Position numbers and translations under genes: made by a program. From contig JADQBQ010000001.1 of assembly GCA_016278505.1 (NCBI GenBank), positions 186,001 through 250,000 on the forward strand: a stretch of 64,000 nucleotides of DNA, written 5' to 3'. This stretch comes from Clostridiales bacterium (GTDB taxonomy: Bacteria; Bacillota; Desulfotomaculia; Desulfotomaculales; VENG01). This document shows, piece after piece, positions 1 to 64,000 of this stretch. How positions within the stretch are numbered: the stretch's first letter is position 1; each line of letters begins with the position of its first letter. A model generated the notes under the pieces. It saw only the letters and a list, made by a program, of their open reading frames with translations, was not told the DNA's origin and did no database searches.

Positions 1-752
1 AGCACATCCACCACCGCTTGTTGAAAACCGGCGGCCAAGTTTTCCTTGTCTACCGTCTCTCCCCGCTGCTTCGCTCTGTGAGCATAGTTTACCACTGCGG
101 TCTTTAGACCGCTGAAACTAAAATCCAAACTACCTTCTTCCAGGTAAGCCCGGGGGAGTTTTATCGCCGTAGGATCAGCCTCCCTGGCTATTTTATCTAT
201 TACCGGGCCACCGGGATATCCCAAATCCAATACCCTTGCCACTTTATCGAATGCTTCACCTGCGGCATCATCCCGTGTACGGCCAACCACGTTGTAGTCA
301 TTGTAACCGTTAATCAACACCAAATCTGTATGCCCACCGGAAACAACCAGACACAGGAGCGGAAAGTTCAGCCCGGGGTTATTTAAAAAATTCGCGTAAA
401 CATGTCCCTCCAGATGGTTAACACCCACTAAAGGTACGTTCAGGGCAAAGGACATTGCTTTAGCTGCGGCCACCCCCACTAAAAGTGCCCCCACAAGACC
501 GGGACCGTAGGTTACGGCAACGGCATCCAAATCTTCAAATCCAATTTTTGCCTCATCCAGTGCTTCTTGTATAACTACGTTGATCATTTCCAGGTGTTTG
601 CGCGAAGCAACTTCCGGAACAACCCCTCCAAATTTCCTATGCACATCTATCTGAGAAGAAATAATGTTGGAGCTTACATTAAGCCCGTCCACAACCACCG
701 CAGCTGACGTTTCATCGCATGAAGTTTCTACACCCAGTATATTTACACTCAC
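1..752 (-). CDS. tsaD: TsaD, tRNA t6A threonylcarbamoyltransferase (partial, 5' part of gene)
   Basis: This is the first ~250 codons of TsaD (Gcp/Kae1), the catalytic ASKHA-fold subunit that transfers threonylcarbamoyl to A37 of ANN-decoding tRNAs in the cytoplasm, with TsaB and TsaE. The reverse strand reads [19 protein letters not shown] (start of the nucleotide-binding fold), then the metal-binding HLEGH near residue 112, [12 protein letters not shown], and the [14 protein letters not shown] loop. The start is GTG at 752, behind a GGTGGGA ribosome-binding site. The C-terminal part lies outside the window. Identity is secure; only completeness is unknown. Confidence 0.95.
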
Positions 753-851
753 ATATATCCCACCATGTCACCAATTTTTTATCATCTGACTATAATTATA
801 TCATGGAATGCATGTTTTCTTAATCACTGCCGTTCCAAAGGAGTTTTGATC

Positions 852-1544
852 ATGCCCAAGTATATTAAGGTAGCAACCTTTAATATCCACCATGCGAAAG
901 GGTTAGATGAGAGGTTATCCCTCAAGCGGGTGGCCAAAACCTTACAAAAGTTAAACGCACACATAATTGGTTTACAAGAAGTAGACAATCTAATACCTCG
1001 AAGTTACTTTCAAAATCAAACCAAGAAATTGGCTCAGTACTTAGATATGTATTACGCTTTTTCACCAAACCTGAAGTTCTGCTGCTCAGGATACGGCAAC
1101 GCTGTCTTAAGCAAATTTCCTATTATTAAGTCAGGGCATACACTACTTCCAGGGAAGTTGGAACAGCGCGGACTGCAATATGCACTGCTTTCCCTGCCCG
1201 GCACAGAATCTCTGCACTTCTATAACACACACCTCGGCCTATCCACGGAAGATAGGACAGTTCAAATCATTTCTATTGTCCGTCACCTACCGGATAAATC
1301 TAAGCCTGTCATTCTAACCGGGGACTTTAACACCGCCACCATATCTCCCGAACTACAACCCCTTGCAAAAACCCTTTGTGCCACCGGGGGCATTGACCCC
1401 CCATACACATATCCAGCCGGTAAACCACAGCACTCCATAGATAGCATTTATATCTCACACCACTGGAGGGTAATTAATATAACAGCAGTGCCAACCACAG
1501 CCTCTGACCACTGGCCCCTGGTGTGCACCCTCAACAACGACTAA
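852..1544 (+). CDS. Endonuclease/exonuclease/phosphatase (EEP) family hydrolase
   Basis: This is a 230-residue protein of the Mg-dependent EEP superfamily (DNase I, exonuclease III, sphingomyelinase-like phosphodiesterases). Family motifs appear in order: FNIHHAKGLD at the N-terminus, IGLQEVD (metal-binding Glu), GNAVLSKFPI, HLGLSTEDR, LTGDFNT (catalytic Asp/Asn), DSIYIS and the C-terminal ASDHWPL (catalytic Asp/His). An upstream in-frame ATG at 765 exists, but the ATG at 852 follows AAAGGAG at 837-843 and gives the normal family N-terminus. No signal peptide is seen, so it is probably cytoplasmic. The substrate, nucleic acid or phospholipid head group, cannot be told from sequence. It converges with the sirtuin gene. 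Confidence 0.85.
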   Translation: MPKYIKVATFNIHHAKGLDERLSLKRVAKTLQKLNAHIIGLQEVDNLIPRSYFQNQTKKLAQYLDMYYAFSPNLKFCCSGYGNAVLSKFPIIKSGHTLLPGKLEQRGLQYALLSLPGTESLHFYNTHLGLSTEDRTVQIISIVRHLPDKSKPVILTGDFNTATISPELQPLAKTLCATGGIDPPYTYPAGKPQHSIDSIYISHHWRVINITAVPTTASDHWPLVCTLNND

Positions 1545-1572
1545 CAGGGCAGTTCTAACCGGAACTGCCCTG
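1545..1572. terminator. Bidirectional terminator between the EEP and sirtuin genes
   Basis: An 11-bp perfect stem (CAGGGCAGTTC pairing with GAACTGCCCTG) sits between two convergent genes. The T-run is poor on the plus strand. It probably serves both genes. Confidence 0.65.
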
Positions 1573-1582
1573 CTCAAGAAAC

Positions 1583-2329
1583 CTATTTTTCTCCAAGTTG
1601 GTCCATAAGGTCTGAAAACACCTTGCCGGAAGAATCATTAATTACAATATCCGCTTTATCATCCCAGGGAGTCTCAGTTTTATTAATAATAACCACGTGA
1701 CGGGCAAATTCCGGCAGACTTGCCACCGGGTGCACCGACAAACTGCTCCCGGCGACAATTAATAACTGGCAGCCCGAAAGAATCTGGCACGCCTGAAAAA
1801 AATCCTCACTCATATGGTCACCAAACAAAACTACATCGGGCCTTAAAACCCCTTTACATTTTTCACATACAGGTGGATTATTGCCGGATACAACCTGTTC
1901 CCTGAGTATGGAAAAGTCATAACCACTGCCGCATTCTATACAGCGACACGTACGCAGATGCCCATGCACTTCCCACACCCTCTCAGCGCCCGCCTTACGC
2001 AGTAAACTGTCAATATTCTGGGTAATGGTTCCTAACAAGTAACCTAATTTTTCCAGACGGGCAAGGGCTAAGTGTGTTGCATTTGGCTGCACATCACCAT
2101 AGGCTGTCCACCGGTCCAGATTTATAGTATAGAATTTAGCAGGATCCTTGCGCAGTGCGCTTAAACTGGCGGCCTCAATAGGATCAAATTGCTCCCACAG
2201 GCCGGTTCCCGGACTTCGATAATCGGGAATACCGCTCTCAGTACTTATTCCTGCACCGGTTAATGCCACCGTCTTTTTAGAGTCTTTAACCATGTCTGCA
2301 AATGTTTTTATCTTTTCTTGATAATCCAT
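1583..2329 (-). CDS. cobB: Sir2-family NAD-dependent protein deacylase (sirtuin)
   Basis: This 248-residue sirtuin removes acetyl or other acyl groups from protein lysines, using NAD and releasing nicotinamide. The NAD-binding signature GAGISTESGIPDYRS lies near residue 25. TQNIDSLLRKAG follows, then the catalytic His in VHGHLRTCRCIECG. The structural zinc site has two CxxC pairs (CIEC and CEKC). RPDVVLFGD and VAGSSLSVHP follow. Length and motif order are normal. The gene starts at an ATG behind AGGTATCC-like sequence and stands alone, convergent with the EEP gene. Deacetylation of acetyl-CoA synthetase is a common bacterial role, but nothing nearby proves it here. Confidence 0.93.
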   Translation of the reverse strand: MDYQEKIKTFADMVKDSKKTVALTGAGISTESGIPDYRSPGTGLWEQFDPIEAASLSALRKDPAKFYTINLDRWTAYGDVQPNATHLALARLEKLGYLLGTITQNIDSLLRKAGAERVWEVHGHLRTCRCIECGSGYDFSILREQVVSGNNPPVCEKCKGVLRPDVVLFGDHMSEDFFQACQILSGCQLLIVAGSSLSVHPVASLPEFARHVVIINKTETPWDDKADIVINDSSGKVFSDLMDQLGEK

Positions 2330-2541
2330 AGGATACCTCCATTTTGCAGCTTTGATAAAATGGCATTTTCAATAGGTAATACCGCAAGTTCCCTTTTCAT
2401 AAAATTATACCAGTCAACTTTTAGTGTAAATTAATACTAAACTAATACCAGCAGGAAAATATCTACAAATGGAGAATTTATTTCCCTACTTGTAAACAAG
2501 TGTCATTTTAGTAAAAATAACCATGTTGGGAGTTGTAAAAA

Positions 2542-2988
2542 ATGTCCGTAAACTTACTGGATTTATTTAAGAGAAAAACAAAAAAAGAAAAAAGCGAACC
2601 GGATAACCCTCAAGGTTTAGCACAGGCAACCGGCAGTAAAAATGTCGCACCTGCACCTGCCTACGGGGAACTGGTAGAAGAAATTGACCGTATGGTTAAC
2701 GAAAAGGAAGTATGTCCTTTGTCCAAACTGGAAAACAAAAACATGGTGACTTACTTATTGGGAAAACGTAAAATCTTGAACGTTAATAAGAACTCCGAAC
2801 CACCACGAACTTACTTCCTATTTTCAGGCGCTGATCATCATGCCAAAGAATTGGGCACTAAAGGCCTACGCCCCATTTCCAAAAACGAGGCCAAGCAAAA
2901 AAGATATGGCCCGGCAAAAGCTTTTTATGCCGGATATGACCCCGAAGTAATTAAATCAATGCTGGAAAAACTTAAACAATCTAGATAG
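2542..2988 (+). CDS. Hypothetical protein, 148 aa, basic
   Basis: I do not recognise this gene. It starts at ATG 2542 with GGGAG about 12 bases upstream. The first ~25 residues are highly charged (LFKRKTKKEKSEPDNP), followed by a low-complexity Ala/Pro linker and a more regular C-terminal part rich in Lys (RKILNVNKNSEPPRTYFLFSGADHHAKELGTKG). There is no signal peptide or membrane helix. It is followed by a clear terminator and converges with a zinc-ribbon gene. Codon use resembles its neighbours, so it is probably real, with no function assigned. Confidence 0.7.
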   Translation: MSVNLLDLFKRKTKKEKSEPDNPQGLAQATGSKNVAPAPAYGELVEEIDRMVNEKEVCPLSKLENKNMVTYLLGKRKILNVNKNSEPPRTYFLFSGADHHAKELGTKGLRPISKNEAKQKRYGPAKAFYAGYDPEVIKSMLEKLKQSR

Positions 2989-2995
2989 GAGAGAG

Positions 2996-3025
2996 AAAAA
3001 ACCGCAGCCTATTCGCTGCGGTTTT
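2996..3025. terminator. Bidirectional terminator
   Basis: The stem is AAAACCGCAGC, loop CTATTC, GCTGCGGTTTT, with A-runs and T-runs on both sides. It lies at the junction of two convergent genes and overlaps the last codons of the minus-strand zinc-ribbon gene. Confidence 0.85.
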
Positions 3026-3422
3026 CTTCGTCCAGCACTTTAAGGCCACAATAACTGCAATAAATTCCACCGGTAGGCAACTCTTGCTCACATTCCGGGC
3101 AAACCGGAACTTTGGGCTGCAGGTTAGCAATCTGATCTTCCAGTGCTTTTGCTTCTTCCTCCAACTCCTTGGTTGCTTCCAAAAGTCTGTCTATCTCTGC
3201 TTGCAAGTCTTCCTCTCCGTTATGGTGCTGATAAACTAAAAGGCCTATCCCTGCTAAGTTATTTTCCATTTCCTTTTCCAATTTGGATAGTTCAAATTTT
3301 AATTTTGTCGCTTCCAGCAAACCGGATGACCTTTTACGAATGTCTTGTGCCTTGGAGGTTAAATCTTTTGCCTTGTCGCCTAACCCTTTAGCTCTGTTTC
3401 CCATCTTTTGTAGTAATTCCAA
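3009..3422 (-). CDS. Coiled-coil protein with C-terminal zinc ribbon
   Basis: This small protein of about 137 residues has a long charged helical N-terminal half (heptad-like KLEKEMENNL and LEATKELEEEAKALEDQIANL). It ends in a zinc ribbon, CPECEQELPTGGIYCSYCG, two CxxC knuckles typical of the zinc-ribbon_2 family. An upstream GTG at 3431 would overlap the AAAGGAGG site. TTG at 3422 sits 8 bases after it and is the better start; ATG at 3404 is a further option. No partner is evident, and no function is assigned beyond likely zinc binding and self-association. Confidence 0.75.
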   Translation of the reverse strand: MELLQKMGNRAKGLGDKAKDLTSKAQDIRKRSSGLLEATKLKFELSKLEKEMENNLAGIGLLVYQHHNGEEDLQAEIDRLLEATKELEEEAKALEDQIANLQPKVPVCPECEQELPTGGIYCSYCGLKVLDEENRSE

Positions 3423-3653
3423 AAACAACACCTCCTTTACAGTTTATTTAGCCAAAATTGGAATTATTCCTTCCTGTTAGTTAAATAAATCGTCCGACAA
3501 AAAGTTTAAACTAGAGTTTCCACCAAAAAGTCTGAGTAATGCGTTTAAGTAATTTATATAACCGTTAAACCATAATGCCGTACACATTAACATTAAATTT
3601 ATATAATAAAAGAACTAACCGTTTTTTACCTTTCACCCCGGAGGTGAGAAATT

Positions 3654-3839
3654 ATGTCCGGAGTTATTAACCTCTACCTTTACAAGCTGCAGAAAGAAGT
3701 AAAAGCAGCATTGGAAAAACAGAAAACCACTCTCCCGGCCCTTAAACAAACGGGACAGCAGTCCAATGATTTCTCTGTACTTTACGGTGAACACTTTTGC
3801 CCAGAATTAATTCCTTCTTTATACAAAAGTAAGGGGTGA
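3654..3839 (+). CDS. Small hypothetical protein, 61 aa
   Basis: This short gene starts at ATG behind a near-perfect GGAGGTGA site. The product, MSGVINLYLYKLQKEVKAAL onward, is mostly helical and charged, with no recognised domain. A stem-loop with a T-run follows at 3886-3926. The ribosome-binding site and terminator argue that it is expressed; conservation is unknown. Confidence 0.55.
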   Translation: MSGVINLYLYKLQKEVKAALEKQKTTLPALKQTGQQSNDFSVLYGEHFCPELIPSLYKSKG

Positions 3840-3885
3840 CCTTTTCCCTCAGACAATTTATAATAAAAGGGAATAAAACCCCCTT

Positions 3886-3926
3886 GGAGAGGCAAAATAG
3901 GAAAAATTCTCCTTTATTTTTTTCTA
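3886..3926 (+). terminator. Probable rho-independent terminator
   Basis: A GGAGA arm pairs with TCTCC across an A-rich loop, and TTTATTTTTTT follows. It ends the 61-aa gene. The short stem makes this moderate. Confidence 0.5.
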
Positions 3927-4027
3927 TTTACCAACACTTTGAGGACGAGTCTTTCCATTCATCGTAAAAGGTTAATTTTTAAGAAAGCCCCAAAAAGTTT
4001 TATTAATTTGATCCGGAGGTGGTAACA

Positions 4028-4225
4028 ATGAACTTAATAACAGATTACAGGGTAAACCAGTTGAGCGACGGAAAGCTGATTAGCGTTGAAGTTACCTGCT
4101 GTGGGAAACATGTTGGAGAAGTCAGGTTTGAGGACGGTGCAAGCCTAACTTGCCCGGAATGCAATACAAACCACACTTTAAAGATTCAGCATAACCATTT
4201 CCACATTAAACAGCTTAAAGAATAG
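4028..4225 (+). CDS. Small zinc-binding protein, 65 aa
   Basis: The start is ATG 4028, 8 bases after GGAGGTGG; the in-frame GTG at 4019 overlaps that site. The product carries TCCGKHVGEV and CPECNTNHT, a CC plus CxxC arrangement that looks like a one-domain zinc ribbon, then a His-rich tail (IQHNHFHIK). No known family name is offered. A second tiny reading frame follows immediately at 4239, probably in the same transcript. Confidence 0.65.
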   Translation: MNLITDYRVNQLSDGKLISVEVTCCGKHVGEVRFEDGASLTCPECNTNHTLKIQHNHFHIKQLKE

Positions 4226-4238
4226 GAGGGGATCGGCA

Positions 4239-4370
4239 ATAAAAGAAAACATTATCTCAAAGCATAAGCCACGGGTGAAACCGTACCGCATAACACCCAA
4301 GGAAGTATACGCTGAGCCCAAGCCATGCCATCCGCCTGAGCCGGATACGCATGAAGGCAAAGAATCGTAA
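4239..4370 (+). CDS. Possible 43-aa protein with a non-canonical AUA start
   Basis: Directly after the 65-aa gene, AGGAGGGG is followed 7 bases later by an open frame beginning ATA. It reads IKENIISKHKPRVKPYRITP onward, then EVYAEPKPCHPPEPDTHEGKES and TAA at 4368-4370. The composition is protein-like, but no ATG, GTG or TTG lies at the right place; an internal GTG has a weak site. It is either an AUA start, a mutated start (pseudogene), or an artefact. Confidence 0.35.
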   Translation: MKENIISKHKPRVKPYRITPKEVYAEPKPCHPPEPDTHEGKES

Positions 4371-4389
4371 ACCGTTTATCCATGTTTCT

Positions 4390-4420
4390 TAAATCAGCCG
4401 GCTTATCGCCGGCTGATTTA
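4390..4420. terminator. Strong hairpin after the small-protein unit
   Basis: A 13-bp perfect inverted repeat, TAAATCAGCCGGC with GCCGGCTGATTTA and a 5-base loop. No T-run follows on the plus strand, so it may be a factor-assisted terminator or an RNA-stabilising stem. Confidence 0.5.
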
Positions 4421-4439
4421 GCTATGGCAGCTTACCTGT

Positions 4440-4640
4440 CTTTTGCGCCCGCTCATTCATTTCATCTCGCCGGACCAGGCTAAGGCTCAGTCTCACGCTC
4501 CAGCGGGATTCCCGCCCCATTCGCCGTCCTGGCTCAAGGGGCGGCCTCGCACGTCCTGTGCTCGGCCCCGCTTCCGCTTATCGACTTCGCCAAGCCTGGC
4601 CACTGCTCGATTCAATTCATTCGCTATGCGCAAAAGACAG
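4440..4640. other. GC-rich non-coding block
   Basis: About 200 bp of markedly C/G-rich sequence with no convincing ribosome-binding site. A short plus-strand frame through it has low-complexity Pro/Ser/Arg content and is not believed. The composition differs from both flanks, which suggests a dispersed intergenic repeat, but only one copy is in the window. Confidence 0.4.
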
Positions 4641-4656
4641 TTCTGTAATTTGCCTT

Positions 4657-4690
4657 AAAAAAAAGGAGGCTTTTAGCCTCCTTTTTTTTT
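4657..4690. terminator. Bidirectional terminator of the acyl-CoA synthetase gene
   Basis: An A-run, AGGAGGC, loop TTTT, GCCTCCT and a nine-base T-run: a textbook two-way terminator just beyond the stop codon of the minus-strand ligase gene. Confidence 0.9.
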
Positions 4691-4691
4691 A

Positions 4692-6218
4692 TTACTTATG
4701 ACTTATCCACCGTTGTATTTCCTTACGCATAAGCTTACCGGACGTTGTTTTAGGCAAGTTTTCCACGAAGCGAATATACCTGGGAATTTTATATTTAGCC
4801 AAGTTATCCCGGCAGTAATCCTGAAGTTCCTCTGCTTTAAGTTCCTCATCCTCGCGTAGCATCACGAAGGTCATTATTTCTTCGCCCATTACGGCATCAG
4901 GGACACCCACTACTGCAGTATCATATACGCAAGGGTGGGAGGAAAGCACTTCCTCTACCTCTCTGGGGTTTATGTTTACTCCGCCACGGATAATGGTGTC
5001 CTTCTTTCTATCCACGATGAATAAATACCCTTCTTCATCCATATAGGCCAAGTCACCGGTATGAAACCAACCGTTGCGCATGGCCCAGCGGGTATCATCT
5101 TCTTTATTAAAGTAACCGGCCATTACATTGGGGCCACGTACCACAATTTCGCCAACCTGCCCCTTGGGGACTTCCCGCCCTTCGTAATCGAAGATGTCAA
5201 CTTCTATTCCCGGAATAGGTTTACCAATGGAACCTAATTTTTTGGGGCCTTCCATGGGGTTGGATGTAACAACGGGAGATGTTTCCGATAAGCCGTATCC
5301 TTCAACAATTTCCACCTTATACTTTTCTGCAAAGCCTTTAAATATTTCCGGAGACAATGATGCTCCACCTGAGAATGCCACACGCAGTGAACTAACATCA
5401 TACTTATCAGGGTTTGGATAGCCTACCAGGAAACTATACATCGTAGGCGGGCCAAAGAAAAAGGTTATCTTTTCTTTATCTATGGTTTCCAAAACAGCTT
5501 CAGGGCCTGCCCAGCCGTCATGGATAACCAGAGTGGAACCCGATACCATGGCGTTGTTCATGACACATGTTTGAGCCGCAACATGATATACCGGTGATAC
5601 CATAAGTGCCCGGTCCTGGGGTGACATTTTATACATTTGGGCAAATGTCATGGCGTTGCTGTATATGTTATGGTGGGTGAGGACAGCACCCTTGGGCAGC
5701 CCGGTATTGTCGGAAGTATAAATAATAACCGCCGGGTCTTTTCTCCGAAAGGAAATGGACGTAAAGACGCTTTTGTCCTTTGATTTGAGTTCATCGAAAG
5801 AGATCAGGCCGTCTTTTGCATTGCCGTCCAAATTGGTAACAATAATTCCCTTAGTTTGATTACCTTCTTGTTCCAGCTGTTTAAAAACAGAAGCCATGTT
5901 GCTGTTGGTAATTACAACCGAGGGAAGGCAGTCCTTTACTATGTTTCCTATTTCATTCCTCGTAAAAGCAGGATTAATAGGAACGACAATACCTTTGATG
6001 CGTAGAACCGCATAATAAGAAATAACAAATTCCGGGCTGTTGCCCAAGGCCACCAGTACCCGGTCACCTGGTTGGATGCCCAGACTTTGCAATCCATTAG
6101 CCAATTCATTTACTTGCTTTTTTAATTCACCGTAGGTTATTCTCCGGTCATGATAGACTATTGATTCATGGGACGCTGTTGCCCGGCCGATTTCACTAAG
6201 CCTTGACGGCAAATTCAT
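4692..6218 (-). CDS. Acyl-CoA synthetase (AMP-forming, class I adenylating enzyme)
   Basis: This 508-residue ligase of the ANL superfamily activates a carboxylic acid, probably a medium or long fatty acid, to its acyl-adenylate and then acyl-CoA. Core motifs are GYGLSETSP (A5), the hinge region GDLAYMDEEGYLFIVDRKKD with IIRGGVNINPREVEEVL (A8), and the C-terminal catalytic lysine in PKTTSGKLMRKE (A10). The P-loop reads YTSDNTGLPKG where the family usually has YTSGTTGxPKG, so two core positions are changed. ATG 6218 lies 8 bases after AAGGAGG; an upstream frame extension is not needed. It is transcribed alone, divergent from a broken radical-SAM gene. Substrate chain length is not deducible. 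Confidence 0.88.
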   Translation of the reverse strand: MNLPSRLSEIGRATASHESIVYHDRRITYGELKKQVNELANGLQSLGIQPGDRVLVALGNSPEFVISYYAVLRIKGIVVPINPAFTRNEIGNIVKDCLPSVVITNSNMASVFKQLEQEGNQTKGIIVTNLDGNAKDGLISFDELKSKDKSVFTSISFRRKDPAVIIYTSDNTGLPKGAVLTHHNIYSNAMTFAQMYKMSPQDRALMVSPVYHVAAQTCVMNNAMVSGSTLVIHDGWAGPEAVLETIDKEKITFFFGPPTMYSFLVGYPNPDKYDVSSLRVAFSGGASLSPEIFKGFAEKYKVEIVEGYGLSETSPVVTSNPMEGPKKLGSIGKPIPGIEVDIFDYEGREVPKGQVGEIVVRGPNVMAGYFNKEDDTRWAMRNGWFHTGDLAYMDEEGYLFIVDRKKDTIIRGGVNINPREVEEVLSSHPCVYDTAVVGVPDAVMGEEIMTFVMLREDEELKAEELQDYCRDNLAKYKIPRYIRFVENLPKTTSGKLMRKEIQRWISHK

Positions 6219-6300
6219 GCAAGGAACCTCCTTAAAGGGCATTGGAAGTATAGAAAAAAATTAAAAAAATTTTATCACGGTTACTTTAGTTAATTCTATC

Positions 6301-6327
6301 TACTATGAGGAAATCCTCCTTATAGTA
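6301..6327. promoter_or_regulatory. Imperfect palindrome upstream of the acyl-CoA synthetase gene
   Basis: TACTATGAGGA and TCCTC(CTT)ATAGTA form a near-palindrome about 80 bp upstream of the ligase start, in the divergent intergenic region. It could be an operator, or a hairpin; no regulator is assigned. Confidence 0.35.
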
Positions 6328-6388
6328 CAAGACAGATAAAATGACTAATGTTATAATAACACAAATTTAGTTGGCAGGGGGTATAAAA

Positions 6389-6499
6389 TTGATCTTTGAA
6401 CAAGGCCCCATAAGACCTCCCAGTGAGGCTGCAAGTCTTTTAATCAGGGTTACACGCAATTGCCCTTGGAATCAATGCTATTTTTGTGTCACCTGTTAG
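6389..6499 (+). pseudogene. Truncated radical-SAM protein (N-terminal 36 codons only)
   Basis: From TTG 6389, after GGCAGGGGG, the frame reads [20 protein letters not shown] and then [12 protein letters not shown], which is the CxxxCxxC-type [4Fe-4S]/SAM cluster loop of radical-SAM enzymes. It stops at TAG 6497-6499, immediately after the third cysteine region. The rest of a normal enzyme (~400 residues) is absent; what follows is a short unrelated frame. The fragment cannot be active. The clean sequence up to the stop suggests recent loss by deletion. Confidence 0.7.
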
Positions 6500-6557
6500 G
6501 GCTTCTTTAAGTCAAACTTTAGAATTGACACACCAGCTTTTTGTGGGAGGTGAATGC

Positions 6558-6701
6558 ATGGAAGATAAGGGGGAGCGGGATCAGGATACCAAAAAAATTC
6601 AATTGGGCAGATTGCATATAGACCCTGTTTTCCTTTTACTTATGCTGTTTTCCCTTTTCTCTGTTTTTTTATTAGGTTTTTTCGTATGGTGGGCCAGTTA
6701 A
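6558..6701 (+). CDS. Small single-pass membrane protein, 47 aa
   Basis: ATG 6558 lies just after GGGAGGTGAATGC. The product has a charged N-terminus (MEDKGERDQDTKKIQLGRLH) and one hydrophobic helix (PVFLLLMLFSLFSVFLLGFF), so it should sit in the membrane with a cytoplasmic N-terminal domain. Its last 30 bases overlap, tail to tail, the end of glcF. It may be an original neighbour of the deleted radical-SAM gene. Function unknown. Confidence 0.55.
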   Translation: MEDKGERDQDTKKIQLGRLHIDPVFLLLMLFSLFSVFLLGFFVWWAS

Positions 6702-7847
6702 AGCATTAGCCCTTAATTCCAGGGGATGTAAGACCTGAACATGGGATTCTTTTAGACCTTGCATCAATTGCATTGTGCAAACCGGACAGGTGGTAGCCAA
6801 AATATCTGCTCCGGTTTCTTTTATTGCTTCTATCTTGGGCTTTAGGATGCTGGCGCTGAGAGAAGGGTGCTGCAGCATAAAAGTTCCCCCTCCGCCACAG
6901 CAGGCCGATTCTAGTTTACTGGGCACAATAGTAGCGCCCGGTAATTTTTCCAGTAATCTTCGGGGGTAGTTGGTTAACTCGTGACAGGGCCGGTGATAGG
7001 CAATTTTAAAATTGAGTTGCCTCGTTTTATTGAATTCCATATTGTTTTCCACTAAAAACTCTGTAATATCAACTACATCCTTTGGAGACGCCTGTCCGGC
7101 CAATGTTTCTTTTAACGCTAAATTACAGGACGGACATGATGTTAGAATGGTGTCAGTAGAAATTGTGGAGATAATTTCTTGGTTTTTTTGTTTGAGCTCC
7201 TTTGCCTTTTGGCTTCCCGCAGCAGTATGGGGAAAGCCGCAACAGGAAAAACCCTGGGGAATAACTACTTTCCAGCCGTGATTAGAAAGAATGTTTACAC
7301 ACGCACCAGCTATACCGGGTAGCATATATGTGGCTGCACAGCCGGGAAAATAAGCCACTGTGCCCTTCGATGTTATGCCGGAGGGTATAGTGTCAGCCAA
7401 GGACACTTTACTATGTGGTGTTTTTTTTGTTCCCGGAAGTGGCATTCCTGCTTTATTTGCCAAATCCGTCAGTCCCCATTTTTCAGCGGTTTGTAACAAT
7501 TGCGCGGCCTTTTGTTTAATAGATGCTGACGGTAGGATAAAATCCAAAAGAATGCTTTGCTTAAGCGGCCTGGATAACTTTGTTCGGGCACTGCTTATGA
7601 TCCGGTGTACGGGAACTCCTGACGGGCATTGGTCGGAACAACGTCGGCACTGCAGGCATAGTGAAAGGTGGTGTTCGGCCTCACCGGGGTGGGATAATTT
7701 ACCGTCCAAGAGCATGGAAGAAATAAACACTTTCCCTCGTGGGGCAGCTCCTTCTTCTTTTATGACTTCGAAGACCGGGCACACCGACCGGCATTGGCCG
7801 CAGCGTACACACTTATTTAAATATTGTTTTAGTTGACTGGTATGCAT
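6672..7847 (-). CDS. glcF: GlcF-type iron-sulfur (CCG domain) oxidoreductase subunit
   Basis: This 391-residue Fe-S subunit of a glycolate/D-lactate oxidase-type complex passes electrons from the FAD subunit (GlcD, the next gene upstream) towards quinone or another acceptor. Two N-terminal 4Fe-4S motifs are visible: CVRCGQCRSVCP near residue 15 and CLQCRRCSDQCP near 65. Two CCG (heterodisulfide-reductase-type) domains follow, with GFSCCGFPHTAAG and ESACCGGGGTF as the CCG cores. The start is ATG with a weak GGAGAGAA-like site. It lies 19 bp after glcD, clearly one operon. In sulfate-reducing Clostridia such pairs often oxidise lactate; the substrate here is inferred. Confidence 0.9.
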   Translation of the reverse strand: MHTSQLKQYLNKCVRCGQCRSVCPVFEVIKEEGAAPRGKVFISSMLLDGKLSHPGEAEHHLSLCLQCRRCSDQCPSGVPVHRIISSARTKLSRPLKQSILLDFILPSASIKQKAAQLLQTAEKWGLTDLANKAGMPLPGTKKTPHSKVSLADTIPSGITSKGTVAYFPGCAATYMLPGIAGACVNILSNHGWKVVIPQGFSCCGFPHTAAGSQKAKELKQKNQEIISTISTDTILTSCPSCNLALKETLAGQASPKDVVDITEFLVENNMEFNKTRQLNFKIAYHRPCHELTNYPRRLLEKLPGATIVPSKLESACCGGGGTFMLQHPSLSASILKPKIEAIKETGADILATTCPVCTMQLMQGLKESHVQVLHPLELRANALTGPPYEKT

Positions 7848-7866
7848 GGTATTCTCTCCTACTTGT

Positions 7867-9270
7867 TTATGGCCATATTTTCCCGGGATTCATGATATTT
7901 TGTGGGTCCAGAGCATGTTTGATTTTTTGCATGGCCTGAAGTGCCGCTCCGTGCTCTATTGCAGCGTAGCCGGACCGGACCAGACCTACACCGTGTTCAC
8001 CCGTGGTAGAGCCGTTAAGTTCTATGGCCAGGCGATGTATGGCGTCTACCAGGGCATCTGCCCGCTCAACTTCTTCCGGTGAATCAATATCTATAACCGG
8101 TGCGGTATGAATATTACCGTCACCGATATGCCCGAAGGAGACCACGGTAATTCCATAATGGGCGGAAAGGCGGTGAACTTCTCGTAACGCTTGGGCTACT
8201 TTATCCAGTGGAATGCTGATATCTTCACCCGCAAAAATTCTGGTGCCGTCCGGGCGGATGCGGGCTGCGGCCGCGGCCACCAGACTTCTGCCCCGCCACA
8301 AATCGGCCATGCGCTGCGGGTCAGTAGACCATTCAGCTTTGCCGCCGGCCTTGACTGCAACATTGGAGATCTGATGGCCTTCCCATTCCACTGCTGGAGG
8401 GGAGCCGTCCACTTCAAAGAGCAATATAGCTTCCACTTCGGGTAAAGCAGTTTCCGGCCTATACATATTTACAGCCCGTATGGCCGTACCGTCAAGAATT
8501 TCTACCCCGGAGGGCATAATTCCGGCCCTGTATACTTCTTGTACCACCGGAGGAGCGTCTTCCAACCGGCGGAAGGTGGCCATTACCAGCCCTTTGGCTG
8601 CGGGCTTAGGCCAGAGCCTTAAGCGTGCCCGCGTAATTACACCGAGAGTTCCCTCTGAGCCCACGAAAAGTTTAGTTAAATTTAGTCCCGAGACATTCTT
8701 TATGGCCCTTGAATTCACTCCCCCGGTAGTTATTACCTCACCGCTGGCCAGAACAATTCTAAGTCCCAATACATAGTTTTCCGTAGTACCGTATTTGACT
8801 GCCCGTAAACCGCTGGAATTATTAGCAATCATGCCTCCCAGGGTGCACATCTGGCTGCTGCCCGGATCCGGAGGGAAGAAAAGGCCGTGATCAGACAGCT
8901 GCCGGTTAAAACGGGCATGGACTACTCCAGGGCGTACAAAGGCCTGCATGTTGGATGTATCAACTTCATCGACATTGTTCCAGGGGGAAAGATCCAGCAC
9001 TATCCCACCCCTGCAGGCCAGGCATCCGCCGGTTTCTCCGGTGCCCGCACCCCGAGGCACCACCGGTATTGACTGAGCTGATGCATATTTTAAAATGGCG
9101 GCTACTTCATGTGTTGCATGCGGAAAAACCACTGCGTCAGGGATAAAGGAATTTCTGGTTGCCAGAAATGAGCTGTCATAGGAATAAAGGCGGCGGTCAA
9201 TTTCTCCTGTCCGAATCTGGTTAGAATTGAGTATTGTTAACAGGTCTCTTTTTAAAGAATTGGAAGCCAT
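7867..9270 (-). CDS. glcD: GlcD-type FAD-linked 2-hydroxyacid dehydrogenase
   Basis: This 467-residue flavoprotein of the VAO/FAD-binding_4 family oxidises glycolate or D-lactate to the keto acid. The FAD-binding half contains VPRGAGTGETGG (about residue 75) and LGGMIANNSSGLRAVKYGTT. The C-terminal cap contains SFGHIGDGNIHTAP, with the conserved active-site histidines. GEHGVGL near the end is also typical of the family. ATG 9270 follows GAGGGATAAA. It is first in a two-gene unit with glcF. No transporter or regulator is next to it, so the exact substrate stays open. Confidence 0.92.
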   Translation of the reverse strand: MASNSLKRDLLTILNSNQIRTGEIDRRLYSYDSSFLATRNSFIPDAVVFPHATHEVAAILKYASAQSIPVVPRGAGTGETGGCLACRGGIVLDLSPWNNVDEVDTSNMQAFVRPGVVHARFNRQLSDHGLFFPPDPGSSQMCTLGGMIANNSSGLRAVKYGTTENYVLGLRIVLASGEVITTGGVNSRAIKNVSGLNLTKLFVGSEGTLGVITRARLRLWPKPAAKGLVMATFRRLEDAPPVVQEVYRAGIMPSGVEILDGTAIRAVNMYRPETALPEVEAILLFEVDGSPPAVEWEGHQISNVAVKAGGKAEWSTDPQRMADLWRGRSLVAAAAARIRPDGTRIFAGEDISIPLDKVAQALREVHRLSAHYGITVVSFGHIGDGNIHTAPVIDIDSPEEVERADALVDAIHRLAIELNGSTTGEHGVGLVRSGYAAIEHGAALQAMQKIKHALDPQNIMNPGKIWP

Positions 9271-9543
9271 TTTATCCCTCGCCTTCTAATTGATCTGATT
9301 TCGTAATTATAACACGAAATGAAAGTAGTTCAGTTAACCATGTAGCATTCAAATTAACTGGCTGCAATGGTAAAAATATTCTATTTATCAAAACAAAACA
9401 TATGCATTAGCAAATGCTAATCCTGTTGTCTTTAGGGAAATGCCATTTAGGGTGACTGTATATAAATACTGTGGCAATACTGTAAATGATTTGCAAAATA
9501 ATTTCCGCTAGGTGGTGGAAATGGCTGAGCCGGAGGTTCTATC

Positions 9544-9885
9544 GTGCACGAATTGTCCTTGATCCAAAACCTCTTGAATATAGTAATGCAAAGCGCTAGC
9601 GACAACTGTATTAAAAAGGTATCCAGTGTAGCGCTGGTGGTGGGTGAAAACTACGGTGCCCTGCCGGATGCTTTGGACTTTGCCTTTCACGTTCTGACCC
9701 AAGATACCATGTGTGCAGGAGCAGCACTGGTAGTACAGAAAAAGCCGTTGGTTTTAAGGTGCAGGGAATGTCTGGCGGAATTTTCGCCCCGGGGAGCTAC
9801 CTGTCGTTGCACCTACTGTCAAGCCTTCCGCACAGAGGTGGTTAGCGGGCGCGAATTATATATTGATTATTATGAAGGAGAGTAA
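9544..9885 (+). CDS. hypA: HypA, hydrogenase nickel-insertion accessory protein
   Basis: HypA (113 aa) binds nickel through its N-terminal Met-His-Glu and hands it to the [NiFe]-hydrogenase large subunit together with HypB. MHELS is intact at the GTG start, which follows GGAGG. The zinc site is CREC and CTYC, two CxxC pairs near residues 76 and 96. It is the first gene of hypABCDEF. The 270-bp region upstream must hold the operon promoter, but I could not pick a convincing -35/-10 pair. Confidence 0.95.
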   Translation: MHELSLIQNLLNIVMQSASDNCIKKVSSVALVVGENYGALPDALDFAFHVLTQDTMCAGAALVVQKKPLVLRCRECLAEFSPRGATCRCTYCQAFRTEVVSGRELYIDYYEGE

Positions 9886-9899
9886 AGGGGCTGTAGAGA

Positions 9900-10553
9900 G
9901 TGAAAGTAGTTCTGGGTAAAGACTTGCTGGCTGCAAACGAGAATAAGGCGGCTAAGAACCGGGAGCTTTTCGATCAAGCCGGGATTTTGGTAGTTAACTT
10001 AATTAGCTCACCCGGTTCGGGTAAGACCACTTTATTGGAAAAAACCGCCCGATTTCTGGGTGGGGACTTAAAAATGGGTGCTATTGTGGGTGATCTGTAC
10101 ACGGACAGGGATGCCCGGCGGTTAAGTGAGGCCGGCATGGTAACCGTACAAATTAACACCGAAGGGGTATGCCACCTGGATGCCAAAATGGTGGCCCGGG
10201 CGCTGCAAGAGATGCCTATGGTTTCCCTGGATCTTTTATTTATAGAAAATGTGGGAAATCTGGTTTGCCCGGCAGCCTTTGATCTGGGTGAACATGTGAA
10301 GGTGGCTGTACTCAGTGTGGCGGAAGGTACCGACAAGCCCGCCAAATACCCCGGAATTTTCCGAGAATCCGGGGCAGTGGTGATCAATAAGTCAGACCTT
10401 CTTCCTTATACAGATTTTAACGTCAAAAACTGTTTGGATGACCTGAGAGGGATTAAAGAAAATATGGCTATATTCATCACCTCAGCCAAGACCGGTGAAG
10501 GTATTGATCAGTGGTGTAAATGGCTGCGGGAGTCGAAGGGAAACATGATATGA
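9900..10553 (+). CDS. hypB: HypB, GTPase for hydrogenase nickel insertion
   Basis: This 217-residue SIMIBI-class GTPase drives nickel delivery with HypA. The Walker A motif SSPGSGKTTLLEKT lies near residue 37. GDLYTDRDARRL follows, then the metal-binding Cys/His stretch NTEGVCHLDAKM, the ENVGNLVCPA switch region and the NKSD specificity loop. There is no His-rich N-terminal tail, so it lacks the nickel-storage extension of some HypB proteins. The start is GTG 9900, 14 bp after hypA. Confidence 0.95.
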   Translation: MKVVLGKDLLAANENKAAKNRELFDQAGILVVNLISSPGSGKTTLLEKTARFLGGDLKMGAIVGDLYTDRDARRLSEAGMVTVQINTEGVCHLDAKMVARALQEMPMVSLDLLFIENVGNLVCPAAFDLGEHVKVAVLSVAEGTDKPAKYPGIFRESGAVVINKSDLLPYTDFNVKNCLDDLRGIKENMAIFITSAKTGEGIDQWCKWLRESKGNMI

Positions 10554-10565
10554 GGAGTGAGAGAA

Positions 10566-10796
10566 ATGTGCCTGGCAATTCCGGGTTTGGTGGTGGAAAT
10601 GCAGGGCAAGGACTGGGCTGTCATTGAGGTGAGCGGTATTAGACGTACCGTAGGAGTGCAACTGGTAGAGGGAGTGAAAACCGGTGATTATTTGATGGTG
10701 CATGCCGGCTATGCAGTGGAAAAGTTAGACTTGATCGAGGCTGAGGCACGCATAGAGCTATGGGAGGAGTTACTGCGGTTTGAAGGTTCTGAATAA
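10566..10796 (+). CDS. hypC: HypC, hydrogenase maturation chaperone
   Basis: HypC (76 aa) carries the Fe(CN)2CO group from HypD to the hydrogenase large subunit, using its N-terminal cysteine after Met removal. The protein begins MCLAIPGLVVEM, so Cys2 is preserved only if ATG 10566 is the start; the upstream in-frame GTG at 10557 would bury it. AGGAGTGAGAG precedes this ATG. The C-terminus overlaps the hypD start by 17 bp. Confidence 0.95.
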   Translation: MCLAIPGLVVEMQGKDWAVIEVSGIRRTVGVQLVEGVKTGDYLMVHAGYAVEKLDLIEAEARIELWEELLRFEGSE

Positions 10797-11904
10797 ATTA
10801 AATGACCCGGAACTGGGGAAAAAAATAGTCGGACGGGTCAAAGAAGTAGCCTGCAGGGCTGCAGAAAAGCTGGGGCGTCAAGTGGTACTGATGGAGGTTT
10901 GTGGTACGCACACAACCTCTATTTCTCGCATGGGACTCCGCAGCCTTATGGCCGGCCTAGTGGATCTTCGCAGTGGACCGGGTTGCCCGGTATGTGTTAC
11001 TGATGCTGAAGATATAGAGCGTATGCTATTACTCTCGCGTATTCCCGGCGTAGAGGTGGCTACTTTTGGTGACATGGTGCGTGTGCCGGGGAAGAACAAT
11101 TCGCTGGAAGGAGAACGGGCCAGAGGTAGCTCCGTTAAAATAATCTACTCCCCCCAAGATGCTCTGATTTTGGCCAGGGAAACGCCGGACCTGGAGATTG
11201 TGTTTCTGGGTATAGGGTTCGAAACAACAGCTCCTCTAACAGCATTGACAGTAAAGAATGCTCAGGCCCTAAAACTAAAAAACTTCAGTGTTTATTCAGC
11301 GCACAAATTAGTGCCCCCGGTGATGCGCACTTTGTTGAATAGTGGTAATTGCCATGTTGACGGGTTTATTTTACCCGGTCATGTCAGTGCTGTAACCGGC
11401 AGCCGGGCATTTAATTTTATCGGGGAAGATTTTGGTATTCCGGGCATTGTGTCCGGTTTTACTCCCATGGACATGTTAGACTCCATATATCATTTGTTAA
11501 CCTTAATACTGCAAGGTGAACACCGGATTAAGAATGGGTACCGGTGGGTGGTAAGGGATGAAGGTAACAAGAAAGCCCAAAAAACTATGGCAGAATGTTT
11601 CCATGCCGGTGATGCGTACTGGCGGGGTCTGGGACTTGTCCCTGAAAGTGGGCTTTATTGGCGAGATACCTACACTTCCTATGATGCTGCCCAAAAATTT
11701 GACCTAAAAAAGGTTTTGCCCGCCAACCCGGCAGGCTGCCGCTGTGGCGAACTCCTGCAGGGTATAATCACTCCTTGGGACTGCGCTCTTTTTGACGAAC
11801 AATGCACTCCCGCCCACCCCGTTGGGCCGTGCATGGTTTCTTCCGAGGGAGCCTGTTTTGCATATTACCGTTATGAGGGAAGTGGTGTTCGAAATGGATT
11901 ATAA
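10780..11904 (+). CDS. hypD: HypD, Fe-S protein for Fe(CN)2CO assembly
   Basis: HypD (374 aa) holds a [4Fe-4S] cluster and, with HypC, is the scaffold on which iron receives cyanide and CO ligands. Signatures are MEVCGTHTTSISRMGLR near residue 40 and LRSGPGCPVCVT, followed by GFETTAP and the C-terminal CRCGELLQGIITPWDC with further cluster cysteines. The start is TTG 10780 behind GGGAGGAG, inside the end of hypC. The end overlaps hypE by 11 bp, consistent with translational coupling. Confidence 0.95.
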   Translation: MKVLNKLNDPELGKKIVGRVKEVACRAAEKLGRQVVLMEVCGTHTTSISRMGLRSLMAGLVDLRSGPGCPVCVTDAEDIERMLLLSRIPGVEVATFGDMVRVPGKNNSLEGERARGSSVKIIYSPQDALILARETPDLEIVFLGIGFETTAPLTALTVKNAQALKLKNFSVYSAHKLVPPVMRTLLNSGNCHVDGFILPGHVSAVTGSRAFNFIGEDFGIPGIVSGFTPMDMLDSIYHLLTLILQGEHRIKNGYRWVVRDEGNKKAQKTMAECFHAGDAYWRGLGLVPESGLYWRDTYTSYDAAQKFDLKKVLPANPAGCRCGELLQGIITPWDCALFDEQCTPAHPVGPCMVSSEGACFAYYRYEGSGVRNGL

Positions 11905-12916
11905 ACGGGACAAAGATGCAGTTGTTTTACTCGCTCACGGAGACGGAGGTTTATTAAGCCGTGAATTAACGGAAAAAGTGTTTTTGCGATACTTTAAAAG
12001 TCCGCTGCTGGAGCAGCTTGATGATGCTGCGGTGCTCACGATGCCTTCGGACAGGCTGGCGGTAACCACCGATGCTTACGTTGTAGACCCCATTTTCTTT
12101 CCCGGTGGGGATATCGGTAAGCTGGCCATCTACGGTACAGTAAATGACCTGGCAGTAAGCGGTGCCCACCCCCGGTATATTACCGTGGCTTTTATTTTGG
12201 AGGAAGGTTTGCCCCTAGCTAATTTGGAGATGGTATGTGCCACCATGGCAGAGGCTTGCAAAGAAGCCGGGGTAACCATGGTGGCGGGGGATACAAAGGT
12301 TGTTCCGCGGGGTGCTGCTGATAAATTATTCATTACAACTACCGGAGTAGGGACGATGCCCGCAGATATCAGCCCGGGGTATCACCGCGTGAGGCCGGGA
12401 GATAAAATTATTATTAACGGGAGCTTAGGAAATCACGGACTGACCATATTGTCAGCGCGGGAGAAGCTGGGACTGGAGGGAGCATTAAAAAGTGACTGCG
12501 CACCCTTAAATGGCATTGCCGGCAGGATCTGGGACCGGTGTCCCGGAGTAAAAATAATGCGTGATTTAACCAGGGGTGGTCTGGCTACCAGCGCCAAGGA
12601 AATAGCTCAAAGTTGCGCCATGGATATGTATATAAAAGAAAAGTTAATACCTATTGATCCGGAGGTGCAGGGGGGGACAGAAATGTTGGGCCTGGACCCT
12701 CTTTATCTGGCTAATGAAGGAAAATTTATAACCATTATTAAAGACGGAGAAGCTGCCTTGGCACTTGACATTATGCATAGTCACCCCCTGGGAGAAAAGG
12801 CAGTTATTATTGGTGAAGTTCAAGTGGGAAAAGGTAATGTTTATCTGGAGACACCACTGGGCGGCACCAAGATACTGGGTATGCTGGCGGGAAATCCATT
12901 GCCCAGAATCTGTTGA
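11894..12916 (+). CDS. hypE: HypE, thiocarbamate dehydratase making the cyanide ligand
   Basis: HypE (340 aa) dehydrates the carbamoyl group that HypF attaches to its C-terminal cysteine, creating the thiocyanate that donates CN to hydrogenase iron. The protein ends NPLPRIC, so the required terminal Cys is present. The PurM/SelD-like fold shows DDAAVL, TTDAYVVDPIFFPGGDIG, GTVNDLAVSGA, GDTKVVP and DLTRGGLATSAKE. The frame stays open upstream inside hypD, but ATG 11894 gives the normal N-terminus (MDYKRDKDAVVLLAHGDGG). Confidence 0.95.
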   Translation: MDYKRDKDAVVLLAHGDGGLLSRELTEKVFLRYFKSPLLEQLDDAAVLTMPSDRLAVTTDAYVVDPIFFPGGDIGKLAIYGTVNDLAVSGAHPRYITVAFILEEGLPLANLEMVCATMAEACKEAGVTMVAGDTKVVPRGAADKLFITTTGVGTMPADISPGYHRVRPGDKIIINGSLGNHGLTILSAREKLGLEGALKSDCAPLNGIAGRIWDRCPGVKIMRDLTRGGLATSAKEIAQSCAMDMYIKEKLIPIDPEVQGGTEMLGLDPLYLANEGKFITIIKDGEAALALDIMHSHPLGEKAVIIGEVQVGKGNVYLETPLGGTKILGMLAGNPLPRIC

Positions 12917-12946
12917 CGGTTTTTAGTTTGAACGAGGTGATAGTTG

Positions 12947-15238
12947 ATGGAACAGACGGTGTGCAGGCGGGTACTTGTGACCGGCATGGTGCAGGGGGTT
13001 GGATTTCGCCCCTATATATACAAACTGGCGGTCACTATGGGCTTAAAGGGGATAGTGTATAATTCCGGTCAAGGGGTGGTTATTAAGGTGGAAGGCATCT
13101 TGTCCCGGATCGAGGAGTTTATTAATTTTATACACGCGCATCCTCTTCAATTGGCCCATATAGCTAATGTTAATGTGAATACTTTTCCCGGCCAAGGTTT
13201 TAAAGATTTTACCATAGCCGTTTCCAAGGGTGGTGTTACGGACAAGACTGTGGTTCCTCCTGATGCTGCAACCTGTGCACAATGCCGACGCGAAATTTTA
13301 GATTCTGTAGATAGGCATTACCGCTACCCATTTACCAACTGTACAGGTTGCGGTCCCCGTTTCACTATCTTAAAAGAGCTGCCGTACGACCGTACTTGTA
13401 CTTCCATGGTTTCTTTTCCCATGTGCGAGAGTTGTGTCCGGGAATACAATGATCCAGGTGATCGCCGTTTTCACGCCCAACCGGTTGCATGTCCCGTCTG
13501 TGGTCCAAAGGTTTACCTGGTAGACCAACATGGTAATAAAATAAAAGGTGACTGGGTGGAACAGTCCCGGCTGATACTTTCTAAAGGTAAGATACTGGCT
13601 GTTAAAGGTCTGGGGGGCTTTCACCTGGCCTGTAACGGGCTGGATAATAGTGCAATAGAGCGGTTGCGGCGGCTCAAAAAACGCCCCGCCAAGCCCTTGG
13701 CCGTAATGTGCCGTAACCTGGATGTAGTACGAAAGTACTGCCTGGTGACCACCAAAGAAGCAGAGCTACTATGTTCTCCCGCAGCCCCCATTGTTGTATT
13801 GCCAAAAAGGTCGGCCTCATCCCTGCCACAGGCATTAAGTCCCGGGCTTAATACTCTGGGGGTAATGCTTTCTTATACACCGCTGCATATCTTGTTAATG
13901 GGCCGGTGCTTTGACCTGTTAGTAATGACCAGCGGTAATAAAGGCGGTCTGCCGCTGGTTACTGATAACGCTTCGGCCCTGGCTCAATTACAAGGGGTAG
14001 CAGATTTCTTCTTGCTCCATGACCGGGAGATTGTTAACAGGTGTGACGATACAGTAGTTTGTATTAATGAAAATAAAACTCACTTTTTCCGCCGTTCCAG
14101 AGGATTCGTGCCGGAGCCCCTTATGGTCCCGGGAAATAATCAAGGCCACCGTGGAGGAAAGGACATTGCTGTGTTGGGCGTGGGAGGTGATATGAAAAAC
14201 ACCTTTTGCCTGTTAAGGCCCGGTCAGGCCTATTTAAGTCAGCATATAGGATCGTTGGATAAACTGGAAGGTCAGAATGCATGGCACAGCGCTTTGCAGC
14301 GTTTTTGCCACCTGTTAGGTGTTAAGCCCCGTGCTGTAGCTCTTGACATGCATCCTGATTATTACAGCGCTGCTTTAGCCCGTGAATTGGAGTGTCCCAC
14401 ATTAATAAATGTTCAGCACCACCACAGCCACATGGCCGCTTGCATGGCCGAAAACGGCTTAAACGGAAAAGTTATAGGTGTAGTCTTAGACGGAACCGGT
14501 TATGGATTGGATGGGGAAATATGGGGATGTGAAGTGCTGTCGGGAGGGTACCATGCTTTTGCGCGGGAATTTCATTTGCAATACTTACCTCTTCCCGGTG
14601 GAGAGTATGCTGTAAATAATCCCTGGGTTACTGCAGTTGCCTATTTAATTTCCATGTTTGGTGAGCAGGGTTACGAAAAAGCTGAGCAAATTTTTCCGGA
14701 CCGGAGAAAACAAATCGGTATTATTGTTAAAATGATTAACAGCAAGATTAATACCCCATACACTTCCAGCTGCGGCAGGCTTTTTGATGCCGTATCGGCC
14801 CTTTTAGGGGTCTGTCGGGAAAATACATATGACGGCCAGGCCGCTGTACAGTTAGGTGAGATGATTCCCCTATATTATCAAGGAGAGCTTGACCCATACC
14901 CGTACACGGTTAATAAAGGTGTTATGGGAGTAAGTATACTGTTCAGTTCAATTATGCATGATCGTGCCCGCAGTGTGCCACCTGAACAAATTGCTAAACG
15001 TTTTCATGATACCATGGTGGCCATGCTTGCCTGCGCCGTGCAAGATGTACGGGCGCGCAGCGGGTTAAACCGGGTAGTGCTGAGCGGGGGCTGTTGGCAT
15101 AACCGGTATTTGCTTGCGGCTTCGCACGGGTTTTTAGCAGATAAAGGCTTTGACGTTTATGTGCATAATAAAGTGCCTCCGGGTGACGCCGGCATTTCTT
15201 TGGGCCAGGCGGTGATCGCCTGCCATAATATTACTTGA
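12947..15238 (+). CDS. hypF: HypF, carbamoyltransferase for hydrogenase maturation
   Basis: HypF (763 aa) uses carbamoyl phosphate and ATP to carbamoylate HypE. Domains in order: acylphosphatase (GMVQGVGFRPYIYKLA, residues ~10-95), two zinc fingers (CAQC/CTGC and CESC/CPVC, ~105-180), a YrdC/Sua5-like domain (~200-390, KKRPAKPLAVM), and a Kae1-like C-terminal domain with HHHSHMAACMAENG and VLSGGCWHN. TTG and ATG are adjacent; ATG 12947 has the better spacing from GAGGTGA. It is the last gene of the operon and is followed by a strong terminator. Confidence 0.95.
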   Translation: MEQTVCRRVLVTGMVQGVGFRPYIYKLAVTMGLKGIVYNSGQGVVIKVEGILSRIEEFINFIHAHPLQLAHIANVNVNTFPGQGFKDFTIAVSKGGVTDKTVVPPDAATCAQCRREILDSVDRHYRYPFTNCTGCGPRFTILKELPYDRTCTSMVSFPMCESCVREYNDPGDRRFHAQPVACPVCGPKVYLVDQHGNKIKGDWVEQSRLILSKGKILAVKGLGGFHLACNGLDNSAIERLRRLKKRPAKPLAVMCRNLDVVRKYCLVTTKEAELLCSPAAPIVVLPKRSASSLPQALSPGLNTLGVMLSYTPLHILLMGRCFDLLVMTSGNKGGLPLVTDNASALAQLQGVADFFLLHDREIVNRCDDTVVCINENKTHFFRRSRGFVPEPLMVPGNNQGHRGGKDIAVLGVGGDMKNTFCLLRPGQAYLSQHIGSLDKLEGQNAWHSALQRFCHLLGVKPRAVALDMHPDYYSAALARELECPTLINVQHHHSHMAACMAENGLNGKVIGVVLDGTGYGLDGEIWGCEVLSGGYHAFAREFHLQYLPLPGGEYAVNNPWVTAVAYLISMFGEQGYEKAEQIFPDRRKQIGIIVKMINSKINTPYTSSCGRLFDAVSALLGVCRENTYDGQAAVQLGEMIPLYYQGELDPYPYTVNKGVMGVSILFSSIMHDRARSVPPEQIAKRFHDTMVAMLACAVQDVRARSGLNRVVLSGGCWHNRYLLAASHGFLADKGFDVYVHNKVPPGDAGISLGQAVIACHNIT

Positions 15239-15248
15239 AAATAGAGAA

Positions 15249-15286
15249 GACCAGATAGGGTCAGACCCTGTCTGGTCTTTTTCGGT
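15249..15286 (+). terminator. Rho-independent terminator of the hyp operon
   Basis: GACCAGATAGGGT pairs with ACCCTGTCTGGTC and is followed by TTTTTC. It ends hypABCDEF and also lies just beyond the stop of the convergent 45-aa gene. Confidence 0.88.
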
Positions 15287-15287
15287 A

Positions 15288-15425
15288 TTACGGTCTTTGT
15301 ACTGCCAGAAGATAAACCTCGCTATTTTCGCCGCCGTTCATTTCCTTTTCCGTTGTCATTAATTTTTGTAACTGGCCGTCGTTAAGTTGGGCCACCTTCA
15401 TTCCTTCGGTATTTATCTGAGTCAT
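15288..15425 (-). CDS. Small conserved-looking protein, 45 aa
   Basis: On the minus strand an ATG at 15425 follows AGGAGGG by about 12 bases and gives MTQINTEGMKVAQLNDGQLQ, then KLMTTEKEMNGGENSEVYLLAVQRP. The pattern LNDxQLQKL...EKE...VYLLA resembles small proteins common in Clostridia, but I cannot name the family. It converges with hypF and is divergent from the Fur-controlled feo promoter. Confidence 0.6.
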   Translation of the reverse strand: MTQINTEGMKVAQLNDGQLQKLMTTEKEMNGGENSEVYLLAVQRP

Positions 15426-15523
15426 ATTATTTACCGACCCTCCTAAAAACTTGTAGCAATCATATTATGTCCCGCAGTAAAAATGTAATACATTATTTTT
15501 TATATCAGTTAATAAATTAATTG

Positions 15524-15552
15524 TTGACCAACGGCACCGGTTATCTTATAAT
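15524..15552 (+). promoter_or_regulatory. feoAB promoter
   Basis: TTGACC (15524-15529) and TATAAT (15547-15552) are separated by exactly 17 bp. The transcription start should be near 15559, at the edge of the first Fur box. Confidence 0.85.
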
Positions 15553-15558
15553 TGTTAT

Positions 15559-15600
15559 TGAGAACGGTTATCTTTTTCAATTCAGCGAGAATGATTATCG
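15559..15600 (+). promoter_or_regulatory. Two tandem Fur boxes controlling feoAB
   Basis: Two 7-1-7 inverted repeats resemble the Fur consensus TGATAATnATTATCA. TGAGAACGGTTATCT is at 15559-15573 and CGAGAATGATTATCG at 15586-15600. Both lie just downstream of the -10 box, so iron-loaded Fur would block initiation. A Fur-family gene lies 4.7 kb downstream. Confidence 0.75.
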
Positions 15601-15626
15601 ATATGTCTTAAGTTGAGGGGGCCGCT

Positions 15627-15932
15627 ATGACCACGCTGGACAAGGCGCAAAAAGGGCAAGTGATAAAAATATCATCTATAGATAATCCTGACATTAAGAC
15701 CCAAGCTATCCGCCTTGGAATTGGAGAAGGAGAAGTAGTTACCTGTAGGGAAATAATTCCTGCGGGCCCTGTGGTAATCTGTAAATGTAAGCAGGAAGTG
15801 GCCATAGGAAGGCAGCTTGCTCGCAAAATTGGGATTGAACCTGTGGCGCTACCCTTAAACAAATGTGCTTCCTGCATGGTAGCGGACGCAAAAACACCGC
15901 AGCGTGCACAGGCAGTATCTCATAAAATATAA
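15627..15932 (+). CDS. feoA: FeoA, ferrous iron transport accessory protein
   Basis: FeoA (101 aa) is an SH3-like cytoplasmic partner of FeoB. It shows the usual pattern GQVIKISSIDNPDIKTQAIRLGIGEGE followed by GPVVICKCKQEVAIGRQLARKI. A C-terminal extension carries CASCMVAD, a CxxC pair not found in the shortest FeoA proteins and possibly metal- or redox-sensing. ATG 15627 follows GAGGGGG. It is transcribed from the Fur-boxed promoter and followed 60 bp later by feoB. Confidence 0.9.
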   Translation: MTTLDKAQKGQVIKISSIDNPDIKTQAIRLGIGEGEVVTCREIIPAGPVVICKCKQEVAIGRQLARKIGIEPVALPLNKCASCMVADAKTPQRAQAVSHKI

Positions 15933-15942
15933 CATAAGATAC

Positions 15943-15972
15943 CCGGCCCGGATAACCGGGCTGCTTTTTATT
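15943..15972 (+). terminator. Weak intercistronic hairpin between feoA and feoB
   Basis: CCCGG-ATAA-CCGGG followed by CTGCTTTTTATTT. It may partly attenuate feoB relative to feoA. Confidence 0.45.
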
Positions 15973-15992
15973 TATACGGGGGCAGTACAATT

Positions 15993-17924
15993 ATGGAAAT
16001 GAATAATCAAAGGAAGACTATTGCCTTGGTGGGTAATCCCAATGTGGGCAAATCGGTCTTTTTTTCTGCTTTAACCGGTCAATATCAAGAAGTATCCAAT
16101 TTTTCAGGTACCACCTTGGAAGTGCTTAAAGGGCACTGGAACGGCGTCACCTTGATAGACACTCCCGGAATATATGGTTTATCGACTATGAATGAAGAGG
16201 AGCGTGCAGTACGTGAAATTGTACTTTCCTCTGAACTGGTAATTAATGTTGTAAACGGGGTAAATCTCCACAGTGATCTTTTTTTAACCCGCCAGCTTAT
16301 CGACGCCGGAATTCCCCTGGTGGTAGCTCTCAATTTTGCAGATGAAGTAAAAAAGTATGACCTGGAAATTGATATCAAGCAGCTGGAAGAAATGCTTGGC
16401 GTGCCTGTGGTTAGTACGGTGGCAGTTAATAATAAGGGACTGGATACACTTAAATCTTTGTTATCTGATGGAAAAGTCTCTAAAGAGGGTGCTGCCGATA
16501 GTCGGATTGCCCAAGAGGTTTTGAAATTGGCACAGGAATATGGAGTTTCCCGTGCGGAAAGTCTATTGATCCTGGAAGGTGACCTTGATTTGGCTGCACG
16601 GTACGGCATGGAACCGGGACAGCAGCGGGATAAGTTTTACTTGCTGCGGCGTGCTTACGTTGATAACATTATTGCCTCGGTGGTTAAAGAAAACCATATC
16701 CATGATACTTTCAAGGTTAAATTGAGCCAATGGATGCTTAACCCTATTTCGGGTATACCTATACTGGTTGTTGTGCTGTGGATTACTTATGAATTAGTAG
16801 GAGTGGTTTTTGCCCAGTACCTGGTTGGGTTTACCGAAGGGGTACTTATGGGGGAATATTACCAGCCGGCCGTGAGGCACTTAGTATCGCAATTTATAAG
16901 CCCTGATGCGGCTGTGGGAATCCTTTTGACAGGTAAATTTGGGCTGCTGACCATGGCGGTAACGTATGTCTTCGGCCTTTTGCTACCTTTGGTATTCGGT
17001 TTCTTTCTTGTATTATCTTTATTAGAAGACAGTGGATATCTGCCAAGAATTGCCATTCTACTGGACCGGGCTACCGGATACCTTGGTTTAAATGGACAGG
17101 CAATTATCCCCATTATCTTGGGCTTTGGCTGCGTTACCATGGCATCAATTACTACCCGTATTCTTAGTTCTCGCCGGGAGAGGCGTATAGCTATTTTCCT
17201 TTTGGCCCTTGCAGTTCCGTGTTCAGCCCAGTTGGCTTTTATTACCGGAGTACTGGCGGGTATGGGGCCGGGGTATTTAATTTTATATATAATAATCATT
17301 TTCAGCGTATTGGCCGGGTCAGGTATTGTGCTGGGCAGATTGCTACCCGGAACAACCTCGCCGTTAATGGTAGATTTGCCCCCGCTGAGAGTGCCGCGTG
17401 TGTTAAATGTAGTAACTAAGACCCGGGACAGAACAATTGATTTTATTCGGGAAGCCATTCCCCTCTTTGCAGGTGGAGCATTACTTTTAGGCTTATTTCA
17501 AATTACAGGCTTTTTGATAACTGTGCAAGTGGCCATGGAACCTTTAACCACTGGATGGCTCGGACTTCCTAAGGAGTCCGCCAGTGCCTTTATAATGGGT
17601 TTTATTAGAAGGGATTTCGGAACGGTAGGGATAATGAGCATGCCCATGCTTCCCCTGCAGCAATTTGTAGCTCTTATTACCTTAACATTGTTTGTACCAT
17701 GCATTGCGTCAACCATGGTTATATTCAAAGAACTTGGGTGGCGGGATGGTATTTTTATGTGGCCGTCCGTTTTTATTACAGCCTTTGCCGTAGGTGGTGT
17801 TTTAAACCGGTTACTGCACTTCTTTCAGGGACCGTGGGTATTACCTTTTACGGCGGGGTCAGTATTACTGGCCCTGGCGGTGGTGTTGGGCCTAAGCCGG
17901 CTGTGGCGAAAGGATACTTTTTAG
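15993..17924 (+). CDS. feoB: FeoB, GTP-dependent ferrous iron transporter
   Basis: FeoB (643 aa) is the Fe2+ permease of the inner membrane. The N-terminal G domain shows G1 GNPNVGKSVFF (~residue 12), the switch I Thr in NFSGTTLE, G3 DTPGIYGLST and G4 NFADE, which replaces the usual NxxD-type NMMD. A helical GDI-like domain follows, then about eight membrane helices with the Gate motifs (GFGCVTMASITT and VPCSAQLAF, each with the conserved Cys). Length is at the short end for the family. It shares the feoA transcript and Fur control. Confidence 0.95.
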   Translation: MEMNNQRKTIALVGNPNVGKSVFFSALTGQYQEVSNFSGTTLEVLKGHWNGVTLIDTPGIYGLSTMNEEERAVREIVLSSELVINVVNGVNLHSDLFLTRQLIDAGIPLVVALNFADEVKKYDLEIDIKQLEEMLGVPVVSTVAVNNKGLDTLKSLLSDGKVSKEGAADSRIAQEVLKLAQEYGVSRAESLLILEGDLDLAARYGMEPGQQRDKFYLLRRAYVDNIIASVVKENHIHDTFKVKLSQWMLNPISGIPILVVVLWITYELVGVVFAQYLVGFTEGVLMGEYYQPAVRHLVSQFISPDAAVGILLTGKFGLLTMAVTYVFGLLLPLVFGFFLVLSLLEDSGYLPRIAILLDRATGYLGLNGQAIIPIILGFGCVTMASITTRILSSRRERRIAIFLLALAVPCSAQLAFITGVLAGMGPGYLILYIIIIFSVLAGSGIVLGRLLPGTTSPLMVDLPPLRVPRVLNVVTKTRDRTIDFIREAIPLFAGGALLLGLFQITGFLITVQVAMEPLTTGWLGLPKESASAFIMGFIRRDFGTVGIMSMPMLPLQQFVALITLTLFVPCIASTMVIFKELGWRDGIFMWPSVFITAFAVGGVLNRLLHFFQGPWVLPFTAGSVLLALAVVLGLSRLWRKDTF

Positions 17925-17941
17925 TAAGGTCTGAATTTTGG

Positions 17942-17970
17942 GTGACAACTGTTTGATAATAAGATAAAAT
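17942..17970 (+). promoter_or_regulatory. Putative promoter of the D,D-carboxypeptidase gene
   Basis: GTGACA (17942-17947), 17-bp spacer, TAAAAT (17965-17970), 51 bp before the start codon. The -35 is one mismatch from consensus. Confidence 0.55.
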
Positions 17971-18020
17971 GATTTTTAGTGCCTAAAAAATAAGAACAAA
18001 AATATATACGGGTGTGAAAT

Positions 18021-19232
18021 ATGACAAAAATTATTAATCTAACTTTAGTAATGGTCTTTTTTTTGACTTTTAACCTGAACACGGCTTTTGCTGCACCACC
18101 GAGTTTAGCGGCACAGAGCGGACTGGTAATGGATGCGCAAAACGGTCAAGTTTTATATCAGAAAAATGGGGACTTAAAGTTGGACCCGGCCAGTACAACA
18201 AAAATTTTAACCGGCATCATAGCCTTGGAGGAGACGGATCTAGATGATTCAGTTACAGTGTCAAGAAATGCCGTGGGTGTAGATGGTACTGCCATAGGGC
18301 TGCAAAAAGGGGAAAAACTCCCCATGAGGAGTTTAATGTACGCCCTTTTGTTGAGCTCGGCAAATGATGCCGCTGTGGCCATTGCAGAGCATATAGGCGG
18401 TTCTGTTGATAACTTTGCCAAGTTAATGAATGAAAAGGCGAAGCAATTGGGGGCCCAAAACTCTCATTTTGTCAATCCGCACGGGCTGACTGTTCCCGGT
18501 CACAAAACCACGGCCAGGGATTTGGCTGTTATCGCCCGTTATGCAATGAAAAATGAGAAGTTTAGGGAAATTGTCGCTACGATTAATAAAGAGATAAAAC
18601 GGGGGGTCCCGGCAGAAACAGATCCGCAAACCTGGGCCTATAACCATAATAGACTCTTGGGAAAATACGACAATGCTATTGGGATTAAAACAGGATATAC
18701 CACTGCTGCACAACTATGCATAGTTGGCGGTGCCAGGCGTGGGGACAGAGAACTTATTGCGGTAGTGCTTAAGAGCCCTACTTCTAACAGCCGTTATGCC
18801 GATGCCATGGCGCTTTTGGATTACGGCTTCAATCAATTTGAATCCAAGACATTGGTAGAAGAAGGGAAAATCATTACCCGCCTTAACGTGCCCGATGGTA
18901 CAAAAAAGGTATTGGTGGAGGCGCAGGATTCCTTTATATATGATTTCCCGGTCAGTGACCAAAGTGATGTTACACAGAAAATAAAGCCCGTCTCAGATTT
19001 TAGTGCGCCCGTAAAAAAAGGGGATGTAGTAGGTAAATTACAATTATTCCAGGCAAACAAACTGCTCGGCCAGGTGAATTTAATTGCACTGGAAGATGTA
19101 GGCCGTAAACTTACCCATCACTGGTGGTTTTGGCCATCCGTGGCGGCGGTTACCCTGTTGGTGCTCCGGTTTTGGGCACGTGCGCGCCGCAGAAGAAGAA
19201 GGTTCATGTTTTCGACGAGGCGACGCAGGTAG
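18021..19232 (+). CDS. dacF: D-alanyl-D-alanine carboxypeptidase (DacF-type low-MW PBP)
   Basis: This 403-residue secreted, membrane-anchored peptidase S11 enzyme trims the terminal D-Ala of peptidoglycan stem peptides. A signal peptide (LTLVMVFFLTFNLNTAFA) precedes mature AAPPSLAAQ. The active-site triad is PASTTK (SxxK, ~residue 58), SSAND (SxN, ~115) and KTGYT (~220). A PBP5-like C-terminal beta domain follows, then a membrane helix (WWFWPSVAAVTLLVLRFW) ending in an Arg-rich tail. In sporulating Clostridia, DacF homologues act on spore cortex or vegetative wall; which applies here is not shown. Confidence 0.92.
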   Translation: MTKIINLTLVMVFFLTFNLNTAFAAPPSLAAQSGLVMDAQNGQVLYQKNGDLKLDPASTTKILTGIIALEETDLDDSVTVSRNAVGVDGTAIGLQKGEKLPMRSLMYALLLSSANDAAVAIAEHIGGSVDNFAKLMNEKAKQLGAQNSHFVNPHGLTVPGHKTTARDLAVIARYAMKNEKFREIVATINKEIKRGVPAETDPQTWAYNHNRLLGKYDNAIGIKTGYTTAAQLCIVGGARRGDRELIAVVLKSPTSNSRYADAMALLDYGFNQFESKTLVEEGKIITRLNVPDGTKKVLVEAQDSFIYDFPVSDQSDVTQKIKPVSDFSAPVKKGDVVGKLQLFQANKLLGQVNLIALEDVGRKLTHHWWFWPSVAAVTLLVLRFWARARRRRRRFMFSTRRRR

Positions 19233-19246
19233 CAGCATGTAAATTA

Positions 19247-19290
19247 CGAGCAGCGTATCCGTCATATGGGGTGTTGCTCGATTATTTTTT
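19247..19290 (+). terminator. Terminator after dacF
   Basis: CGAGCAGC and the GTTGCTCG arm enclose a loop of about 18 bases and are followed by ATTATTTTTTT. It overlaps the final codons of the convergent Na/Pi gene. Confidence 0.6.
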
Positions 19291-20217
19291 TCTTCCGGAG
19301 TCACGCACCAGCAATTCCATTAGTTTCCCCAAGGGGTAAATGAAGGGGAAAGCTATTACGCTGCTTATGATGTTGAAAAGGGTATGCGCATTGGCTACCT
19401 GCCGGGACAGACTGTCGGCGGTTAAAGCAACTAAAGAAGTGAAGGCCCCCAGCAGAGGTAAGAACAGTGCCGCACCTGCTATATTTAGAAATACGTGCGC
19501 CAGGGCCACACGCTTCCCGGCAGTAGATCCGGCTAAACTTGCTACCACCGCGGTAATGCAGGTGCCTATGTTATTACCCAGTACCAGTGCCACGGCTGCA
19601 GGTAGAGGGAGCATTCCTTGACCGGAAAGAAGCATCACTATTCCCGTGGCTGCGGCGCTGCTATGCAGTAAAGCAGAACCCAGGGTGCCTGCTGCCACTG
19701 CTAGAATGGGATTGCTGCTTAAAGAGTATAAATAATCTAAAAACCAGCCGGCATTTTGCAGGGGTGTAAAGGAAACAGAAAGAAGCTTTAATCCACAAAA
19801 TATTAGGCCAAAGCCGGATAATGCCCGACCCAAATTATAAAGAGAGCTATTCTTGCCCCGGAGCCATAAAAATAAACCGATGAAGCCGGTTAAGGCGGCA
19901 ACGGCGGTAACGTTAAAGGAAATAATCTGCACCATTATGCAGGTGCCAACGTTGGCCCCCAGTAGTATACCAATGGCCTGCCTTAAATTCATGATTCCGG
20001 CGTTTACGAATCCTACTGACAATACGGACACGGCCGTACTGCTTTGAACCAGCATGGTGGCGACCAGCCCGCTGATACCGGCTTTAAGCGGGGAGCCGGC
20101 AAGCCTTTTTAAAGCGATACGAAGTTTTGCCTGGGCTGTATTTTCAAGTCCGGTTTTCATAAGATTCATGCCCAACAAAAGCATCCAGAGCCCGGCTATC
20201 CCTAATAGAGGCAGCAA
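19282..20217 (-). CDS. Na/Pi-cotransporter II-related membrane protein
   Basis: This 311-residue polytopic membrane protein is of the PF02690 family (NptA/YjbB type). Two inverted halves each carry the diagnostic motif: MLVQSSTAVSVL near residue 55 and LLHSSAAATGIVML near 190. GANVGTCIM and GNNIGTCITAV are the matching second motifs. There is no C-terminal PhoU domain, as in the shorter family members found in spore-formers. The substrate is phosphate or another anion with Na+, by family only. It is divergent from the Fur-family gene. Confidence 0.85.
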   Translation of the reverse strand: MLPLLGIAGLWMLLLGMNLMKTGLENTAQAKLRIALKRLAGSPLKAGISGLVATMLVQSSTAVSVLSVGFVNAGIMNLRQAIGILLGANVGTCIMVQIISFNVTAVAALTGFIGLFLWLRGKNSSLYNLGRALSGFGLIFCGLKLLSVSFTPLQNAGWFLDYLYSLSSNPILAVAAGTLGSALLHSSAAATGIVMLLSGQGMLPLPAAVALVLGNNIGTCITAVVASLAGSTAGKRVALAHVFLNIAGAALFLPLLGAFTSLVALTADSLSRQVANAHTLFNIISSVIAFPFIYPLGKLMELLVRDSGRKK

Positions 20218-20265
20218 TTTTAAAATAAATTTCCCTCCTTATGGCCGCTTGTAAAGCAATTCACA

Positions 20266-20294
20266 TTGACAATGGTTCTATGGTTATTTATACT
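20266..20294 (+). promoter_or_regulatory. Promoter of the Fur-family regulator
   Basis: TTGACA (20266-20271), 17-bp spacer, TATACT (20289-20294). One mismatch from consensus overall. Confidence 0.8.
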
Positions 20295-20327
20295 AATGGT
20301 TAAGAACATATGCCCGGTGGTGTTAAA

Positions 20328-20777
20328 ATGAAAAAAGTAATAGGTAATGTGGAAGAAAAATTGCGGGCAAAAGAATATAAGCTGACCCCCAAAAGGCAAC
20401 ATATATTACGTGTGCTTTGGGAGCATAAAGATGAACACTTAAGTGCAGAAGAAGTCTATAATCTGGTCAAAGAAAGGGTGCCGGATGTCGGGCTGGCTAC
20501 GGTTTATCGTAGTTTGGATCTCTTTCTGGATTTTGATATTATCCACGGTACCGATTTTGGGGACGGGCGTAAGCGCTATGAATTTGGCTCCGCGCCGGAA
20601 AAACACAGGCATCATCACCTCATTTGTACTCAGTGCGGCACCATTATTGAAGTGGCAGAAGATTTGCTGGAAGAGTTGGAAGATAGAGTTGGGGAGAAAT
20701 ACAAATTCAAAATCAGTGATCATGAACTGAAAATTTTTGGACGCTGTAAGGAATGTGTGTTAAAAAAGGATGAATAA
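20328..20777 (+). CDS. fur: Fur-family metalloregulator
   Basis: This ~149-residue regulator has an N-terminal winged helix (YKLTPKRQHILRVLWEH...LSAEEVYNLVKER, GLATVYRSLDLF) and a C-terminal metal-binding dimerisation domain with KHRHHHLICTQCG and GRCKECV. The two CxxC pairs are the structural zinc site. ATG 20328 after GGTGGTG is preferred over an upstream ATG at 20310. Fur, PerR and Zur cannot be told apart with confidence; the Fur-boxed feoAB nearby makes an iron-sensing Fur most likely. Confidence 0.88.
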   Translation: MKKVIGNVEEKLRAKEYKLTPKRQHILRVLWEHKDEHLSAEEVYNLVKERVPDVGLATVYRSLDLFLDFDIIHGTDFGDGRKRYEFGSAPEKHRHHHLICTQCGTIIEVAEDLLEELEDRVGEKYKFKISDHELKIFGRCKECVLKKDE

Positions 20778-20789
20778 AAAAGACTATTA

Positions 20790-20825
20790 ATCCATGTGAT
20801 TTGCACATGGATTATTTGTTTTTAG
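20790..20825 (+). terminator. Terminator of the Fur-family gene
   Basis: AATCCATGTG, loop ATTTG, CACATGGATT, then ATTTGTTTTTA. A stable 10-bp stem. Confidence 0.85.
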
Positions 20826-20884
20826 TCACCCTTTATAAAGCCTGCCCATATAATTATATATATGTATTGGGGCGGGTGTTTATA

Positions 20885-21820
20885 TTGAATGGGAGACCCA
20901 GTGTAGGATTGGCCCTGGGAGGAGGCTTTCTCCGGGGGGCGGCCCATGCAGGAGTGTTAAAGGTTTTAATGGAAGAAAAAATCCCTGTTCATGCGGTAGC
21001 AGGGAGCAGTTCCGGCAGCCTGGCGGCCGCTCTGTTTGCGGCAGGATTTACGCCCGAACAAATTCAGCAAAAATCACGGCAATTAAAACCCGCGCATGTT
21101 TTTGACGGCTTTGAAGCGGTAATTAATCTTCTTTTGCTGGCAGGAAAAAAACTGGCTGACATTTTACACTTACCGTTTCCGTTTACTGTACCGTTAGGAC
21201 TAATGACCGGCAGACGGCTTGAATGTACCATTGAAAGAATGTTAACCAAAAATTTATTATTTAGTCAGCTTAATAATGTACTTCTCGCTATAACCGCTGT
21301 AGATTTGAAAAATGGTGCCCTGATTTTATTTATGCCGGATAAATATAGAGTTCGCCATCGTATTGCACAGCCTTTGAGCATTATTCCACCTAAGGATATG
21401 GTTGTGATTCATGATATTCCGGTGTCGGCAGCAGTGCGGGCCAGTAGTTCAATTCCGGGGCTTTACCAGCCAAAATTGATTAAAGGACACCTACTCGCTG
21501 ACGGAGGGGTGCGAGACAACGTACCGGCAGAGGTGTTGAAAAAACTGGGGTTGGACGTGGTATTGGCAGTAGACGTGGGGTACGATGGTTATTCTTCACA
21601 TCGCGTGGATTCTATGGTGCAGGTTTTATTTCAGAGTCTGGACATCATGGGTTCAGAAAGCATGCATATGAAATTAGACAGGTATGCGGATGTGATCATC
21701 AGACCGTTAATTAAAAATGTTTCGGTATGGGACTTTGACAAGGTCACATATTGTGTGGAGCAAGGAGAAAAAGTTGCCAGAGAAATGCTGCCACAGATAC
21801 GCAAAGTGGTGGGCAATTAA
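20885..21820 (+). CDS. Patatin-like phospholipase (RssA/YchK type)
   Basis: This patatin-family serine hydrolase of about 311 residues shows the oxyanion-hole motif GLALGGGFLRGAAHAGVL, the nucleophile elbow GSSSG (~residue 44) and the catalytic dyad Asp in LADGGVRDNVP (~205). TTG 20885 is preferred, because residues before it read as untranslated leader and a G-rich site (GGGGCGGGTG) lies just upstream. No signal peptide is seen. It probably hydrolyses acyl esters at the inner membrane face. It follows the Fur-family gene after a terminator, so it has its own promoter. Confidence 0.87.
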   Translation: MNGRPSVGLALGGGFLRGAAHAGVLKVLMEEKIPVHAVAGSSSGSLAAALFAAGFTPEQIQQKSRQLKPAHVFDGFEAVINLLLLAGKKLADILHLPFPFTVPLGLMTGRRLECTIERMLTKNLLFSQLNNVLLAITAVDLKNGALILFMPDKYRVRHRIAQPLSIIPPKDMVVIHDIPVSAAVRASSSIPGLYQPKLIKGHLLADGGVRDNVPAEVLKKLGLDVVLAVDVGYDGYSSHRVDSMVQVLFQSLDIMGSESMHMKLDRYADVIIRPLIKNVSVWDFDKVTYCVEQGEKVAREMLPQIRKVVGN

Positions 21821-21955
21821 ATAAAGCCGTGTTGGCTGCAACTCGATGGTTAAGCTAAGGTTGCCGGCTGGAGAGGCGTGTTATTTTATAATGTTCTGTT
21901 TTTTACGAAAATGTAGTTTTTTTATACTAGTTTGTGTATAAGGTTTATGGGAGTT

Positions 21956-21984
21956 TTGACAGGGAAGCTTATCCCGGATATAAT
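21956..21984 (+). promoter_or_regulatory. Fully consensus sigma-A promoter upstream of the MetE-like gene
   Basis: TTGACA (21956-21961), 17 bp, TATAAT (21979-21984). The spacer contains GGGAAGCTTATCCC, a partial palindrome that could be an operator. Between the promoter and the ATG at 22054, GCGCCG and CGGCGC with a TTTTATT tail can form a stem in the leader. Confidence 0.85.
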
Positions 21985-22053
21985 TACCGTGTTATGCGCC
22001 GGACGTACCAGAGTAATGGGCGGCGCTTTTATTATATCTAAAGGGGGATCCGT

Positions 22054-23130
22054 ATGAATTTTAAACCGGGTGGAATGGCTACCGGGATAGGAAGTATGCC
22101 TTTTCTTGAGCCTGATAATGCTCTTTCTCTAATATTTCAAAACCTGCCTGAAGCGCCCCATTGGCCGCAATTACCTAGGCGGGGTGAAGCCGAGGGTTTT
22201 GTGTACCAATCTTTAAATCCATTAGTAGAAATGGGGCTTTTGGTTAAAGACGGTGAAAAGACATACTTTAATACACTTGATGATGACTGGGCCAACAGAA
22301 TGACAGAGTTCTATAGTACTTACTTAGCTGCTGAAGAAGGGGATGAAAAAGCCCTGGAACGTTTTGCTGTTCCGGTTGATTCTGCAGTTGGTCTATACGC
22401 TTTCATTGCCAGGCTGAAAGAAAGCGGAACGGGCCAGGCACGGTATTTAAAAGGGCAAGAGGCCGGACCATTGACCATAGGTTTTCAGTTAAAGGATGCT
22501 GAGGGTCGCTTTTCGTATTATGAGGATCAGCTTAGAGATATACTGGTTAAGACTTTGGCCATGCATGCCCGCTGGCAGACTAAAACTTTAAGCCAGTTTG
22601 GCCTTCCAGTTATTTTCTTTGTGGACGAGCCGGGAATCGGTGTTTATGGCAAGGGCACTCATATTACAGTCACCAGGGAAATGATTTTGGCAGACATGAA
22701 TACTATTGCCGGGTCTGTACATGCAGCCAATGGTGTGATAGGTGTGCACTCCTGTGATGCCATTGACTGGTCTTTACTGTTTGAATCGGATATGGATATT
22801 GTCAATCTAGACGTTTATAATTTTGCTAGTTCCCTTATACCAACTGCTAAAGAATTGAAACAGTATTTGGAGCGGGGTGGGATAATGGCATGGGGCATGG
22901 CTCCCACTACGGATGATGCATTTAATGAAACAGCCGAAACATTACTGGACCGCCTTTATGATATATGGGCGGAATTGGAAAAGCGGGGTAGTGACCGCGG
23001 CCTTTTAAAGGAGCAAAGTCTAATCACTCCTGCGTGTGGTGCCGGGCTGTTGGAGGAAAAACTTACACAGCAAATTTACAGGCTGACCCAGGAAATATCA
23101 GCTAAGTTGGTCGGTACCGATGCTAGTTGA
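22054..23130 (+). CDS. MetE/UROD-like methyltransferase family protein
   Basis: This 358-residue TIM-barrel protein is related to the C-terminal half of cobalamin-independent methionine synthase. The zinc-ligand pattern of that family is present: GVHSCDA (HxC, ~residue 231) and TPACGAG (~330). The N-terminus, GGMATGIGSMPFLEPDNAL, is typical of stand-alone MetE-like proteins in anaerobes, which lack the N-terminal half of MetE. It may transfer methyl groups from a corrinoid protein, but no donor or acceptor is shown. Its last 11 bases overlap the PHP phosphatase gene, so both are one operon. Confidence 0.78.
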   Translation: MNFKPGGMATGIGSMPFLEPDNALSLIFQNLPEAPHWPQLPRRGEAEGFVYQSLNPLVEMGLLVKDGEKTYFNTLDDDWANRMTEFYSTYLAAEEGDEKALERFAVPVDSAVGLYAFIARLKESGTGQARYLKGQEAGPLTIGFQLKDAEGRFSYYEDQLRDILVKTLAMHARWQTKTLSQFGLPVIFFVDEPGIGVYGKGTHITVTREMILADMNTIAGSVHAANGVIGVHSCDAIDWSLLFESDMDIVNLDVYNFASSLIPTAKELKQYLERGGIMAWGMAPTTDDAFNETAETLLDRLYDIWAELEKRGSDRGLLKEQSLITPACGAGLLEEKLTQQIYRLTQEISAKLVGTDAS

Positions 23131-23884
23131 TTACCATTTACATACCGCCCGGTGCGGTCATGCTCGGGGCACTATGGAAGAGTTCGTGCTGGCGGCCCGG
23201 GGTAAAGGGTTAAAAGAGATAGGTTTTGCAGATCACATACCCATGTATTGGTTGCCGGATGAACACAGAGATCCGGAATTAGCCATGAGCTATGCAGAAT
23301 TACCGGTATATATGGAAGAGATTCTAGCTTTGCGTGCTAAGTATACGGAAATGACAATCAAGCTGGGTATTGAAGCAGATTATATACCGGGCAGGGAAGA
23401 AGAGCTCAGCCAATTTCTTTCATGCTATGACTTTGATTATGTTCTGGGTTCCGTTCACTATGTGGAAAGCTGGGGCTTTGATAACCCTGCGTACATAGCA
23501 AGGTATAAGGAATGGGACATTGATGAGCTTTATCACCGTTATTTTGACTTAGTACAGCAGGCGGCACGGTCAGGGTTATTTAATGTCATGGCCCACCCTG
23601 ACCTGGTAAAAAAGTTTGGCTATCGTCCGCAAGGGAGTTTGCACGATTTATATGCAGAGACAGCCCGGGTATTTAAGAGTGCCGGAGTGTACGTGGAGAT
23701 AAACACCGCCGGCCTTAGGGCCCCTGTGGGGGAAATATACCCTAACCATGAATTTTTGCAGTACTGCATAAAACATGGTATTAGATTTACCATTGGCTCC
23801 GATGCTCATCTACCGGAGCAGGTGGGGGAAGGATTCGAACAAATTCCATTGTTGGTGAGCGAGAGTAATATAGTTAGACTTTAG
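23120..23884 (+). CDS. hisK: PHP-domain histidinol-phosphatase family protein
   Basis: This 254-residue member of the PHP family (HisJ/HisK type) would dephosphorylate histidinol phosphate in histidine synthesis or a related phosphoester. Metal-binding motifs are DYHLHTARCGHA at the N-terminus, ADHIPMYW, GIEADYIP, VLGSVHYVESW, VMAHPDLVKKFG and GSDAHLPEQVG. Length matches the family. No other his genes are in the window, so the pathway assignment is by homology only. Confidence 0.8.
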   Translation: MLVDYHLHTARCGHARGTMEEFVLAARGKGLKEIGFADHIPMYWLPDEHRDPELAMSYAELPVYMEEILALRAKYTEMTIKLGIEADYIPGREEELSQFLSCYDFDYVLGSVHYVESWGFDNPAYIARYKEWDIDELYHRYFDLVQQAARSGLFNVMAHPDLVKKFGYRPQGSLHDLYAETARVFKSAGVYVEINTAGLRAPVGEIYPNHEFLQYCIKHGIRFTIGSDAHLPEQVGEGFEQIPLLVSESNIVRL

Positions 23885-23908
23885 AAACTGTTCAAAACTT
23901 TAAAAGAG

Positions 23909-23959
23909 AAAAGGGCAGGGGGCACTTAACCTAGTGCGCCCTGCCCTTTTCTTTTTTTT
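23909..23959 (+). terminator. Strong terminator after the MetE-like/PHP operon
   Basis: AAAAGGGCAGGG with one bulge, GCACT, a short loop, AGTGCGCCCTGCCCTTTT and a further eight Ts. Confidence 0.92.
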
Positions 23960-24024
23960 GCATCCCGTTAATCCTGTAAATCCTGTCAAAAGCTGGTTGG
24001 CCCCAAAGTACGACCCAAGAAATT

Positions 24025-24507
24025 TTAATTTTTATCAAACAGTTCCTTAATGAACGGTAGTAGGTCTACAGGCCTGATTATCCCCACGATATCAGACTTG
24101 TCGTTCAATACGGGTACAATAGTGACGCGGTGGTTTAGAATTAATTCCGCCACTTTCATGGGGGGGTCGTTTTCTAAGGTCGTAACATTGACCATCGGTT
24201 TCATACATTCTCTCAGTGACGTGTCTTTGATGAGCTGTATCCTTGTGGAAATGCCCATCCAATCCCCGGATTGAGGCACTAAATTATCTATGGCCTCAAA
24301 AATACTGCGTAATGTTAAAAAACCCACCAGGTCATTATTTTCGTCTGTTACTATAATCCAGCGATAACCCTTCTTACTAGCCATGTCGTTAATCATGTCA
24401 ACGGCTTGTTCGAGAGTTTTATCAACTTTTATGGCCGGGTAATCTGACCAGGGAACCATATAGTCCTTTACAGTTTTGCTGTGCACATATAACACCTCCG
24501 TTTTCAA
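24025..24507 (-). CDS. CBS-domain pair protein
   Basis: This 160-residue protein consists of two CBS repeats (about residues 12-70 and 95-155), with TVKDYMVPWSDYPAIKVDKTLEQAVDMI and REC-MKPMVNVTTLEND openings and DIVGIIRPVDLLPFI at the end. Such stand-alone pairs bind adenine nucleotides and act as energy sensors. No fused catalytic domain is present. It is monocistronic and divergent from mraZ. Confidence 0.85.
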   Translation of the reverse strand: MKTEVLYVHSKTVKDYMVPWSDYPAIKVDKTLEQAVDMINDMASKKGYRWIIVTDENNDLVGFLTLRSIFEAIDNLVPQSGDWMGISTRIQLIKDTSLRECMKPMVNVTTLENDPPMKVAELILNHRVTIVPVLNDKSDIVGIIRPVDLLPFIKELFDKN

Positions 24508-24635
24508 TATGTCTTGATTTATCTAATCCTATTATCACAGTATATGTAGAAATACGGCAATACTTATGGCATGTATGGAAATATTTCTTATTTTAAAGGT
24601 CTTTATGACCTGTCGATTGTTTCACAAGTTTTGAA

Positions 24636-24668
24636 TTCCGGGATTACTTTATCCCGGTAATTTTTTTT
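24636..24668 (+). terminator. Terminator-like hairpin upstream of mraZ
   Basis: CCGGGAT-TACTTT-ATCCCGG followed by TAATTTTTTTT. No gene on the plus strand ends here, so it may end a short leader or small RNA; AGGTC-TTTAT-GACCT at about 24595-24609 is another stem in the same stretch. Confidence 0.6.
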
Positions 24669-24718
24669 CTACGGAGGCACAAAAAAGGAGGATTTTACAA
24701 GTTACCCGAGAATACAAA

Positions 24719-24752
24719 GTGGTGTAAAGTGGAGAGATGTGGTAGTATGGGG
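24719..24752 (+). promoter_or_regulatory. MraZ-box array in front of the dcw cluster
   Basis: GTGG recurs at 24719, 24729 and 24739, with GGGG at 24749: four direct repeats with an exact 10-bp period, about 20-50 bp upstream of mraZ. MraZ is known to bind short G-rich direct repeats separated by 5-bp spacers at its own promoter, which fits. It indicates negative autoregulation of the division cluster. Confidence 0.75.
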
Positions 24753-24772
24753 TTTGATAGTGGGGTGCTGTG

Positions 24773-25210
24773 ATGTTCCTTGGTGAGCACCAACATACAA
24801 TAGATGGTAAAGGAAGGCTGATCATTCCTTCCCGTTTTCGCGAAGGTCTGGGCGAAAAGTTTGTTCTTACTAAGGGTTTGGACACCTGCTTATTTGCCTA
24901 CCCGTTAGAGGAGTGGGCAATTGTAGAACGTAAAATGCGTTCTTTGCCCATGACTAAATCTGACGCTCGTGCTTTCGTTAGATTTTTCTTTTCCGGTGCT
25001 ACCGAATGCGAAATTGACAAACAGGGCAGGGTACTTATTCCTGCTCCCTTAAGAGAATATGCCGGTTTAAAAAAGGAAACAATAGTTATCGGTGTGTCTT
25101 CCAGAGTGGAAATGTGGGCGAAAGACAAGTGGGAAGCCTATAGTGCCGATGCCGCTTCTTCGGTGGAAGAAATAGCCGAGAAAATGGAAGATCTTGACCT
25201 GGGCATTTAG
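24773..25210 (+). CDS. mraZ: MraZ, transcriptional regulator of the division cluster
   Basis: MraZ (145 aa) is an AbrB-fold DNA-binding protein with two SpoVT/AbrB-like repeats: [24 protein letters not shown], then [20 protein letters not shown]. It forms a ring and represses mraZ-dcw. ATG 24773 is preferred to the adjacent GTG at 24770. The repeat array upstream is its likely operator. Confidence 0.95.
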
Positions 25211-25277
25211 CCACTGTTGCAAATAAATACACAGGTTATGCGTCTTATTTTACCATAAATTTTCAGGGGGACTTCAC

Positions 25278-26264
25278 GTGGGAAACAATTCATTTCCCGT
25301 AAATAAAATAGAAATTTCAAATAAATGCGTACAATTCACCCATTTGCCGGTGATGCTCGAAGAAGTGATGGAGGGACTTAACTTATTTCCCGGTGGGTTA
25401 TATGTTGATTGTACAGCCGGCGGAGGCGGGCACAGTGAGGAAATATTGAGGCGAACATCTCCGGACGGTAAACTTTTGGCTTTGGATCAGGACCCGGATG
25501 CCCTAAGTGTGGTATCTCGTCGACTAGAAAATTACGTGGAAAGGTTATGGCTGGAAAGGGCTAATTTCATTGAGTTAAATGTAGTTATGAATAAATTGCA
25601 AATCAGTAAAGTAGATGGAATCCTATTTGACCTGGGCGTGAGTTCTTACCAATTGGACAACCCTGCAAGGGGTTTCTCCTACATGGAAGATGCCCCGCTG
25701 GATATGAGAATGGATCCTTCCCAGCAGGAAACCGCGGCTCAATTGGTACAAAAAGCATCCAAAAAAAAGCTTACTGACATCATCAAAAAGTACGGAGAAG
25801 AAAAGTGGGCTTCACGAATTGCCGATTTTATCGTTCGGGAAAGAAAAAAACAGGCAATTGAAACCACCGCACAATTAGTGGAAATAATTAAAGCGGCAGT
25901 TCCCGCCAGCGCCAGGCGCAAAGGCCCACACCCGGCGAAGCGCACTTTCCAGGCCCTGCGAATTGCTGTTAATAAGGAGTTGGAAATTTTGGAAGATGCT
26001 CTCCGCGTGGCAGTGGAAGAATTAGCTCCAGGGGGGCGTATATGCATAATAAGTTTTCATTCACTGGAGGATAGGGTGGTCAAGGAAGTTTTTAAGGAGT
26101 TATCGGATCCATGTACGTGTCCGCGCGATTTCCCCCAGTGTGTTTGCGGGCTAAAACCGTCGGTAAAACGTGTATCCAGGAAACCTATAGTACCGTCACC
26201 GGAAGAATTGGATCAAAACCCCCGTTCACGCAGCGCAAAACTGCGAATAGCCGAAAAACTCTAG
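25278..26264 (+). CDS. rsmH: RsmH, 16S rRNA m4C1402 methyltransferase
   Basis: RsmH/MraW (328 aa) methylates N4 of C1402 in 16S rRNA with [17 protein letters not shown] is near the N-terminus, the SAM loop is [16 protein letters not shown], and [22 protein letters not shown] and [15 protein letters not shown] follow. Start GTG 25278 follows AGGGGG. An ~18-residue N-terminal extension precedes the conserved part, so a later start is possible. Confidence 0.95.
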
Positions 26265-26346
26265 TCCTTAACTTAGTTATTATCGGTTGTACGCAGGTCG
26301 GTTCCGGTTAAGGATACTTCTAAAACAGCAGGCAGGTGAATAAGCT

Positions 26347-26889
26347 TTGATAGTAGCCAGGGAGCAAGTACAAGATAATTATGGAGTTCCCTCTGCAAGT
26401 CCAAGGGAAGATAAAAGAAAAAGATCTTCTTCACAAGCGGAACATCTTTCCATGCGCCATCGCTTGATCCCTGTGGGGTTGATTGCTTTAACTTTTGTTG
26501 TCGGAATAACAATTAGTTTTTATTACGCGCAAGTATACATTACAAATTACCGCATTCAAAGTACACAAAAACAATTAGCAGCACTACAGCAAGAAACGGA
26601 TGCATTGTACAGTGATCTGGCTGAGCTTACTTCGCTGGAAAGGATTGAAAGAGTGGCCATCAATGAATTGGGAATGATTAGGCCTGACGGTTCTGATGTG
26701 GTTAAATTAGACATGAATAATAAGGCTCCGATTCATTCTAATCAGACTACTTCCCTTGTTGGAGAGACAGCGCGACTGAATGAGCCGGAGGAAAAGACGG
26801 AGGCAAGAACTCCGCGGGAAAAAAATTGGGTAATACAGGCATTCAGTGACCTGTTGAAACAGGTTGAAGAAGGATTACCTTCACGCTAA
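26347..26889 (+). CDS. ftsL: FtsL-type division protein
   Basis: A 180-residue bitopic membrane protein at the ftsL position, between rsmH and the division PBP. It has a charged cytoplasmic N-terminus, one membrane helix (LIPVGLIALTFVVGITISFYY, ~residues 38-58) and an extracellular coiled coil (QSTQKQLAALQQETDALYSDLAELTS) ending in ELGMIRPDG, the usual FtsL/DivIC end. A Pro/Glu/Lys-rich tail of about 50 residues follows. TTG 26347 is used after CAGGTGA. Its last codons are followed 22 bp later by the PBP start. Confidence 0.85.
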   Translation: MIVAREQVQDNYGVPSASPREDKRKRSSSQAEHLSMRHRLIPVGLIALTFVVGITISFYYAQVYITNYRIQSTQKQLAALQQETDALYSDLAELTSLERIERVAINELGMIRPDGSDVVKLDMNNKAPIHSNQTTSLVGETARLNEPEEKTEARTPREKNWVIQAFSDLLKQVEEGLPSR

Positions 26890-26911
26890 ACGCGGACCGG
26901 GGGATGAAAAA

Positions 26912-29074
26912 ATGCGTGGTATCAACATAATGATTCGCAAGAGGCTGACCTCGGTATTCTTTTTGGCCGGCCTAATTTTTGTTATATTAATTGGGCGGTT
27001 AGCCTGGATTCAATTTGTACAGGGTGAGGAACTCAAGGATAAAGCCGAAGAAGTAAGGATGCGAGATGTGCCTGTGGATGCCCGCCGCGGCTCAATTATA
27101 GACCGCAATGGCAATGAACTGGTCACCAGTATTAGTGTGGATTCTATTTACGCCATCCCCAACCATATCAAAGATCCCAGGCAAACTGCCAGGGATTTAA
27201 GTGCTATTTTAGAAATGGAAGAAGATAAACTTTATAGTAAGTTAACTAAAAAGGCATCCTTTGAGTGGATTAAACGAAAGGTTGATTTTGAAGTCTCTCA
27301 AAAAGTTAAAGACCTGGAAATAACAGGTATAAAAACTGTAGAAGAAAATGAGAGATACTATCTAAATGATACACTTGCTTCCCATGTGCTGGGGTTTACC
27401 GGTATTGATAACCAGGGATTGTTGGGATTGGAAAAGAGTTTTGATGAAGAGCTAAAAGGGACACCCGGACGTATCGTGGTGGAACATGATGCCATGGGAC
27501 GTGAGGCACCCGGTGCTTTGCATGAATACCAAAAACCTGTACCGGGACAAAACCTGATACTTACCTTGGACGAAACCATACAATATTTTGCCGAGCGGGA
27601 ATTAGATAATGTGGTTCGCAACTATGACCCCAAACTGGCGGTAGCAATAGTAATGAATCCCAAGACCGGCGAAATACTGGCCATGGCTAACCGTCCCACT
27701 TTTAACCCCAATAGTTGGACCGAGGCCCCTAAAGAGGTATGGGATCGAAACCCGGCTATATGGTATAATTATGAGCCCGGGTCAACCTTTAAAATTATCA
27801 CCGCTTCTACCGCATTGGAAGTAGGCGCGGTGCGGCCGCAAGATGAGTTTGATGATCCCGGCTATATTAAGGTAGCCGACCGTAATATTCGCTGTTGGAA
27901 AGCAGGAGGGCACGGTCATCAAACCTTTGAAGAAGTTGTGCAAAACTCTTGTAACCCTGGATTTATCGAGGTAGGCTTAGATCTGGGTATTGAGCGTTTT
28001 TATAAATACATAAAGGCATATGGGTTTGGGCAGCCAACGGATATTAACCTACCAGGTGAGGCCAGGGGAATTATGATACCCCAAAAACAGGCTACAAATT
28101 TAAATATTGCCACTATGGCCATTGGGCAGTCCATCGCTGTGTCGCCCATTCAGCTGATTACCGGCGTTTCTGCCGCAGTCAATGGCGGTAACTTAATGAA
28201 ACCCTACTTAGTAAAGGAAATTACTGATGCCGAAGGAAAAACGGTTAAAGAATTTAAACCTGAAGTGCGGAGAAAAGTTATTTCCGAAGAAACATCACAA
28301 GAGGTAAGAACCTTACTGGAAAAAGTGGTCTCACAAGGCACCGGAAGAAATGCCTTTGTAGAGGGCTACCGGGTAGGTGGTAAAACGGGAACGGCACAGG
28401 TTGTTGGCAATGGTGGATACGTGCAGGGCAGGTATGTTGCCTCATTTGCCGGGTTTGCTCCTGCCAACGATCCGCAAGTAGCTATACTGGTCATGATTGC
28501 TGAGCCCAAGGGAGGCGTCTATTTCGGGGGACTAATAGCCGCACCGGTGTTTCAGGGCATTGCCAGGGACACCCTCAGGTACTTGAGAATACCTGAAACT
28601 CCCGGGCTTGAAAAGCCCAAACAACCGTGGGAAGCTGAGCAGACAAGATTTGACGTGGATGTTCCCAACGTTACAAATTTCCCTGTAGAAGAAGCAGAAA
28701 AGACCTTGAAATCATCCGGACTGCAGGTTCAAACCTCCGGTGAGGGAAATATTGTTTACGGTCAAACCCCAAAGGCCGGAGCCGTAGTAAAAAACGGTAC
28801 CACGGTTATTCTGCATCTGCAGGCGTCAATTAACGATAAGAAAGGAAACAAACAAGTTACCGTACCTGACCTGAGCGGGCTTACCATTAAAGAAACGGCA
28901 AACCTGTTAGAGGATATTGGTTTATACCTGGTACCCGCCGGGACTGGGCTGGCAGCCGGCCAAAGTGTCCCACCCGGACGGAAAGTGGTGGAAGGTACCA
29001 GGGTAGAAGTAAAGTTTAGGCCACCCGGTGAACAAAAGCCTGACTCCGGGGTAAATAATCAAAACGCAACATAA
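26912..29074 (+). CDS. Class B penicillin-binding protein with two PASTA domains (FtsI/SpoVD type)
   Basis: This transpeptidase of about 720 residues cross-links septal or spore peptidoglycan. It has one N-terminal membrane helix (TSVFFLAGLIFVILIGRLAW), a PBP dimerisation domain (RRGSIIDRNGNEL), and a catalytic domain with EPGSTFK (SxxK, Ser ~291), QNSCN (SxN, ~346) and KTGTAQ (~490). Two C-terminal PASTA repeats begin near 583 (VDVPNVTNFPVEEAEKTL) and 650 (VTVPDLSGLTIKETANLL). ATG 26912 follows GGGGGATG. Two PASTA repeats suit PbpB/FtsI more than SpoVD, but only one such gene is in this cluster, so vegetative and sporulation roles cannot be separated. Confidence 0.92.
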   Translation: MRGINIMIRKRLTSVFFLAGLIFVILIGRLAWIQFVQGEELKDKAEEVRMRDVPVDARRGSIIDRNGNELVTSISVDSIYAIPNHIKDPRQTARDLSAILEMEEDKLYSKLTKKASFEWIKRKVDFEVSQKVKDLEITGIKTVEENERYYLNDTLASHVLGFTGIDNQGLLGLEKSFDEELKGTPGRIVVEHDAMGREAPGALHEYQKPVPGQNLILTLDETIQYFAERELDNVVRNYDPKLAVAIVMNPKTGEILAMANRPTFNPNSWTEAPKEVWDRNPAIWYNYEPGSTFKIITASTALEVGAVRPQDEFDDPGYIKVADRNIRCWKAGGHGHQTFEEVVQNSCNPGFIEVGLDLGIERFYKYIKAYGFGQPTDINLPGEARGIMIPQKQATNLNIATMAIGQSIAVSPIQLITGVSAAVNGGNLMKPYLVKEITDAEGKTVKEFKPEVRRKVISEETSQEVRTLLEKVVSQGTGRNAFVEGYRVGGKTGTAQVVGNGGYVQGRYVASFAGFAPANDPQVAILVMIAEPKGGVYFGGLIAAPVFQGIARDTLRYLRIPETPGLEKPKQPWEAEQTRFDVDVPNVTNFPVEEAEKTLKSSGLQVQTSGEGNIVYGQTPKAGAVVKNGTTVILHLQASINDKKGNKQVTVPDLSGLTIKETANLLEDIGLYLVPAGTGLAAGQSVPPGRKVVEGTRVEVKFRPPGEQKPDSGVNNQNAT

Positions 29075-29108
29075 ATTGAAGATCCTTATTCCCATTAGAA
29101 ACGGGTGC

Positions 29109-29139
29109 GGGCCGGTGTTTATACAGCGCCGGCCCTTAT
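29109..29139 (+). terminator. GC-rich hairpin between the PBP gene and murE
   Basis: GGGCCGGTG pairs with the CGCCGGCCC arm; the T tract is poor (TTATA). It may reduce, not stop, read-through into the mur genes. Confidence 0.45.
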
Positions 29140-29225
29140 AAGTATTGATGGTGCATTTGGTTAAGAATGGATGTGTTGTGCAATAATGGTAATAGAATCC
29201 ATTATATCAAAGGAGGCGATTCTCC

Positions 29226-30686
29226 TTGCTGTTAAGTGAATTGTTGGTAGAGCAACAAATAGAGGCGTGTGAAGGGAACCAATCAATAGAAATAAAAGGA
29301 ATTGCATATGACTCCAGGCAGGTAATGCCGGGTTTCATTTTTGTTGCCATAGAAGGCTTTAAGACTGATGGACACCAATTTATTGACGACGCGGTGTCGA
29401 GGGGCGCAGTGGCACTTTTAATCCAGAGGGAAGTTGCTGTTCCAGATGGTATACCTTGGGCACAAGTCCGCGACACGCGCCAAGGACTGGCTTTGATGGC
29501 GGCGCAGTTCTATGGTTTCCCCTGTGATAACATGAAGGTTGTTGGAGTTACCGGGACCAATGGTAAAACAACCACCACGCACATGATTAGGTCGGTTTAC
29601 AGTGCAGCCGGAAAGAAAACGGGACTTGTCGGTACTATCCATAATATGGTTGGGGATAGGGTCTTGCCGGTCAAACATACCACCCCGGAATCGGTGGATC
29701 TACAAAAATTAATGGCGGAAATGGTTGAAGAGCAGGTGGAGGCAGCGGTAATGGAGGTAAGTTCTCATGCCCTGGCGCTTAAAAGGGTTGAAAGCTGCCA
29801 CTTTGATATAGGCGTATTTACTAATATCACCCAGGATCACCTGGACTTTCACCGGGATATGGATGATTATCTGTCTGCGAAAATGAAGCTATTGACCGGT
29901 GCCGGGACAGCAATCGTTAATATGGACAGCGAATATTCCCCTGGCATCATAAGCAAGTGTGCCGGGAAAGTGCTCACCTACGGGGTGGAAAGGCAGGCGG
30001 ATATTACCGCCAGGGAGATCAGTATTAAGCCCACTGGAGTTTCCTTCATGGCCACCTGGCCCCGGGGAAGTATACGGGTTAATATGAAATTAACCGGAAT
30101 GTTTAATGTATACAATGCTCTGGCAGCGTTTGCTGTAGGTATTCAGGAAGGCATAAAAGCCCAGGATATTAAAAGAGCGTTAGATGAGTTAGAGGGAGTG
30201 CCGGGCCGCTTTGAACTGGTTAACAGCGGTCAGCCATTTGCAGTGATTGTAGATTATGCTCATACCCCTGACGGTTTGCAAAATATTTTGGCTACCGCCA
30301 GGGAATTCACCAAAGGCAGGTTAATTACGGTATTGGGTTGCGGCGGTGACCGTGACCGCACCAAGCGTCCCTTAATGGGAAAAATAGGGGTAACTATGAG
30401 TGATCTGGCCGTGATAACTTCCGACAACCCGCGCACTGAAGATCCGGAAAAAATAATAGAAGATGTTTTAGAAGGTGTAAATGCTGCTGAATGTGCAGAC
30501 TACACGGTAATTGAAAACCGGCGCTCAGCCATCCGTTATGCCATTAAATTAGCACAGGCCGGTGATGTGGTTGTCATTGCGGGTAAGGGACATGAGACTT
30601 ACCAGGAAATAGACGGTAAACGTACCCACTTTGATGACCGCGAAGAAGCTAGTATAATATTAAGGGAATTGGACGGTGCACAGTAG
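29226..30686 (+). CDS. murE: MurE, UDP-MurNAc-tripeptide synthetase (meso-DAP type)
   Basis: MurE (486 aa) adds the third stem amino acid to UDP-MurNAc-L-Ala-D-Glu. The ATP loop GVTGTNGKTTTTHM lies near residue 108. The C-terminal SDNPRTEDP (~399) is the DNPR motif that selects meso-diaminopimelate, so the wall should be of the DAP type. TTG 29226 follows AAAGGAGG. Its stop overlaps the murF start by one base. Confidence 0.95.
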   Translation: MLLSELLVEQQIEACEGNQSIEIKGIAYDSRQVMPGFIFVAIEGFKTDGHQFIDDAVSRGAVALLIQREVAVPDGIPWAQVRDTRQGLALMAAQFYGFPCDNMKVVGVTGTNGKTTTTHMIRSVYSAAGKKTGLVGTIHNMVGDRVLPVKHTTPESVDLQKLMAEMVEEQVEAAVMEVSSHALALKRVESCHFDIGVFTNITQDHLDFHRDMDDYLSAKMKLLTGAGTAIVNMDSEYSPGIISKCAGKVLTYGVERQADITAREISIKPTGVSFMATWPRGSIRVNMKLTGMFNVYNALAAFAVGIQEGIKAQDIKRALDELEGVPGRFELVNSGQPFAVIVDYAHTPDGLQNILATAREFTKGRLITVLGCGGDRDRTKRPLMGKIGVTMSDLAVITSDNPRTEDPEKIIEDVLEGVNAAECADYTVIENRRSAIRYAIKLAQAGDVVVIAGKGHETYQEIDGKRTHFDDREEASIILRELDGAQ

Positions 30687-32095
30687 TGAAAACCATGACC
30701 TTAAACGAAGTATCAAGGGCTGTAAACGGTATTATACAAGGAGACGGAGAAAAAGAGGTCGCTGCTGTTTCTACCGATTCGCGTACGCTTAAGCAGGGGA
30801 ACTTGTTTGTTGCTCTGCGTGGTGAGCGTTATGATGCTCACCACTACCTGGAGTCCGCTATAAAGTCCGGCGCCGGTGCCCTTATTGTAGAAAGATATGA
30901 CCTGCCGGATGAGGTCCCGGTGATCGTGGTCAGGGATACTTTAAAGGCAATGCAGGCTCTAGCATCCTACAACCGGCGACAATTTGCGGTGCCGGTTGTA
31001 GCTATCACCGGCAGCAGTGGCAAAACCACCACCAAAGACATGGTGGCCTCTGTGTTGGCCCAAAAATTTAATGTATTAAAAACAAAGGGAAACTTTAACA
31101 ATGAAGTGGGTCTTCCCCTTACGTTGTTGGAAATGGATGAAACTCACCAGGCTGTAGTGGTGGAATTGGCTATGCGGGGTCCGGGAGAGATTGACCGGCT
31201 GGCGGGCATATCATCACCTAGCGGCGCGGTTATCACCAATGTGGGTGAGGCCCACCTGGAAAGATTGGGCTCAATTGAAAATATTGCCCGGGCAAAGGCT
31301 GAACTGCTTGACCATATAGGAAAAGATGGCTTTGCGGCCCTGCATAGAGAAAGCCCGTTTCTGGCAAGAGAAGCCTCTCGCTGTGGGGGTGAAGTAATTA
31401 CTTTCGGCGACAAGGAAGCGGATGTTTATGCCGTAAACATACAGAGGAAGAAAAACGGAAATGAGTTTACGGTTATTTATGGCTCTGAACAGGCACAAAT
31501 GTTTACTCCCGTAACCGGACTTCACAACGTGCAAAACGCCCTTGCTTCTGTCATAGTGGGTAAGCAATTGGGTCTGCATTGGAATGAAATTGCAGAAGGG
31601 TTGGGACGGGCTGCTTTTTCCGCTATGCGCATGGAAACTGAAGAGGTTGGTGGGGTGACCATCATAAACGATGCCTATAATGCCAATCCCAGTTCCACTA
31701 AGGCTGCCCTGCAGGCGCTGCGGGAGACTGCGGGAGAAAAAAAGGCAGTGGCTGTACTGGGCAATATGCTGGAATTAGGGTCCGGAACAAAGGATGGACA
31801 TACTGCAGTGGGAAAGGTTGCTGCTTCCTACGGTGTGGAATATCTGTTTACTGTCGGTGACCTGGCGGAATATATTGCCAAGGGAGCTGAAGAAGCAGGA
31901 ATGAACAGGGATAACATCTGTACATATACAGACAATAGAGGAGTCGCATATGCACTGGGCAAGGTGTTGGCCCCGGGTAACGTAGTATTGGTCAAAGGTT
32001 CCCGGGGAATGCACATGGAAGAAATCGTTGAAGAATTGATTAATGACTTGAGGAGCGGTAACGGTGGAACAACAAGCGGCGGGTTTAATAATTAA
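30686..32095 (+). CDS. murF: MurF, UDP-MurNAc-pentapeptide synthetase
   Basis: MurF (469 aa) ligates D-Ala-D-Ala to the UDP-MurNAc-tripeptide. STDSRTLKQGNLFVALRGERYD lies at the N-terminus, the ATP loop AITGSSGKTTTKDM near residue 110, GNFNNEVGLPLTLL follows, and INDAYNANPSS (~325) contains the Mur ligase substrate-site signature. GTG start, coupled to murE; its 3' end overlaps mraY by 32 bp. Confidence 0.95.
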   Translation: MKTMTLNEVSRAVNGIIQGDGEKEVAAVSTDSRTLKQGNLFVALRGERYDAHHYLESAIKSGAGALIVERYDLPDEVPVIVVRDTLKAMQALASYNRRQFAVPVVAITGSSGKTTTKDMVASVLAQKFNVLKTKGNFNNEVGLPLTLLEMDETHQAVVVELAMRGPGEIDRLAGISSPSGAVITNVGEAHLERLGSIENIARAKAELLDHIGKDGFAALHRESPFLAREASRCGGEVITFGDKEADVYAVNIQRKKNGNEFTVIYGSEQAQMFTPVTGLHNVQNALASVIVGKQLGLHWNEIAEGLGRAAFSAMRMETEEVGGVTIINDAYNANPSSTKAALQALRETAGEKKAVAVLGNMLELGSGTKDGHTAVGKVAASYGVEYLFTVGDLAEYIAKGAEEAGMNRDNICTYTDNRGVAYALGKVLAPGNVVLVKGSRGMHMEEIVEELINDLRSGNGGTTSGGFNN

Positions 32096-33071
32096 GGCAC
32101 TTTTAATTTCCTTTTTCACTACCCTTGTACTGGGGCCTTTTACCATTCCCCTTTTGCGACGGCTCAAATTTGGGCAAAATATACGTAGTGACGGCCCCTC
32201 CCGCCATATGGCCAAGGCAGGAACACCTACAATGGGCGGTATAATATTTTTGGCGGGCATTTTGTTAGCAACTTTATGGTTAACCAGGCAAATGGAAGCC
32301 CTGATTGTATTGATTGCAGTAATGGGATTTGGCCTAATTGGCTTACTGGATGACTTTCTTAAAGTTGTTTTGAAAAGATCTTTAGGTTTGCGGGCCCGGG
32401 AAAAACTTGCGGGGCAGATTTTTTTGTCCGGACTTGTTGTAGCTGTGAGCGTAACTTACCTGGCAAGGGATACTGCCGTTAGTATTCCCTTTTCGGGCCT
32501 AGCATCAGCCGGTGGATTACATATTGAATTAGGCCTTTGGCTGTATCTGGCTTTCGGTATTTTGGTTATTGTAGGAGCTGCTAACGCGGTCAATTTGACC
32601 GATGGGCTGGACGGGCTCGCTGCGGGGGTAACTACGGCAGTGGCCTCAGCTTTTGCAGTGGTGGCATTAGTATCGGGAAAGCCCGGAGTGGCCTTGGTGA
32701 TGTCAGCAATGGTGGGGGGCTGTTTTGGATTCCTCTTTTACAACCGTCACCCGGCCAAAGTCTTTATGGGGGACACAGGCTCCCTAGCTCTGGGCGGTGG
32801 CCTGGGGGCAGCGGCCATTGTAACCGGAAGTGAGCTATTTCTACTGCTTATCGGCGGAGTTTACGTGATAGAAGCGCTGTCAGTAATCATCCAGGTGATC
32901 AGTTTCCAGGTTTTCGGCCGGCGGGTCTTCAGGATGAGTCCGCTGCACCACCATTTTGAGCTGGGCGGTTGGAGTGAAAATAAGGTAGTATTTACATTCT
33001 GGACGGTATCGGCAGTGTTGGCTCTGGCCGGAATTTACGGTCTCCAGGGACTGGGCCGCCCTTTTTCTTAA
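32064..33071 (+). CDS. mraY: MraY, phospho-MurNAc-pentapeptide transferase
   Basis: MraY (335 aa) moves phospho-MurNAc-pentapeptide to undecaprenyl phosphate, making lipid I in the membrane. About ten helices are seen. Signatures are GTPTMGGIIFL (~residue 54), GLLDDFLKV, NAVNLTDGLDGLAAG (metal-binding Asp), FMGDTGSLALG and SPLHHHFELGG. GTG 32064 lies inside the end of murF after GAGGAG. Confidence 0.95.
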   Translation: MEQQAAGLIIKALLISFFTTLVLGPFTIPLLRRLKFGQNIRSDGPSRHMAKAGTPTMGGIIFLAGILLATLWLTRQMEALIVLIAVMGFGLIGLLDDFLKVVLKRSLGLRAREKLAGQIFLSGLVVAVSVTYLARDTAVSIPFSGLASAGGLHIELGLWLYLAFGILVIVGAANAVNLTDGLDGLAAGVTTAVASAFAVVALVSGKPGVALVMSAMVGGCFGFLFYNRHPAKVFMGDTGSLALGGGLGAAAIVTGSELFLLLIGGVYVIEALSVIIQVISFQVFGRRVFRMSPLHHHFELGGWSENKVVFTFWTVSAVLALAGIYGLQGLGRPFS

Positions 33072-33112
33072 GTGATTGTAATAGAGATAAGCATCGGAAG
33101 GAATGACGTTGA

Positions 33113-34474
33113 ATGCACTTAAAGGATAAATCAATACTGGTGGTGGGTGCCGGAAAGAGTGGTACGGCAGCAGCAAGTTTTTTGGCAGGTAAGGGTGCCC
33201 GGCCTGTCCTGACCGACACCAGGCCGGTGGAAGCTTTTAACGGTACATTGGAACACCTGCGGGAGCAAGGTGTCGTATTTTCTTTGGGCAGCTTCCCTCA
33301 AATAACTGCCGCGCTTTTTGATTTAGTGGTTGTAAGTCCGGGAGTGCCGCTTACTGTGCCTCCCGTAGTAATGGCGCAGGAAGCGGGGGTTCCTGTCATT
33401 GGCGAACTGGAATTGGCCTGGCGTTTTAGCAAAGCCCCTGTGGTTGCTATAACAGGTACTAACGGAAAGACAACCACCACCAGCCTAGTGGGCGAAATCT
33501 TTAAAGATGCGGGATACAGGACGCTTGTGGCGGGCAATATCGGAATTCCTCTGGTGGATATGATAGAAGATTACGGGCCACAGGATGTGGTGGTCGCAGA
33601 GGTTTCCAGCTTTCAACTGGAAACTACCACTTCTTTCCGTCCACGTGTAGGTGCGGTATTGAATATAACCCCTGACCACCTGGACAGACATGGCTCTATG
33701 GAAGAATATATTAAGGCCAAGGCAAACACTTTTTCTTATCAAGAGCAATGTGATTATGCCGTGCTGAATTACGATGACCCTATTACCCGGGACTTGTCTA
33801 AGTGGGCAAGGGGACAGGTCATATTTTTCAGCCGACGGCATAGTTTAGAAAGAGGTGTCTTTGTCCACCGGAAAAAAATTATGGCCAGGTTGGAAACCGG
33901 GGAGGCAACGGAAATCTTACCGGTGTCCGAACTTGCCCTACCCGGTGCCCATAACTTGGAGAACGCGCTGGCCGCGGTGGCCAGCAGTCTGGCTATGAAG
34001 ATAAAGACCGAAGTCATCGCACATACCCTACAGACCTTTGCGGGGGTTGCCCACCGTTTGGAACTGGTCGATGAAATTAATGGCGTAATGTACATAAATG
34101 ATTCTAAGGGTACTAACCCTGAGGCCAGCATGAAGGCCCTGGAGGCATATGATGCACCAATAGTTTTAATTGCCGGTGGGCGAAACAAAGGCAGTGATTT
34201 TAAAGCTTTGGCCGGCAAGATAAAAGAAAAAGCTAAGGCAGTTGTTGTTTTAGGGGAAAGTGCTGAAGAAATAGCAGGGGCAGCCAAGGCTGCCGGTTGT
34301 AATCGTGTTTTAAAAGTAAAAGATTTTCGTGAAGCAGTCTTGCTTGCCCAGCGAGAGGCCGGAGCAGGTGACATAGTTCTGTTGTCTCCCGCCTGTGCCA
34401 GTTGGGACATGTTTAACAGTTACGAAGAACGCGGGGACTTATTCAAGCAGGTAGTGCATGATCTGAGGGGGTAA
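33113..34474 (+). CDS. murD: MurD, UDP-MurNAc-L-Ala:D-Glu ligase
   Basis: MurD (453 aa) adds D-Glu to UDP-MurNAc-L-Ala. The Rossmann N-terminus is ILVVGAGKSGTAAASFLAGKGA, the ATP loop ITGTNGKTTTTSLVG lies near residue 114, and INDSKGTNPEASMKALEAY and LSPACASWDMF complete the family pattern. ATG start; five bases separate its stop from ftsW. Confidence 0.95.
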   Translation: MHLKDKSILVVGAGKSGTAAASFLAGKGARPVLTDTRPVEAFNGTLEHLREQGVVFSLGSFPQITAALFDLVVVSPGVPLTVPPVVMAQEAGVPVIGELELAWRFSKAPVVAITGTNGKTTTTSLVGEIFKDAGYRTLVAGNIGIPLVDMIEDYGPQDVVVAEVSSFQLETTTSFRPRVGAVLNITPDHLDRHGSMEEYIKAKANTFSYQEQCDYAVLNYDDPITRDLSKWARGQVIFFSRRHSLERGVFVHRKKIMARLETGEATEILPVSELALPGAHNLENALAAVASSLAMKIKTEVIAHTLQTFAGVAHRLELVDEINGVMYINDSKGTNPEASMKALEAYDAPIVLIAGGRNKGSDFKALAGKIKEKAKAVVVLGESAEEIAGAAKAAGCNRVLKVKDFREAVLLAQREAGAGDIVLLSPACASWDMFNSYEERGDLFKQVVHDLRG

Positions 34475-34478
34475 TACT

Positions 34479-35594
34479 ATGCGTGTGGGGAAGAGGGCTC
34501 CTGACTTTGTCCTTTTCTTGTGTATTTTGATGCTCTTAGGTATGGGGCTGGTTATGGTCTTTAGTTCCAGTGCCTACTATGCAGGAGACCCCGAAGGCCC
34601 CTTTAATGACCCTTTTTATTTTTTCAAAAAACAATTTGTATGGGCTCTCTTAGGCCTTAGTGCTATGTTTGTAATGATGAATTATGAGTATACACGGCTC
34701 AAGAAGCATGTGGGACTGCTGCTTGTAGTCGCATTTTTACTATTGGTTCTTGTTTTAGTTCCCGGGGTTGGTGCATCTTACCTGGGGGCAAGACGATGGC
34801 TTAATCTAGGTCCTTTAAGTTTTCAGCCTTCTGAATTTGTAAAGTTATGTATTATAATTTTTACGGCCTATGGTCTGGCTGCCAAAAGAAATCAAATTCA
34901 TTTGTTTAAAAAGGGGCTACTGCCATTTATAGCCGTGGGAGGTATGGCCGCAGCCTTAATTCTGGCTCAGCCCGACCTGGGAACGGCTTCCACTTTAATG
35001 GGTACCATAGTGGTTATGTGTTTCGTGGCCGGTGCCCGGGGTGTTCAGCTAGGCAGTCTTTGTTCTGTCGGTTTGGTTCTGGTATTGACGGCGATTTGGG
35101 TGGAGCCTTACCGGAGGCGCCGTTTTCTTGCTTTTCTTGATCCCGAGGCTGACCCCACCGGAGCCGGATGGCATATAATTAACTCGCTGATGTCGCTGGG
35201 GTCAGGAGGCTTAATGGGTACTGGTCTAGGTCAGGGAAGACATTCTAAATTTCTGTTCTTGCCTGAGCGGCATACTGATTTTATTTTTGCGGCCATAGGT
35301 GAAGAACTGGGATTTATCGGTGGTTCACTGGTAATATTGTTATTTGTACTTTTATTATGGCGGGGTTTTAAGGTGGCCATTACCTGCCCCGATACTTTCG
35401 GAAGTATTCTTGCCGCCGGTATTGTTTCAGGTATTGTGCTGCAGGCTATAGTAAACATTGGTGTGGTTACCAGTTCCCTGCCCATCACAGGAATAACCCT
35501 CCCGTTTGTAAGCTTTGGAGGCACATCTTTAGTATTTACACTTATGGGTATGGGTATATTGTTAAATATATCCAAACACACAAAACCCAGATGA
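34479..35594 (+). CDS. ftsW: FtsW/SpoVE, SEDS peptidoglycan glycosyltransferase
   Basis: This 371-residue SEDS-family polymerase, with about ten membrane helices, makes glycan strands from lipid II with the class B PBP of the same cluster. GARRWLNLGPLSFQPSEFVKL, AQPDLGTA, the long loop ending in FLDPEADPTGAGWHI, GLGQGRHSKFLFLPERHTDF and the C-terminal LPFVSFGGTSLV are diagnostic. FtsW and the sporulation paralogue SpoVE are not separable by sequence; the dcw position favours either. Confidence 0.93.
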   Translation: MRVGKRAPDFVLFLCILMLLGMGLVMVFSSSAYYAGDPEGPFNDPFYFFKKQFVWALLGLSAMFVMMNYEYTRLKKHVGLLLVVAFLLLVLVLVPGVGASYLGARRWLNLGPLSFQPSEFVKLCIIIFTAYGLAAKRNQIHLFKKGLLPFIAVGGMAAALILAQPDLGTASTLMGTIVVMCFVAGARGVQLGSLCSVGLVLVLTAIWVEPYRRRRFLAFLDPEADPTGAGWHIINSLMSLGSGGLMGTGLGQGRHSKFLFLPERHTDFIFAAIGEELGFIGGSLVILLFVLLLWRGFKVAITCPDTFGSILAAGIVSGIVLQAIVNIGVVTSSLPITGITLPFVSFGGTSLVFTLMGMGILLNISKHTKPR

Positions 35595-35621
35595 ATGTCT
35601 ATAAATATAAGGAGTGGAGCA

Positions 35622-36731
35622 ATGCGTTTTGTGATAACCGGTGGGGGAACCGGGGGGCACATCTATCCCGCGCTGGCAATAGCCCGGGGTTTACAGGAAA
35701 GGTACCCCGGTGCTAAAATCCTTTATATTGGAACAAAAAAGGGTTTGGAAGCCGATATTGTTCCCCGTTCCGGTTTGCCGTTTCAATCAATTCGATTATC
35801 GGGACTGCGCCGGAGCTTAACACCCAGGAATCTACTGGTCTTATGGCGCGCCGGTACAGGTATTCTGGAAGCCAGAAAAATAATTAAGAAATTCAAACCA
35901 AGTGCAGTGGTGGGAACCGGCGGCTATGTGTGTGGCCCGGTGGTAATTGCTGCCGCCTCTCTGCGGGTGCCCACCCTGATCCACGAGCAAAATGCCCTGC
36001 CCGGGGTCACCAACCGTATATTATCTGTTCTTGCCAGTCAAGTTACAACCACCTTTGAAGATTCTGTCCGGCGTTTTCCCCGGCGGGCAAGAGTTCAAAT
36101 TACCGGACTCCCTGTGCGTCCGGAAGTACTAACGGCTGATCGGAACCAGGCGCGTGAAAAATTAGGTGTGCTGCCTCAGCAGGCGCTGGTACTATCTTTC
36201 GGTGGAAGTCAGGGGGCACGAAGTATAAACCTGGCCATGGCCGAAGTTATAAAAGAACTGCATGCGAACGATCATATTAAATTTTTGCACGTCACCGGTC
36301 AGGCACAACAACGTGAATTCATGTCCGAATGCCGGCGCCTAAATGTTACTCTAAGCGAAGATAATATTAAGGTTGTTCCTTACCTGTACGAAATGCCTGA
36401 GGCGTTGGCAGCAGCCGACCTGATCATTTGCAGGGCGGGAGCGGCCACCCTGGCCGAAATTACCGTGCGTGGAATTCCTGCCGTACTTATTCCTTATCCT
36501 TATGCAGCGGAAAACCATCAAGAATATAACGCGCGTGCTCTTGTTCGAAAGGACGCGGCTGAGATGATCTTGGATGATGAGGTGACCGGCCGGCTTTTGG
36601 CGCAGAAAATAAATACAATGATAAATAACCCAGAAAAACTAAAAGAAATGGCCGGGGCCAGTCTCTCGGAGGGCCGGCCCCGGGCCTTACAGGATATAAT
36701 CAAAAATGTTGACGGGCTACTTTTCGGGTGA
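35622..36731 (+). CDS. murG: MurG, lipid II synthase
   Basis: MurG (369 aa, GT28 family) adds GlcNAc to lipid I at the cytoplasmic face. MRFVITGGGTGGHIYPALAIA is the N-terminal acceptor loop; STNEQ-type HEQNALPGVTNR, LSFGGSQGARSIN and the UDP-binding VPYLYEMPEALAAADLIICRAGAAT follow. ATG 35622 lies after AAGGAG and gives the standard start; an upstream in-frame ATG at 35595 does not. Confidence 0.95.
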   Translation: MRFVITGGGTGGHIYPALAIARGLQERYPGAKILYIGTKKGLEADIVPRSGLPFQSIRLSGLRRSLTPRNLLVLWRAGTGILEARKIIKKFKPSAVVGTGGYVCGPVVIAAASLRVPTLIHEQNALPGVTNRILSVLASQVTTTFEDSVRRFPRRARVQITGLPVRPEVLTADRNQAREKLGVLPQQALVLSFGGSQGARSINLAMAEVIKELHANDHIKFLHVTGQAQQREFMSECRRLNVTLSEDNIKVVPYLYEMPEALAAADLIICRAGAATLAEITVRGIPAVLIPYPYAAENHQEYNARALVRKDAAEMILDDEVTGRLLAQKINTMINNPEKLKEMAGASLSEGRPRALQDIIKNVDGLLFG

Positions 36732-36869
36732 ATTCACAACCTGTTATACGGTACGGTGTTATCTTGGGACAGGCTGTCCAGGGTAACAGTAACACCTAGC
36801 CTCACAGCAGCATAATATAACATATCTTGTTTGGGCGGATGTTCTTTTGGAAGGAGTTGATGATTACCT

Positions 36870-38252
36870 GTGCAATCAATACCGGATAAAATTCACTTTA
36901 TTGGCATAGGCGGCGCCGGTATGAGTGGCCTGGCCCAAATACTGGTAGAATTAGGCCGGGAGGTTACCGGTTCAGACTTAAACCGAACTCCAGTGACAGA
37001 AAGGTTGGAGTCCCTGGGAGCTGTATGCTACAAAGGACATCATAGAGAAAACGTGCAAGCGCCGGACCTTATAGTTGTTTCCACTGCTATTCCCGAAGAT
37101 AACCCGGAGCTGGTCGCAGCAAGGGAAAAGGGTATCCCGGTTATTCATAGGGGAGACTTATTATCCCTCTTGATGGAGCGGCAAAAGGGAATAGCCATTT
37201 GTGGAGCTCACGGCAAAACAACAACCACATCCATGTTGGCCACTGTATTGGAAAAGAATAACCTGGACCCTACAATAGTAATTGGAGGTGAATTGACTGA
37301 GATTGGCGGTAATGCTAAATTGGGTTGTGGTGATTATATGGTGGCCGAAGCAGACGAAAGTGACGGGTCGTTTTTAAAACTATCTCCGGAAGTAGTAGTG
37401 ATTACCAATATAGAAGACGATCATTTGGACTACTACGGCAGTATTTCTGAAATAGAGGCTTCTTTCAAACGTTTTCTCGACAAAGTCCCCTCTAATGGGC
37501 TGGCCGTAGTTTGTGTCGATGACCCTAACGTTTGCCGGGCAATTGAAGGTTATGACAAACCGGTGATAACTTACGCCGTAAACTCCGGCGATGCCGACTA
37601 TATAGCCAGGGAAATTAATTTAAACGGTATTGGTACAATAGGTGAAATTTATTTTCGGGGAGACCGCCTGGGTCAGTTGAAACTGACCGTCCCGGGGAAG
37701 CATAACCTGGCTAATGCCTTGTCTGCAGTTGCGGTGGGACGTCACGTGGGGCTATCTTTCACTCAGATAGCAGAAGCATTACGGTCCTTTAAGGGCGCCG
37801 GGCGGAGATTTCAGTTTTTGGGCGAGGTAGGAGGCGTGAAGGTAATTGATGACTACGCCCACCACCCCAGTGAAATCGAGGCTACCGTACAGGCAGCCAA
37901 GCAGGTTAACCCGAAAAGGTTGATTGGAGTCTTTCAGCCCCACCGGTACACCAGAACCTCTCAATTATATGATCGTTTCGGCCGGGTTTTCAGCGGCGTG
38001 GACGAGATAATTATTAATGAGATATACAGTGCCGGAGAAAGGCCAATAGAAGGGGTTAACGCCGGGTTGATAGTACGTGCAATAAAGAAAAACAGCGGGA
38101 AAGATGCCCACTTTTTCAAAACTCGCGACGAAATTGTTGATTACTTGGCCGGTTGTGTTCAACCGGGTGATATGGTTTTGACCATGGGTGCGGGGAATAT
38201 ATGGACCGTTGGTGTGGAATTAGTGGAAAGGTTAAAGGAGAATAGAAATTGA
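36870..38252 (+). CDS. murC: MurC, UDP-MurNAc:L-Ala ligase
   Basis: MurC (460 aa) adds L-Ala, the first stem residue. HFIGIGGAGMSGLAQIL lies at the N-terminus, the ATP loop ICGAHGKTTTTSM near residue 109, VAEADESDGSFL and DDYAHHPSEIEAT (~325) follow. GTG 36870 follows AAGGAG. The 138 bp before it contain no gene. Its end overlaps the murB start by 4 bp. Confidence 0.95.
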   Translation: MQSIPDKIHFIGIGGAGMSGLAQILVELGREVTGSDLNRTPVTERLESLGAVCYKGHHRENVQAPDLIVVSTAIPEDNPELVAAREKGIPVIHRGDLLSLLMERQKGIAICGAHGKTTTTSMLATVLEKNNLDPTIVIGGELTEIGGNAKLGCGDYMVAEADESDGSFLKLSPEVVVITNIEDDHLDYYGSISEIEASFKRFLDKVPSNGLAVVCVDDPNVCRAIEGYDKPVITYAVNSGDADYIAREINLNGIGTIGEIYFRGDRLGQLKLTVPGKHNLANALSAVAVGRHVGLSFTQIAEALRSFKGAGRRFQFLGEVGGVKVIDDYAHHPSEIEATVQAAKQVNPKRLIGVFQPHRYTRTSQLYDRFGRVFSGVDEIIINEIYSAGERPIEGVNAGLIVRAIKKNSGKDAHFFKTRDEIVDYLAGCVQPGDMVLTMGAGNIWTVGVELVERLKENRN

Positions 38253-39160
38253 ATGGCCGGGAAATAATGCAAGACCTGCGTTCCGTAATTGCAGGAACGA
38301 TCAAAGCTAATGAGTCCATGCAAAACCACACCAGTTGGAAAATAGGAGGACCGGCACAAGTTTTTGTTGAGCCGCAAAGTCTTAAGGATTTGCAGTCCAT
38401 TTTTATCTATGCCCGGGAAAATGGCATAGATTTGACCGTAATCGGTCATGGCAGCAATTTATTGGTCTCTGATCTCGGCATAAAAGGTATAGTAGTAAAA
38501 ATAGGTAGGGGAATGGACTATTTTTCGGTGCAGGGTAATCAAATCACAGCAGGTGCCGGAGTGAAATTGGCCCGGCTTGCTGCTTTGGCACGAGAAAACG
38601 CGCTTGAAGGGTTTGAGTTCGCTGCCGGTATACCCGGAACCGTTGGTGGAGCGCTGGCCATGAATGCCGGTGCTAATAATTGGTGTATGGCAGATATGGT
38701 GAATGAAGTGCTCACTATAGACAACAGTGGAAATATAAGAAAATACATGACCTCGGAATTAGACTTTTCTTACCGGAGCAGTGAACTGCGTGAAAAGGCC
38801 CTCACCGTGGTGGAAGCGGTATTTGAAGGAGTTAAAGGTAACAGGGAAGCTATTAAAAAGGTAACGGAAGATTATCTCGGCAAAAGGAAGAAAACCCAAC
38901 CCCTAGATTATCCCAATGCCGGGAGTGTATTTAAAAATCCGCCCGGAGATTCTGCGGGGAGGTTGATTGAAATGGTGGGCGCCAAAGGCTTAGCGGTCGG
39001 TGATGCCCAGGTTTCAACCAAACATGCCAACTTCTTTATCAACCGCAAGAGGGCTACAGCCAGGGATATGCTCATTTTAATAAAAAAAGTGCAAAGCCTT
39101 GTTTGGAAAGAATACGGAATAAACCTTTGCCTGGAGGTGCAATTGGTGGGCGAACACTGA
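38249..39160 (+). CDS. murB: MurB, UDP-GlcNAc-enolpyruvate reductase
   Basis: MurB (303 aa, type II, short form) reduces the enolpyruvyl group to lactyl with NADPH and FAD. HTSWKIGGPAQVFVEP and VIGHGSNLLVSDLGIKG bind FAD. GFEFAAGIPGTVGGALAMNAGA, YRSS and GSVFKNPPGDSAGRLIE (with the catalytic Ser) complete it. TTG 38249 follows AAAGGAGAATAG. Confidence 0.95.
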   Translation: MNGREIMQDLRSVIAGTIKANESMQNHTSWKIGGPAQVFVEPQSLKDLQSIFIYARENGIDLTVIGHGSNLLVSDLGIKGIVVKIGRGMDYFSVQGNQITAGAGVKLARLAALARENALEGFEFAAGIPGTVGGALAMNAGANNWCMADMVNEVLTIDNSGNIRKYMTSELDFSYRSSELREKALTVVEAVFEGVKGNREAIKKVTEDYLGKRKKTQPLDYPNAGSVFKNPPGDSAGRLIEMVGAKGLAVGDAQVSTKHANFFINRKRATARDMLILIKKVQSLVWKEYGINLCLEVQLVGEH

Positions 39161-39177
39161 AGCGGAGGTGACAGCAA

Positions 39178-40431
39178 TTGCACAGGTTTATGATTTCCGG
39201 GGGGAATCCCCTGAAGGGGACCATTCGTGTCAGTGGTTCCAAAAATGCTGCCTTACCCATTATAGCAGCGAGTTTATTAATTGACGGTGAATGTTGTATC
39301 AAAGAGGTACCTAGGTTAAGAGATGTAGAGGTGATGAAAGACGTATTAACCTACTTGGGTGCAACTGTTAGCTGGGAAAAAAATGTAATGCGTATTGATG
39401 CACGTAATATACACGGGTATGAAATTTCCGAAGATCTAATGAGGAAAATGCGGGCATCAAATCTTGCACTGGGATCTTTATTGGGGCGTCTAAGGCAGGC
39501 GAGAATAAGTTACCCTGGTGGCTGTAATATAGGTTCCCGGCCCATGAATCTGCATCTTAAAGGTTTAAGAACACTGGGTGTAGAGATAAAGGAAAAATTT
39601 GGTTATATAACCGCCGAGGCCAAAGAGCTAAAAGGTACTGACATTCACCTGGATTTGCCCAGCGTTGGTGCTACCGAGAATTTAATGATGGCCGCTGTAC
39701 TGGCACAGGGTACAACAACACTTCGTAATGCTGCCAAAGAACCGGAAATAGTAGATTTGCAAAATTTTCTCAACTGTATGGGCGCTAAGGTCAGGGGTGC
39801 AGGAACGGATAATATTAAAATAGACGGAGTTAAGAAGCTGCACGGCAATGAACATTCCATAATCCCGGACAGAATCGAGGCCGGCACTCATATTATAGCC
39901 GGTGCTATTACCCAGGGGGACTTAACGGTAACCAATGTCATACCGGAACACGTAGAACCGTTAACGGCAAAACTTAAAGATGCCGGTGTTGGCTTGGAAA
40001 TAGCAGATGATTGGGTAAGGGTATTCACCCATGAAAACCCCAAGGCGGTGGACATAAAGACTCTGCCTTACCCTGGTTTTCCCACTGATATGCAGCCACA
40101 GATTATGGCCCTTTTAACCTTATCCGAGGGCACCAGCGTAATCACCGAGACTGTATTCGAAAACCGTTATAAGCACGTAATGGAATTGCGCCGCATGGGC
40201 GCAGATATAAGGGTGGAAGGGCAAACAGCCATCGTCAGAGGCGTCCCCCGCTTGAGTGGTGCCTGTGTAGAGGCCAGCGACCTAAGAGCCGGTGCTGCCC
40301 TGGTATTGGCGGCCATGGCGGGAGAAAATGGATCGGTTATCGACATGGCTGAACACATCGACCGCGGATATGAAAGAATGGAAAATAAATATAATGCCGT
40401 AGGGGCAAGAATCATTCGAGTGCACAGTTGA
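39178..40431 (+). CDS. murA: MurA, UDP-GlcNAc 1-carboxyvinyltransferase
   Basis: MurA (417 aa) makes the first committed step, joining PEP to UDP-GlcNAc. SGSKNAALPIIAASLL lies at the N-terminus (catalytic Lys). YPGGCNIGSRPMNLH (~residue 115) keeps the active-site Cys, so the enzyme should be fosfomycin-sensitive. FPTDMQPQ and ENRYKH are typical. TTG 39178 follows GGAGGTGACAG. It is the last recognised gene of this cluster; ftsQ, ftsA and ftsZ do not follow. Confidence 0.95.
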   Translation: MHRFMISGGNPLKGTIRVSGSKNAALPIIAASLLIDGECCIKEVPRLRDVEVMKDVLTYLGATVSWEKNVMRIDARNIHGYEISEDLMRKMRASNLALGSLLGRLRQARISYPGGCNIGSRPMNLHLKGLRTLGVEIKEKFGYITAEAKELKGTDIHLDLPSVGATENLMMAAVLAQGTTTLRNAAKEPEIVDLQNFLNCMGAKVRGAGTDNIKIDGVKKLHGNEHSIIPDRIEAGTHIIAGAITQGDLTVTNVIPEHVEPLTAKLKDAGVGLEIADDWVRVFTHENPKAVDIKTLPYPGFPTDMQPQIMALLTLSEGTSVITETVFENRYKHVMELRRMGADIRVEGQTAIVRGVPRLSGACVEASDLRAGAALVLAAMAGENGSVIDMAEHIDRGYERMENKYNAVGARIIRVHS

Positions 40432-40534
40432 TGTGGACTCTTTTTTAGTTTTGTGGGGGACAAGGCGTAATGGTTTGTCCAAGAATGTAGGAATTATAGG
40501 GGTCAGCGGGTTTGCAGAAAAAAGTATTTGATAA

Positions 40535-40642
40535 TGGACGCAGGCGGTGGCAAAGACCATTGAGAAGGAGAACAAAAAGAAGCTGCGGTTTTCGGTATGC
40601 AGCGTTGACCAGGTGAGAGAGGATATTTTTAAGTACCTTTAA
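40535..40642 (+). pseudogene. Short gene remnant after murA
   Basis: An open stretch without a start reads TQAVAKTIEKENKKKLRFSV, then CSVDQVREDIFKYL and TAA at 40640-40642. It looks like the C-terminal end of a lost gene; the parent family is not recognised. ATCGCC-TTT-GGGCGAT just after it may be its terminator. The rest of 40432-40853 holds no gene I can support. Confidence 0.4.
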
Positions 40643-40853
40643 TCGCCTTTGGGCGATGGTTTATTGGTATAATATGGTCGTATTGTTATGGTTAAAAATA
40701 AACAAAAAGCTGTGAAACCCAGATTTGATATGCACAATATGCTTATATAGCATTTTCCGGTTTAACATAGAGAGTGACACATCTTTAGGTTAATGATAAT
40801 ATAAGTTAGGGAATAACTATCATAAAGGAATTATTGATCTGTGGGGGAGAGCC

Positions 40854-41573
40854 ATGGCAGAAATATATAAAAATGCACCACTAATTGAAGCACTTTGCGA
40901 GTTCCACTTTTCTCAAGAGCAAGAATGGGACTGGACTATTCCCGGTACTATTTACGAGATGGTGAAAGGTGATTTTCCGGTAAAAAGCCAACAAAAAGGC
41001 ATAAAGGTAATAATTGACGGCAAGACAGGAAAAGCAACCCAATCTGATGATAGTACCGTTGAAAAGGTAAGGTTTTTTCGGGATGATCAAAGTGCTTTGC
41101 TCCAGGTAGGTCCCCATATTTTAACTGTTAATCAACTCTTACCTTATCCCGGTTGGGAGAATTTTAAAGATTTAATTCTTAGTAGTTTACAAATTTACAT
41201 TGATGTAGCAGATCCGGCTAAACTTGAAAAAGTTGGGCTTCGTTATATAAACCGCTTTGAAAGAACAGACACAAATCTTTTCCTTATCAAACCATATATT
41301 CCAATAAATAAACCTATTAAAAATTATTTCATGCGAAATGAACTTTATTATAAAGAAGTAGATTCTAATCTCATAATAATTATGGGTAATCAATATGACC
41401 AACAAAATGACCAAAATTTTACTATAATAGATTTAGAATTTTACTCAACCAATCAACATTATATTTCTTTTAAAAGTTACAATGATTGGTTGGAGACGGC
41501 ACACAACTGCGTGGAAGAGGCTTTTGAGTCCTGTATTTCCAAAGAATTAAAATTATATTTGAGGGGGGAATGA
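40854..41573 (+). CDS. TIGR04255 family protein
   Basis: This 239-residue protein matches the uncharacterised TIGR04255 family: the N-terminal YKNAPLIEALCEFHF and the central KVGLRYINRFER are its hallmarks. Function is unknown; the family is common in accessory islands. It starts at ATG with a GGGGGAG site, lacks signal or membrane segments, and is 1 bp from the next gene. A+T content is higher than in the mur genes, which suggests horizontal origin. Confidence 0.8.
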   Translation: MAEIYKNAPLIEALCEFHFSQEQEWDWTIPGTIYEMVKGDFPVKSQQKGIKVIIDGKTGKATQSDDSTVEKVRFFRDDQSALLQVGPHILTVNQLLPYPGWENFKDLILSSLQIYIDVADPAKLEKVGLRYINRFERTDTNLFLIKPYIPINKPIKNYFMRNELYYKEVDSNLIIIMGNQYDQQNDQNFTIIDLEFYSTNQHYISFKSYNDWLETAHNCVEEAFESCISKELKLYLRGE

Positions 41574-41574
41574 A

Positions 41575-41937
41575 ATGTCCACTTTTTTTGCTGACCTCCA
41601 CGTCCCTACTCACGATGACATGTCATTCACTTTAAGCAGAAACGGTTATGAGAGAGAACCACAGTTTGCAGACGTTGCTTTACCTAGAATAAGTTCTGTT
41701 TTTCGCGAAGAAGTTAGAGTGTTAAGTGAAGATATCCATAAAATTATTCAACAAACAAGAAATATGTGGGATGAAGTATGTCAGCATGAACTAAATGATT
41801 TTGAATATCCGGTTGATTATGAGTTGCCACCCGTAAAGCCTATGGCAAGCAAATATGTAAAGACAAAAGTTGCTTGCAAAGAAGAGGGGGAAGTAGATTT
41901 AAGTTTTTTGGATGAGTTTGAATATCTCTTTGATTAA
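41575..41937 (+). CDS. Hypothetical protein, second gene of the TIGR04255 cassette
   Basis: This acidic 120-residue protein (STFFADLHVPTHDDMSFTLS onward) has no recognised domain. It contains a helical middle (REEVRVLSEDIHKIIQQTRNMWDEV). It is translationally close to the genes on both sides (1 and 26 bp), so the three probably act together. GAGGGGGGAA lies before its ATG. Confidence 0.65.
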   Translation: MSTFFADLHVPTHDDMSFTLSRNGYEREPQFADVALPRISSVFREEVRVLSEDIHKIIQQTRNMWDEVCQHELNDFEYPVDYELPPVKPMASKYVKTKVACKEEGEVDLSFLDEFEYLFD

Positions 41938-41963
41938 TATCAATTCACGAAAGAGTGGGAGAT

Positions 41964-42491
41964 ATGCCAGACAATTACCCGTGGTATACATTAATAAACG
42001 AAGATATGGTATTGCAGGGAGACATATTTGAATTTTTTGATATTTTGGTGCCAATAGAAGCAGAAGTTGATGAAAATAATACAATAAATTCAAAGATAGA
42101 GCAATATAACGTAATTGTTATGTCACAATCATGTGATTTAGAGGCCTCTAAAATAGATTTTGTGTTACTTTGTCCTGTTATAGACGTTGACGTTTTTACA
42201 GAACAGGCTAGTGGCGCTTTTAAAGGGCGTAAAGGCCTAGAACAAATTAGAAGAGGTGTAATACCTGGTTTGCATATGATTGCTGAATGTAATTTGGATA
42301 ATTGTCTTAGGCCAATAAGAATTGTTAATTTCCATAAAATATTTAGTATGCCAATTAACTATGTAAAGGAAATTGCTCAAAAAAACGGTGATAGAATTCG
42401 CCTTTGCCCACCTTACAGGGAGCATCTTGCACAATCATTTGCTCGTTATTTTATGAGAGTGGGGTTGCCTATAGATATACCTAAATTTTAG
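41964..42491 (+). CDS. Hypothetical protein with VMSQSCDLE motif, third gene of the cassette
   Basis: This protein of about 175 residues carries LQGDIFEFFDIL near the N-terminus and VIVMSQSCDLEASKIDFVLLCPV near residue 50. A SQSCDL motif of this kind recurs in unnamed proteins of bacterial accessory regions, but I cannot attach a function. ATG 41964 (MPDNYPWY) is chosen over a GTG three codons earlier because of spacing from AAAGAG. It closes a three-gene unit. Confidence 0.65.
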   Translation: MPDNYPWYTLINEDMVLQGDIFEFFDILVPIEAEVDENNTINSKIEQYNVIVMSQSCDLEASKIDFVLLCPVIDVDVFTEQASGAFKGRKGLEQIRRGVIPGLHMIAECNLDNCLRPIRIVNFHKIFSMPINYVKEIAQKNGDRIRLCPPYREHLAQSFARYFMRVGLPIDIPKF

Positions 42492-42545
42492 AAACTATAA
42501 GAGGGATGTTAATAGGGGGAATTCAGCCCCCGCCTTTTTATATGT

Positions 42546-42668
42546 CTAATGACCCAAGAAGCCGCGGTATCCAATATTTACCACCGGGTTTGGTTTTAGT
42601 TGTAGTAATTCATATACCCGTTGGTGATAAATGCTAAGAGAGTCACCTATATGTCTGGCCGTCAGCAT
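42546..42668 (-). CDS. Short excisionase/AlpA-like HTH protein (possibly truncated)
   Basis: The 40-residue product MLTARHIGDSLSIYHQRVYE and LLQLKPNPVVNIGYRGFLGH follows the HTH_17 pattern (helix-turn-helix, then PVxxIG wing). AGGAATAAGG precedes ATG 42668. It is shorter than usual (60-70 aa) and lacks the basic C-terminal end, so it may be a fragment. It is divergent from another HTH gene. Confidence 0.4.
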   Translation of the reverse strand: MLTARHIGDSLSIYHQRVYELLQLKPNPVVNIGYRGFLGH

Positions 42669-42778
42669 CCTTATTCCTAATAAAGAAAAATAGGTTATTA
42701 AATCGGAGGCTTTTGTCTTCGGTTTTTTTAGCCCAAAGAGGCTTAAAGGGTACATTATATTTTAAGGAGGAACAGGAT

Positions 42779-43015
42779 TTGACGCTTGAAGCGCAGGTTA
42801 GGCAATTAGAAGCAGAAAGTGTCCAGCTTAAAAAGCCGAAAATGGCTCTAACGGTAGAGGAAGCGTCCAGGGAGACGGGGATAGGTAAATCAGCCATATA
42901 CTTGCTGGTCTATAAAAAATGGCAAATTCCCCACCGCCGAATTAACGCAGTTGGCAAAAAGGGGCAAGGTAAAATCCTGATACCCAGGGCTGCGCTGGAA
43001 AGTGAAGCATGGTAG
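42779..43015 (+). CDS. Excisionase-family HTH DNA-binding protein
   Basis: This 78-residue protein has a short coiled N-terminus (LEAQVRQLEAESVQLKK) and an HTH_17 domain (MALTVEEASRETGIGKSAIY, VYKKWQIPHRRI) ending RGA-type IPRAALESEAW. TTG 42779 lies 8 bases after AAGGAGG. Such proteins are excisionases or small regulators of mobile elements; no integrase is nearby. Confidence 0.7.
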   Translation: MTLEAQVRQLEAESVQLKKPKMALTVEEASRETGIGKSAIYLLVYKKWQIPHRRINAVGKKGQGKILIPRAALESEAW

Positions 43016-43152
43016 TGATAAATCAGCACATACTCATTTCACATTTAATAACCACTCCGGGTGGTTTCTTGTAAACTTTGTCGGAATAAGTCAGGAGGAA
43101 ACTACCTAATTCTGCCGAAGGCTTGAGGAAAATGGTGGAAGGGGGTGTCAAA

Positions 43153-43335
43153 TTGGAAAACTGGAAAGATATAATTGAAAAAAGGTATCGTAATTATTTT
43201 GAGCATAATAAGGAAATCACTAATAAATTAAAACAAATGCTTAATGATCTTGAAAATTCACACAAGATAAGAGCAAAGGTAACTGAAGCTCCTGAAGGTA
43301 ATAATAAACATTGGGTTTTAGAAATAGGAAGATAA
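43153..43335 (+). CDS. Small hypothetical protein, 60 aa
   Basis: Start TTG 43153 after GGGGGTG. The product LENWKDIIEKRYRNYFEHNK, then EITNKLKQMLNDLENSHKIR and a short beta-like end, is charged and helical. No family is recognised. It lies in the accessory region after the HTH gene. Confidence 0.45.
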   Translation: MENWKDIIEKRYRNYFEHNKEITNKLKQMLNDLENSHKIRAKVTEAPEGNNKHWVLEIGR

Positions 43336-43456
43336 GAGTGTAAAGATAACAATGAATGATCTCGAGAAATATAAATATAAGTTTGATGGACACGAAGGTT
43401 TATCCTTCATTTTATATAACAAAAAACAAGAGGCATTATAAGATTTCGTTATATTA

Positions 43457-43645
43457 TCATGCGTTTATCACTGTGGAGATACGTAAATTGCAACCTGATA
43501 AATTGCCGACCAGGGGGATACCAACCTCCATATCGTCGGGTATCAGTAATATTCTTTGAATAAATTCTTCTCTTAACGGAGGAGAGCATTTCTTTTTATT
43601 GTCTAAGTACCGTGAAACCGACTTAGCAAGTTCGACATTAGCCAT
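43457..43645 (-). pseudogene. RelE/ParE-type toxin, broken C-terminus
   Basis: The product MANVELAKSVSRYLDNKKKC to DDMEVGIPLVGNLSGCNLRIS follows RelE/ParE toxins up to the VGxPLxGNLxG...LRI segment, then stops after TVINA. The missing C-terminal strands (YRVIY...) appear in shifted frames just downstream, with further stops. It is 12 bp after the antitoxin gene. A frameshifted, probably inactive toxin. Confidence 0.5.
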
Positions 43646-43656
43646 ATTTAACTAGG

Positions 43657-43833
43657 CTATTTATTTAAGAAATCGTCTAAAGAAATGGTAGCTCCCGATC
43701 GAGCTTCCTTGCGGCCCTGGTCAACTTGACGCATGGCTTTTTTGTCTGCCAAAAGGGACTTAGTGGCAGCTACCCTCATTGATACCGGTTTATTTTTACC
43801 CTTTCTCCTTTGGATGTTAGTTGCTTCAGGCAT
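43657..43833 (-). CDS. Probable antitoxin of a type II toxin-antitoxin pair
   Basis: This 58-residue protein starts at ATG 43833 behind AGAGGAGGG. It is very basic and ends RQVDQGRKEARSGATISLDDFLNK, the 'G...SLDEFL' ending common in small antitoxins next to RelE/ParE toxins. It precedes a truncated RelE/ParE-like frame. Identification rests mostly on that pairing. Confidence 0.5.
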   Translation of the reverse strand: MPEATNIQRRKGKNKPVSMRVAATKSLLADKKAMRQVDQGRKEARSGATISLDDFLNK

Positions 43834-43971
43834 ACTAACCCTCCTCTTTCTATCTTTCTTGTTTCTCATTAGTTTATCACCTTCCATTTGTGTGGACAAG
43901 TTTCTTCTTACCATTCCTGCCATTATTCATAGTTATTTAACTGGCAGATGTGATTATTTAAAAGGCTTTGT

Positions 43972-44010
43972 CGAAAAATAAAAGACCAGAGGAATTAACC
44001 CCGGTCTTTG
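43972..44010 (-). terminator. Minus-strand terminator
   Basis: Read on the minus strand: AAAGACC, a 15-base interior, GGTCTTT, then TATTTTT. It follows the possible 37-aa gene and precedes the antitoxin gene. Confidence 0.6.
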
Positions 44011-44108
44011 TTTTCGCCGGCCTGTTTAGCGGCGTCCTGAGCGGCTTTTTGAAGATCAAAATTTTCCTTGCTGTAGTCTTTATTGGGGGAATTATAGATT
44101 ATACTAAT
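43995..44108 (-). CDS. Possible 37-aa protein with non-canonical AUU start
   Basis: On the minus strand GGAGGTG is followed 7 bases later by ATT and an open frame ISIIYNSPNKDYSKENFDLQ, then KAAQDAAKQAGENKDRG and a stop, with a terminator right after. The composition is protein-like. No standard start codon fits, so this is an AUU start, a lost start, or chance. Confidence 0.35.
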   Translation of the reverse strand: MSIIYNSPNKDYSKENFDLQKAAQDAAKQAGENKDRG

Positions 44109-44439
44109 TCTTTTGCACCTCCGATATTATTTACCTGAAGTAGATGGTAGGTGTTTCAATTCGTGCGCCAGGAAGCGCATAGTTCAAATGCTCTGCCGCA
44201 GGTCGGCAGAGATACCGGATACCTCAGTTACGTTTCCGGCGAAACGCTATGGCAGAATTGGTGACAAATTGGTGACAATCTGCTCCGACTTGTCCAAAAA
44301 ACAACCCAATAGAGCAATTTGAGGCAAATTACCAAACCCGGCGAAGCCAGGAGGGACAAGCCCTCCCAAACTTTCGCCAACTATGCCAAACACGGGTTCT
44401 ATATAGGGCAAGCAAGAACCGTCCCCACTTGCTACGAGA
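44109..44439. other. Gene-free stretch with a tandem 11-bp repeat
   Basis: No gene is supported here. ATTGGTGACAA occurs twice in tandem at about 44257-44278, and GAATTGGTGAC recurs once at about 46445 on the other side of the nhaB gene. Confidence 0.4.
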
Positions 44440-45972
44440 TTACAACAGATATATTGTTGCCAGCACACCTGTAATAGACATAACGATGGTGTATGGCAGA
44501 GCCAGTTTCACCATCTCCATATAAGACAGGCGAATCAGTGGAGCAAGTGCAGAGGTTAACAGGAACAGGAACGCCGCCTGACCGTTTGGTGTAGCAACGG
44601 AAGGGATGTTTGTACCCATGTTGATTGAAACTGCCATCTTTTGATATTGTTCCAGTGCAATGCCTCCAGCTTTAAACGCTTGCTGTGTTTCATTCATATA
44701 TACGGTAGCAACAAATACGTTGTCACTAATCATGGAAAGGATACCGTTTGCCATAAAGAAAGCTACAAGCTGATTCTGTCCATCCTTGTTCAGTACCCAC
44801 TGAATGATCGGCTTAAACAGATGCTGGTCATGAATAACCGCGACGATGCCGAAAAATACGACCAACAACGCAGTGAACGGCAGTGCTTCTTCAAACGCAT
44901 GACCGATTTTTTCTTCTTTAATAACCCCGTTGAAAGCGGTAAGCAGGATGATAATCGTCAGACCAATAATACCGACTTCTGCCAGGTGCAACCCCAAGGC
45001 GATAACTAACAGAACGCCGCATACAGCCATAATAATCATGCGTACACGTCCACGAGCATCCATCTTAGCATCTTTAGCTTTTACGTCTTCTTCCATAACA
45101 TTTCGAACAGTATCAGGGAGCTGATAGCCGTACCCCCAAAACTTGGTGGCTTCAAGGGTAATGCAGGTCAGAAGACCAACGACCAGTACCGGGATAGACA
45201 CAGGTGCGCTGTGTAAAAAGAAATCAACGAAGTGCCATTCCATAATAGTGCCGATCAGTAGGTTCTGCGGTTCACCAACTATCGTTGTTGCTCCGCCCAG
45301 CGCAGTACCCACAGCACCATGCATCATAAGATTGCGCAGAAAACCACGGTACTGGTCCAGGTCCTCCCTATATGTGTCATCAACAATATGGTCGTGATTA
45401 ACGTCATATTTTTCTAATATTTTTTCGCTGGAAGCAAATTTGTGGAAGATGTTGTAAAATCCATATGCCACGGCGATAATCACCGCCGTTACGGTTAGTG
45501 CATCCAGAAAAGCTGAAAGAAATGCACCCATTAAAGAGAACAGGAATGCAAGCGCGACTTTGGAGCGTACTTTGGTAAGGATCTTGGAAAACAGGAACAC
45601 AAGACCTTCTTTCATAAAATAGATCCCGGCAACCATGAACATTAGAAGCAAAATAACCGGGAGGTTCATTTCAACTTCCTTATAGATCGTATGCGGGTTA
45701 GTAAGCCCGAGCACAACGGCTTCGATCGCAAGAAGTCCGCCTGCAGGGAGCGGATAGCATTTTAGCGCCATGGCAAGAGTAAAGATAAATTCGACAATCA
45801 ACACCCAACCGGTAACGTACTTACTTACGGTAAGCATCAAAATAGGGTTTAACACCAGAAAAGCAAGAATTGTTGCTTTGTACCAGTCCGGAGAGTTACC
45901 CAGAAAATTTGCTTTAAATGCTTGTCCGAAACCCATCTGTTTCGCTTTTCCGGTAACAGCCTGAGGATCCAT
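44440..45972 (-). CDS. nhaB: NhaB-type Na+/H+ antiporter
   Basis: This 510-residue polytopic membrane protein closely follows NhaB of gammaproteobacteria: [15 protein letters not shown] at the N-terminus, [46 protein letters not shown] and [17 protein letters not shown]. It should extrude Na+ in exchange for H+. ATG 45972 follows GGAGG by 8 bases; an in-frame start 15 bases earlier overlaps that site. NhaB is much less usual in Clostridia than NhaC or NhaD, and the gene sits inside a decaying accessory region, so horizontal gain is likely. Confidence 0.92.
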
Positions 45973-46164
45973 ATGACATACCTCCAAAATGAGAAATTTA
46001 TAAGGCCTAATAAATATTCACAGGTCAATCAGTCACTGTAGTGTCGCATTAACATACTTGTATTTGAATTCACTATCGCTACTAGAACTAAACATCGATC
46101 CACACGAGTCCAAAACAGGGAAAAATTCACCCCCTATTCATAGTGTCAGAACAAAGAAAATGGA

Positions 46165-46207
46165 CAACAAAAAAAGGGGGGGTAGCCTTATTAAAGGCTA
46201 CCCCCCC
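46165..46207 (-). terminator. Terminator of the dinB transcript (minus strand)
   Basis: GGGGGGGTAGCCTT and AAGGCTACCCCCCC form a 14-bp stem with a 4-base loop. On the minus strand a run of seven Ts follows (TTTTTTTGTTG), so it ends the dinB operon before nhaB. Confidence 0.85.
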
Positions 46208-46223
46208 CAGTAGTCCGAATTCC

Positions 46224-46242
46224 TTGTGCCAACTTGGCACAA
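46224..46242. promoter_or_regulatory. Perfect 19-bp palindrome
   Basis: TTGTGCCAACTTGGCACAA is a 9-1-9 palindrome in the 470-bp region between nhaB and the dinB partner gene. It looks like a dimeric-repressor operator. The regulator is unknown. The rest of this region (45988-46460) has no gene I can support. Confidence 0.5.
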
Positions 46243-46460
46243 CACGTGATATGGAGCATTATATCAAATTGTTAGTTATTTGTCTAGAAAAAATAAGCCA
46301 ACCCTTGGGGTTGTTTAATTCCATATCTGATGGCGTTGTTTCTGGTTTCAGAGATAATTAATAGTATAACCATTATACAGTTCACTGCTCCAATTTGCAA
46401 TGGAAGTTCTTGAGATGCTCTTTTCTCCTGACTAATGCTGTTATTGAATTGGTGACTATG

Positions 46461-46766
46461 CTATTGATTTTTGGCCTTTAATTGAAATTTGCCACAGCTC
46501 TGGGCCTCTGGATTGTTATTTTTTAAGCATTCCTCCAACCCTTCAAGGCCCACTCGCTTAATTACCTCCATGATGGGTATTACCCCCGGTACCCTTTTTC
46601 CTAAGCCATAGTAAGCCTTAATATTTTTAAGGCAGCCGGTTCTGACTTCCTGCTTGCCCTGAATTTGCACAAAGAATTTGCAGTGTTTGCACCGGTGGAC
46701 GGCTCTTTGGCGCATTTCGGGCAAGTAAATGCGATGTTTTTCCCATAAAATATTATCGCGTCCCAC
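46461..46766 (-). CDS. Cys-containing small protein downstream of dinB
   Basis: This protein of up to 101 residues starts at GTG 46766 and overlaps the end of dinB by 14 bp. MRQRAVHRCKHCKFFVQIQG suggests a small zinc-binding N-terminus; further Cys residues occur at TGCLKN, LEECLK and SCGKFQ. No family is recognised. Co-translation with an SOS polymerase hints at a DNA-damage role. Confidence 0.6.
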   Translation of the reverse strand: MGRDNILWEKHRIYLPEMRQRAVHRCKHCKFFVQIQGKQEVRTGCLKNIKAYYGLGKRVPGVIPIMEVIKRVGLEGLEECLKNNNPEAQSCGKFQLKAKNQ

Positions 46767-47946
46767 GATTGATGCTCCCTTCTGTCAGGGATACTCCCCT
46801 CATGATTGCTGTCTCTCCAAATCTATCTTTTATCCGGTCGCATGCCCGTGAAATTCGGGAAAGACGGATTCGTTCACCAAAGATATCGTATTGAAAGTGA
46901 TCTTTTGGAATTAAATTGCTAAATGTTATTCCCACCAGGCGGACTGGCCACTCCTCTTCCCAGTGCTTTTGTAAGATGCCGCAAGCGGTGAAGTAGATTT
47001 CATCGGCCAGGTCAGTGCACTGGGACATGCTTTGCGACCGGGAGAAAAAACGGAGCTGGGGGTCACGTAGGGTTAAACTCACGGTGCGGCCGATATAATT
47101 CCCCTGACGTACGCGCCGGGCGATTGCCTCGCTCAATTCCAACATGACAACTTTGATTTTTTCAAAACCCTGCAGGTCCCGGGGTAAGGTCTTTTGCTGG
47201 CCGATGCTTTTACAGGTATCCAATGATGTGGGTACCACCGGGCTATTGTCTACCCCATTGGCAAGGTGCCAGAGCAATTGACCGTTTTTACCCCACCTTT
47301 TTTTAAGATATTGCACCGGAAAATTTGCCAGGTCCCCAATGGTATGTACGTTACAGTCGTAAAGATGCTTTTCGTAACGGGAGCCAACACCGAATAGTTT
47401 TCTAACGGGCTTGGGCCAAAAGATTTGCTTAAATTCCTCAATATCCGCAACCATGGTCAGGCCATTGGGTTTTTGTACCCCGGCTGCCATTTTTGCTATT
47501 AGCTTATTCGGACCGATACCCACGCTGCATAGTACGCCTACGTCATTTTTAATACGTTCTTTTAGCATTTTTGCAGTAACTTCCGGCAGGCCCCAAAGGT
47601 CGGTAACACCTGTAACGTCGGCGAAGGCTTCGTCAATAGAAAAGGGTTCCACCAGGTCTGTTATGTCCCGCATGATATGCAGTATCCTGGTGGAAAAGTC
47701 TACATAGAGCGGGTAATCCGGTTTAAAAAAGTATCCGTCGGGACAGAGTTGGCGGGCCTCCCACATTGGCATACCCGTCTTAACGCCCAAATCTTTTGCC
47801 GGGTATGATGCAGCCAGAACGATCCCGGTCCTCTTTTTGGGGTCGCCGGCAACAATAACTTTTTCATTTTTTAATTCGGTTTGTAAAGCCTGGTGGCAGC
47901 TGGCAAAGAAGCTATTCATATCAGCTAGTAAGATAACTCGCTTCAT
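46753..47946 (-). CDS. dinB: Y-family DNA polymerase (Pol IV/DinB type)
   Basis: This 397-residue translesion polymerase has the catalytic motifs LLADMNSFFASCHQAL (first Asp) and VEPFSIDEAFADVTG (DE pair, ~residue 105). A thumb HhH segment (GIGPNKLIAKMAAG, LFGVGSRYEKHLYD) and a C-terminal little-finger domain follow. It lacks the beta-clamp-binding tail that I would recognise with certainty. It starts at ATG 47946, with a LexA-like site 18 bp upstream. It is the first of two genes. Confidence 0.92.
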   Translation of the reverse strand: MKRVILLADMNSFFASCHQALQTELKNEKVIVAGDPKKRTGIVLAASYPAKDLGVKTGMPMWEARQLCPDGYFFKPDYPLYVDFSTRILHIMRDITDLVEPFSIDEAFADVTGVTDLWGLPEVTAKMLKERIKNDVGVLCSVGIGPNKLIAKMAAGVQKPNGLTMVADIEEFKQIFWPKPVRKLFGVGSRYEKHLYDCNVHTIGDLANFPVQYLKKRWGKNGQLLWHLANGVDNSPVVPTSLDTCKSIGQQKTLPRDLQGFEKIKVVMLELSEAIARRVRQGNYIGRTVSLTLRDPQLRFFSRSQSMSQCTDLADEIYFTACGILQKHWEEEWPVRLVGITFSNLIPKDHFQYDIFGERIRLSRISRACDRIKDRFGETAIMRGVSLTEGSINRGTR

Positions 47947-47963
47947 ATAATCACCAATCTATA

Positions 47964-47975
47964 GAACTAATGTTT
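47964..47975 (-). promoter_or_regulatory. Putative LexA (SOS) box of dinB
   Basis: GAAC-TAAT-GTTT matches the Gram-positive GAAC-N4-GTTY core and sits directly upstream of the polymerase gene. Confidence 0.55.
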
Positions 47976-48070
47976 GGTATTAATTATAGTGGTTTTGGGG
48001 ACGAGAATCAACTGGTGTAATTTGGACTCGCGAGTTAATACGAGGGCTTTTTAGATGATGGGGAACAACA

Positions 48071-48205
48071 ATGAGTAAATTTAACGAAATGAAGGAAAAA
48101 ATGGCCACGGAGTGTGCCAAACTGGAGGATCAGTCACTTGACGAGCAGGAAAGAATTAATAAGGTAGTTATAATCACAGCTGAAGTTTCTTACCAGTTGG
48201 AATGA
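48071..48205 (+). CDS. Small hypothetical protein, 44 aa
   Basis: ATG 48071 follows GGGGAACAACA. The product MSKFNEMKEKMATECAKLED, then QSLDEQERINKVVIITAEVSYQLE, is helical and acidic. Size and pattern recall small Spo0E-like or coiled-coil proteins, but no motif proves it. Confidence 0.45.
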   Translation: MSKFNEMKEKMATECAKLEDQSLDEQERINKVVIITAEVSYQLE

Positions 48206-48209
48206 TGTA

Positions 48210-48361
48210 TCAACCGGGGCGGTCCGAATTGTTTACACTCTCCTCGTGTAAACAAAGAAAAACTTCTATCAAATCGGGATCAAAATGTGTCCCGGCACAC
48301 CTTTTAAATTCCGTGATAACTTCGCTTGGGGGTAATTCCTTCTTTTGGGAAAAATAATAGG
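48210..48361 (-). pseudogene. C-terminal remnant of an HD-GYP domain protein
   Basis: The minus strand reads FSQKKELPPSEVITEFKRCA, then GTHFDPDLIEVFLCLHEESV and a stop at 48210-48212. The segment GTxFDPxLxExF is the last helix region of HD-GYP cyclic-di-GMP phosphodiesterases. The catalytic HD and GYP parts are gone, so it is a dead fragment. Confidence 0.6.
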
Positions 48362-48523
48362 AGGAAATTCAGCCTAATTGGGAGAGGGAAGTAAAGTGCT
48401 TTTCGGTTTATGGGGCAGAGGTTTGCATTGGATGCTTCGGTGTTGGTCGGCTAGACAGAGAGGGTAACCCTTAGGAAATGGAACGGTTGGGGTTTTTCTC
48501 GTTTGGATACATTTAACATATGA

Positions 48524-48561
48524 CATGGGACAGTGGACGGTGTGTTGTCCCCTGTCCCATG
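48524..48561. repeat. Inverted repeat with 10-bp arms
   Basis: CATGGGACAG and CTGTCCCATG flank an 18-base loop containing GTTGTCCC. It resembles intergenic GGGACA-type elements; it may also end the flavodoxin-family transcript. Confidence 0.5.
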
Positions 48562-48599
48562 GGCAAGTTTAACGTTCAGAAACGTTCTCGCTTGACTCA

Positions 48600-49226
48600 T
48601 TATTTTATAATTTTCCCTTTGATGGTTTTTACTATGTTCGTGCCCAGTTGGCGGCAGGCTTTCATTGCTCCCTCGTCTTCCTCTACGCTTCTGCGCCAAA
48701 TGTTTTTGCCGTCCTTGAAATCGGCCTGCAATGAGCCGCTTACCCCGGTAAAGGCCAGCGGTGCGTTCTGGTCCCGGGCGTCCACCAACTGTATTCCCTG
48801 GCCGGAGAGGTAATGCTCCATGATTTGCAGTACCAAGTCCTGTCCACCGTTGCGCAAGCCGGCATTGGTAACTGCCGCCCCGGCCTTTCCGGCCAACATG
48901 TTTTTGTACATGTGCATCCAGCGGGAGCGGTCCATGAAGTTTTTCATCATGGCGGTTACATTTCCCCAGTACACCGGGGAACCCAGCACGATGCCGTCGG
49001 CGGTCAGCAGCTTTTCAGCCATGCTGTTCATGTCATCGTCATTGATGGTACACTGGTTACGGCCCAGGCACTTGTTGCAGGAAATACAAAATTTGATATT
49101 GTGGTCAGCTAGCTCCAGTAATTCAGTGGACGCGCCCTGTGCAGCGGCCTCATCGAGTACCGCCTGAAGAAGGACAGCGGTATTTTTGTTTTTTCTGTGG
49201 CTTCCGTTAATGGCAATGATCTTCAT
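48600..49226 (-). CDS. Flavodoxin-fold NAD(P)H-dependent FMN reductase family protein
   Basis: This 208-residue iron-sulfur-flavoprotein-like reductase of the FMN_red family has IAINGSHRKNKNTAVLL (phosphate-binding loop), CISCNKCLGRNQCTINDDD (a Cys-rich segment, CxxCxxx...C, that may bind an Fe-S cluster) and GSPVYWGNVTAMMKNFMDR. Such proteins reduce flavins, quinones or metals in anaerobes. It has ATG with an AGGGAGGAATT-like site and is close to a DUF3795 gene upstream, likely one unit. Confidence 0.85.
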   Translation of the reverse strand: MKIIAINGSHRKNKNTAVLLQAVLDEAAAQGASTELLELADHNIKFCISCNKCLGRNQCTINDDDMNSMAEKLLTADGIVLGSPVYWGNVTAMMKNFMDRSRWMHMYKNMLAGKAGAAVTNAGLRNGGQDLVLQIMEHYLSGQGIQLVDARDQNAPLAFTGVSGSLQADFKDGKNIWRRSVEEDEGAMKACRQLGTNIVKTIKGKIIK

Positions 49227-49270
49227 GTCTAATTCCTCCCTAATCAGTTTAAGTAGTTAACCGGCCCATT

Positions 49271-49693
49271 CTAATCGAGTTCCGGCCCGACACCCAGTTT
49301 CATTTTACCGCGGAAATAAAGGCTGACAAGCGTGGGGTATTCTTCTTCCCAGGCTTTCCTGCCCATTTTCTTTAACGCCAGAAGACTGTACAGTTTGAAA
49401 TTGTGGGGTAAAATACCGGCGCGGTCGGCACAGGGGGCCAGCCTACGGCAGGGAAAATCACCGCACTGGTAACAGAATTCCACGCCCTTGGCCTGGGCGC
49501 AATCAAAGGTGGAACATCCGCCGGGTATGGGGGTAACTTTGCCGGAACAGGGGCGGCAGCCCGGGCATCTGGCACGTTCCGGCGCAACTTTCATTTTTTC
49601 GGCCAGTTTTTTGTTAAATGCAGGGTCTTGTTCAGCCTGGTAGAGGGGACATGCGCTACAAAGCAAACCACAAGGGGCGGAAAGATCTGACAC
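49271..49693 (-). CDS. DUF3795 family Cys-rich protein
   Basis: This 140-residue protein begins APCGLLCSACPLYQ, the DUF3795 signature, and has further CxxC-like groups (CPGCRPC, CSTFDC, CYQCGDFPC). Eleven or so cysteines suggest metal or Fe-S binding; the biological role is unknown. It precedes the flavodoxin-family reductase on the same strand, a plausible redox pairing. Confidence 0.8.
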   Translation of the reverse strand: MSDLSAPCGLLCSACPLYQAEQDPAFNKKLAEKMKVAPERARCPGCRPCSGKVTPIPGGCSTFDCAQAKGVEFCYQCGDFPCRRLAPCADRAGILPHNFKLYSLLALKKMGRKAWEEEYPTLVSLYFRGKMKLGVGPELD

Positions 49694-49792
49694 TGTTCCA
49701 TCATCCTTTCATTAAATAGTCAGATAGTTAGATCAATTATAACAAAGACTTGTACTATTTAGCAAAAAAAAGACTGTGCCTTTATTGACAAG

Positions 49793-50003
49793 GTGGTAGT
49801 CAAGGGGTGTAGACATGTTTGTAATATTGGTTTATGATGTAAATGTAAATGAGTGGTGAAGGTTTTAAAAAATCCGCTAGGAATGGTGGAATTCTGCAGG
49901 ATTAGATGACGGATAATACTAGGTCATTATATAAGTGTTCAGACCGCTTACAGTATTCAATCCGAAATAATGGGCATAAAGAAGGGCAAATATTTGCCTG
50001 TAA
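49793..50003 (+). pseudogene. Decayed copy of cas2 with the end of the cas1-cas2 junction
   Basis: From 49793 the sequence repeats the cas1-cas2 junction and cas2 of 63055-63338. The shared text includes TGGTAGTCAAGGGGTGT, the ATG with MFVILVYDVNV, and a 3' part around GTGTTCAG and AATAATGGGCATA up to the stop. A one-base loss gives a TGA after 14 codons, and about 70 bases in the middle are deleted. It marks an old duplication of cas2 plus leader in front of array 1. Confidence 0.85.
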
Positions 50004-50176
50004 AATTTTTCCGTCGACATCCAATAGTGCAAAAACCCCCGGGGGGCGACGGAAAAAACGGCATGCTTTTGATGTAATTTTAGCTAAAGATAATAAAAAT
50101 CATCAATATGTGCTTGTTAAATCCTTAATTTTGCTGATAAAATGGCACAAACAAAACAAAATATGCGAAAAATCGG
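50004..50176 (+). promoter_or_regulatory. CRISPR leader of array 1
   Basis: A 173-bp A/T-rich leader similar throughout to the array 2 leader. Shared blocks are CCGTCG...CGACGG flanking a stem of C and G runs, TATGTGCTTGTT, CCTAATTTT-like text and AAAATATGCGaAAAA just before the first repeat. It points into the array, so array 1 is transcribed and extended from this side. Confidence 0.8.
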
Positions 50177-52548
50177 GGCCGTAGCCTACCTATAAGGAAT
50201 TGAAACTTGTGGTAAAATACTACAAAGCAGGCTCGGGCTTTGGCCGTAGCCTACCTATAAGGAATTGAAACCTTATAGCTTCTTTACCTTGTAACTCTAC
50301 AGCATATAAGGCCGTAGCCTACCTATAAGGAATTGAAACATCCATCAGGCGTATTTGGTTTGAGTCCGTCTCTGTATGGCCGTAGCCTACCTATAAGGAA
50401 TTGAAACCCCGGACCACCTGTTCCTGGCAGCGATCTAACTCTTGGCCGTAGCCTACCTATAAGGAATTGAAACTTAACTGCATTATATTGATGCTTCATT
50501 AACCCCGTTTTGGCCGTAGCCTACCTATAAGGAATTGAAACTCTTTTCCAGTGCGGCTTTCACCACGTCCGGGGCCATGGCCGTAGCCTACCTATAAGGA
50601 ATTGAAACAACAAAATAGTTAAATTTGCCGAAGCAGGTATTCCCCTGGCCGTAGCCTACCTATAAGGAATTGAAACATTGACAGTAAAATAAAATTGGAT
50701 CTACGACTAATTAGGCCGTAGCCTACCTATAAGGAATTGAAACTCAGAGGGGGCCATACCCTTATAAACCACAAAACCGGCCGTAGCCTACCTATAAGGA
50801 ATTGAAACACTCATAATCTTTCAATTCACCTTCCGTCAATTCCGGCCGTAGCCTACCTATAAGGAATTGAAACATAAGGGCTTCTGATTCGGTTAGCTTG
50901 ACAGCGGTTTCCGGCCGTAGCCTACCTATAAGGAATTGAAACCCATTAAGGCCCATAGGTGAAGGGTTTGACTGTTTAGTGGCCGTAGCCTACCTATAAG
51001 GAATTGAAACTTTTCTTCTTATTTAAATAATTACTGGGAAATACCGGCCGTAGCCTACCTATAAGGAATTGAAACGAGGATCGGAACCGGAAAGCACTGG
51101 TACAGCTATATACGGCCGTAGCCTACCTATAAGGAATTGAAACTTGACCTTGAAAAATCGGCGTACTCTGTTATTTCCAGGCCGTAGCCTACCTATAAGG
51201 AATTGAAACCAGTTGGAAAATATCTGCACCTTTGCTGTATACCTGGCCGTAGCCTACCTATAAGGAATTGAAACACCCTTGAGCGTAAGCCCCCGGAGGG
51301 GCTGCCGGCATTGGCCGTAGCCTACCTATAAGGAATTGAAACTAAAGGCGTCGTACCCATGTTTTTTAATTTCATCTGCGGCCGTAGCCTACCTATAAGG
51401 AATTGAAACTCATTTTAGATATATTGGTAAGGTCAATAATCATAACAGGCCGTAGCCTACCTATAAGGAATTGAAACTATAATACTGCACCTGATTCTTC
51501 CCCATTACCTCAGGCCGTAGCCTACCTATAAGGAATTGAAACTATATAAGATACTGGCAAAGAGCAAGACCCCCAAGACGGCCGTAGCCTACCTATAAGG
51601 AATTGAAACACCCATAATCTCTAAACGCATTGTGCGGAATCCTTTTCGGCCGTAGCCTACCTATAAGGAATTGAAACTGGAAATGGATTTGTAATTCTGA
51701 AGTAAATTAATCTTAGGCCGTAGCCTACCTATAAGGAATTGAAACACCTCCATAAATTAAATATAAAAAACTCTTGCAAACAGGCCGTAGCCTACCTATA
51801 AGGAATTGAAACCTGCTAAACGCATAAGGGTCACTAAATACAGATAAAGGCCGTAGCCTACCTATAAGGAATTGAAACAATGTAATCATTGCAAAAAAGT
51901 TTATTGCATAGTTTAAGGCCGTAGCCTACCTATAAGGAATTGAAACCTGGTACGAGACCCTAACTGCTGGAAGCCTAGTTCCTGGCCGTAGCCTACCTAT
52001 AAGGAATTGAAACACGGTTTTCCAGGTAAAGGTTTCTTCTTTTACCTGGGGCCGTAGCCTACCTATAAGGAATTGAAACGGAGCGTACTCCGCGCTAACG
52101 TGTTTACCTATTTCAGGCCGTAGCCTACCTATAAGGAATTGAAACTCAAAGGGCGGCTTGTGATCTAATAGCATACCATGTGCGGCCGTAGCCTACCTAT
52201 AAGGAATTGAAACTCAACTATTGTTACAAAGCTGATATACTTCTCAACTACGGCCGTAGCCTACCTATAAGGAATTGAAACTCCGTTGCGGATAAAAAGT
52301 TTTGCAGATCCCATATAGGGCCGTAGCCTACCTATAAGGAATTGAAACTATATCGTTCTAGGTGTTGCCCTTGGTTTCATTGTGAGGCCGTAGCCTACCT
52401 ATAAGGAATTGAAACATGACCCCGGCACAGGGGGTGAGGACGAAAGTGGCGGGCCGTAGCCTACCTATAAGGAATTGAAACCGATAACCAGTTGGTGTTT
52501 CAAACCTCTTATTTTGGTGGCCGTAGCCTACCTATAAGGAATTGAAAC
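50177..52548 (+). CRISPR. CRISPR array 1: 36 repeats, 35 spacers
   Basis: Thirty-six 30-bp repeats that appear identical begin GGCCGTAGCC, contain TACCTATAAG and end GAATTGAAAC. They are separated by 35 spacers of 35-39 nt. The 3' end AATTGAAAC is the type I-B handle. The repeat differs from that of array 2 only at positions 2-4 (GCC against TTT). I saw no duplicated spacer by eye. No degenerate terminal repeat is visible; the last repeat at 52519-52548 is intact. Confidence 0.99.
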
Positions 52549-52610
52549 AAACCGTCGGTGCGAGGTCTTTACCTTGTCAGTTAGCTGTTATATTATGATA
52601 ATCTTAAAAG

Positions 52611-52870
52611 GGAGCAGATCTACAGGCTTTGGATCGGACATTACAAGCGTTTAAACAGAGTCACCAGCACATGGTTTTGGTGGTCGATGAATACGGCGGC
52701 ATCGCCGGCTTTGTTTGGGGATCAGCGAAGTGTTTGACTTGCCGATGGATAACGATGATGAATATGATACACTGTGAGTTATGTGTTGAGTAAGGTGGTT
52801 GACAGACCTAAAGTTGTCGATATTATAGAACTTCCTGGCTATCGGGGTGGAGAATGTAGGCGGTCTACGG
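52611..52870 (+). pseudogene. Remnant of a CorC/HlyC-type CBS protein
   Basis: GADLQALDRTLQAFKQSHQH then MVLVVDEYGGIAGFVW matches the CBS-domain end of CorC/HlyC membrane-associated proteins (HMxLVVDEYGGxxG). After a gap, DLPMDNDDEYDTL resembles the start of the transporter-associated domain, then stops. Frameshifts and a deletion separate the parts. No intact start or membrane domain remains. Confidence 0.65.
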
Positions 52871-53030
52871 ATTCACCGCTGCATCCGTTAAATTATTCAA
52901 GAGAAGGAGATATGTGAAGCCAACCGCTGGCCTGAGTTAACTAAAGTAAGCTAAAGGTTTAGGTTCAAAGTTAATATAACGGCCGAAGCCCGGTTTTGGT
53001 ATTAGCTAGATTATACATTTGTGTATGATA

Positions 53031-53126
53031 ATGGCAGAGGTCTCGCCTTTTGTATATATTACGGGTAAGCAAGAAACATCTTTATTTGACATGTTAGCGC
53101 AGCGTTTTGCAATAAGTAAAGACTGA
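53031..53126 (+). CDS. Possible 31-aa peptide next to a terminator
   Basis: ATG 53031 opens MAEVSPFVYITGKQETSLFD then MLAQRFAISKD. No good ribosome-binding site is seen. A terminator hairpin starts at its last codons. It is included because it lies between array 1 and the mini-CRISPR; it may be chance. Apart from it and the CorC remnant, 52549-53280 holds nothing I can support. Confidence 0.25.
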   Translation: MAEVSPFVYITGKQETSLFDMLAQRFAISKD

Positions 53127-53165
53127 CTGCTTTCCCATTTTGGAAAACATGTCAGTCCTTTTCTT
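53118..53165 (+). terminator. Terminator in the array 1 to cas interval
   Basis: GACTGAC-TG-CTTTCC and GGAAAAC-ATG-TCAGTC form a long interrupted stem followed by CTTTTCTTCTTTT. What it ends is unclear; the array 1 transcript or a small RNA is possible. Confidence 0.65.
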
Positions 53166-53281
53166 CTTTTCATATTCAGAAAGATTATGCACAGACCGGA
53201 ACACTATGGTATCCGGAATGGGGGTAACAAGTTACGGCTCAGGAAGATTAGTTAAGATAAGGTGCCGTCTCCTGTCTTTTA

Positions 53282-53359
53282 AAGAAAACTCCTTGTAGGT
53301 AGGCTAATTGCAAGTAAATGAAAATGCGTTTAAATTCCTTTTAGGTAACGCTACAAAAC
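53282..53359 (-). ncRNA. Degenerate mini-CRISPR (CreA/CreR-like guide RNA candidate)
   Basis: Read on the minus strand, 53359-53328 is a degenerate copy of the array 2 repeat (GTTTTGTAGC, ACCTAAAAGG, ATTTAAAC) with two single-base insertions and a few substitutions. Then come 16 bases, GCATTTTCATTTACTT. A second degraded repeat follows from 53311 to about 53282 (TAGCCTACCTACAAGGAG, 16 of 18 bases as in the true repeat up to the AGGA block). The handle ATTTAAAC differs from ATTGAAAC at one base. A promoter directly precedes it. Layout pseudo-repeat, short pseudo-spacer, pseudo-repeat is that of CreA or CreR crRNA-like RNAs. Processing by Cas6 is inferred. Confidence 0.75.
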
Positions 53360-53361
53360 TT

Positions 53362-53390
53362 ATTGTAGCAATGAAGGTTAGTGCTGTCAA
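53362..53390 (-). promoter_or_regulatory. Promoter of the mini-CRISPR
   Basis: On the minus strand TTGACA (53390-53385), 17 bp, TACAAT (53367-53362). Predicted +1 near 53355, inside the first pseudo-repeat. One mismatch from consensus. Confidence 0.8.
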
Positions 53391-53405
53391 ATAGAAAAAA
53401 ACTAG

Positions 53406-53434
53406 TTGACGAGGTAATATTTTCTATGTATGGC
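53406..53434 (+). promoter_or_regulatory. Promoter of the DUF3800 gene
   Basis: TTGACG (53406-53411), 17 bp, TATGGC (53429-53434). It is divergent from the mini-CRISPR promoter; the two -35 boxes are 15 bp apart. Confidence 0.55.
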
Positions 53435-53451
53435 AAAGCAAAGAATATTAA

Positions 53452-53467
53452 AAGTAAATGATAATGC
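53452..53467 (-). promoter_or_regulatory. Target site of the mini-CRISPR guide
   Basis: GCATTATCATTTACTT (minus strand) matches the pseudo-spacer at 15 of 16 bases, with the mismatch at position 6. The 3 bases 5' of it are TTA, compatible with known clostridial I-B PAMs. It lies in the 5' leader, next to the AAAGGGAG ribosome-binding site of the DUF3800 gene. Confidence 0.75.
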
Positions 53468-53484
53468 TAAAGGGAGTTGAAAAG

Positions 53485-54315
53485 TTGTTTGTTTACTTAG
53501 ATGAAAGCGGGCGATTAGATGCGGAGGATACGGCTAAAAGACCTACAATAGCAGGTGTGATTATTCCGGAAAAAAGTTTAAATGATGCTACAAGCACATT
53601 GCTTAATCTGAAAAGGGAATTATGTCCTCCTTTTATAAATCCAGAAATGTATGAATTAAAAGCAAATAAGATACTGCGGCCAAGCGCTGGAGGATGGAAA
53701 ATCGAGTTAGCAGAGAGGTTCTTTTGTGATTACTTTGTATCATTGGAAGATGTGCGGGTAGTTGCAGTGGTATGTCGCCGGCCTTCAAAACTATTAAAAT
53801 CCAACAGTGATATTTTACCACTGCATCATATCTGGCTTTTAACTAAAATTTTTAATTATATGCAAGAGAATAAGCCAGATGAGTTTGCGTCTTTTGTATA
53901 TGATTCGCAAGGAAATGATGCAGATGAGAGATTATCCAGAGAGTTTACGAGTTACTTATACCGGCATCCTCAGGGACAGGAGTTTTTAAGAAGTATAACT
54001 CCCACACCTTTATTCGTTAATTCTTCACTGGTGCCGGGGATAGAGCTGGCAGATATGATAGCAGGTTGTTTACGCCATCAAGCTGATGCTTATGATGAAC
54101 AAAACACTTCAAGTCCTAAAAAGGCTTACAGTAATTGGCACCTTAGCCGTTACACGCGTTATAAGCGAATTATAGAACAAAAACAGGCAGAATTGTCACC
54201 TAATCAATATTCTATTCAATATGCCAGTAAGGATGCGATGGAAAGAGTGTTGGCACATGCTGAGGGAAAACCACTGGATAATGCTGATGTAGAACCTGAA
54301 GACGTTAAAAAATAA
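53485..54315 (+). CDS. DUF3800 domain protein
   Basis: This 276-residue protein starts at TTG 53485, 8 bases after AAAGGGAG; in-frame ATGs at 53458 and 53464 have no ribosome-binding site. The product opens LFVYLDESGRLDAED and contains LVPGIELADMIAGCLRH, both DUF3800 hallmarks; the family has an RNase H-like fold with acidic residues, and a nuclease role is suspected. It has no membrane segment. It stands alone between the mini-CRISPR and the cas operon. Its leader carries the guide target, so Cascade may keep it off. Whether it is toxic, a nuclease, or defence-linked is inference. Confidence 0.8.
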   Translation: MFVYLDESGRLDAEDTAKRPTIAGVIIPEKSLNDATSTLLNLKRELCPPFINPEMYELKANKILRPSAGGWKIELAERFFCDYFVSLEDVRVVAVVCRRPSKLLKSNSDILPLHHIWLLTKIFNYMQENKPDEFASFVYDSQGNDADERLSREFTSYLYRHPQGQEFLRSITPTPLFVNSSLVPGIELADMIAGCLRHQADAYDEQNTSSPKKAYSNWHLSRYTRYKRIIEQKQAELSPNQYSIQYASKDAMERVLAHAEGKPLDNADVEPEDVKK

Positions 54316-54471
54316 ACAAACCGCAAAGCGAGAAATGCCTTCCCACAGCGGCTTGCAAGATTATTATAAGCTTTTGTAGATTCGTTGTCAATAAAATATA
54401 AAGATATTATATTGTTGCGCTTAAAAAAACAATAAATATTTTTGATAAACATTCCTATCACGGACACAATG

Positions 54472-54501
54472 TTGACCTGTCATTTTGTTAAACTTTATAA
54501 A
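54472..54501 (+). promoter_or_regulatory. Promoter of the cas operon
   Basis: TTGACC (54472-54477) and TATAAA (54496-54501), 18-bp spacer, or TTATAA with 17. It lies about 30 bp before the cas6 start. No pseudo-spacer match was found here. Confidence 0.6.
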
Positions 54502-54529
54502 AAGGTCGTAAATTGGAAGGAGGGATAGC

Positions 54530-55294
54530 TTGCATCTGTGTTTGTCTCTGCGGGAAAAGAACGGCGAACTTGTTTTGCCCATTCACTATAACCGCCTTAT
54601 TCAGGGCGCCATATATAACAATATATCTACTGAACTGGCAGCATTTCTCCATGACCGGGGGTATGTGTACAATGGCCGCAGTTTTAAATTATTTTCATTT
54701 TCAAGAATATTGGGAAATTACAAATTAGACAGGGTAAATAAACAAATATCTTTCAGTGGAGATGTAAAACTTTACATCTCTTCACCGGTGCAGGAATTCT
54801 GTACTTCACTCATGGGTTGTCTGTTGGGGGAAGGTATTCACCTGGGCGGGACTTCGGTGGAAGTTGTGGGGATTAAGGCTGAAAAACCGGTGGTAAGCGG
54901 GGAGGTTATCGAGGTTGAACTTCTTTCCCCTGTGGTGATATACAGTACTTTTTTGAAACCGGAAGGGGGGAAGTATACATGTTATTTCCATCCAGGGGAG
55001 AAGGAGTTTGTACATCTATTGGAGACCAATCTGAGGAAAAAATATAGGGCTTTTTACGGGACGGAACTCCCGGAGGGCGATTTCGGTGTAGAAACCTTGA
55101 ACCGGCCGTGCCTTAATATCACTATGTACAAGCATACAGTAATAAAAGGGTACAGCTGCCGCATTAAGCTGGGTGGCCCCCCGGAGTTACTGCAGGTGGC
55201 GGTAGACGCCGGACTTGGAGGAAAAAATTCCCAAGGGTTCGGTTATATCCGGTTGTGTGGTAACGGTAGTGGCGAAAGGAGGGGGCAAAGTTGA
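54530..55294 (+). CDS. cas6: Cas6, crRNA-processing endoribonuclease
   Basis: Cas6 (254 aa) cuts the precursor crRNA within each repeat, leaving the 8-nt 5' handle. Two ferredoxin-like folds are expected; the C-terminal glycine-rich loop GLGGKNSQGFGYIRL (~residue 228) is diagnostic. A His in IHYNRLIQGAIYNNI near residue 19 is typical of the N-terminal part. TTG 54530 follows AAGGAGGG. It is the first gene of an eight-gene cas operon and overlaps cas8b by 4 bp. Confidence 0.92.
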   Translation: MHLCLSLREKNGELVLPIHYNRLIQGAIYNNISTELAAFLHDRGYVYNGRSFKLFSFSRILGNYKLDRVNKQISFSGDVKLYISSPVQEFCTSLMGCLLGEGIHLGGTSVEVVGIKAEKPVVSGEVIEVELLSPVVIYSTFLKPEGGKYTCYFHPGEKEFVHLLETNLRKKYRAFYGTELPEGDFGVETLNRPCLNITMYKHTVIKGYSCRIKLGGPPELLQVAVDAGLGGKNSQGFGYIRLCGNGSGERRGQS

Positions 55295-57399
55295 TTATTG
55301 AAAGTTTGATCAGGCTCGGGCGCCCCATGGTGGAAGGGGGACTTCCACCTGCAGCAATACTGCGGCAGGTATCGGATGTTGCCGAAGTTGGCGCCAAGAG
55401 CTTTATGGCCCGGGTTTTTGTGGTTGAAGTGGACAGGCAAGGAGATAAGAGTAATATAGCGGTGTTGCCCGTGCAACAGTGGGGAGATTACCATGACCAG
55501 AGTTCGAAGGGCAAAAAGCAGGTTTTTCAGCAGGATGTGGGGAGGGCGGTGGGGGCGCCCTTCATCATACCCAGGGGAAACCCGTTGAAACCTCAAGGAC
55601 GGTATGGCGTACCTTCTTATTTGGTGTATGATAAGCAATTCCATAGTTTTTTTGAGGATGCAGGTGAATTGGAAAAGTTTATCTCCGGCAGGTTGAAAAA
55701 GTCTGTGGGTATTGACTTATCCAGCCAAGAAGTAGAACAAATTGCTCTACAGCTGCATCAGGCGGTTAATAACATGGATAAAGGATCCGGGGAAAAAATG
55801 CTGGGCCTGATTGTGCTGACGCTGCCGGGGGAAAATGAACCTTATCAGTTAAGGGAAGAGATTCCGGTTGGCAACGATTATCTGGCTGATCTAGGTCCCA
55901 GTGTGCTGCATCAAGGAAAACATTTAGTGGCGGATCTGAACCGGGTAAAAGAAAGGTTTTGGGAGGCTAAGTTGGCCGAAGGGGCTGAAATGGGGGAGCG
56001 GGAAGGGCCGGGTGCCGTTTGTTATTTTTGCGGAGAGGAGGGGCGTGTTGTTTCTTCCTATTGTAAGGCCTGGTCATGGTTTACCACCACCTGGAGCTGT
56101 CCCCTGCCGTCTGCTCTAAAAACCGGTGAGTTGGTGGAAAGCATAGCCCTATGCCCTGGTTGTTACAATGCTTTGACTTATGGGGCCAATCTGTTTAATA
56201 AGTTAACAAAGCAGCTCGATAACTGGCTGGTTAAGGAGATATTCTCGCCCTCGGCTACTGCTGCGGGCAAAGAATTAACCAGGAAAGGTAGCACCCCGGA
56301 CGCTGTATACGGTTGTGCCTATGTTTTGCCGGTGCTGGACACCTTCTTGGAAGACGAAGATGATCGAAACGATTTTGTTGCCGGGGTAATATCCATGCTG
56401 GGTAACGGTTCCGGGCGAAATAAGGTAGACATGCACCTGCGGGAGATTACAGGGTTTGAAACCATCCTGCCTGCAGAAATGGCGGGTGATAACTACCGGA
56501 TGACTATAATATATTATTCCGGTGATTCGAGTCGTGGAGATATTCACCTGCGGGCCACCATAGAGGATGTGCTACCCTCAGTGGCCAGGGAACTAACAAA
56601 AATTACAGGTATTACGCGTCAATACGCCCTGCAGGTGGCCGAGAGCCTTTACAACGAACTGTCGGACAAGTACAAATACTTTTTGAGCAGTCGTTATGGG
56701 TCGCTACCCTATTTATTAACCACCGCTTATGGTGCTCCTTATACCTGGAGAACGATAGATGTCGTTCTCCACCGTGGCGAACTATCTAGGCGAGCATTCC
56801 TTTTTAATGTAGCGGATAGGATGAATGAGCTGGCCCGTAAGCTCCCCGACAGCTTTCAAGAGCTTTGCGGAGAGGTCATTTTCTATCTTACCTTTAACCA
56901 GCTTTTACTTCAATATGATAAAGCCATAGCAATAAAAACCGGAAACGGGGGGTGTAATTTGATGAGAGACTGGCGGGAATTATGCCGTTTGGTGGCGGAA
57001 GCACCGGCTGATGATTTGGATCTTAAGGATCCGGAGGAACTGGGTTTTGCTGCTGGTTGTCTAGTTCGGTTCTTTGATTGGAAATATCAGAAAAAAAGTA
57101 AGGAAAAAGGACAAGAAAAAAAGTTTTTGCAACACCGGGTTATGATTTTTGGCAGTAGTTTAACACCAGAATTTATATGGAAAAGGGCTCTCTCCCGTAT
57201 TGACGAGTATGCCTTGAAATTAAATATTGAACTCTCAAATAATTTTCAGCAGCAGGTTGCAGTGGTGCTCATGGAATACAGCCGGTTGAGGGATGAGGTG
57301 AACAGGGAAAGGGATGCCTTTATGGCGGCCTTTTGGGCCGGTTATGCTCTAGCTTGGACGGGAAAAGAAAAAAATGGTAAAGGTAAAAATAATTCTTAA
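55291..57399 (+). CDS. cas8b: Cas8b large subunit of type I-B Cascade (TM1802-like)
   Basis: This 702-residue protein sits in the large-subunit position and has the TM1802-family look: LIRLGRPMVEGGLPPAAILRQ at the N-terminus, then a zinc-binding region with CYFCGEEGRVVSSYCKA (~residue 243) and LCPGCYNAL (~288). In I-B systems Cas8b recognises the PAM and stabilises the R-loop. GTG-like/TTG start overlaps the end of cas6. The C-terminal ~120 residues are helical, as expected for a fused small-subunit-like part. Confidence 0.85.
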   Translation: MIIESLIRLGRPMVEGGLPPAAILRQVSDVAEVGAKSFMARVFVVEVDRQGDKSNIAVLPVQQWGDYHDQSSKGKKQVFQQDVGRAVGAPFIIPRGNPLKPQGRYGVPSYLVYDKQFHSFFEDAGELEKFISGRLKKSVGIDLSSQEVEQIALQLHQAVNNMDKGSGEKMLGLIVLTLPGENEPYQLREEIPVGNDYLADLGPSVLHQGKHLVADLNRVKERFWEAKLAEGAEMGEREGPGAVCYFCGEEGRVVSSYCKAWSWFTTTWSCPLPSALKTGELVESIALCPGCYNALTYGANLFNKLTKQLDNWLVKEIFSPSATAAGKELTRKGSTPDAVYGCAYVLPVLDTFLEDEDDRNDFVAGVISMLGNGSGRNKVDMHLREITGFETILPAEMAGDNYRMTIIYYSGDSSRGDIHLRATIEDVLPSVARELTKITGITRQYALQVAESLYNELSDKYKYFLSSRYGSLPYLLTTAYGAPYTWRTIDVVLHRGELSRRAFLFNVADRMNELARKLPDSFQELCGEVIFYLTFNQLLLQYDKAIAIKTGNGGCNLMRDWRELCRLVAEAPADDLDLKDPEELGFAAGCLVRFFDWKYQKKSKEKGQEKKFLQHRVMIFGSSLTPEFIWKRALSRIDEYALKLNIELSNNFQQQVAVVLMEYSRLRDEVNRERDAFMAAFWAGYALAWTGKEKNGKGKNNS

Positions 57400-57413
57400 A
57401 GGAGGCTTTTCCC

Positions 57414-58376
57414 TTGAGTATTAGTGGTGGAGAGGTTTTGTTCGTTAAGTGTGTAAAGGATGGTATCCCTAACAGGGATCCACTTAATGAAAGCGATGCC
57501 AGGAGAATGTTTGGAGAGGACGATGGGCGTATTTCCCTTTCTGATGTGAGTATAAAGCGTGATATGAGGGATTTTGTGCTGGCAAAGTGCCCAAATGGTG
57601 GAAAGGATAAACGTGATTTCATCTTCTGTCGCCAGGAGCGAACGGAAGATGGAAAACTGCTGGGCCGGCAAAATTTGGCTGAAAAGATACTGGAAGAGCT
57701 GAATATAAAATCATCAAAGAACAAGCGTGATAATCTATTGAAAGCTGCCTTTGATATGCGTGTTTTCGGCGCAGTATACAGTGTAGGGAAAGAGAGTTTC
57801 AACCAAACGGGCCCGGTGCAGTTCGGTTGGGCCCACTCGCTACACCCGGCGGAAACAAAATATGTGCAAGGCACTGTGGTCATGCCCAGTAAGGATGTAA
57901 AGGTTAACGAGCAGGGAGAGGGCCAGGGGAGTCAGCAGGGTACTATCTGGACTACCTATACATTACCCTTTGCGGTTTTCGCTATGCCGGCGGTGATAAA
58001 TGCCAATATTGCCCGGGATACGGGCATGGATGAAAACGATTTGGAACTGTTGTTGGAAGGGTTGTGGAAGGGGACTCAGTACCGTCAGGCACGCGGGCGC
58101 GGCATCCAGCAGCCTCTTATGATGCTGCATGTGGAATACAAGGATCCCTTTTTCCGTATTGGCTACCTGGAAGACTTTATTGAACTTAAACCCGAGCGGG
58201 AGGTTTGGCAGGGAGGAAATCCTCCAACTTCACTGCCGGAAGTGGAACTAAATGTTTCCGCTCTGGAAAAACTTTTATCTGAAAATGAAAATAGAATTGC
58301 CCGCATCCGTTGCTGGGTTCACCCGGGGCTGAGGATAACAGGGAATCTCCCCGGGGAAAAGCAAGAGCTGGCATAG
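57414..58376 (+). CDS. cas7: Cas7 (Csh2) backbone subunit of Cascade
   Basis: Cas7 (320 aa) polymerises along the crRNA spacer. GEVLFVKCVKDGIPNRDPLN opens the RRM fold; DMRVFGAVYSVGKESFNQTGPVQFGWAHSLHP is the family core, and ARDTGMDENDLELLLEGLWKGTQ follows. AAGGAGG precedes the TTG start at 57414. The Cas7 family sets every sixth guide base out of pairing, which matters for the mini-CRISPR match. Confidence 0.92.
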   Translation: MSISGGEVLFVKCVKDGIPNRDPLNESDARRMFGEDDGRISLSDVSIKRDMRDFVLAKCPNGGKDKRDFIFCRQERTEDGKLLGRQNLAEKILEELNIKSSKNKRDNLLKAAFDMRVFGAVYSVGKESFNQTGPVQFGWAHSLHPAETKYVQGTVVMPSKDVKVNEQGEGQGSQQGTIWTTYTLPFAVFAMPAVINANIARDTGMDENDLELLLEGLWKGTQYRQARGRGIQQPLMMLHVEYKDPFFRIGYLEDFIELKPEREVWQGGNPPTSLPEVELNVSALEKLLSENENRIARIRCWVHPGLRITGNLPGEKQELA

Positions 58377-58415
58377 TGGTAGGAAAGGTTTGGGGAGGTG
58401 AGGTAACTGAAACTA

Positions 58416-59120
58416 TTGGTATTTGACCTGCAGGGGAAGATGGCACATTTTCGCCGCCCCGATACTACAGGAACGCACGCCACTTACCCCTTTATAACCA
58501 GGACTGTTTTGCAGGGGCTAATTGCTTCCATACTGGGAATGGAACGTCTGACAGGGAATAACTGGGTGGGGATCCAACTGCTTTCCCCGGTGCATACCAG
58601 TTCTCAGGAGATGTCCATGCTGGGTAAAGGCTGGCTGGGTGAAGCCAGGAGCACCTTTAACCGGCCCACTTCGGTGGAATTAGTGATTTCACCCCATTAT
58701 CGTGTTTACTATACCGGTACGCACCTGGACAGGCTCGGGGAAATGTTGCGCGAAGGAAAGAGTCATTATCATACTTACCTGGGAAGTGCATACTGCCTGG
58801 TCTTTCCCCGGTTTACAGGATGTTATGATGTTCCGGAATTAAATCCCGGAGCCGGTATGGAACTGGTATGTAAAACCGTTGTCCCCAGCCATGTTATAGA
58901 AGGTTTGATTCCCGTAGATGGCGCACAATACGGCCGGGTGGGTGGAATGCATTACGAATACCTGGGAGAAAGGCGTTTCAGTGGTACAGTTAATGTCATT
59001 TACGAGACTGTAGGGCAACCTGTTGTCTTTCGGGTTCGGAACAATGAGGATGAAAAATTGAGGGATAAACCAGTTAAATTCTTTTCCCGGCGGGAAAAAG
59101 AGGTGGTAGTCCTGTGGTAG
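58416..59120 (+). CDS. cas5: Cas5, handle-binding subunit of Cascade
   Basis: Cas5 (about 234 aa, I-B type) caps the 5' handle of the cr[21 protein letters not shown] at the N-terminus and [17 protein letters not shown] follow the Cas5h pattern. The reading frame begins with TTG 58416, but CTG 58407 (giving [10 protein letters not shown]) is closer to the usual Cas5 N-terminus and to the GGAGGTGAGG site. The end overlaps cas3. Confidence 0.88.
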
Positions 59121-61522
59121 TTCCAATAAAGGATTGTATTGCCAGGCCTGATGAGGAAAACGGAATGCAACATTTGCTGGTTGATCATCTGGAAGCGGTG
59201 GCTTTCAGCTGGGGAAAGACCGAGGAAGAGAAAGAAGATGCGTTGAAGTTCCTGGCCGGGCTTTTGCATGATGCCGGTAAGGCTCATGCAGGTTGGCAGG
59301 ATTATATCAATACACCGGAGGAGAAGCGCCGGAAAGGGCCGGCACATTCTCCTGCCGGTGCCACCCTTTTTTGTTATTGTGCCGTATGTTTAATAGAAAA
59401 GTGGCAATTAAAGGGAGTGGAGTTAAGGCAATTAAACTCTCTCGTCATGCGGTTGGCCAGGGATATTTATGACCACCATGGTCCCCTGGAGGATATCGGA
59501 CCCGAAGTGCCCTGGGTTAACACTTTACATCCAGAATTCTTTTGCGAAGTTGACCTGCCTGGTTTAATTGAACTCGTCAATCGTCATTTTCCTGAACTCA
59601 AACTTGGTCAAAATGGATTTGCAGACTGGCTGAATGAGTTTCCCCTCACCTGGGAGAAGTGGTATAACACTCTCCCAGGGTTTATAAAGCGCAAGTTGAG
59701 CGAGAAAGGGAATAAATACAGGAATGCGGCTGGGGCGGCATTGCGTTCGCTTTCTTCCGGTTTGATCGCGGGGGATCGTTACCATGCTGCGGATCTCAAT
59801 TCTCTTAGTCTATCCCCTGCAGCGGCACAAAGTGCTCTTGACCGCTTGATTTCTCTGTGCAGGGCCAAGGGTGAGGAAGTGCTTCACCTGGGAACTGCTT
59901 CACCGGAAATGGTAAGACTTAGGCAGTGGCTACAGGACTCCGTTTTTAACAACTACGTACGTAGTAAACAGGAGAGGTTTCTAAGCTTGTTGCTTCCCAC
60001 TGGCTTGGGCAAGACATTAAATTCTCTCAGGCTAGCAATGTCCTCTTGTGCCGTGGGAGAGCGGCAAAAAATAATCTATGTGGCCCCGTATCTCTCCATA
60101 TTGTCCCAGGCCACAGCTGAAATAAGGTCTTATACAGGGCTGGAAGTGGTTCAGCACCATCATTTATCGGTAATGGATGAGAAGCAGTCCGGTGAAGAAA
60201 TGGATGAAACTTTTCTATTGGCGCTGGAGGCCTGGCAAGCAGCTCCCATCATTACCACCACGTTCAACCAGCTTTTCCGGGCCCTGTTCCCCAGGCGTGC
60301 TCAACAAACAATGCGCCTCAAAGGCATGGAAAAGGCATTTGTTATTGTTGACGAACCGCAAATAATTGACGGGGCTGTCTGGAATTTATTTTTACAAATG
60401 CTGGACGCAGCGGCCAGGGAATATGACCTACAGGTATTGTTCACCACGGCCACCCTGCCGCCGTCTGATATGGTATTCCCCGGGGGGTTTGTTCCGCTGG
60501 CGCCTGATTTTAAAACTCCTGACCGGTATACAGTTGCGGTGCTTGAGGAACCTCTGGACCAGTACGGGGTCGCTGAAACGGTTTTGAATGAGATAGAAAC
60601 GGTGAGTTCGGTGGGTGTGGTCATGAATACCATTCGTGACGCAGCGACGGTGTATGAAATTATTAAAGATAAAATTCGGGCGGGAGTAGACTGCTATAAT
60701 CTGTCCGGGTGTATGACCCCTCTGCATAAAGCCGGAAGGATAAGGGAAATCGCGCTCAGATTGAAGTCCGGTGAACCAACTGTGGTGGTTTGTACTCAAA
60801 TTCTAGAGGCAGGGGTGGATCTAAGCTTCCGGTTGTTAATGAGAGCTTTACCTGTGATGCCTTCCATTGCCCAGGCTGCGGGAAGGGCAAACAGGCACGG
60901 TGAAGGGACAAAGGCACGGGTCATAGTCTTTCCTTTCCGCAGGGACGGGGAAACGGATACCAGGATACACGTATACCGTTCCATGATATCCCGGGAGGAA
61001 ACCAACGGCTGTATAGCACGCTACCCGTCATGGGAAGAACCGCTCACAGCCGGAGTGGTGCGCGAATTTTATGATCGCACTTTCGCCCGGAATGCTTGTA
61101 CTGCGGCCCTGGATAAGTTGACAGACGCTGCTTGCGGTCAGTGGTCCGCACTTTCAGGTATTAGCCCTTTCGGATCCGATGCACCCCGCATCAATCTTTT
61201 TGTACCGTGGGGTGAAGACTTACTAGAGGATAAAGCTGCAAAGCTTTTACACAGGTATGCACCTGAAGGGGTAGAACAACTTTACGAAAATTATGTTGAA
61301 GGCGAGCACAGGCGGCTGTCGTTTGTTGACCGGAAACGCTTTATGGCATTGCTCCAGTTTTTCTTGGTTCCTGTGAGTGATAAGCAGGCCTGCAAATTAG
61401 CTGCTTCCCTTAGTGATATTGCCATTCCTCGCTTGGCTAACCCCGGTAACTACTCGGAGGAAACCGGGCTGGCCCATTATAGCGATAAGGGAGAAGATGA
61501 TTTTGATGCTTGTTGCTACTAA
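59114..61522 (+). CDS. cas3: Cas3 helicase-nuclease
   Basis: Cas3 (802 aa) degrades target DNA after Cascade binding. The N-terminal HD nuclease shows [20 protein letters not shown] (HD at ~53) and [10 protein letters not shown]. The SF2 helicase part has Walker [10 protein letters not shown] (~293), motif [10 protein letters not shown] (DEPQ where DExH is usual, ~412), motif [22 protein letters not shown] and motif [14 protein letters not shown] (~588). GTG 59114 overlaps the cas5 stop. Confidence 0.95.
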
Positions 61523-61546
61523 TTTTTGTTCTGGGAGGCAAAAACC

Positions 61547-62053
61547 GTGCGGGATAATGAGATAAGGGTAGGCGGTACCCTCATCTGGTACTACTACGTT
61601 TGTAAGCGGGAAGTATGGCTTATGGGGCGGCAAATCACTGCTGACCAGGACGATACCAATGTGGTCCTGGGTCGGTTTTTTGCCGAGCAGTCCTACGGCA
61701 GAGAGAAAAAAGAAATAACTTTTGGCCATATGAAGTTTGATGTAGTGAGAAAAGACAGGCATGGACTGGTAGTGGCCGAAGTAAAGAAAAGCAGTAAGCA
61801 TATCAAAAGTGCAAAAATGCAGCTGGCCTTTTACCTGTGGGAATTATTTCAAAAAGGCATAAAGGCAAGGGGCGAACTCCTTTTTCCAAAGGAGAAAAGG
61901 CGGGAGCTGGTAGAGTTAACTGATGAGTTAATAGATAACTTATTAGAGGCCAAAAGGGATATTTTGAGAATCATTTATGATTCTATTCCCCCTGAAGCTG
62001 TAAAGAAACAGATATGCCGAAATTGTGCCTATGCTGAGTTTTGCTGGTCGTAA
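61547..62053 (+). CDS. cas4: Cas4, RecB-like nuclease of spacer acquisition
   Basis: Cas4 (168 aa) trims prespacers and helps select PAMs with Cas1-Cas2. The Fe-S cluster cysteines are YYVCKREVW near the N-terminus and CRNCAYAEFCW at the C-terminus. The RecB motif VVAEVKKSSKHIKSAKMQLAFYL is intact. GTG 61547 follows GGGAGG; an in-frame TTG at 61526 overlaps it. Confidence 0.93.
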   Translation: MRDNEIRVGGTLIWYYYVCKREVWLMGRQITADQDDTNVVLGRFFAEQSYGREKKEITFGHMKFDVVRKDRHGLVVAEVKKSSKHIKSAKMQLAFYLWELFQKGIKARGELLFPKEKRRELVELTDELIDNLLEAKRDILRIIYDSIPPEAVKKQICRNCAYAEFCWS

Positions 62054-62066
62054 AGGGGGGACTTTT

Positions 62067-63059
62067 TTGAAAAAGACCATTTACATTTTTAATGACGGAC
62101 AACTAAAGCGAAAAGGTAATACGCTGTATTTTGAATCGGAAGAACAAAAAAAGTATCTTCCAGTTGAAGATGTGGGAGAATTAATGGTTTTTGGGGAGGT
62201 CTCCCTGAATAAAAAATTCCTGGAGTTTGCCTCCCAGAAAGAAATTATCATTCATTATTTCAGTTATTACGGTTACTACATGGGTAGTTTTTATCCTCGT
62301 GAGCACCTGAATTCAGGGCATATGATTCTGAAGCAGGCTGAGCATTACCTGGATGAAGAAGAGCGTATACGCATTGCCAGGCAGTTCGTCAGCGGGGCAG
62401 CCAGGAACATCAGGCAAGTATTGCGGTATTATAACAATCGTGTGGGAGGAATATCAGAAACCCTAAGCAGGGTAGACGAAGTGATCATGTCTCTGGATGA
62501 CTGCAGTGATATCAACCGCCTGATGGCAGCCGAAGGCAACATCAGGGACAGGTACTACAGGGTTTTCGACAGGATTACCCGTAACCCAGATTTCCCATTT
62601 GAGGAACGGTCCAGGCGCCCACCCAGAAACCACTTAAATACCTTGATAAGTTTTGGTAACAGCATCATGTATACCATAGCGTTGAGTGAGATCTACAAGA
62701 CGCACCTGGATCCACGCATAGGTTATCTTCACGCCACAAACTTCCGCAGATTCTCTCTAAACCTAGACTTGGCGGAAATCTTCAAGCCTATCATAGTAGA
62801 CAGGGTTATATTCAGCATATTGGGCAAAAAAATGGTAACCGCCAATGACTTTGCAGAAGAAGGCGAAGGGATTATGATGAAAGACCGGGCCCGCAAAACA
62901 TTCGTGCAGGAGCTTGACGCAAAATTAAAAACTACCATTAAACATAAAGGGATAGGGAGGCCAGTCTCCTACAGGAGGATCATGCGCCTGGAACTATATA
63001 AACTGGAAAAACACCTGATTGGGGAAAGTTTTTATGAGCCATTCATTGCCCAATGGTAG
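62067..63059 (+). CDS. cas1: Cas1 integrase
   Basis: Cas1 (330 aa, I-B type) integrates new spacers at the leader. IYIFNDGQLKRKGNTLYF opens the N-terminal beta domain. The catalytic part contains AEGNIRDRYYRVFD (active Glu), HLNTLISFGNSIMYT, IGYLHATNFRRFSLNLDLAEIFKP (His and Asp) and GKKMVTANDFA. TTG 62067 follows GGGGGGA; the frame extends upstream into cas4 but is not needed. Confidence 0.95.
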   Translation: MKKTIYIFNDGQLKRKGNTLYFESEEQKKYLPVEDVGELMVFGEVSLNKKFLEFASQKEIIIHYFSYYGYYMGSFYPREHLNSGHMILKQAEHYLDEEERIRIARQFVSGAARNIRQVLRYYNNRVGGISETLSRVDEVIMSLDDCSDINRLMAAEGNIRDRYYRVFDRITRNPDFPFEERSRRPPRNHLNTLISFGNSIMYTIALSEIYKTHLDPRIGYLHATNFRRFSLNLDLAEIFKPIIVDRVIFSILGKKMVTANDFAEEGEGIMMKDRARKTFVQELDAKLKTTIKHKGIGRPVSYRRIMRLELYKLEKHLIGESFYEPFIAQW

Positions 63060-63074
63060 TCAAGGGGTGTGGAC

Positions 63075-63338
63075 ATGTTTGTGATATTGGTTTATGATGT
63101 AAATGTAAAACGAGTGGTAAAGGTTTTAAAAACAGCCAGGAAATACCTGCACTGGGTACAAAATTCAGTACTTGAAGGTGAAATATCTAAGGCTAATTTC
63201 CATAAACTAAAGGCGGAACTCCGCAGTATTATCAATGACGAAGAAGATTCCGTGATTATATATGTGTTCAGATCCTTGCAGTATTCAAGTCGCGAAATAA
63301 TGGGCATAGAGAAAGGTGGTCAGGATATTTTCCTGTAA
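63075..63338 (+). CDS. cas2: Cas2, adaptation subunit
   Basis: Cas2 (87 aa) forms the core of the Cas1-Cas2 integrase. MFVILVYDVNVKRVVKVLKTARKYL, with the conserved Asp, NSVLEGEIS and SVIIYVFRSLQY are typical. ATG 63075 follows AAGGGGTG. A decayed copy of this gene with its leader lies 13 kb upstream. Confidence 0.95.
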   Translation: MFVILVYDVNVKRVVKVLKTARKYLHWVQNSVLEGEISKANFHKLKAELRSIINDEEDSVIIYVFRSLQYSSREIMGIEKGGQDIFL

Positions 63339-63512
63339 AAATTTTCCGTCGCCCCCCAATGATGTAAAAAACCCTGGGGGTCGACGGAACAAACGGTTTC
63401 GTTTTGGATAAATTCCGGTCAAAGTTCGTAAAAAACTTCACTATGTGCTTGTTTGATACCTAATTTTATTGAGAAATGACAGAAATCAATCAAAATATGC
63501 GCAAAAAATCTG
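63339..63512 (+). promoter_or_regulatory. CRISPR leader of array 2
   Basis: A 174-bp A/T-rich leader directly after cas2. CCGTCG-CCCCC and GGGGGTCGACGG can form a stem, and the element is shared with the array 1 leader, as is AAAATATGCGCAAAAAA at its array end. Confidence 0.85.
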
Positions 63513-64000
63513 GTTTGTAGCCTACCTATAAGGAATTGAAACCAAAGAAAAGCCTAGTTCTAAAAATGGTCGCACTTTATGTTTGTAGCCTACCTATAAG
63601 GAATTGAAACGAAAAGTTCCCAACCTGTCCTACACTGATAAATATATGTTTGTAGCCTACCTATAAGGAATTGAAACGCCTTTGCCATAGCATTAGCTGC
63701 CGCGCCAAAGATTGTTTGTAGCCTACCTATAAGGAATTGAAACCCAGGTCTATATTAATCACCCTTTCTTATTGGTTTCGGTTTGTAGCCTACCTATAAG
63801 GAATTGAAACGCGTAATTTTGTTAGAGTGTATCATTTTGCTATTGAGTTTGTAGCCTACCTATAAGGAATTGAAACTATAGAAACTCTTGCATTTCATAT
63901 GCTTCGCACTTTGGTTTGTAGCCTACCTATAAGGAATTGAAACCTAACACCATCACCAAAACCTAGAAAGTTGCCATCATGTTTGTAGCCTACCTATAAG
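63513..64000 (+). CRISPR. CRISPR array 2 (continues beyond the window)
   Basis: Eight 30-bp repeats beginning GTTTGTAGCC and ending GAATTGAAAC, the last cut off by the window end after 20 bases, with seven spacers of 36-38 nt. It differs from array 1 at repeat positions 2-4. It follows cas2 and the leader, so it is the primary array of this locus. Confidence 0.99.

Follow-up and report, generated by a model that had tools for sequence, protein, structure and literature searches.

Which process do three small genes serve that lie side by side behind a mur cluster in a Clostridiales genome, and do they serve it together? The locus was examined within a stretch of 64,000 nucleotides (positions 186,001 to 250,000 of contig JADQBQ010000001.1), hereafter the window, in which all positions are counted. 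The original prediction saw in the trio one system, possibly acting in defence or stress. Our results support the idea of a single system and lead us to propose, with a probability of roughly 0.6, that the three genes make up a toxin-antitoxin-type module in three parts: a TIGR04255 helper, a middle antitoxin and a toxin that we name after its SQSCDL motif.

A compact cassette in an A+T-rich segment

The three genes are co-directional and the features of the locus are as follows.

40774..40802, + strand: possible promoter GTGACA-17-TAATAT, its second hexamer preceded by TG, ahead of the TIGR04255 gene; a mere consensus match
40854..41573, + strand: TIGR04255 family protein, 239 aa, NCBIfam 155.3 bits; first gene common to all modules
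41575..41937, + strand: middle protein of 120 aa, acidic (pI 4.6) and fast-evolving; proposed to be the antitoxin/adaptor cognate to the third protein
41964..42491, + strand: SQSCDL protein, 175 aa (178 aa from GTG 41955); predicted MazF/CcdB fold; proposed toxin/effector
42515..42531, + strand: intrinsic-terminator-like hairpin, GGGGGAATTCAGCCCCC then GCCTTTTT; GC-rich stem and T run at the cassette end

The reading frames proved to be as tightly packed as had been described, with 1 nt between the first and middle genes and 26 nt between the middle and third genes. The latter distance is counted from ATG 41964, which is a likelier start than GTG 41955 because the GTG sits inside a ribosome-binding-like GTGGGAG. 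The A+T richness is equally real, since the G+C content of the trio (34.4%, compared with 45.4% for the window) is lower than in any of 312 equally long stretches that were sampled. Signals resembling promoters and terminators should be read against their background: 12 promoter-like sites were found versus 8.8 +/- 3.0 in shuffles, and four terminator-like sites versus 1.7 expected. The placement behind the mur cluster agrees with the upstream neighbour, which reads by eye as murA-like and ends at 40431. Between this gene and the cassette, a short coding remnant (40463-40640, ...KKKLRFSVCSVDQVREDIFKYL then a stop) looks as if other genes had once occupied the cassette site. On the other side, the HTH gene and the toxin-antitoxin remnants that had been announced fared differently. 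The small ORF directly behind the cassette (42713-43015) matches HTH_17 in Pfam at 5.7e-6, just under the cut-off, is excisionase-like and is possibly the trace of an integrated element, while the two small ORFs on the minus strand (43457-43923) resemble a decayed toxin-antitoxin pair by eye only. The host genome, 3.9 Mb in 56 contigs, contains a single TIGR04255 gene; it also has five PemK/MazF family matches elsewhere than in the cassette.

The first protein is securely assigned to TIGR04255 (155.3 bits for a curated cut-off of 30 bits, E 2.4e-45), its residues 5-232 aligning on positions 2-247 of the 252 of the model. TIGR04255 is a curated family that is found sporadically through bacteria and has so far no function. 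Within a literature search that covered mostly open-access papers, no paper naming this family was found, nor one on DUF7689 or DUF6941, two families that appear below. None of the three cassette proteins has a meaningful Pfam match or a PADLOC match at E <= 1. Against PHROGs, the first protein matches phrog_5464 at 7e-7 and the third one matches phrog_4575 at 2e-5; neither of these groups has an assigned function.

Predicted folds of the third and first proteins

The third protein is predicted to adopt a MazF/CcdB fold. Its AlphaFold2 model, computed from 19 sequences, has a pLDDT of 86.4 and a pTM of 0.84. In a Foldseek comparison with the PDB, the best 37 rows are MazF-type toxins plus one CptN type III toxin, some of them named merely toxin or endoribonuclease; the best one has an E-value of 5.4e-3 and a probability of 1.00, and the whole-query TM scores are about 0.44. 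Similarly, all 50 rows listed by VIA-align are MazF-type, Kid, CcdB or CptN toxins, headed by MazF-mt3 (Z 9.4, 2.9 A, 108/109 residues), and CcdB aligns at Z 9.0 and 2.7 A over 100/103 residues. At the sequence level, the SQSCDL profile aligns weakly with 32 PemK proteins (P 0.024) in the same register as the fold match, placing QGDI over the RGDI of MazF, SQSCDL over QNDIGN and VIVMSQSCDLEASKIDFVLLCPV over the MazF strand-loop-strand. A PDB sequence search with the same profile returned only chance-like matches, such as a B-cell linker protein at E 0.003. The C-terminus FARYFMRVGLP resembles AINLMFWGI of CcdB by eye only, and searching Planctomycetota with a CcdB profile did not yield a set that could be used.

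The conserved residues of this protein are its own. The invariant polar set comprises Q18-G19-D20, Q55, C57, D58, E153, Q157 and R165, the first six being identical in 19/19 rows, and the C-terminal helix YREHLSQSFARYFMRVGLP is near-invariant. As for the catalytic Arg and Thr of MazF, the register of the single weak alignment puts N (9), D (9) or T (1) at the site of the Arg in the 19 rows, and D (13) or other residues, never T, at the site of the Thr; read by this register, the catalytic pair is not kept. Moreover, the ORF 41955-42491 has no PF02452 (MazF/PemK) match at E <= 1, and no CcdB match in Pfam was found for the protein. Together, the fold matches, the missing PF02452 match and the loss of the catalytic pair suggest that SQSCDL uses the MazF/CcdB scaffold while standing outside the MazF family as tested here. 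It has wider kin, as profile comparisons link it to broader third-gene groups with QGD/CD motifs (P 2e-7, 1e-5, 4e-5 and 9e-4).

The loss of the catalytic pair could be taken to mean that SQSCDL is a MazF-fold binder devoid of catalysis and that the trio is a regulatory or protein-quality-control unit. This would also suit the short hydrophobic stretches (score >= 1.6) that occur in 11/83 middle proteins versus 3/83 third proteins. However, the strictly invariant polar set peculiar to SQSCDL and the true toxin families that exchange into its slot speak against a dead scaffold, and we hold this explanation to be improbable.

For the first protein, the model (pLDDT 82.4) predicts a two-repeat antiparallel alpha/beta fold whose nearest solved folds, all weak, are the guanidino kinase catalytic domain, SAM decarboxylase and TBP. 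The best match to a guanidino kinase domain has a Z of 9.1 (3.9 A, 187 residues); a kinase function was nevertheless dropped because the conserved residues do not back these matches, only M1, E12, W101, H217 and F224 being invariant or nearly so. Each half of the model is reminiscent of SecB in the succession of its strands and helices. Kinship with this chaperone was likewise abandoned, although the fold comparison is compatible with a distant link: a profile comparison with E. coli SecB alone gave nothing, hhalign against four SecB proteins gave no likeness (P 0.77-0.88), the protein has no SecB (PF02556) match in Pfam, and SecB is absent among the fold matches listed for the model. A PDB sequence search with the TIGR04255 profile yielded only chance-like matches, for instance methyltransferases at 0.1.

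TIGR04255 genes recur with exchanged partner pairs

Co-occurrence of the three families was then examined in other genomes. A genome scan with the SQSCDL protein detected 17 loci (Planctomycetota, Spirochaetota, Fibrobacterota-type MAGs, Bacteroidota and one actinomycete), a class-wide search 6 positive genomes out of 113, a phylum-wide profile search 4 out of 398, and a scan of viral contigs 6 loci. Far from being confined to this genome, the trio keeps its order and spacing throughout its occurrences in Bacillota, Spirochaetota, Bacteroidota, Planctomycetota, Actinomycetota, Fibrobacterota-type MAGs and prophage-type contigs, and this constancy across phyla gives good support to the proposal of one system. 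Of the 17 genomes whose loci came from the first scan, 12 carry TIGR04255. Its background carriage is 4/249 genomes in Bacillota, 12/247 in Bacteroidota, 20/246 in Actinomycetota, 33/197 in Planctomycetota and 11/198 in Spirochaetota, in samples that include the centre genomes, the window's own among them.

When loci were found by SQSCDL only and had enough upstream DNA, TIGR04255 preceded SQSCDL at a distance of 273-470 bp in 17/27 cases, the gap being filled by a small ORF. This count leaves aside two loci lacking upstream DNA (L006, L024), a fragment (L040), a weak case (L007), a locus without SQSCDL ORF (L025) and four loci found via TIGR04255. In another five (L028, L029, L030, L037 and L038), a protein of 138-148 aa, which we take to be DUF6941-like, stands in the place of TIGR04255; it was identified through its similarity to one member of this set. 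The last five have neither. TIGR04255 and its replacement may thus be two unrelated proteins in the same helper role. As for mobile DNA, tblastn with four SQSCDL-family proteins found none on plasmids and none in phages, and three trios are located on contigs classed as viral (L026, L027, L031). TIGR04255 itself was found in three plasmid records, one of which has a HEPN-like third ORF (L042) and another genes unknown to us (L043). The former (L042:5001-6695, Thermus brockianus plasmid pTB1) carries TIGR04255, a 192 aa ORF and a HEPN-like 130 aa ORF in an annotation gap; the cassette adjoins VapC, and cas6 is nearby.

A census of TIGR04255 loci chosen regardless of SQSCDL revealed that the unit is wider than the predicted fixed trio: order and spacing do recur, but TIGR04255 behaves as a hub for many partner pairs. 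The census covers 73 of 84 eligible loci (the 11 left out all belong to Planctomycetota) from phyla that had already yielded SQSCDL, without Pseudomonadota; four loci from centre genomes were excluded and ORFs were called mechanically. A tight next gene follows TIGR04255 in 62/73 loci, overlapping its stop by 4 nt in 30 of these 62, and the tight three-gene layout is found in 57/73 loci, 16/73 being without it. Third genes could be scanned in 66 cases (seven loci yielded none), the scan covering genes behind TIGR04255. Pfam recognised PIN (6, VapC-type), PemK (3), DUF7689 (3), HEPN (2), HNH (1) and AAA (1) proteins, besides two M48 peptidases and an aldehyde dehydrogenase that are unrelated neighbours of trio-less loci. 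On the same 66 genes, PADLOC recognised HEPN_IX (3), PDC-M32B (3), PtuB (1, at 5.7e-22) and the HEC-01A ATPase (1, at 4.6e-55). In the PtuB case (L129:1411-3306), TIGR04255 and a small gene precede a Septu-type HNH protein, and in the ATPase case (L106) they precede a HEC-01A-type ATPase. Two Bacteroidota loci (L134, L136), in which a small gene is followed by one for an HTH protein and then by a SecB-like one, are probably TAC systems.

Beyond these matches, third genes were classified by phmmer clusters or by eye; HicA-like genes belong to the latter category, and the two that were tested have no Pfam match. By sequence, 13/73 third genes cluster with SQSCDL and 13 more fall into two unnamed families, HAI and RRV, which bear the motifs HA.I.GWP and RRV...SAF...HA.V.G (L065, L071, L103, L111, L119 and L130; L090, L092, L093, L114, L121, L124 and L131, respectively). 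Since the RRV profile matches one HAI protein, both are seemingly related, and they are candidates for new toxins. For many of the third genes, the family is not known to include toxins. Profiles of six third-gene classes run against the 1641 census ORFs gave one match outside the third slot, at L128, whose middle gene was missed in ORF calling, this specificity being partly circular because the profiles were built from those same genes.

Several of these partners could indicate an inducible defence against phages rather than a toxin-antitoxin pair in the strict sense: TIGR04255 would detect a phage product, and the third protein would act as a nuclease-type effector, harmless until triggered. 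Trios on viral-classed contigs, PDC-M32 models matching 3/66 third genes and 1/51 other rows, one Septu-type PtuB and one HEC-01A ATPase in the third slot, and one locus beside VapC and cas6 all point in that direction. Yet PDC-M32 is itself a mere candidate, and ordinary type II toxin families (PemK, PIN) are among the third genes, so that we consider a dedicated anti-phage system improbable.

What is the role of the middle gene in the module? The window's middle protein is as acidic as originally stated (pI 4.6, with 25 D+E for 12 K+R). It has neither a known antitoxin domain nor an HTH_3 match, and its layout, tight and with the middle gene before the third, fits a toxin-antitoxin pair. Many antitoxins carry an HTH domain, often those that regulate their own expression. 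Among the middle proteins scanned, HTH_3 is found in at least 7/58; apart from HTH models, the matches comprise a YdaS model and one for a sigma-70 region. A general function as membrane anchor was discarded, hydrophobic stretches with a score >= 1.4 being found in only 24/83 middle proteins, along with 12/83 third proteins and 17/82 TIGR04255 proteins; the window's middle protein has no such stretch (0.58).

The middle and third genes change together. For HEPN (4 loci), DUF7689 (4) and PemK (3), the clusters of middle proteins coincide with those of third proteins. Across 81 loci, 59/130 homologous middle pairs share their third-gene cluster, whereas shuffling gives a mean of 20.1 and a maximum of 51. 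Outside the MazF-fold group, the figures are 46/97 versus a mean of 4.7 and a maximum of 17 in 2000 shuffles. Ten loci without a partner pair had been dropped before shuffling (L076, L077, L083, L086, L096, L112, L113, L115, L117 and L133). On a TIGR04255 tree of 75 rows, built by a quick method, at least 22 changes of third-gene class are needed versus 44-53 in 200 shuffles, indicating that the partner class follows the tree in part, yet has been switched many times. With the five best-defined classes only, 10 changes remain over 37 rows. Indeed, the 13-row clade that holds the window's TIGR04255 (97% SH-aLRT) includes SQSCDL, HEPN and PIN partners. If a shared helper worked with cognate antitoxin-toxin pairs, the middle and third genes would be expected to change in a coupled manner around a common TIGR04255, and from this co-variation we infer that the middle protein is the cognate antitoxin.

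Conversely, TIGR04255 itself might be a hyperpromiscuous antitoxin that binds the third proteins, with the middle protein as adaptor or co-effector. As the sole constant part, paired with many toxin folds, it would resemble Panacea as described in PMC8832971. Against this, it is the middle gene that co-varies with the third, as a specificity part should, and that stands between the two; besides, the first position is held by another gene in five SQSCDL loci, and in five more no first gene was recognised. On balance, we judge an antitoxin role of TIGR04255 unlikely and retain the three-part module with a middle antitoxin.

Proposed mechanism and relation to known systems

We favour a toxin-antitoxin-type reading because the third gene has a predicted MazF/CcdB fold and because known toxin families replace it elsewhere. 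Free SQSCDL protein would arrest growth, either by RNA cleavage with residues other than those of MazF or by CcdB-like binding to a target. The acidic middle protein, produced from the same transcript just before SQSCDL, would be its specific antitoxin and mask it. By analogy with the SecB-like chaperone of TAC and CmdTAC, TIGR04255 would hold or stabilise a labile middle protein, or sense a trigger, and hence decide on toxin release; phage or another stress might be the trigger. In this scheme, toxicity, neutralisation, the part of TIGR04255 and the trigger are what we infer, and a role of the cassette in defence or stress, as initially suggested, is plausible. A broader proposal, made tentatively and at slightly less than even odds, is that TIGR04255 defines a new and widespread class of tripartite toxin-antitoxin systems, in which it acts as a non-SecB holdase or trigger and SQSCDL is a new branch of the MazF/CcdB fold. 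The class would encompass at least eight partner types: SQSCDL, PemK, PIN, HEPN, HicA-like, DUF7689, PtuB-type HNH and AAA ATPase. The identity of the partners gives a functionless family a testable job in growth control or antiviral defence, and its modules offer a handle on what turns such systems on, phage or stress. If the proposal is true, TIGR04255 is another shared helper besides SecB-like chaperones and Panacea, and the unnamed families in the third slot are probable new toxins.

Among known systems, MazEF, PemIK and CcdAB resemble the second half of the cassette by the predicted fold, by QGDI at the place of RGDI and by a small acidic protein encoded just upstream. SQSCDL differs from MazF, Kid and CcdB by a longer insert, the invariant Q, C and D of its motif and the near-invariant C-terminal helix. 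TAC and CmdTAC offer a parallel in architecture, as they too have three genes in a row, of which the one for the chaperone accompanies a variety of toxin-antitoxin pairs. According to PMC5105189, a SecB-like chaperone is common to the unrelated pairs HigBA, HicAB and MqsRA, and in CmdTAC (PMC11618068), the chaperone protects the antitoxin, is the phage sensor and is drawn off the antitoxin by a phage capsid protein. In contrast, TIGR04255 has no sequence kinship with SecB, occupies the first position of its operon and has a wider toxin set (MazF-fold, PIN, HEPN and others). In the same vein, Panacea pairs one domain with many unrelated toxin folds (PMC8832971) and is proposed as a sensor (PMC10440598, PMC8832971). 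The likeness lies in one common partner for many unrelated toxin folds; however, the common domain of Panacea (PanA/DUF4065) is within the antitoxin of mostly two-gene systems, whereas the common protein of TIGR04255 modules is a separate gene, with a second, toxin-matched gene between. DUF4065 is absent among the Pfam matches of the cassette proteins and of the scanned middle proteins. PDC-M32 was listed as a phage defence candidate in a Sinorhizobium prophage (PMC12429752). Its M32B model matches 3/66 third genes and its M32A model 1/51 rows, mostly of TIGR04255, while the window's own three proteins have no match; part of the TIGR04255 landscape had thus been flagged earlier as a defence candidate through a few relatives. 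What appears to be new here is a shared component, TIGR04255, that by sequence is neither SecB nor Panacea and that would serve a whole series of cognate pairs in a three-part toxin-antitoxin-type module.

Follow-up and report, generated by a model that had tools for sequence, protein, structure and literature searches.

Secondary CRISPR arrays served by a single cas locus have been covered in a survey of multiple arrays (Microlife 2026, PMC12814883). Motifs in the upstream part of leaders, and phased leaders that depend on IHF, have also been described (Santiago-Frangos et al. 2021; Buyukyoruk et al. 2025), as these works are represented by their citation in PMC12259127. In Sulfolobus islandicus, the leader motifs of a type I-A system with an accessory factor affect how Cas1 binds and how integration proceeds at the leader-proximal repeat, according to the accessible part of that report (PMC9456107). 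Work on leader motifs and on their phasing is well established, and no novelty is claimed for the palindrome described below.

In this study, the origin of a secondary array was investigated in a window of 64,000 nucleotides, that is, the whole stretch of DNA analysed. Compared with the secondary arrays of the survey (PMC12814883), the founding event is legible here as a cas2 pseudogene attached to a copied leader, and each of the two arrays has come to carry a private repeat variant. As in the phased IHF-dependent leaders, insofar as PMC12259127 presents them, a conserved motif lies far upstream in the leader, and its phase to the first repeat may matter; the motif here differs in being a palindrome of 48 bp whose asymmetric centre is conserved and which accompanies type I-B Cas1 in several phyla. 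The likeness to S. islandicus, within the accessible part of PMC9456107, concerns the presence of DNA motifs in the leader, and in contrast to that system the I-B operon yielded no gene for a dedicated accessory factor. The features on which the analysis rests are as follows, all on the forward strand.

49794 to 49814, forward strand: copied cas1-cas2 junction, with the last 6 nt of cas1 (TGGTAG) and the cas2 ribosome-binding region; 20/21 identical to 63054-63074
49815 to 50003, forward strand: cas2 pseudogene with frameshifts and a 68-nt deletion at about 49881/49882, from alignment with 63075-63338
50004 to 50176, forward strand: copied leader of array 1, with 75% ungapped identity to 63339-63512
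50177 to 52548, forward strand: CRISPR array 1, with 36 identical repeats GGCCGTAGCCTACCTATAAGGAATTGAAAC and 35 spacers
54530 to 63059, forward strand: type I-B cas operon, cas6, cas8b, cas7, cas5, cas3, cas4 and cas1, from PADLOC-DB matches and open reading frames
63075 to 63338, forward strand: intact cas2, the parent copy (Cas2b, E 8e-36, PADLOC-DB)
63339 to 63512, forward strand: leader of array 2, the parent copy, from alignment with the array-1 leader
63513 to 64000, forward strand: CRISPR array 2, with 15 repeats (GTTTGTAGCC...) and 14 spacers, continuing past the window end

The operon together with cas2 (54530-63338) is a complete type I-B set in the order cas6-8b-7-5-3-4-1-2, and its products match Cas6b, Cas8b (E 3e-206), Cas7b, Cas5b, Cas3b, Cas4b, Cas1b and Cas2b in PADLOC-DB. 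A second, distant cas2 homologue (39%) is encoded elsewhere in the same genome (G000:C47:38517-38732) and probably belongs to another CRISPR-Cas system. The stretch after array 1 (52549-53450) includes a disrupted reading frame whose product would resemble a CBS-domain (CorC-like) protein (HMVLVVDEYGGIAGF), which points to decay in at least part of the DNA that separates array 1 from the operon.

A degenerate copy of 63054-63512 precedes array 1 at 49794-50176; it comprises the last 6 nt of cas1, the whole of cas2 and the leader. The copy aligned to its parent with a local score of 231, against a maximum of 35 in shuffled sequences. When 63050-63515 was searched with blastn against the whole genome (3.92 Mb, 56 contigs), it retrieved itself and two halves of 49794-50177 (E 5e-27 and 9e-48), and no third copy of the cas2-leader segment was found above chance. 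The first-pass annotation, which had reported such a copy with a frameshifted cas2 lacking about 70 bases, was thereby borne out: the alignment contains the 68-nt deletion and several small frame-breaking indels, and the pseudogene escapes detection by tblastn. The homology sets in abruptly at 49794, which corresponds to a point 6 nt short of where the cas1 stop codon ends. The 60 nt upstream of it gave no sign of cas1 homology and aligned at about the level of shuffled sequence (p 0.89). The two leaders are alike along their full length (75%) within this genome, and the leaders of other genera align with them only in the palindrome and the repeat. The cas2 copy is 81-87% identical to the intact gene, and either of them is 68-73% identical to the nearest outgroups, which argues for a duplication within the lineage. 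No other genome of the same genus was present among those searched. The founding of array 1 by duplication of cas2 and leader, as first proposed from the window, is well supported, and cas2 remnants of the same kind adjoin arrays in other genomes.

We consider it probable that a segment of cas2, leader and repeat was duplicated upstream of the operon and seeded array 1, after which the cas2 copy decayed. The duplicated segment, traced by homology, would have run from the last cas1 codons through cas2 and the leader to at least one repeat. The new site would have formed a self-sufficient acquisition origin, made up of a leader with a phased 48-bp palindrome and a first repeat, into which the intact Cas1-Cas2(-Cas4) of the operon could insert spacers in trans. 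If the founder repeat carried GGCC for GTTT, established CRISPR biology predicts that the variant was copied at each insertion, and the observed 36/36 GGCC repeats fit this. The redundant cas2 copy would then have decayed by deletion, frameshifts and unconstrained substitutions, the traces of which are present in the alignment. Neither the palindrome nor its distance to the repeat has left the range that is normal for the family, probably because acquisition needs both. Against this explanation, the leader has diverged by 25%, no less than cas2, the survival of the palindrome is not significantly above neutral decay at the estimated rate (P 0.13), and no array-1 spacer could be linked to a virus.

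The divergence of the parts of the copy was evaluated in the pairwise alignment. In the junction, 20/21 positions matched. The cas2 part matched at 161/186 positions, with 78 bases missing and 3 extra, and the leader at 129/172, where indels were few. Ungapped identity amounted to 95% for the junction, 81-87% for cas2 depending on the aligner (81% from the stricter alignment) and 75% for the leader. The first-pass annotation had called the leader well kept relative to cas2 and had proposed this alignment as the check; the raw contrast counts against that description. Substitutions reach 25% in the leader and 13-19% in cas2, so that the leader is as heavily substituted as cas2 or more so (Fisher p 0.007 or 0.16, depending on the aligner). 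Indel events, counted by eye on the pairwise alignment, are less dense in the leader (2 vs 9 in cas2), but without significance (p 0.21). Since the intact cas2 is constrained and most of the leader is not, a raw pairwise comparison gauges the two parts poorly. Changes at cas2 codon positions 1 and 2 were therefore polarised, with the nearest intact cas2 genes (G019 and G049) as outgroups. Thirteen changes fell on the branch of the copy and one on the intact branch (binomial p 0.002), indicating that the cas2 copy was freed from constraint.

The leaders of related genera barely align apart from the 48-bp palindrome (consensus TTGTCGTCGACCTCCAATAGTGTAAAAACCCCCGGGGATCGACGACAA), which usually lies just after the cas2 stop codon. 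A weight matrix detected it in 80 of 92 array upstreams, and the remaining 12 are mostly sequence gaps or array calls that look spurious. The covariance model R1, which was built from 46 relatives with the window excluded, located the palindrome in 55/113 genomes of the order and in 110/398 genomes sampled across the phylum. It is also present in contigs labelled Nitrospirae, Poribacteria and Desulfopertinax with the same Cas1 type, and thus seems to travel with the cas genes. An array lies within 330 nt downstream at 157 of 195 distinct palindrome sites, and many of the other sites are near contig ends. Rfam yielded the CRISPR-DR2 repeats, two sub-threshold matches elsewhere and no match for the palindrome. 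At L270, L291 and L301, arrays with another type of repeat (e.g. GTTTATGACCCGGCTATAGGGGACGGAAAC) follow the palindrome at a distance of 100-170 bp.

The distances from palindrome to first repeat cluster in classes near 143, 154, 168, 179 and 190, about 11-12 bp apart. Across 97 non-redundant leaders, the best period was 11.5-12 bp (R about 0.5), which differs from the textbook 10.5 bp; none of 5000 jittered controls was as strong, a significance that is inflated by kinship among the genomes, which was removed in part. The palindrome offers a simple sequence mark of I-B leaders that are likely to be acquisition-competent, including those of arrays distant from cas genes. Both leaders of the window carry it, as follows.

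50008 to 50055, forward strand: palindromic leader element, array-1 copy, 169 bp before the first repeat (model R1, 62.1 bits, E 6.7e-15)
63343 to 63390, forward strand: palindromic leader element, array-2 copy, 170 bp before the first repeat (model R1, 50.1 bits)

The array-1 palindrome is intact by the standards of the family, with a weight-matrix score near the family mean (56.3 vs 58.3). The two window copies differ at 10/48 positions, of which 2 fall in the 24 conserved and 8 in the 24 variable columns (p 0.07), and at two nearly invariant positions the deviating copy is that of array 2. In a simulation of neutral decay at the rate of the cas2 copy, about 13% of runs left a palindrome score as good as that of array 1. 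Purifying selection on the array-1 palindrome is thus suggested. The earlier proposal that selection keeps the leader and not the cas2 copy stands in its second part, given the 13:1 ratio of polarised changes; its first part is suggestive, with the raw divergence pointing the opposite way and the palindrome simulation and column contrast at the values given above.

The repeats record how array 1 grew. Each spacer insertion copies the leader-proximal repeat. All 36 repeats of array 1 begin with GGCC (GGCCGTAGCC...), and all 15 repeats of array 2 within the window begin with GTTT; the count of 36 agrees with the 35 spacers given in the first-pass annotation. Different repeat 5' ends between arrays also occur in other genomes of the set, for example G071 and G039. 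Because the private GGCC variant is uniform from the leader to the trailer end, array 1 either grew at its own leader from one founder repeat or lost its older repeats later. The variant in 36/36 repeats and the lack of any spacer common to arrays 1 and 2 suggest that the array was extended at its own leader after founding. Together with the intact, correctly spaced palindrome, the uniform variant supports the earlier proposal that the copied leader has worked in spacer acquisition, as far as sequence can indicate. The GGCC variant could also fold the start of each array-1 repeat (50177-52548) into a small hairpin, GGC-CGTA-GCC, which is absent from the GTTT repeats and might affect crRNA 3' ends.

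Array 1 could have been active once and be silent now. On a rival reading, it is a dead archive in which acquisition stopped long ago and the copied leader is decaying neutrally. The leader divergence of 25% and a palindrome survival compatible with neutral decay agree with this, as do spacers without a viral match: exact scans of IMG/VR with the two leader-proximal spacers of array 1 and spacer 1 of array 2 found none, and the array-1 spacers retrieved two records at E 0.2 among annotated phages, at least one of which largely covers the repeat. However, array 1 holds 35 spacers on a private repeat variant that is identical from end to end, its palindrome scores better than that of array 2, and the spacing to the repeat has been kept to 1 bp. 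We regard neutral decay of a long-silent leader as rather unlikely.

The probable course of events, namely duplication of a cas2-leader-repeat segment, has parallels in other genomes. We inspected 83 leaders with a palindrome and an array and without an intact cas2. Remnants of cas2 adjoin the palindrome at array 1 of this genome (G000) and in G039 (two), G011, G047 (two) and G069. Those of G039 comprise about the first 12-15 codons of cas2, those of G047 are cas2 3' ends with 88-91% identity to the genome's own cas2, and in G069 a cas1 piece is joined to the cas2 3' end before an orphan leader. A few further leaders among the 83 have cas1 directly upstream and are main loci with damaged cas2, not orphans. 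In G101 (C12, L166, reverse strand 3192-3458), a lone frameshifted cas2 with 91% identity to the genome's own intact cas2 precedes an array; the locus is unrelated and has no other cas genes, and the leader of this array falls in an assembly gap. The 5' boundaries of these two independent copies nearly coincide, at 12 nt before the end of cas1 in G101 and 6 nt in G000. Judged from these remnants, array founding behind a cas2 remnant recurs in five other genomes. In G019 (C2, L156 5464-7720), the palindrome, a leader and a 32-repeat array lie inside the operon between cas3 and cas4, and no array was found after cas2; this placement likewise suggests that the leader-array unit moves independently. 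A 22-codon C-terminal remnant of cas2 was also observed in G056 (C63, L161 316-381), directly after an apparent IS transposase end and before cas6. As a possible cause of the 5' boundary, a promoter at the start of cas2 was considered and rejected; both window copies match at 10/12, but 72 intact cas2 loci score like shuffled upstreams.

These boundaries bear on a different origin, in which the whole operon and array were duplicated in tandem and the upstream operon copy was then deleted up to the end of cas1, the cas2 remnant being a leftover of the deletion. Such an event would place array 1 upstream of the operon in the same orientation, as is observed, and the cas1-cas2 fusion in G069 is what it could leave behind. 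However, the flanks of array 1 contain no remnants of other cas genes, and the 3' flanks of the two arrays share no homology. The deletion would moreover have to stop 6 nt short of where the cas1 stop codon ends, and the G101 copy begins at almost the same point without other cas genes at its locus. We therefore consider tandem duplication of the operon unlikely.

It is likewise improbable that the palindrome works in the cas operon as a transcription terminator or an RNA hairpin and is not an acquisition element. In favour of such a role, it lies a few nt after the cas2 stop codon, its arms covary (56 double changes vs 28 in shuffles, far above slid controls) and the array-2 copy folds as RNA (-24.5 kcal/mol, z -2.6). 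However, it is also kept before arrays that have no cas genes next to them, among them array 1 and dozens of arrays elsewhere in the set. A terminator scan found no sense-strand site with a GC stem and a following T run in either window leader, and a terminator would not need the discrete distance classes to the repeat.

We tentatively raise the possibility that type I-B systems with this Cas1 type use the 48-bp palindrome as a portable acquisition origin. Phased to the first repeat, it would act as an inverted-repeat docking site for Cas1-Cas2(-Cas4) itself, and copying it along with part of the adjacent cas2 would be a usual way for these bacteria to found new arrays.

How extra CRISPR arrays are gained, and which parts of the leader are needed for continued learning, has so far mostly been inferred. 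At this locus the birth of an array is still legible, since the decaying cas2 marks the copied segment. The leader part that has been kept to the family standard provides a concrete DNA element for mutation, and the recurrence of the remnant pattern in several other genomes makes this founding route testable by comparative genomics.

Follow-up and report, generated by a model that had tools for sequence, protein, structure and literature searches.

A degenerate mini-CRISPR in a clostridial type I-B locus as a probable CreA-type guide for Cascade repression of a DUF3800 gene

A degenerate mini-CRISPR situated between a CRISPR array and the type I-B cas operon of a clostridial genome is likely to encode a CreA-type guide, with the help of which Cascade would repress the neighbouring gene for a DUF3800 effector. 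This protein would be freed once Cascade is lost or inhibited, in a manner resembling CrePA. The pairing of such a guide with DUF3800 is drawn from one genome, the guide device itself from ten loci.

Results

Guide element

The features of the window, i.e. the whole stretch of 64 kb that was analysed, are compiled in Table 1. Two decayed copies of the CRISPR repeat, designated here as psiR1 and psiR2, stand in tandem on the minus strand, and an earlier note on this DNA had reported them as lying 16 bases apart and preceded by a promoter with 17-bp spacing; its coordinates proved correct to the base. By local alignment of the array repeat to the 64-kb window, psiR1 (score 42) and psiR2 (score 32) are the two best repeat-like sites outside the arrays, which confirms that the pseudo-repeats are real, and the next-best site (score 30) is solitary. 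Since both copies are arranged in tandem on the same strand, a chance origin is hardly likely. Degenerate repeats outside an array, the first of them with the 8-nt handle, are typical of CreA/CreR-type elements.

The guide promoter, placed by the same note at the first copy, abuts psiR1. Its boxes are TTGACA (53390-53385) and TACAAT (53367-53362, with TG preceding it), and dinucleotide shuffling of the intergenic region yields a match of 11/12 in 1% of cases; only eight such sites exist in the whole window. The Rfam search of positions 52560-54560 returned no known RNA family. As to other mini-CRISPRs, no ectopic repeat with three or fewer mismatches was identified in the genome, in a search that would equally miss the pseudo-repeats of the guide because of their degeneracy. 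Positions 52640-52790, situated between array 1 and the guide, contain what we take, by eye, to be the decayed remains of a gene with a CBS domain (CorC-like; VVDEYGGIAGFV).

Table 1 Features of the window and their coordinates
Feature	Position	Strand	Basis
CRISPR array 1, 36 repeats, repeat GGCCGTAGCCTACCTATAAGGAATTGAAAC	50177..52548	+	
Pseudo-repeat 2 (psiR2) GCAATTAGCCTACCTACAAGGAGTTTTCTT	53282..53311	-	5' part of repeat kept, handle lost
Pseudo-spacer (guide) GCATTTTCATTTACTT, 16 nt	53312..53327	-	between psiR1 and psiR2
psiR1 8-nt handle ATTTAAAC	53335-53328	-	3' end of psiR1
Pseudo-repeat 1 (psiR1) GTTTTGTAGCGTTACCTAAAAGGAATTTAAAC	53328..53359	-	local alignment to array repeat; 8-nt handle kept
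Guide promoter TTGACA-17-TACAAT with TG extension	53362..53390	-	11/12 consensus
Candidate weak DUF3800 promoter TTGACG-17-TATGGC	53406..53434	+	8/12 consensus
Predicted target (protospacer) GCATTATCATTTACTT	53452..53467	-	15/16 match to pseudo-spacer, mismatch at position 6
PAM TTA	53468..53470	-	adjoins target; TTA measured in related-type I-B system (PMC10551041)
Ribosome-binding site of DUF3800 AAAGGGAG	53469..53476	+	sequence
DUF3800 gene	53485..54315	+	PF12686, E 2.4e-9; PDC-M04A match
Perfect promoter and hairpin, possible ~55-nt antisense RNA at DUF3800 3' end	54304..54391	-	promoter 12/12
Type I-B cas operon cas6-cas8b-cas7-cas5-cas3-cas4-cas1-cas2	54530..63338	+	complete system
CRISPR array 2, at least 15 repeats, running beyond the window, repeat GTTTGTAGCCTACCTATAAGGAATTGAAAC	63513..64000	+	

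Arrays and cas operon

All Cascade genes (cas6, cas8b, cas7 and cas5) are present in the window, and the spacers of its arrays measure 35-39 nt. The DNA before array 1 (49794-50172) is a diverged copy of positions 63054-63506 (75-96% in pieces), which contain the cas2 gene and the leader before array 2, so that array 1 seems to be derived from a duplication of the cas2-leader end. In search of an independent PAM, array spacers were compared with phage sequences, with no match, and three of them with viral contigs, with no exact match; in consequence of this lack of protospacers, the PAM of the window's own array is not derivable. A single plasmid match was rejected as a protospacer, being spread over the array and resembling another array. 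No convincing self-targeting array spacers were found within the window.

Target site and DUF3800 gene

The pseudo-spacer recurs, in 15 of its 16 positions, on the same strand and 125 bp away. Both this target and the DUF3800 gene were absent from the earlier note and were found in the present analysis. On the protospacer strand the site follows TTTA, and with respect to the plus-strand DUF3800 gene it lies directly before the ribosome-binding site. It represents the best match of the pseudo-spacer in the 3.92-Mb genome, where the degenerate motif GCATTWTCATTTACTT has exactly two perfect matches, the pseudo-spacer and the target. CreA/CreR-type guides are further characterised by a seed match (positions 1-5 and 7-11) with a PAM-flanked site where a nearby gene begins. 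The finding of this target at the 5' end of the adjoining gene thus supports the earlier proposal that a clostridial I-B locus carries a CreA/CreR-like guide, as does the same architecture in nine I-B relatives (see below).

To our knowledge, DUF3800 proteins are widespread and carry no assigned function. The ORF in the window is intact and encodes 276 aa, with TTG at 53485 as the probable start (MFVYLDESGR), although it is readable from ATG 53458. Pfam detected the DUF3800 domain only and no KilA-N, and the protein additionally matches the candidate phage-defence model PDC-M04A. Acidic residues D6, E57, D140 and D190 are invariant among the four homologues aligned. An AlphaFold model computed with four sequences was too poor for use (mean pLDDT 46.7); an RNase H nuclease fold has been predicted for DUF3800 by AlphaFold2, and proteins of this family are present in type V-A2 and VI-F loci (PMC10910872, PMC12669027). 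Close relatives were found neither in genome_contigs and viral_contigs nor in plasmids. Four distant relatives (27-29%) occur in the class, with no CRISPR repeat nearby. DUF3800 is present in 14 of the 42 genomes with this Cas8b, at the cas8b locus only in the genome of the window, and no orthologue of the DUF3800-guide pair was found among the relatives searched.

The 3' end of the DUF3800 gene carries another candidate control element. A minus-strand promoter TTGACA-17-TATAAT in the gap before cas6 points back at DUF3800 (12/12, reached in 0.2% of shuffles), and a hairpin at 54355-54304, within about 50 nt of it, has a folding energy of -21 kcal/mol (z -4.5) and is accompanied by a U tract. 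A resulting antisense RNA of about 55 nt, overlapping the 3' end of DUF3800, would perhaps provide a second layer of control; as a conserved RNA, the hairpin gave chance-level matches only elsewhere.

Mini-CRISPRs in related type I-B loci

Relatives of Cas8b were gathered from the class, the phylum and genome_contigs, and their cas loci were scanned for a repeat-like sequence that ends in a handle and precedes a spacer with a second occurrence of its positions 1-5 and 7-11 no more than 900 nt away; the PAM played no part in this search. This PAM-free scan returned the window and eight further distinct loci. One more (L077) was found by plain identity and was recovered again once one seed mismatch was allowed. 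Altogether, we have identified ten mini-CRISPRs, in the window and in nine I-B relatives, with spacers of 16-29 nt, each of which matches its own TTA-flanked promoter-proximal site. The handle of psiR1 keeps six to eight of its eight bases in all ten; psiR2, found in nine elements (all but L078), lacks the handle in each of them and retains the repeat's 5' part. This is the pattern of the haloarchaeal CreA RNAs, for which small-RNA sequencing established an 8-nt 5' and a 22-nt 3' handle (PMC8501985). In the window the -10 box stands at the start of psiR1, and the distance is similar in L076, L077, L092 and L142; a predicted promoter has its -10 box 8-19 nt before the target in L076, L077, L092, L142 and L153. 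As far as sequence goes, the parts of the design, with the halves relevant to Cas6 retained in both pseudo-repeats, the match, the PAM, the mismatch rule described below and the recurrence with different spacers in relatives are established.

The gene behind the target varies. It is cas8b in five relatives (L069, L070, L071, L078 and L092) and cas6 in three (L076, L077 and L153), so that CreR-like autoregulation is indicated in eight of nine relatives. In two genomes the target belongs to another gene standing before cas6, namely DUF3800 in the window and, in genome G409 (L142, 10188-11738), a CRISPR-associated gene of the APE2256 family (PF09651). The guide of L142 covers the perfect 12/12 promoter of the latter gene just after its -10 box.

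Several further loci deserve mention. In L069 (10395-11397, G008) a gene of the AbiEii toxin family (PF08843, E 5.7e-25) is inserted between cas6 and cas8b, and the guide element ends 29 nt before it; the target of this guide precedes cas8b. Ectopic repeats stand before cas6 or cas8b in L064 (8771-8800, G019) and L068 (382-439, G097), with no seed-matched target detectable in the locus DNA examined. In L063 (G029), which is one of the two closest Cas8b relatives, the guide element is replaced by a coding sequence that runs almost directly into cas6 at 8634 and which, by eye, we presume to be WYL-type regulator-like.

PAM and mismatch pattern

TTA stands immediately 5' of the target in all ten elements, against a background frequency of 2-3%. 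Control spacers in the PAM-free scan produced four matches when reversed and 14 when complemented, none of them with TTA. In the relaxed scan, which allowed one seed mismatch and considered only targets with one of five T-rich PAMs, there were 25 control matches; these were of lower repeat-likeness or low complexity and rarely had TTA.

Position 6 of type I Cascade guides is unpaired, and a pattern of mismatches at positions 6 and 12 corresponds to the pairing rule of this complex. Mismatches occur at position 6 in nine and at position 12 in five of the ten elements, together 14 of the 16 mismatches. Within the six elements from the plain-identity scan, one of these two positions is involved in 9/10 mismatches (binomial P ~7e-8, a value made somewhat optimistic by the kinship of L070 and L071). 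The latter two share an identical spacer, and their targets differ precisely at positions 6 and 12 and nowhere else. The same two positions were dispensable in CreA mutants of H. hubeiense (PMC8501985). In the I-B system of Parageobacillus (P. thermoglucosidasius), TTA is the measured PAM, and guides whose spacers do not exceed 26 nt cause transcriptional repression but no cutting, with Cas3 present (PMC10551041). The 16-nt guide of the window falls within this limit, and repression rather than self-cleavage is therefore predicted for it.

Discussion

Proposed mechanism

Our preferred reading is that the minimal degenerate CRISPR constitutes a CreA-type gene, which would be transcribed from its own promoter. 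Cas6 would cut the transcript at both pseudo-repeats and release a crRNA-like RNA composed of the 8-nt 5' handle, the 16-nt guide and a 3' handle. Loaded with it, Cascade would occupy the target with its TTA, immediately ahead of the ribosome-binding site of the divergently oriented DUF3800 gene, and block transcription of this gene, the guide being presumably too short to trigger cutting by Cas3. We infer these four steps (transcription, Cas6 processing, Cascade loading and repression) from known systems. A working Cascade would thus keep DUF3800 silent, and the loss of Cascade, its diversion by crRNAs or its blockage by an anti-CRISPR would set DUF3800 free.

What the released protein might do is less certain: it is probably a nuclease effector that would arrest or kill the cell, that is, a nuclease toxin freed upon loss or inhibition of Cascade. 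Alternatively, the same conditions may release DUF3800 as a nuclease with an accessory role. A dedicated guide aimed at the start of DUF3800 leads to the prediction that the protein is harmful or an effector, switched on when Cascade is inactivated. Taken to its full extent, the proposal would be that of a new class of CRISPR-guarded suicide modules, in which a dedicated 16-nt guide and Cascade hold down a DUF3800 RNase H-fold nuclease toxin until anti-CRISPRs or Cascade loss release it, and in which such I-B Bacillota re-aim a common CreR-type guide at the effector gene heading the locus (DUF3800 here, the APE2256-family gene in G409). We put this wider version forward tentatively and with some doubt.

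Alternative explanations

The main competing view is that DUF3800 heads the transcription unit of the cas genes as an accessory nuclease instead of a toxin, with Cascade exerting feedback on its own operon in the manner of CreR. The aim of the guides at cas6 or cas8b in eight of nine relatives is in line with it, as is L092, which has the same divergent layout of guide, target and gene with cas8b in the place of DUF3800. Moreover, DUF3800 and cas6 are co-directional and separated by 214 nt, in which no clear terminator was found, so that repression could extend into the cas operon. However, the target lies upstream of DUF3800, 1.06 kb before cas6, and the gap contains the perfect minus-strand promoter with its hairpin. 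It also contains two candidate promoters for cas6 itself (54385 and 54472, both 10/12, although such matches are common by chance). Given these candidate promoters of cas6, which stands 214 nt behind DUF3800, it is simplest to take DUF3800 itself as the controlled gene, and we regard feedback on the whole operon as rather unlikely.

Far less probable is that the element consists of relics of a lost mini-array and that its match to the DUF3800 leader arose by chance or by a small local duplication. The repeats are degenerate indeed, but a match of 15/16 was reached in none of 4000 shuffles of the local 340 bp and is unique in the genome, a duplication would not place the sole mismatch on position 6 and TTA on the right side, and the same design recurs in nine relatives. 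The guide corresponds to the strand opposite to the DUF3800 mRNA and is consequently complementary to the leader beside the ribosome-binding site, as would suit a short antisense RNA pairing with this mRNA rather than guiding Cascade to DNA. In six of the nine relatives (L070, L071, L076, L077, L078 and L153), however, the guide matches the coding strand, which makes pairing with mRNA impossible, and TTA together with the position 6/12 pattern are features of DNA-targeting Cascade; ordinary antisense control therefore appears very improbable to us.

Comparison with known systems

CreA/CreR-type guides in I-B systems of Bacillota can be searched for by a simple rule, namely a handle followed by a spacer of 16-29 nt, a TTA-flanked target near a promoter, and most mismatches at positions 6 and 12. 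The rule recovers elements that are missed by array finders, and it indicates that one and the same device is aimed at cas genes in part of the genomes and at adjacent effector genes in the rest.

CreR of types I and V-A is likewise a mini-CRISPR with a partial match to a promoter-proximal, PAM-flanked site adjoining cas genes, a description that applies to eight of the nine relatives; the element of the window differs in that its target is upstream of DUF3800 and not of a cas gene. With CreTA (type VIII; I-B in haloarchaea, I-F in Acinetobacter) it shares two degenerate repeats, the 5' handle kept in psiR1, and seed pairing at positions 1-5 and 7-11 with position 6 free (PMC8501985). CreTA, however, comprises a small toxic RNA or minimal ORF, while the target in the window precedes an ORF for 276 aa. 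Judged by its predicted target, the element is hence not a textbook CreTA with an RNA toxin and probably not a textbook CreR at a cas promoter, being aimed at the gene of the DUF3800 protein. The scaRNA/Cas9 system of Francisella novicida also employs an RNA with a degenerate repeat and short complementarity to turn a CRISPR effector into a repressor of transcription (PMC9458426), but it is of type II, based on Cas9, and controls a lipoprotein operon.

The toxin CreP of CrePA is typically a KilA-N protein acting on FtsZ. The protein of the window differs from it, being a predicted RNase H-fold DUF3800 with a presumed toxicity. In CrePA, a crRNA-like RNA, CreA, guides the CRISPR effector to the promoter region of the gene for the protein toxin CreP, which is thereby repressed, with release expected upon inhibition of the effector (PMC12737573), as we propose for DUF3800. 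The target in the window similarly occupies the promoter region of a protein-coding gene next to CRISPR-cas, the DUF3800 promoter being a weak prediction. We found no DUF3800 gene under a CreA/CreR-type guide in the literature, which for CreR and CrePA was covered through reviews. Overall, CreA, CreR, CreTA and CrePA are already known, and what is new here is DUF3800 as the controlled protein of the same guide device.

Follow-up and report, generated by a model that had tools for sequence, protein, structure and literature searches.

A CreA-like guide beside a type I-B cas operon probably directs Cascade to the leader of a DUF3800 gene

In the window analysed here (the whole stretch of 64,000 nucleotides), a decayed two-repeat mini-CRISPR lies on the minus strand at 53282-53359, in front of a DUF3800 gene and on the opposite strand to it, and carries a 16-nt guide matching the leader of that gene. 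We consider it reasonably probable that a CreA-like RNA from this element loads the type I-B Cascade and represses the DUF3800 gene without cutting, and that the RNase-H-like protein is freed on loss of Cascade as a toxin or abortive effector. Repression of the gene through Cascade, which this reading shares with one in which the protein is a stand-by nuclease, appears highly probable from the sequence, while we are less sure that the protein serves as a toxin or abortive effector.

The mini-CRISPR belongs to a locus with a complete cas operon, flanked by two CRISPR arrays, in which cas8b, cas7/csh2, cas5, cas6, cas3 and cas1b are all present, as expected for type I-B. Array 1 and cas6 bracket the DUF3800 gene, which is co-oriented with cas6 and lies some 215 bp upstream of it. 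The features are as follows.

50177-52548, plus strand: CRISPR array 1, 36 repeats of GGCCGTAGCCTACCTATAAGGAATTGAAAC.
53282-53311, minus strand: degenerate psi-repeat 2, core TAGCCTACCTACAAGGAGTT at 53306-53287, matching the repeat core at 18/20 positions with a score of 33.
53312-53327, minus strand: 16-nt guide (pseudo-spacer) GCATTTTCATTTACTT; the plus strand reads AAGTAAATGAAAATGC.
53328-53359, minus strand: psi-repeat 1, GTTTTGTAGCGTTACCTAAAAGGAATTTAAAC, local alignment to the array-2 repeat with a score of 43.5 against a shuffle maximum of 32.
53362-53390, minus strand: guide-RNA promoter TTGACA N17 TACAAT, 11/12 consensus, with transcription predicted to begin on the first bases of psi-repeat 1.
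53406-53434, plus strand: possible DUF3800 promoter TTGACG N17 TATGGC, weak at 8/12, which would start transcription just ahead of the target.
53452-53467, minus strand: guide target GCATTATCATTTACTT, 15/16 matches, mismatch at guide position 6; the plus strand reads AAGTAAATGATAATGC.
53468-53470, minus strand: PAM TTA; the four bases 5' of the target on this strand are TTTA.
53469-53476, plus strand: Shine-Dalgarno sequence AAAGGGAG of the DUF3800 gene.
53485-54315, plus strand: DUF3800 gene, 276 aa, RNase-H-like, PF12686 with E 2e-9.
54530-63338, plus strand: type I-B cas operon, cas6-cas8b-cas7-cas5-cas3-cas4-cas1-cas2.
63513-64000, plus strand: CRISPR array 2, repeat GTTTGTAGCCTACCTATAAGGAATTGAAAC, extending past the end of the window.

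The mini-CRISPR appears, from its sequence, to make a short guide RNA. Its degenerate repeats keep the 5' handle in the manner of CreA (ATTTAAAC vs ATTGAAAC), psi-repeat 1 supplying the 8 nt AUUUAAAC where the array handle is AUUGAAAC, so that the predicted Cas6-processed RNA would consist of AUUUAAAC followed by the guide GCAUUUUCAUUUACUU. The promoter in front of psi-repeat 1 is the only promoter-like site in 53200-53520 and one of 8 sites in the window with at least 11/12 consensus. Rfam matches at the locus are confined to the array repeats, and a scan of 52600-54600 for DUF3800-associated RNA motifs returned nothing up to E 5. As separate observations on the arrays, a copy of the cas2 start and leader (75-96% to 63054-63476) precedes array 1 at 49794-50141, and the array seems from this sequence to have moved or been duplicated together with its leader. 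Phages Parageobacillus JGon-2020a (CP063417.1:7540-7569) and Paenibacillus SV21 (MZ218124.1:23681-23714) each hold one element matching the window's CRISPR repeat, possibly phage decoy repeat RNAs; a search of phages for a PAM from the array spacers gave these repeat-like elements only, with no usable protospacer.

The first-pass annotation had claimed that guide and target agree at 15 of 16 positions with the mismatch at position 6, and the sequence confirms this. As in CreA, the seed (positions 1-5 and 7-11) is fully complementary to the promoter/leader region of the regulated gene beside a PAM. A search of the 3.9-Mb genome that allowed up to two mismatches found perfect matches, with position 6 left free, only at the guide and target sites themselves, and three other sites that differ from the guide by one further mismatch. 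Within 49-64 kb no second target with 0 or 1 seed mismatches was found, the cas promoter included; the DUF3800 leader was the only one. When the 160-bp region was Markov-shuffled, 2/20,000 copies reached 15/16 anywhere, before any requirement for a PAM or a mismatch position. We rejected a chance origin on these shuffles together with 20,000 control guides from related loci (below), and on this sequence evidence a chance match is very unlikely.

The regulated gene most likely begins at TTG 53485, judging from its sequence, giving a protein that starts MFVYLDESG; an alternative ATG at 53458, inside the target, was set aside in favour of this codon with its Shine-Dalgarno sequence AAAGGGAG. With this start, the target is 5'-leader DNA, 18-33 bp ahead of the start codon, and it abuts the Shine-Dalgarno sequence, which the PAM touches. 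DUF3800 is a common family of unknown function. It is the only Pfam family that the protein matches (PF12686, 38.7 bits against a cut-off of 21). A structural model (mean pLDDT 72.7), whose underlying alignment was shallow with five sequences and which served for fold assignment only, comes closest to RNase HII/HIII (VIA, Z 11.1 over 171 residues, 3.7 Å); its leading structural matches are all type 2 RNases H, with RNase HII the best. The acidic residues D6, E57, D140 and D190 are invariant in five homologues. An RNase-H-like fold with invariant acids makes the modelled protein a candidate nuclease; fold alone proves neither activity nor toxicity. Scans of collections of genome and viral contigs found no DUF3800 homologue, and among 42 genomes with the same kind of cas8 there were 16 PF12686 matches, none beside cas except the window's own.

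For a comparison across relatives, we screened cas8-type I-B loci for degenerate repeats lying apart from the arrays, read the next 18 nt as the guide in each case, and sought targets by seed match (positions 1-5 and 7-11) alone, with the PAM unconstrained. Six loci beyond the window (G008, G067, G017, G003, G105 and G409) each yielded a target, always in exact register. All seven seed-matched targets, the window's included, carry TTA (TTTA or CTTA in the flanks of the six relatives), and mismatches through nt 16 fall at positions 6 and 12 only; because the cas8-linked pairs of G067 and G017 are mutually related, independent origins are fewer than seven. As a control, 20,000 guides were drawn from AT-rich positions in the same loci: for three of them a TTA-flanked seed match lay no more than 300 bp away, and one in 20,000 showed every feature asked for, as against 7/7 real guides. 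Across 11 guide/target pairs, 15 of the 17 mismatches within 16 nt lie at positions 6 and 12 (binomial p 3e-12, computed on the assumption of independent mismatches, which does not hold for related pairs). This pattern is, at the level of sequence, the trace expected from an effector that leaves each sixth base unread. In a further locus, G047, the target departs from the seed once, at position 9. No target was found for the ectopic-repeat guides of L034, L042 and L115, and L052 and L058 lie at a contig edge; the L034 element (10101-10130, G019) is a single near-intact ectopic repeat just upstream of cas6.

These rules agree with those of experimentally studied systems. In the type I-B system of P. 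thermoglucosidasius, TTA is a validated PAM for cleavage and repression, crRNAs with at most 26 nt of complementarity repress without interference, and repression persists with guides of 15 nt (PMC10551041). Haloarchaeal CreTA depends on every one of positions 1-5 and 7-11 and leaves 6 and 12 free (PMC8501985). The independent pairs from related I-B loci and these reports together bear out the earlier claims that TTA beside the target is an allowed I-B PAM and that the sixth base goes unread, and the first report supports the claim that short matches lead to binding without cleavage.

The regulated genes differ between loci. In G008 the target lies upstream of an AbiEii-family gene between cas6 and cas8 (PF08843, E 5.7e-25), and G033, G059 and G054 have homologues of it (62-75% identity), each adjoining a cas6 and with a psi-array, guide and target of its own. 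In these four genes (L037:7344-8497, and L143, L144 and L145 for the latter three) the psi-array occupies the 5' leader, with a TTA-flanked target upstream and no other gene between guide array and AbiEii-family gene. The four seeds read AATTG.TTCTG, GATTG.TTTTA, AGTTG.TTTTA and ATTTG.TTATG, with zero mismatches inside each pair and 2-4 between pairs, in a search that for the three homologues required TTA and allowed one seed mismatch. By their sequences, guide and target seeds have thus changed together at four cas-linked loci. In a G067 homologue, L129 (G067:C97), the psi-array is kept and the target is apparently deleted relative to G054. The first-pass annotation had held that guide and target changing independently in relatives would speak against its proposal; on the sister AbiEii modules, where covariation was read since no relative examined has DUF3800 beside cas, they changed together in four modules, among five whose psi-array can be recognised.

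In G409 the regulated gene is a divergent CARF gene (APE2256, PF09651; L105:11188-12800), whose promoter TTGACA N18 TATAAT is followed directly by the target; this module has the same divergent layout as the DUF3800 module, and no relative of the CARF gene was found in four other genomes of its order. By analogy, the DUF3800, AbiEii and CARF modules look like CrePA/CreTA. Guides at the remaining loci are directed at cas genes and are CreR candidates by the same kind of comparison: the targets of the psi-arrays lie at the cas6 start in G003 and G047 and in the cas8 leader in G105, while in G067 and G017 the target lies just before a psi-array in front of cas8; the psi-arrays of G105, G067 and G017 all precede cas8. 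Psi-arrays with targets at the cas6 start or before cas8 were located at L044:8700-9080, L045:10040-10340, L038:3887-3982, L039:10880-10990 and L046:8030-8153.

Since the window module obeys both the short-guide rules of type I-B and the seed rules of CreA with a 16-nt guide, we infer that Cascade occupies the leader of DUF3800 and prevents its transcription, leaving the DNA uncut. In the proposed mechanism, a CreA-like gene (psi-repeat 1, the 16-nt guide and psi-repeat 2) would be transcribed divergently from DUF3800, and its RNA would be trimmed by Cas6 and loaded on the locus's own type I-B Cascade. The complex would bind the TTA-flanked target through the read positions 1-5, 7-11 and 13-16 and block DUF3800 transcription, the guide being presumably too short to license cutting by Cas3. 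Were Cascade lost, or inhibited by something such as an anti-CRISPR or a virus, the DUF3800 protein would be made and act as a toxin or abortive effector. What the sequences show is the anatomy, the uniqueness of the match and the comparative signature of guide, target and PAM; the steps from transcription and Cas6 trimming to repression, toxicity and trigger are predicted. A nuclease released on Cascade failure, as the modelled fold suggests, would fit an abortive or anti-anti-CRISPR effector. Against such a guard speak the failure of the searches to turn up a second CRISPR-linked DUF3800 gene, the DUF3800 promoter, which is weak by consensus, the ectopic repeats for which no target was found, and the apparent loss of the AbiEii target in G067.

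The same regulatory evidence would serve equally well if the protein were not a toxin and instead a defence nuclease harmless to the host, held on stand-by and released when Cascade is busy or inhibited. DUF3800 proteins are accessory nucleases in VI-F and V-A2 loci (PMC12669027) and also with Cas12a2 (PMC10910872), which favours such a role; however, the sister modules regulate a protein of the AbiEii family, a toxin family, and published CreA targets are toxins (PMC8501985, PMC12737573), which leaves this a minor possibility, perhaps one chance among several. Less likely again is autoregulation of the CreR kind, in which DUF3800 would head the cas transcript and the guide would throttle cas expression. 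The short co-oriented gap to cas6, in which no plus-strand terminator was found, and the sister psi-arrays that target the cas6 start or precede cas8 would suit it, but cas6 has its own promoter-like site (TTGTCA N17 TATATT, 54385-54413), the guide has no target there, and the target it does have abuts the DUF3800 Shine-Dalgarno sequence, so we regard this as improbable, with some read-through from DUF3800 into cas conceivable. Between DUF3800 and cas6, at 54298-54391 on the minus strand, a perfect 12/12 sigma-70 promoter leads straight into a U run preceded by a stable hairpin (-20.6 kcal/mol, z -3.8), which marks a candidate RNA of ~60 nt, antisense to the 3' end of DUF3800.

Functionless matches, left by local duplication or by decayed arrays, seem very improbable: guide and target lie 140 bp apart in a pair that extends as a 21-nt, 86% repeat, and duplication could first have created it, and array remnants are common at these loci, yet register, PAM and the 6-nt period of mismatches reappear at unrelated loci whose guides are unrelated in sequence. 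That the psi-array is the remnant of an immune spacer against foreign DNA, its DUF3800 match being accidental, is hardly credible despite the type I arrays flanking the site, since the guide has 16 nt against the 35-39 nt of the array spacers (from repeat spacing) and its sole genome-wide match without further mismatches lies 140 bp off.

Returning to the guard reading, there is about an even chance that these Bacillota use type I-B Cascade generally as an RNA-guided repressor whose protein effectors are interchangeable: one kind of degenerate mini-CRISPR with a short guide would cage a CARF protein, a DUF3800 nuclease or an AbiEii-family nucleotidyltransferase, each freed when CRISPR is disabled. 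If so, DUF3800 would be assigned a function, that of a CRISPR-guarded effector, crRNA-like control of proteins would extend past KilA-N to include an AbiEii-family toxin, and the system would be a built-in sensor for anti-CRISPR proteins. The signature of mismatches at positions 6 and 12 with a TTA PAM offers a purely computational route to guide-regulated genes near cas operons.

Among known systems, CreTA, the type VIII toxin-antitoxin of type I-B haloarchaea (PMC8501985, PMC9458426), shares with the window two degenerate repeats, pairing at 1-5 and 7-11, a free sixth base, a PAM-flanked target and placement at a cas operon; CreT, however, is a small toxic RNA, whereas the regulated window transcript encodes a conserved 276-aa ORF, and the CreTA PAM is TTC rather than TTA. 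The type I-E CreTA of Citrobacter rodentium likewise has its guide gene upstream of the regulated gene on the opposite strand, with a PAM-flanked target, but regulates a 96-bp ORF without homology and uses the PAM ATG (PMC12055562). CreR (Liu et al. 2023, doi 10.1016/j.chom.2023.08.005), as outlined in the reviews PMC12737573 and PMC13131331, also employs a crRNA-like guide with a partial match, but is aimed at the cas promoter, whereas the window guide is directed at DUF3800 and not at the cas operon promoter. The VI-F, V-A2 and Cas12a2 loci share an RNase H-fold DUF3800 protein at a CRISPR locus; they are class 2, and guide-based repression is not described for them (PMC12669027, PMC10910872). 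Also close is CrePA (Shu et al. 2025, doi 10.1038/s41589-024-01693-3), in which, in the account given by PMC12737573, a crRNA-like RNA, CreA, is partially complementary to the promoter region of the gene for the protein toxin CreP and guides the CRISPR effector there to repress it. CreP is typically a KilA-N protein and interferes with FtsZ, whereas the window encodes, in a type I-B setting, a DUF3800 RNase-H-like protein without a KilA-N match, a putative toxin. In the open-licence literature, which covers CrePA and CreR through reviews, we found no paper tying DUF3800, AbiEii or CARF genes to a CreA-like guide. CreTA, CrePA and CreR are already known; a DUF3800 effector under such a guide is new in the literature searched, and the window module may, by analogy, work like CrePA with another effector.
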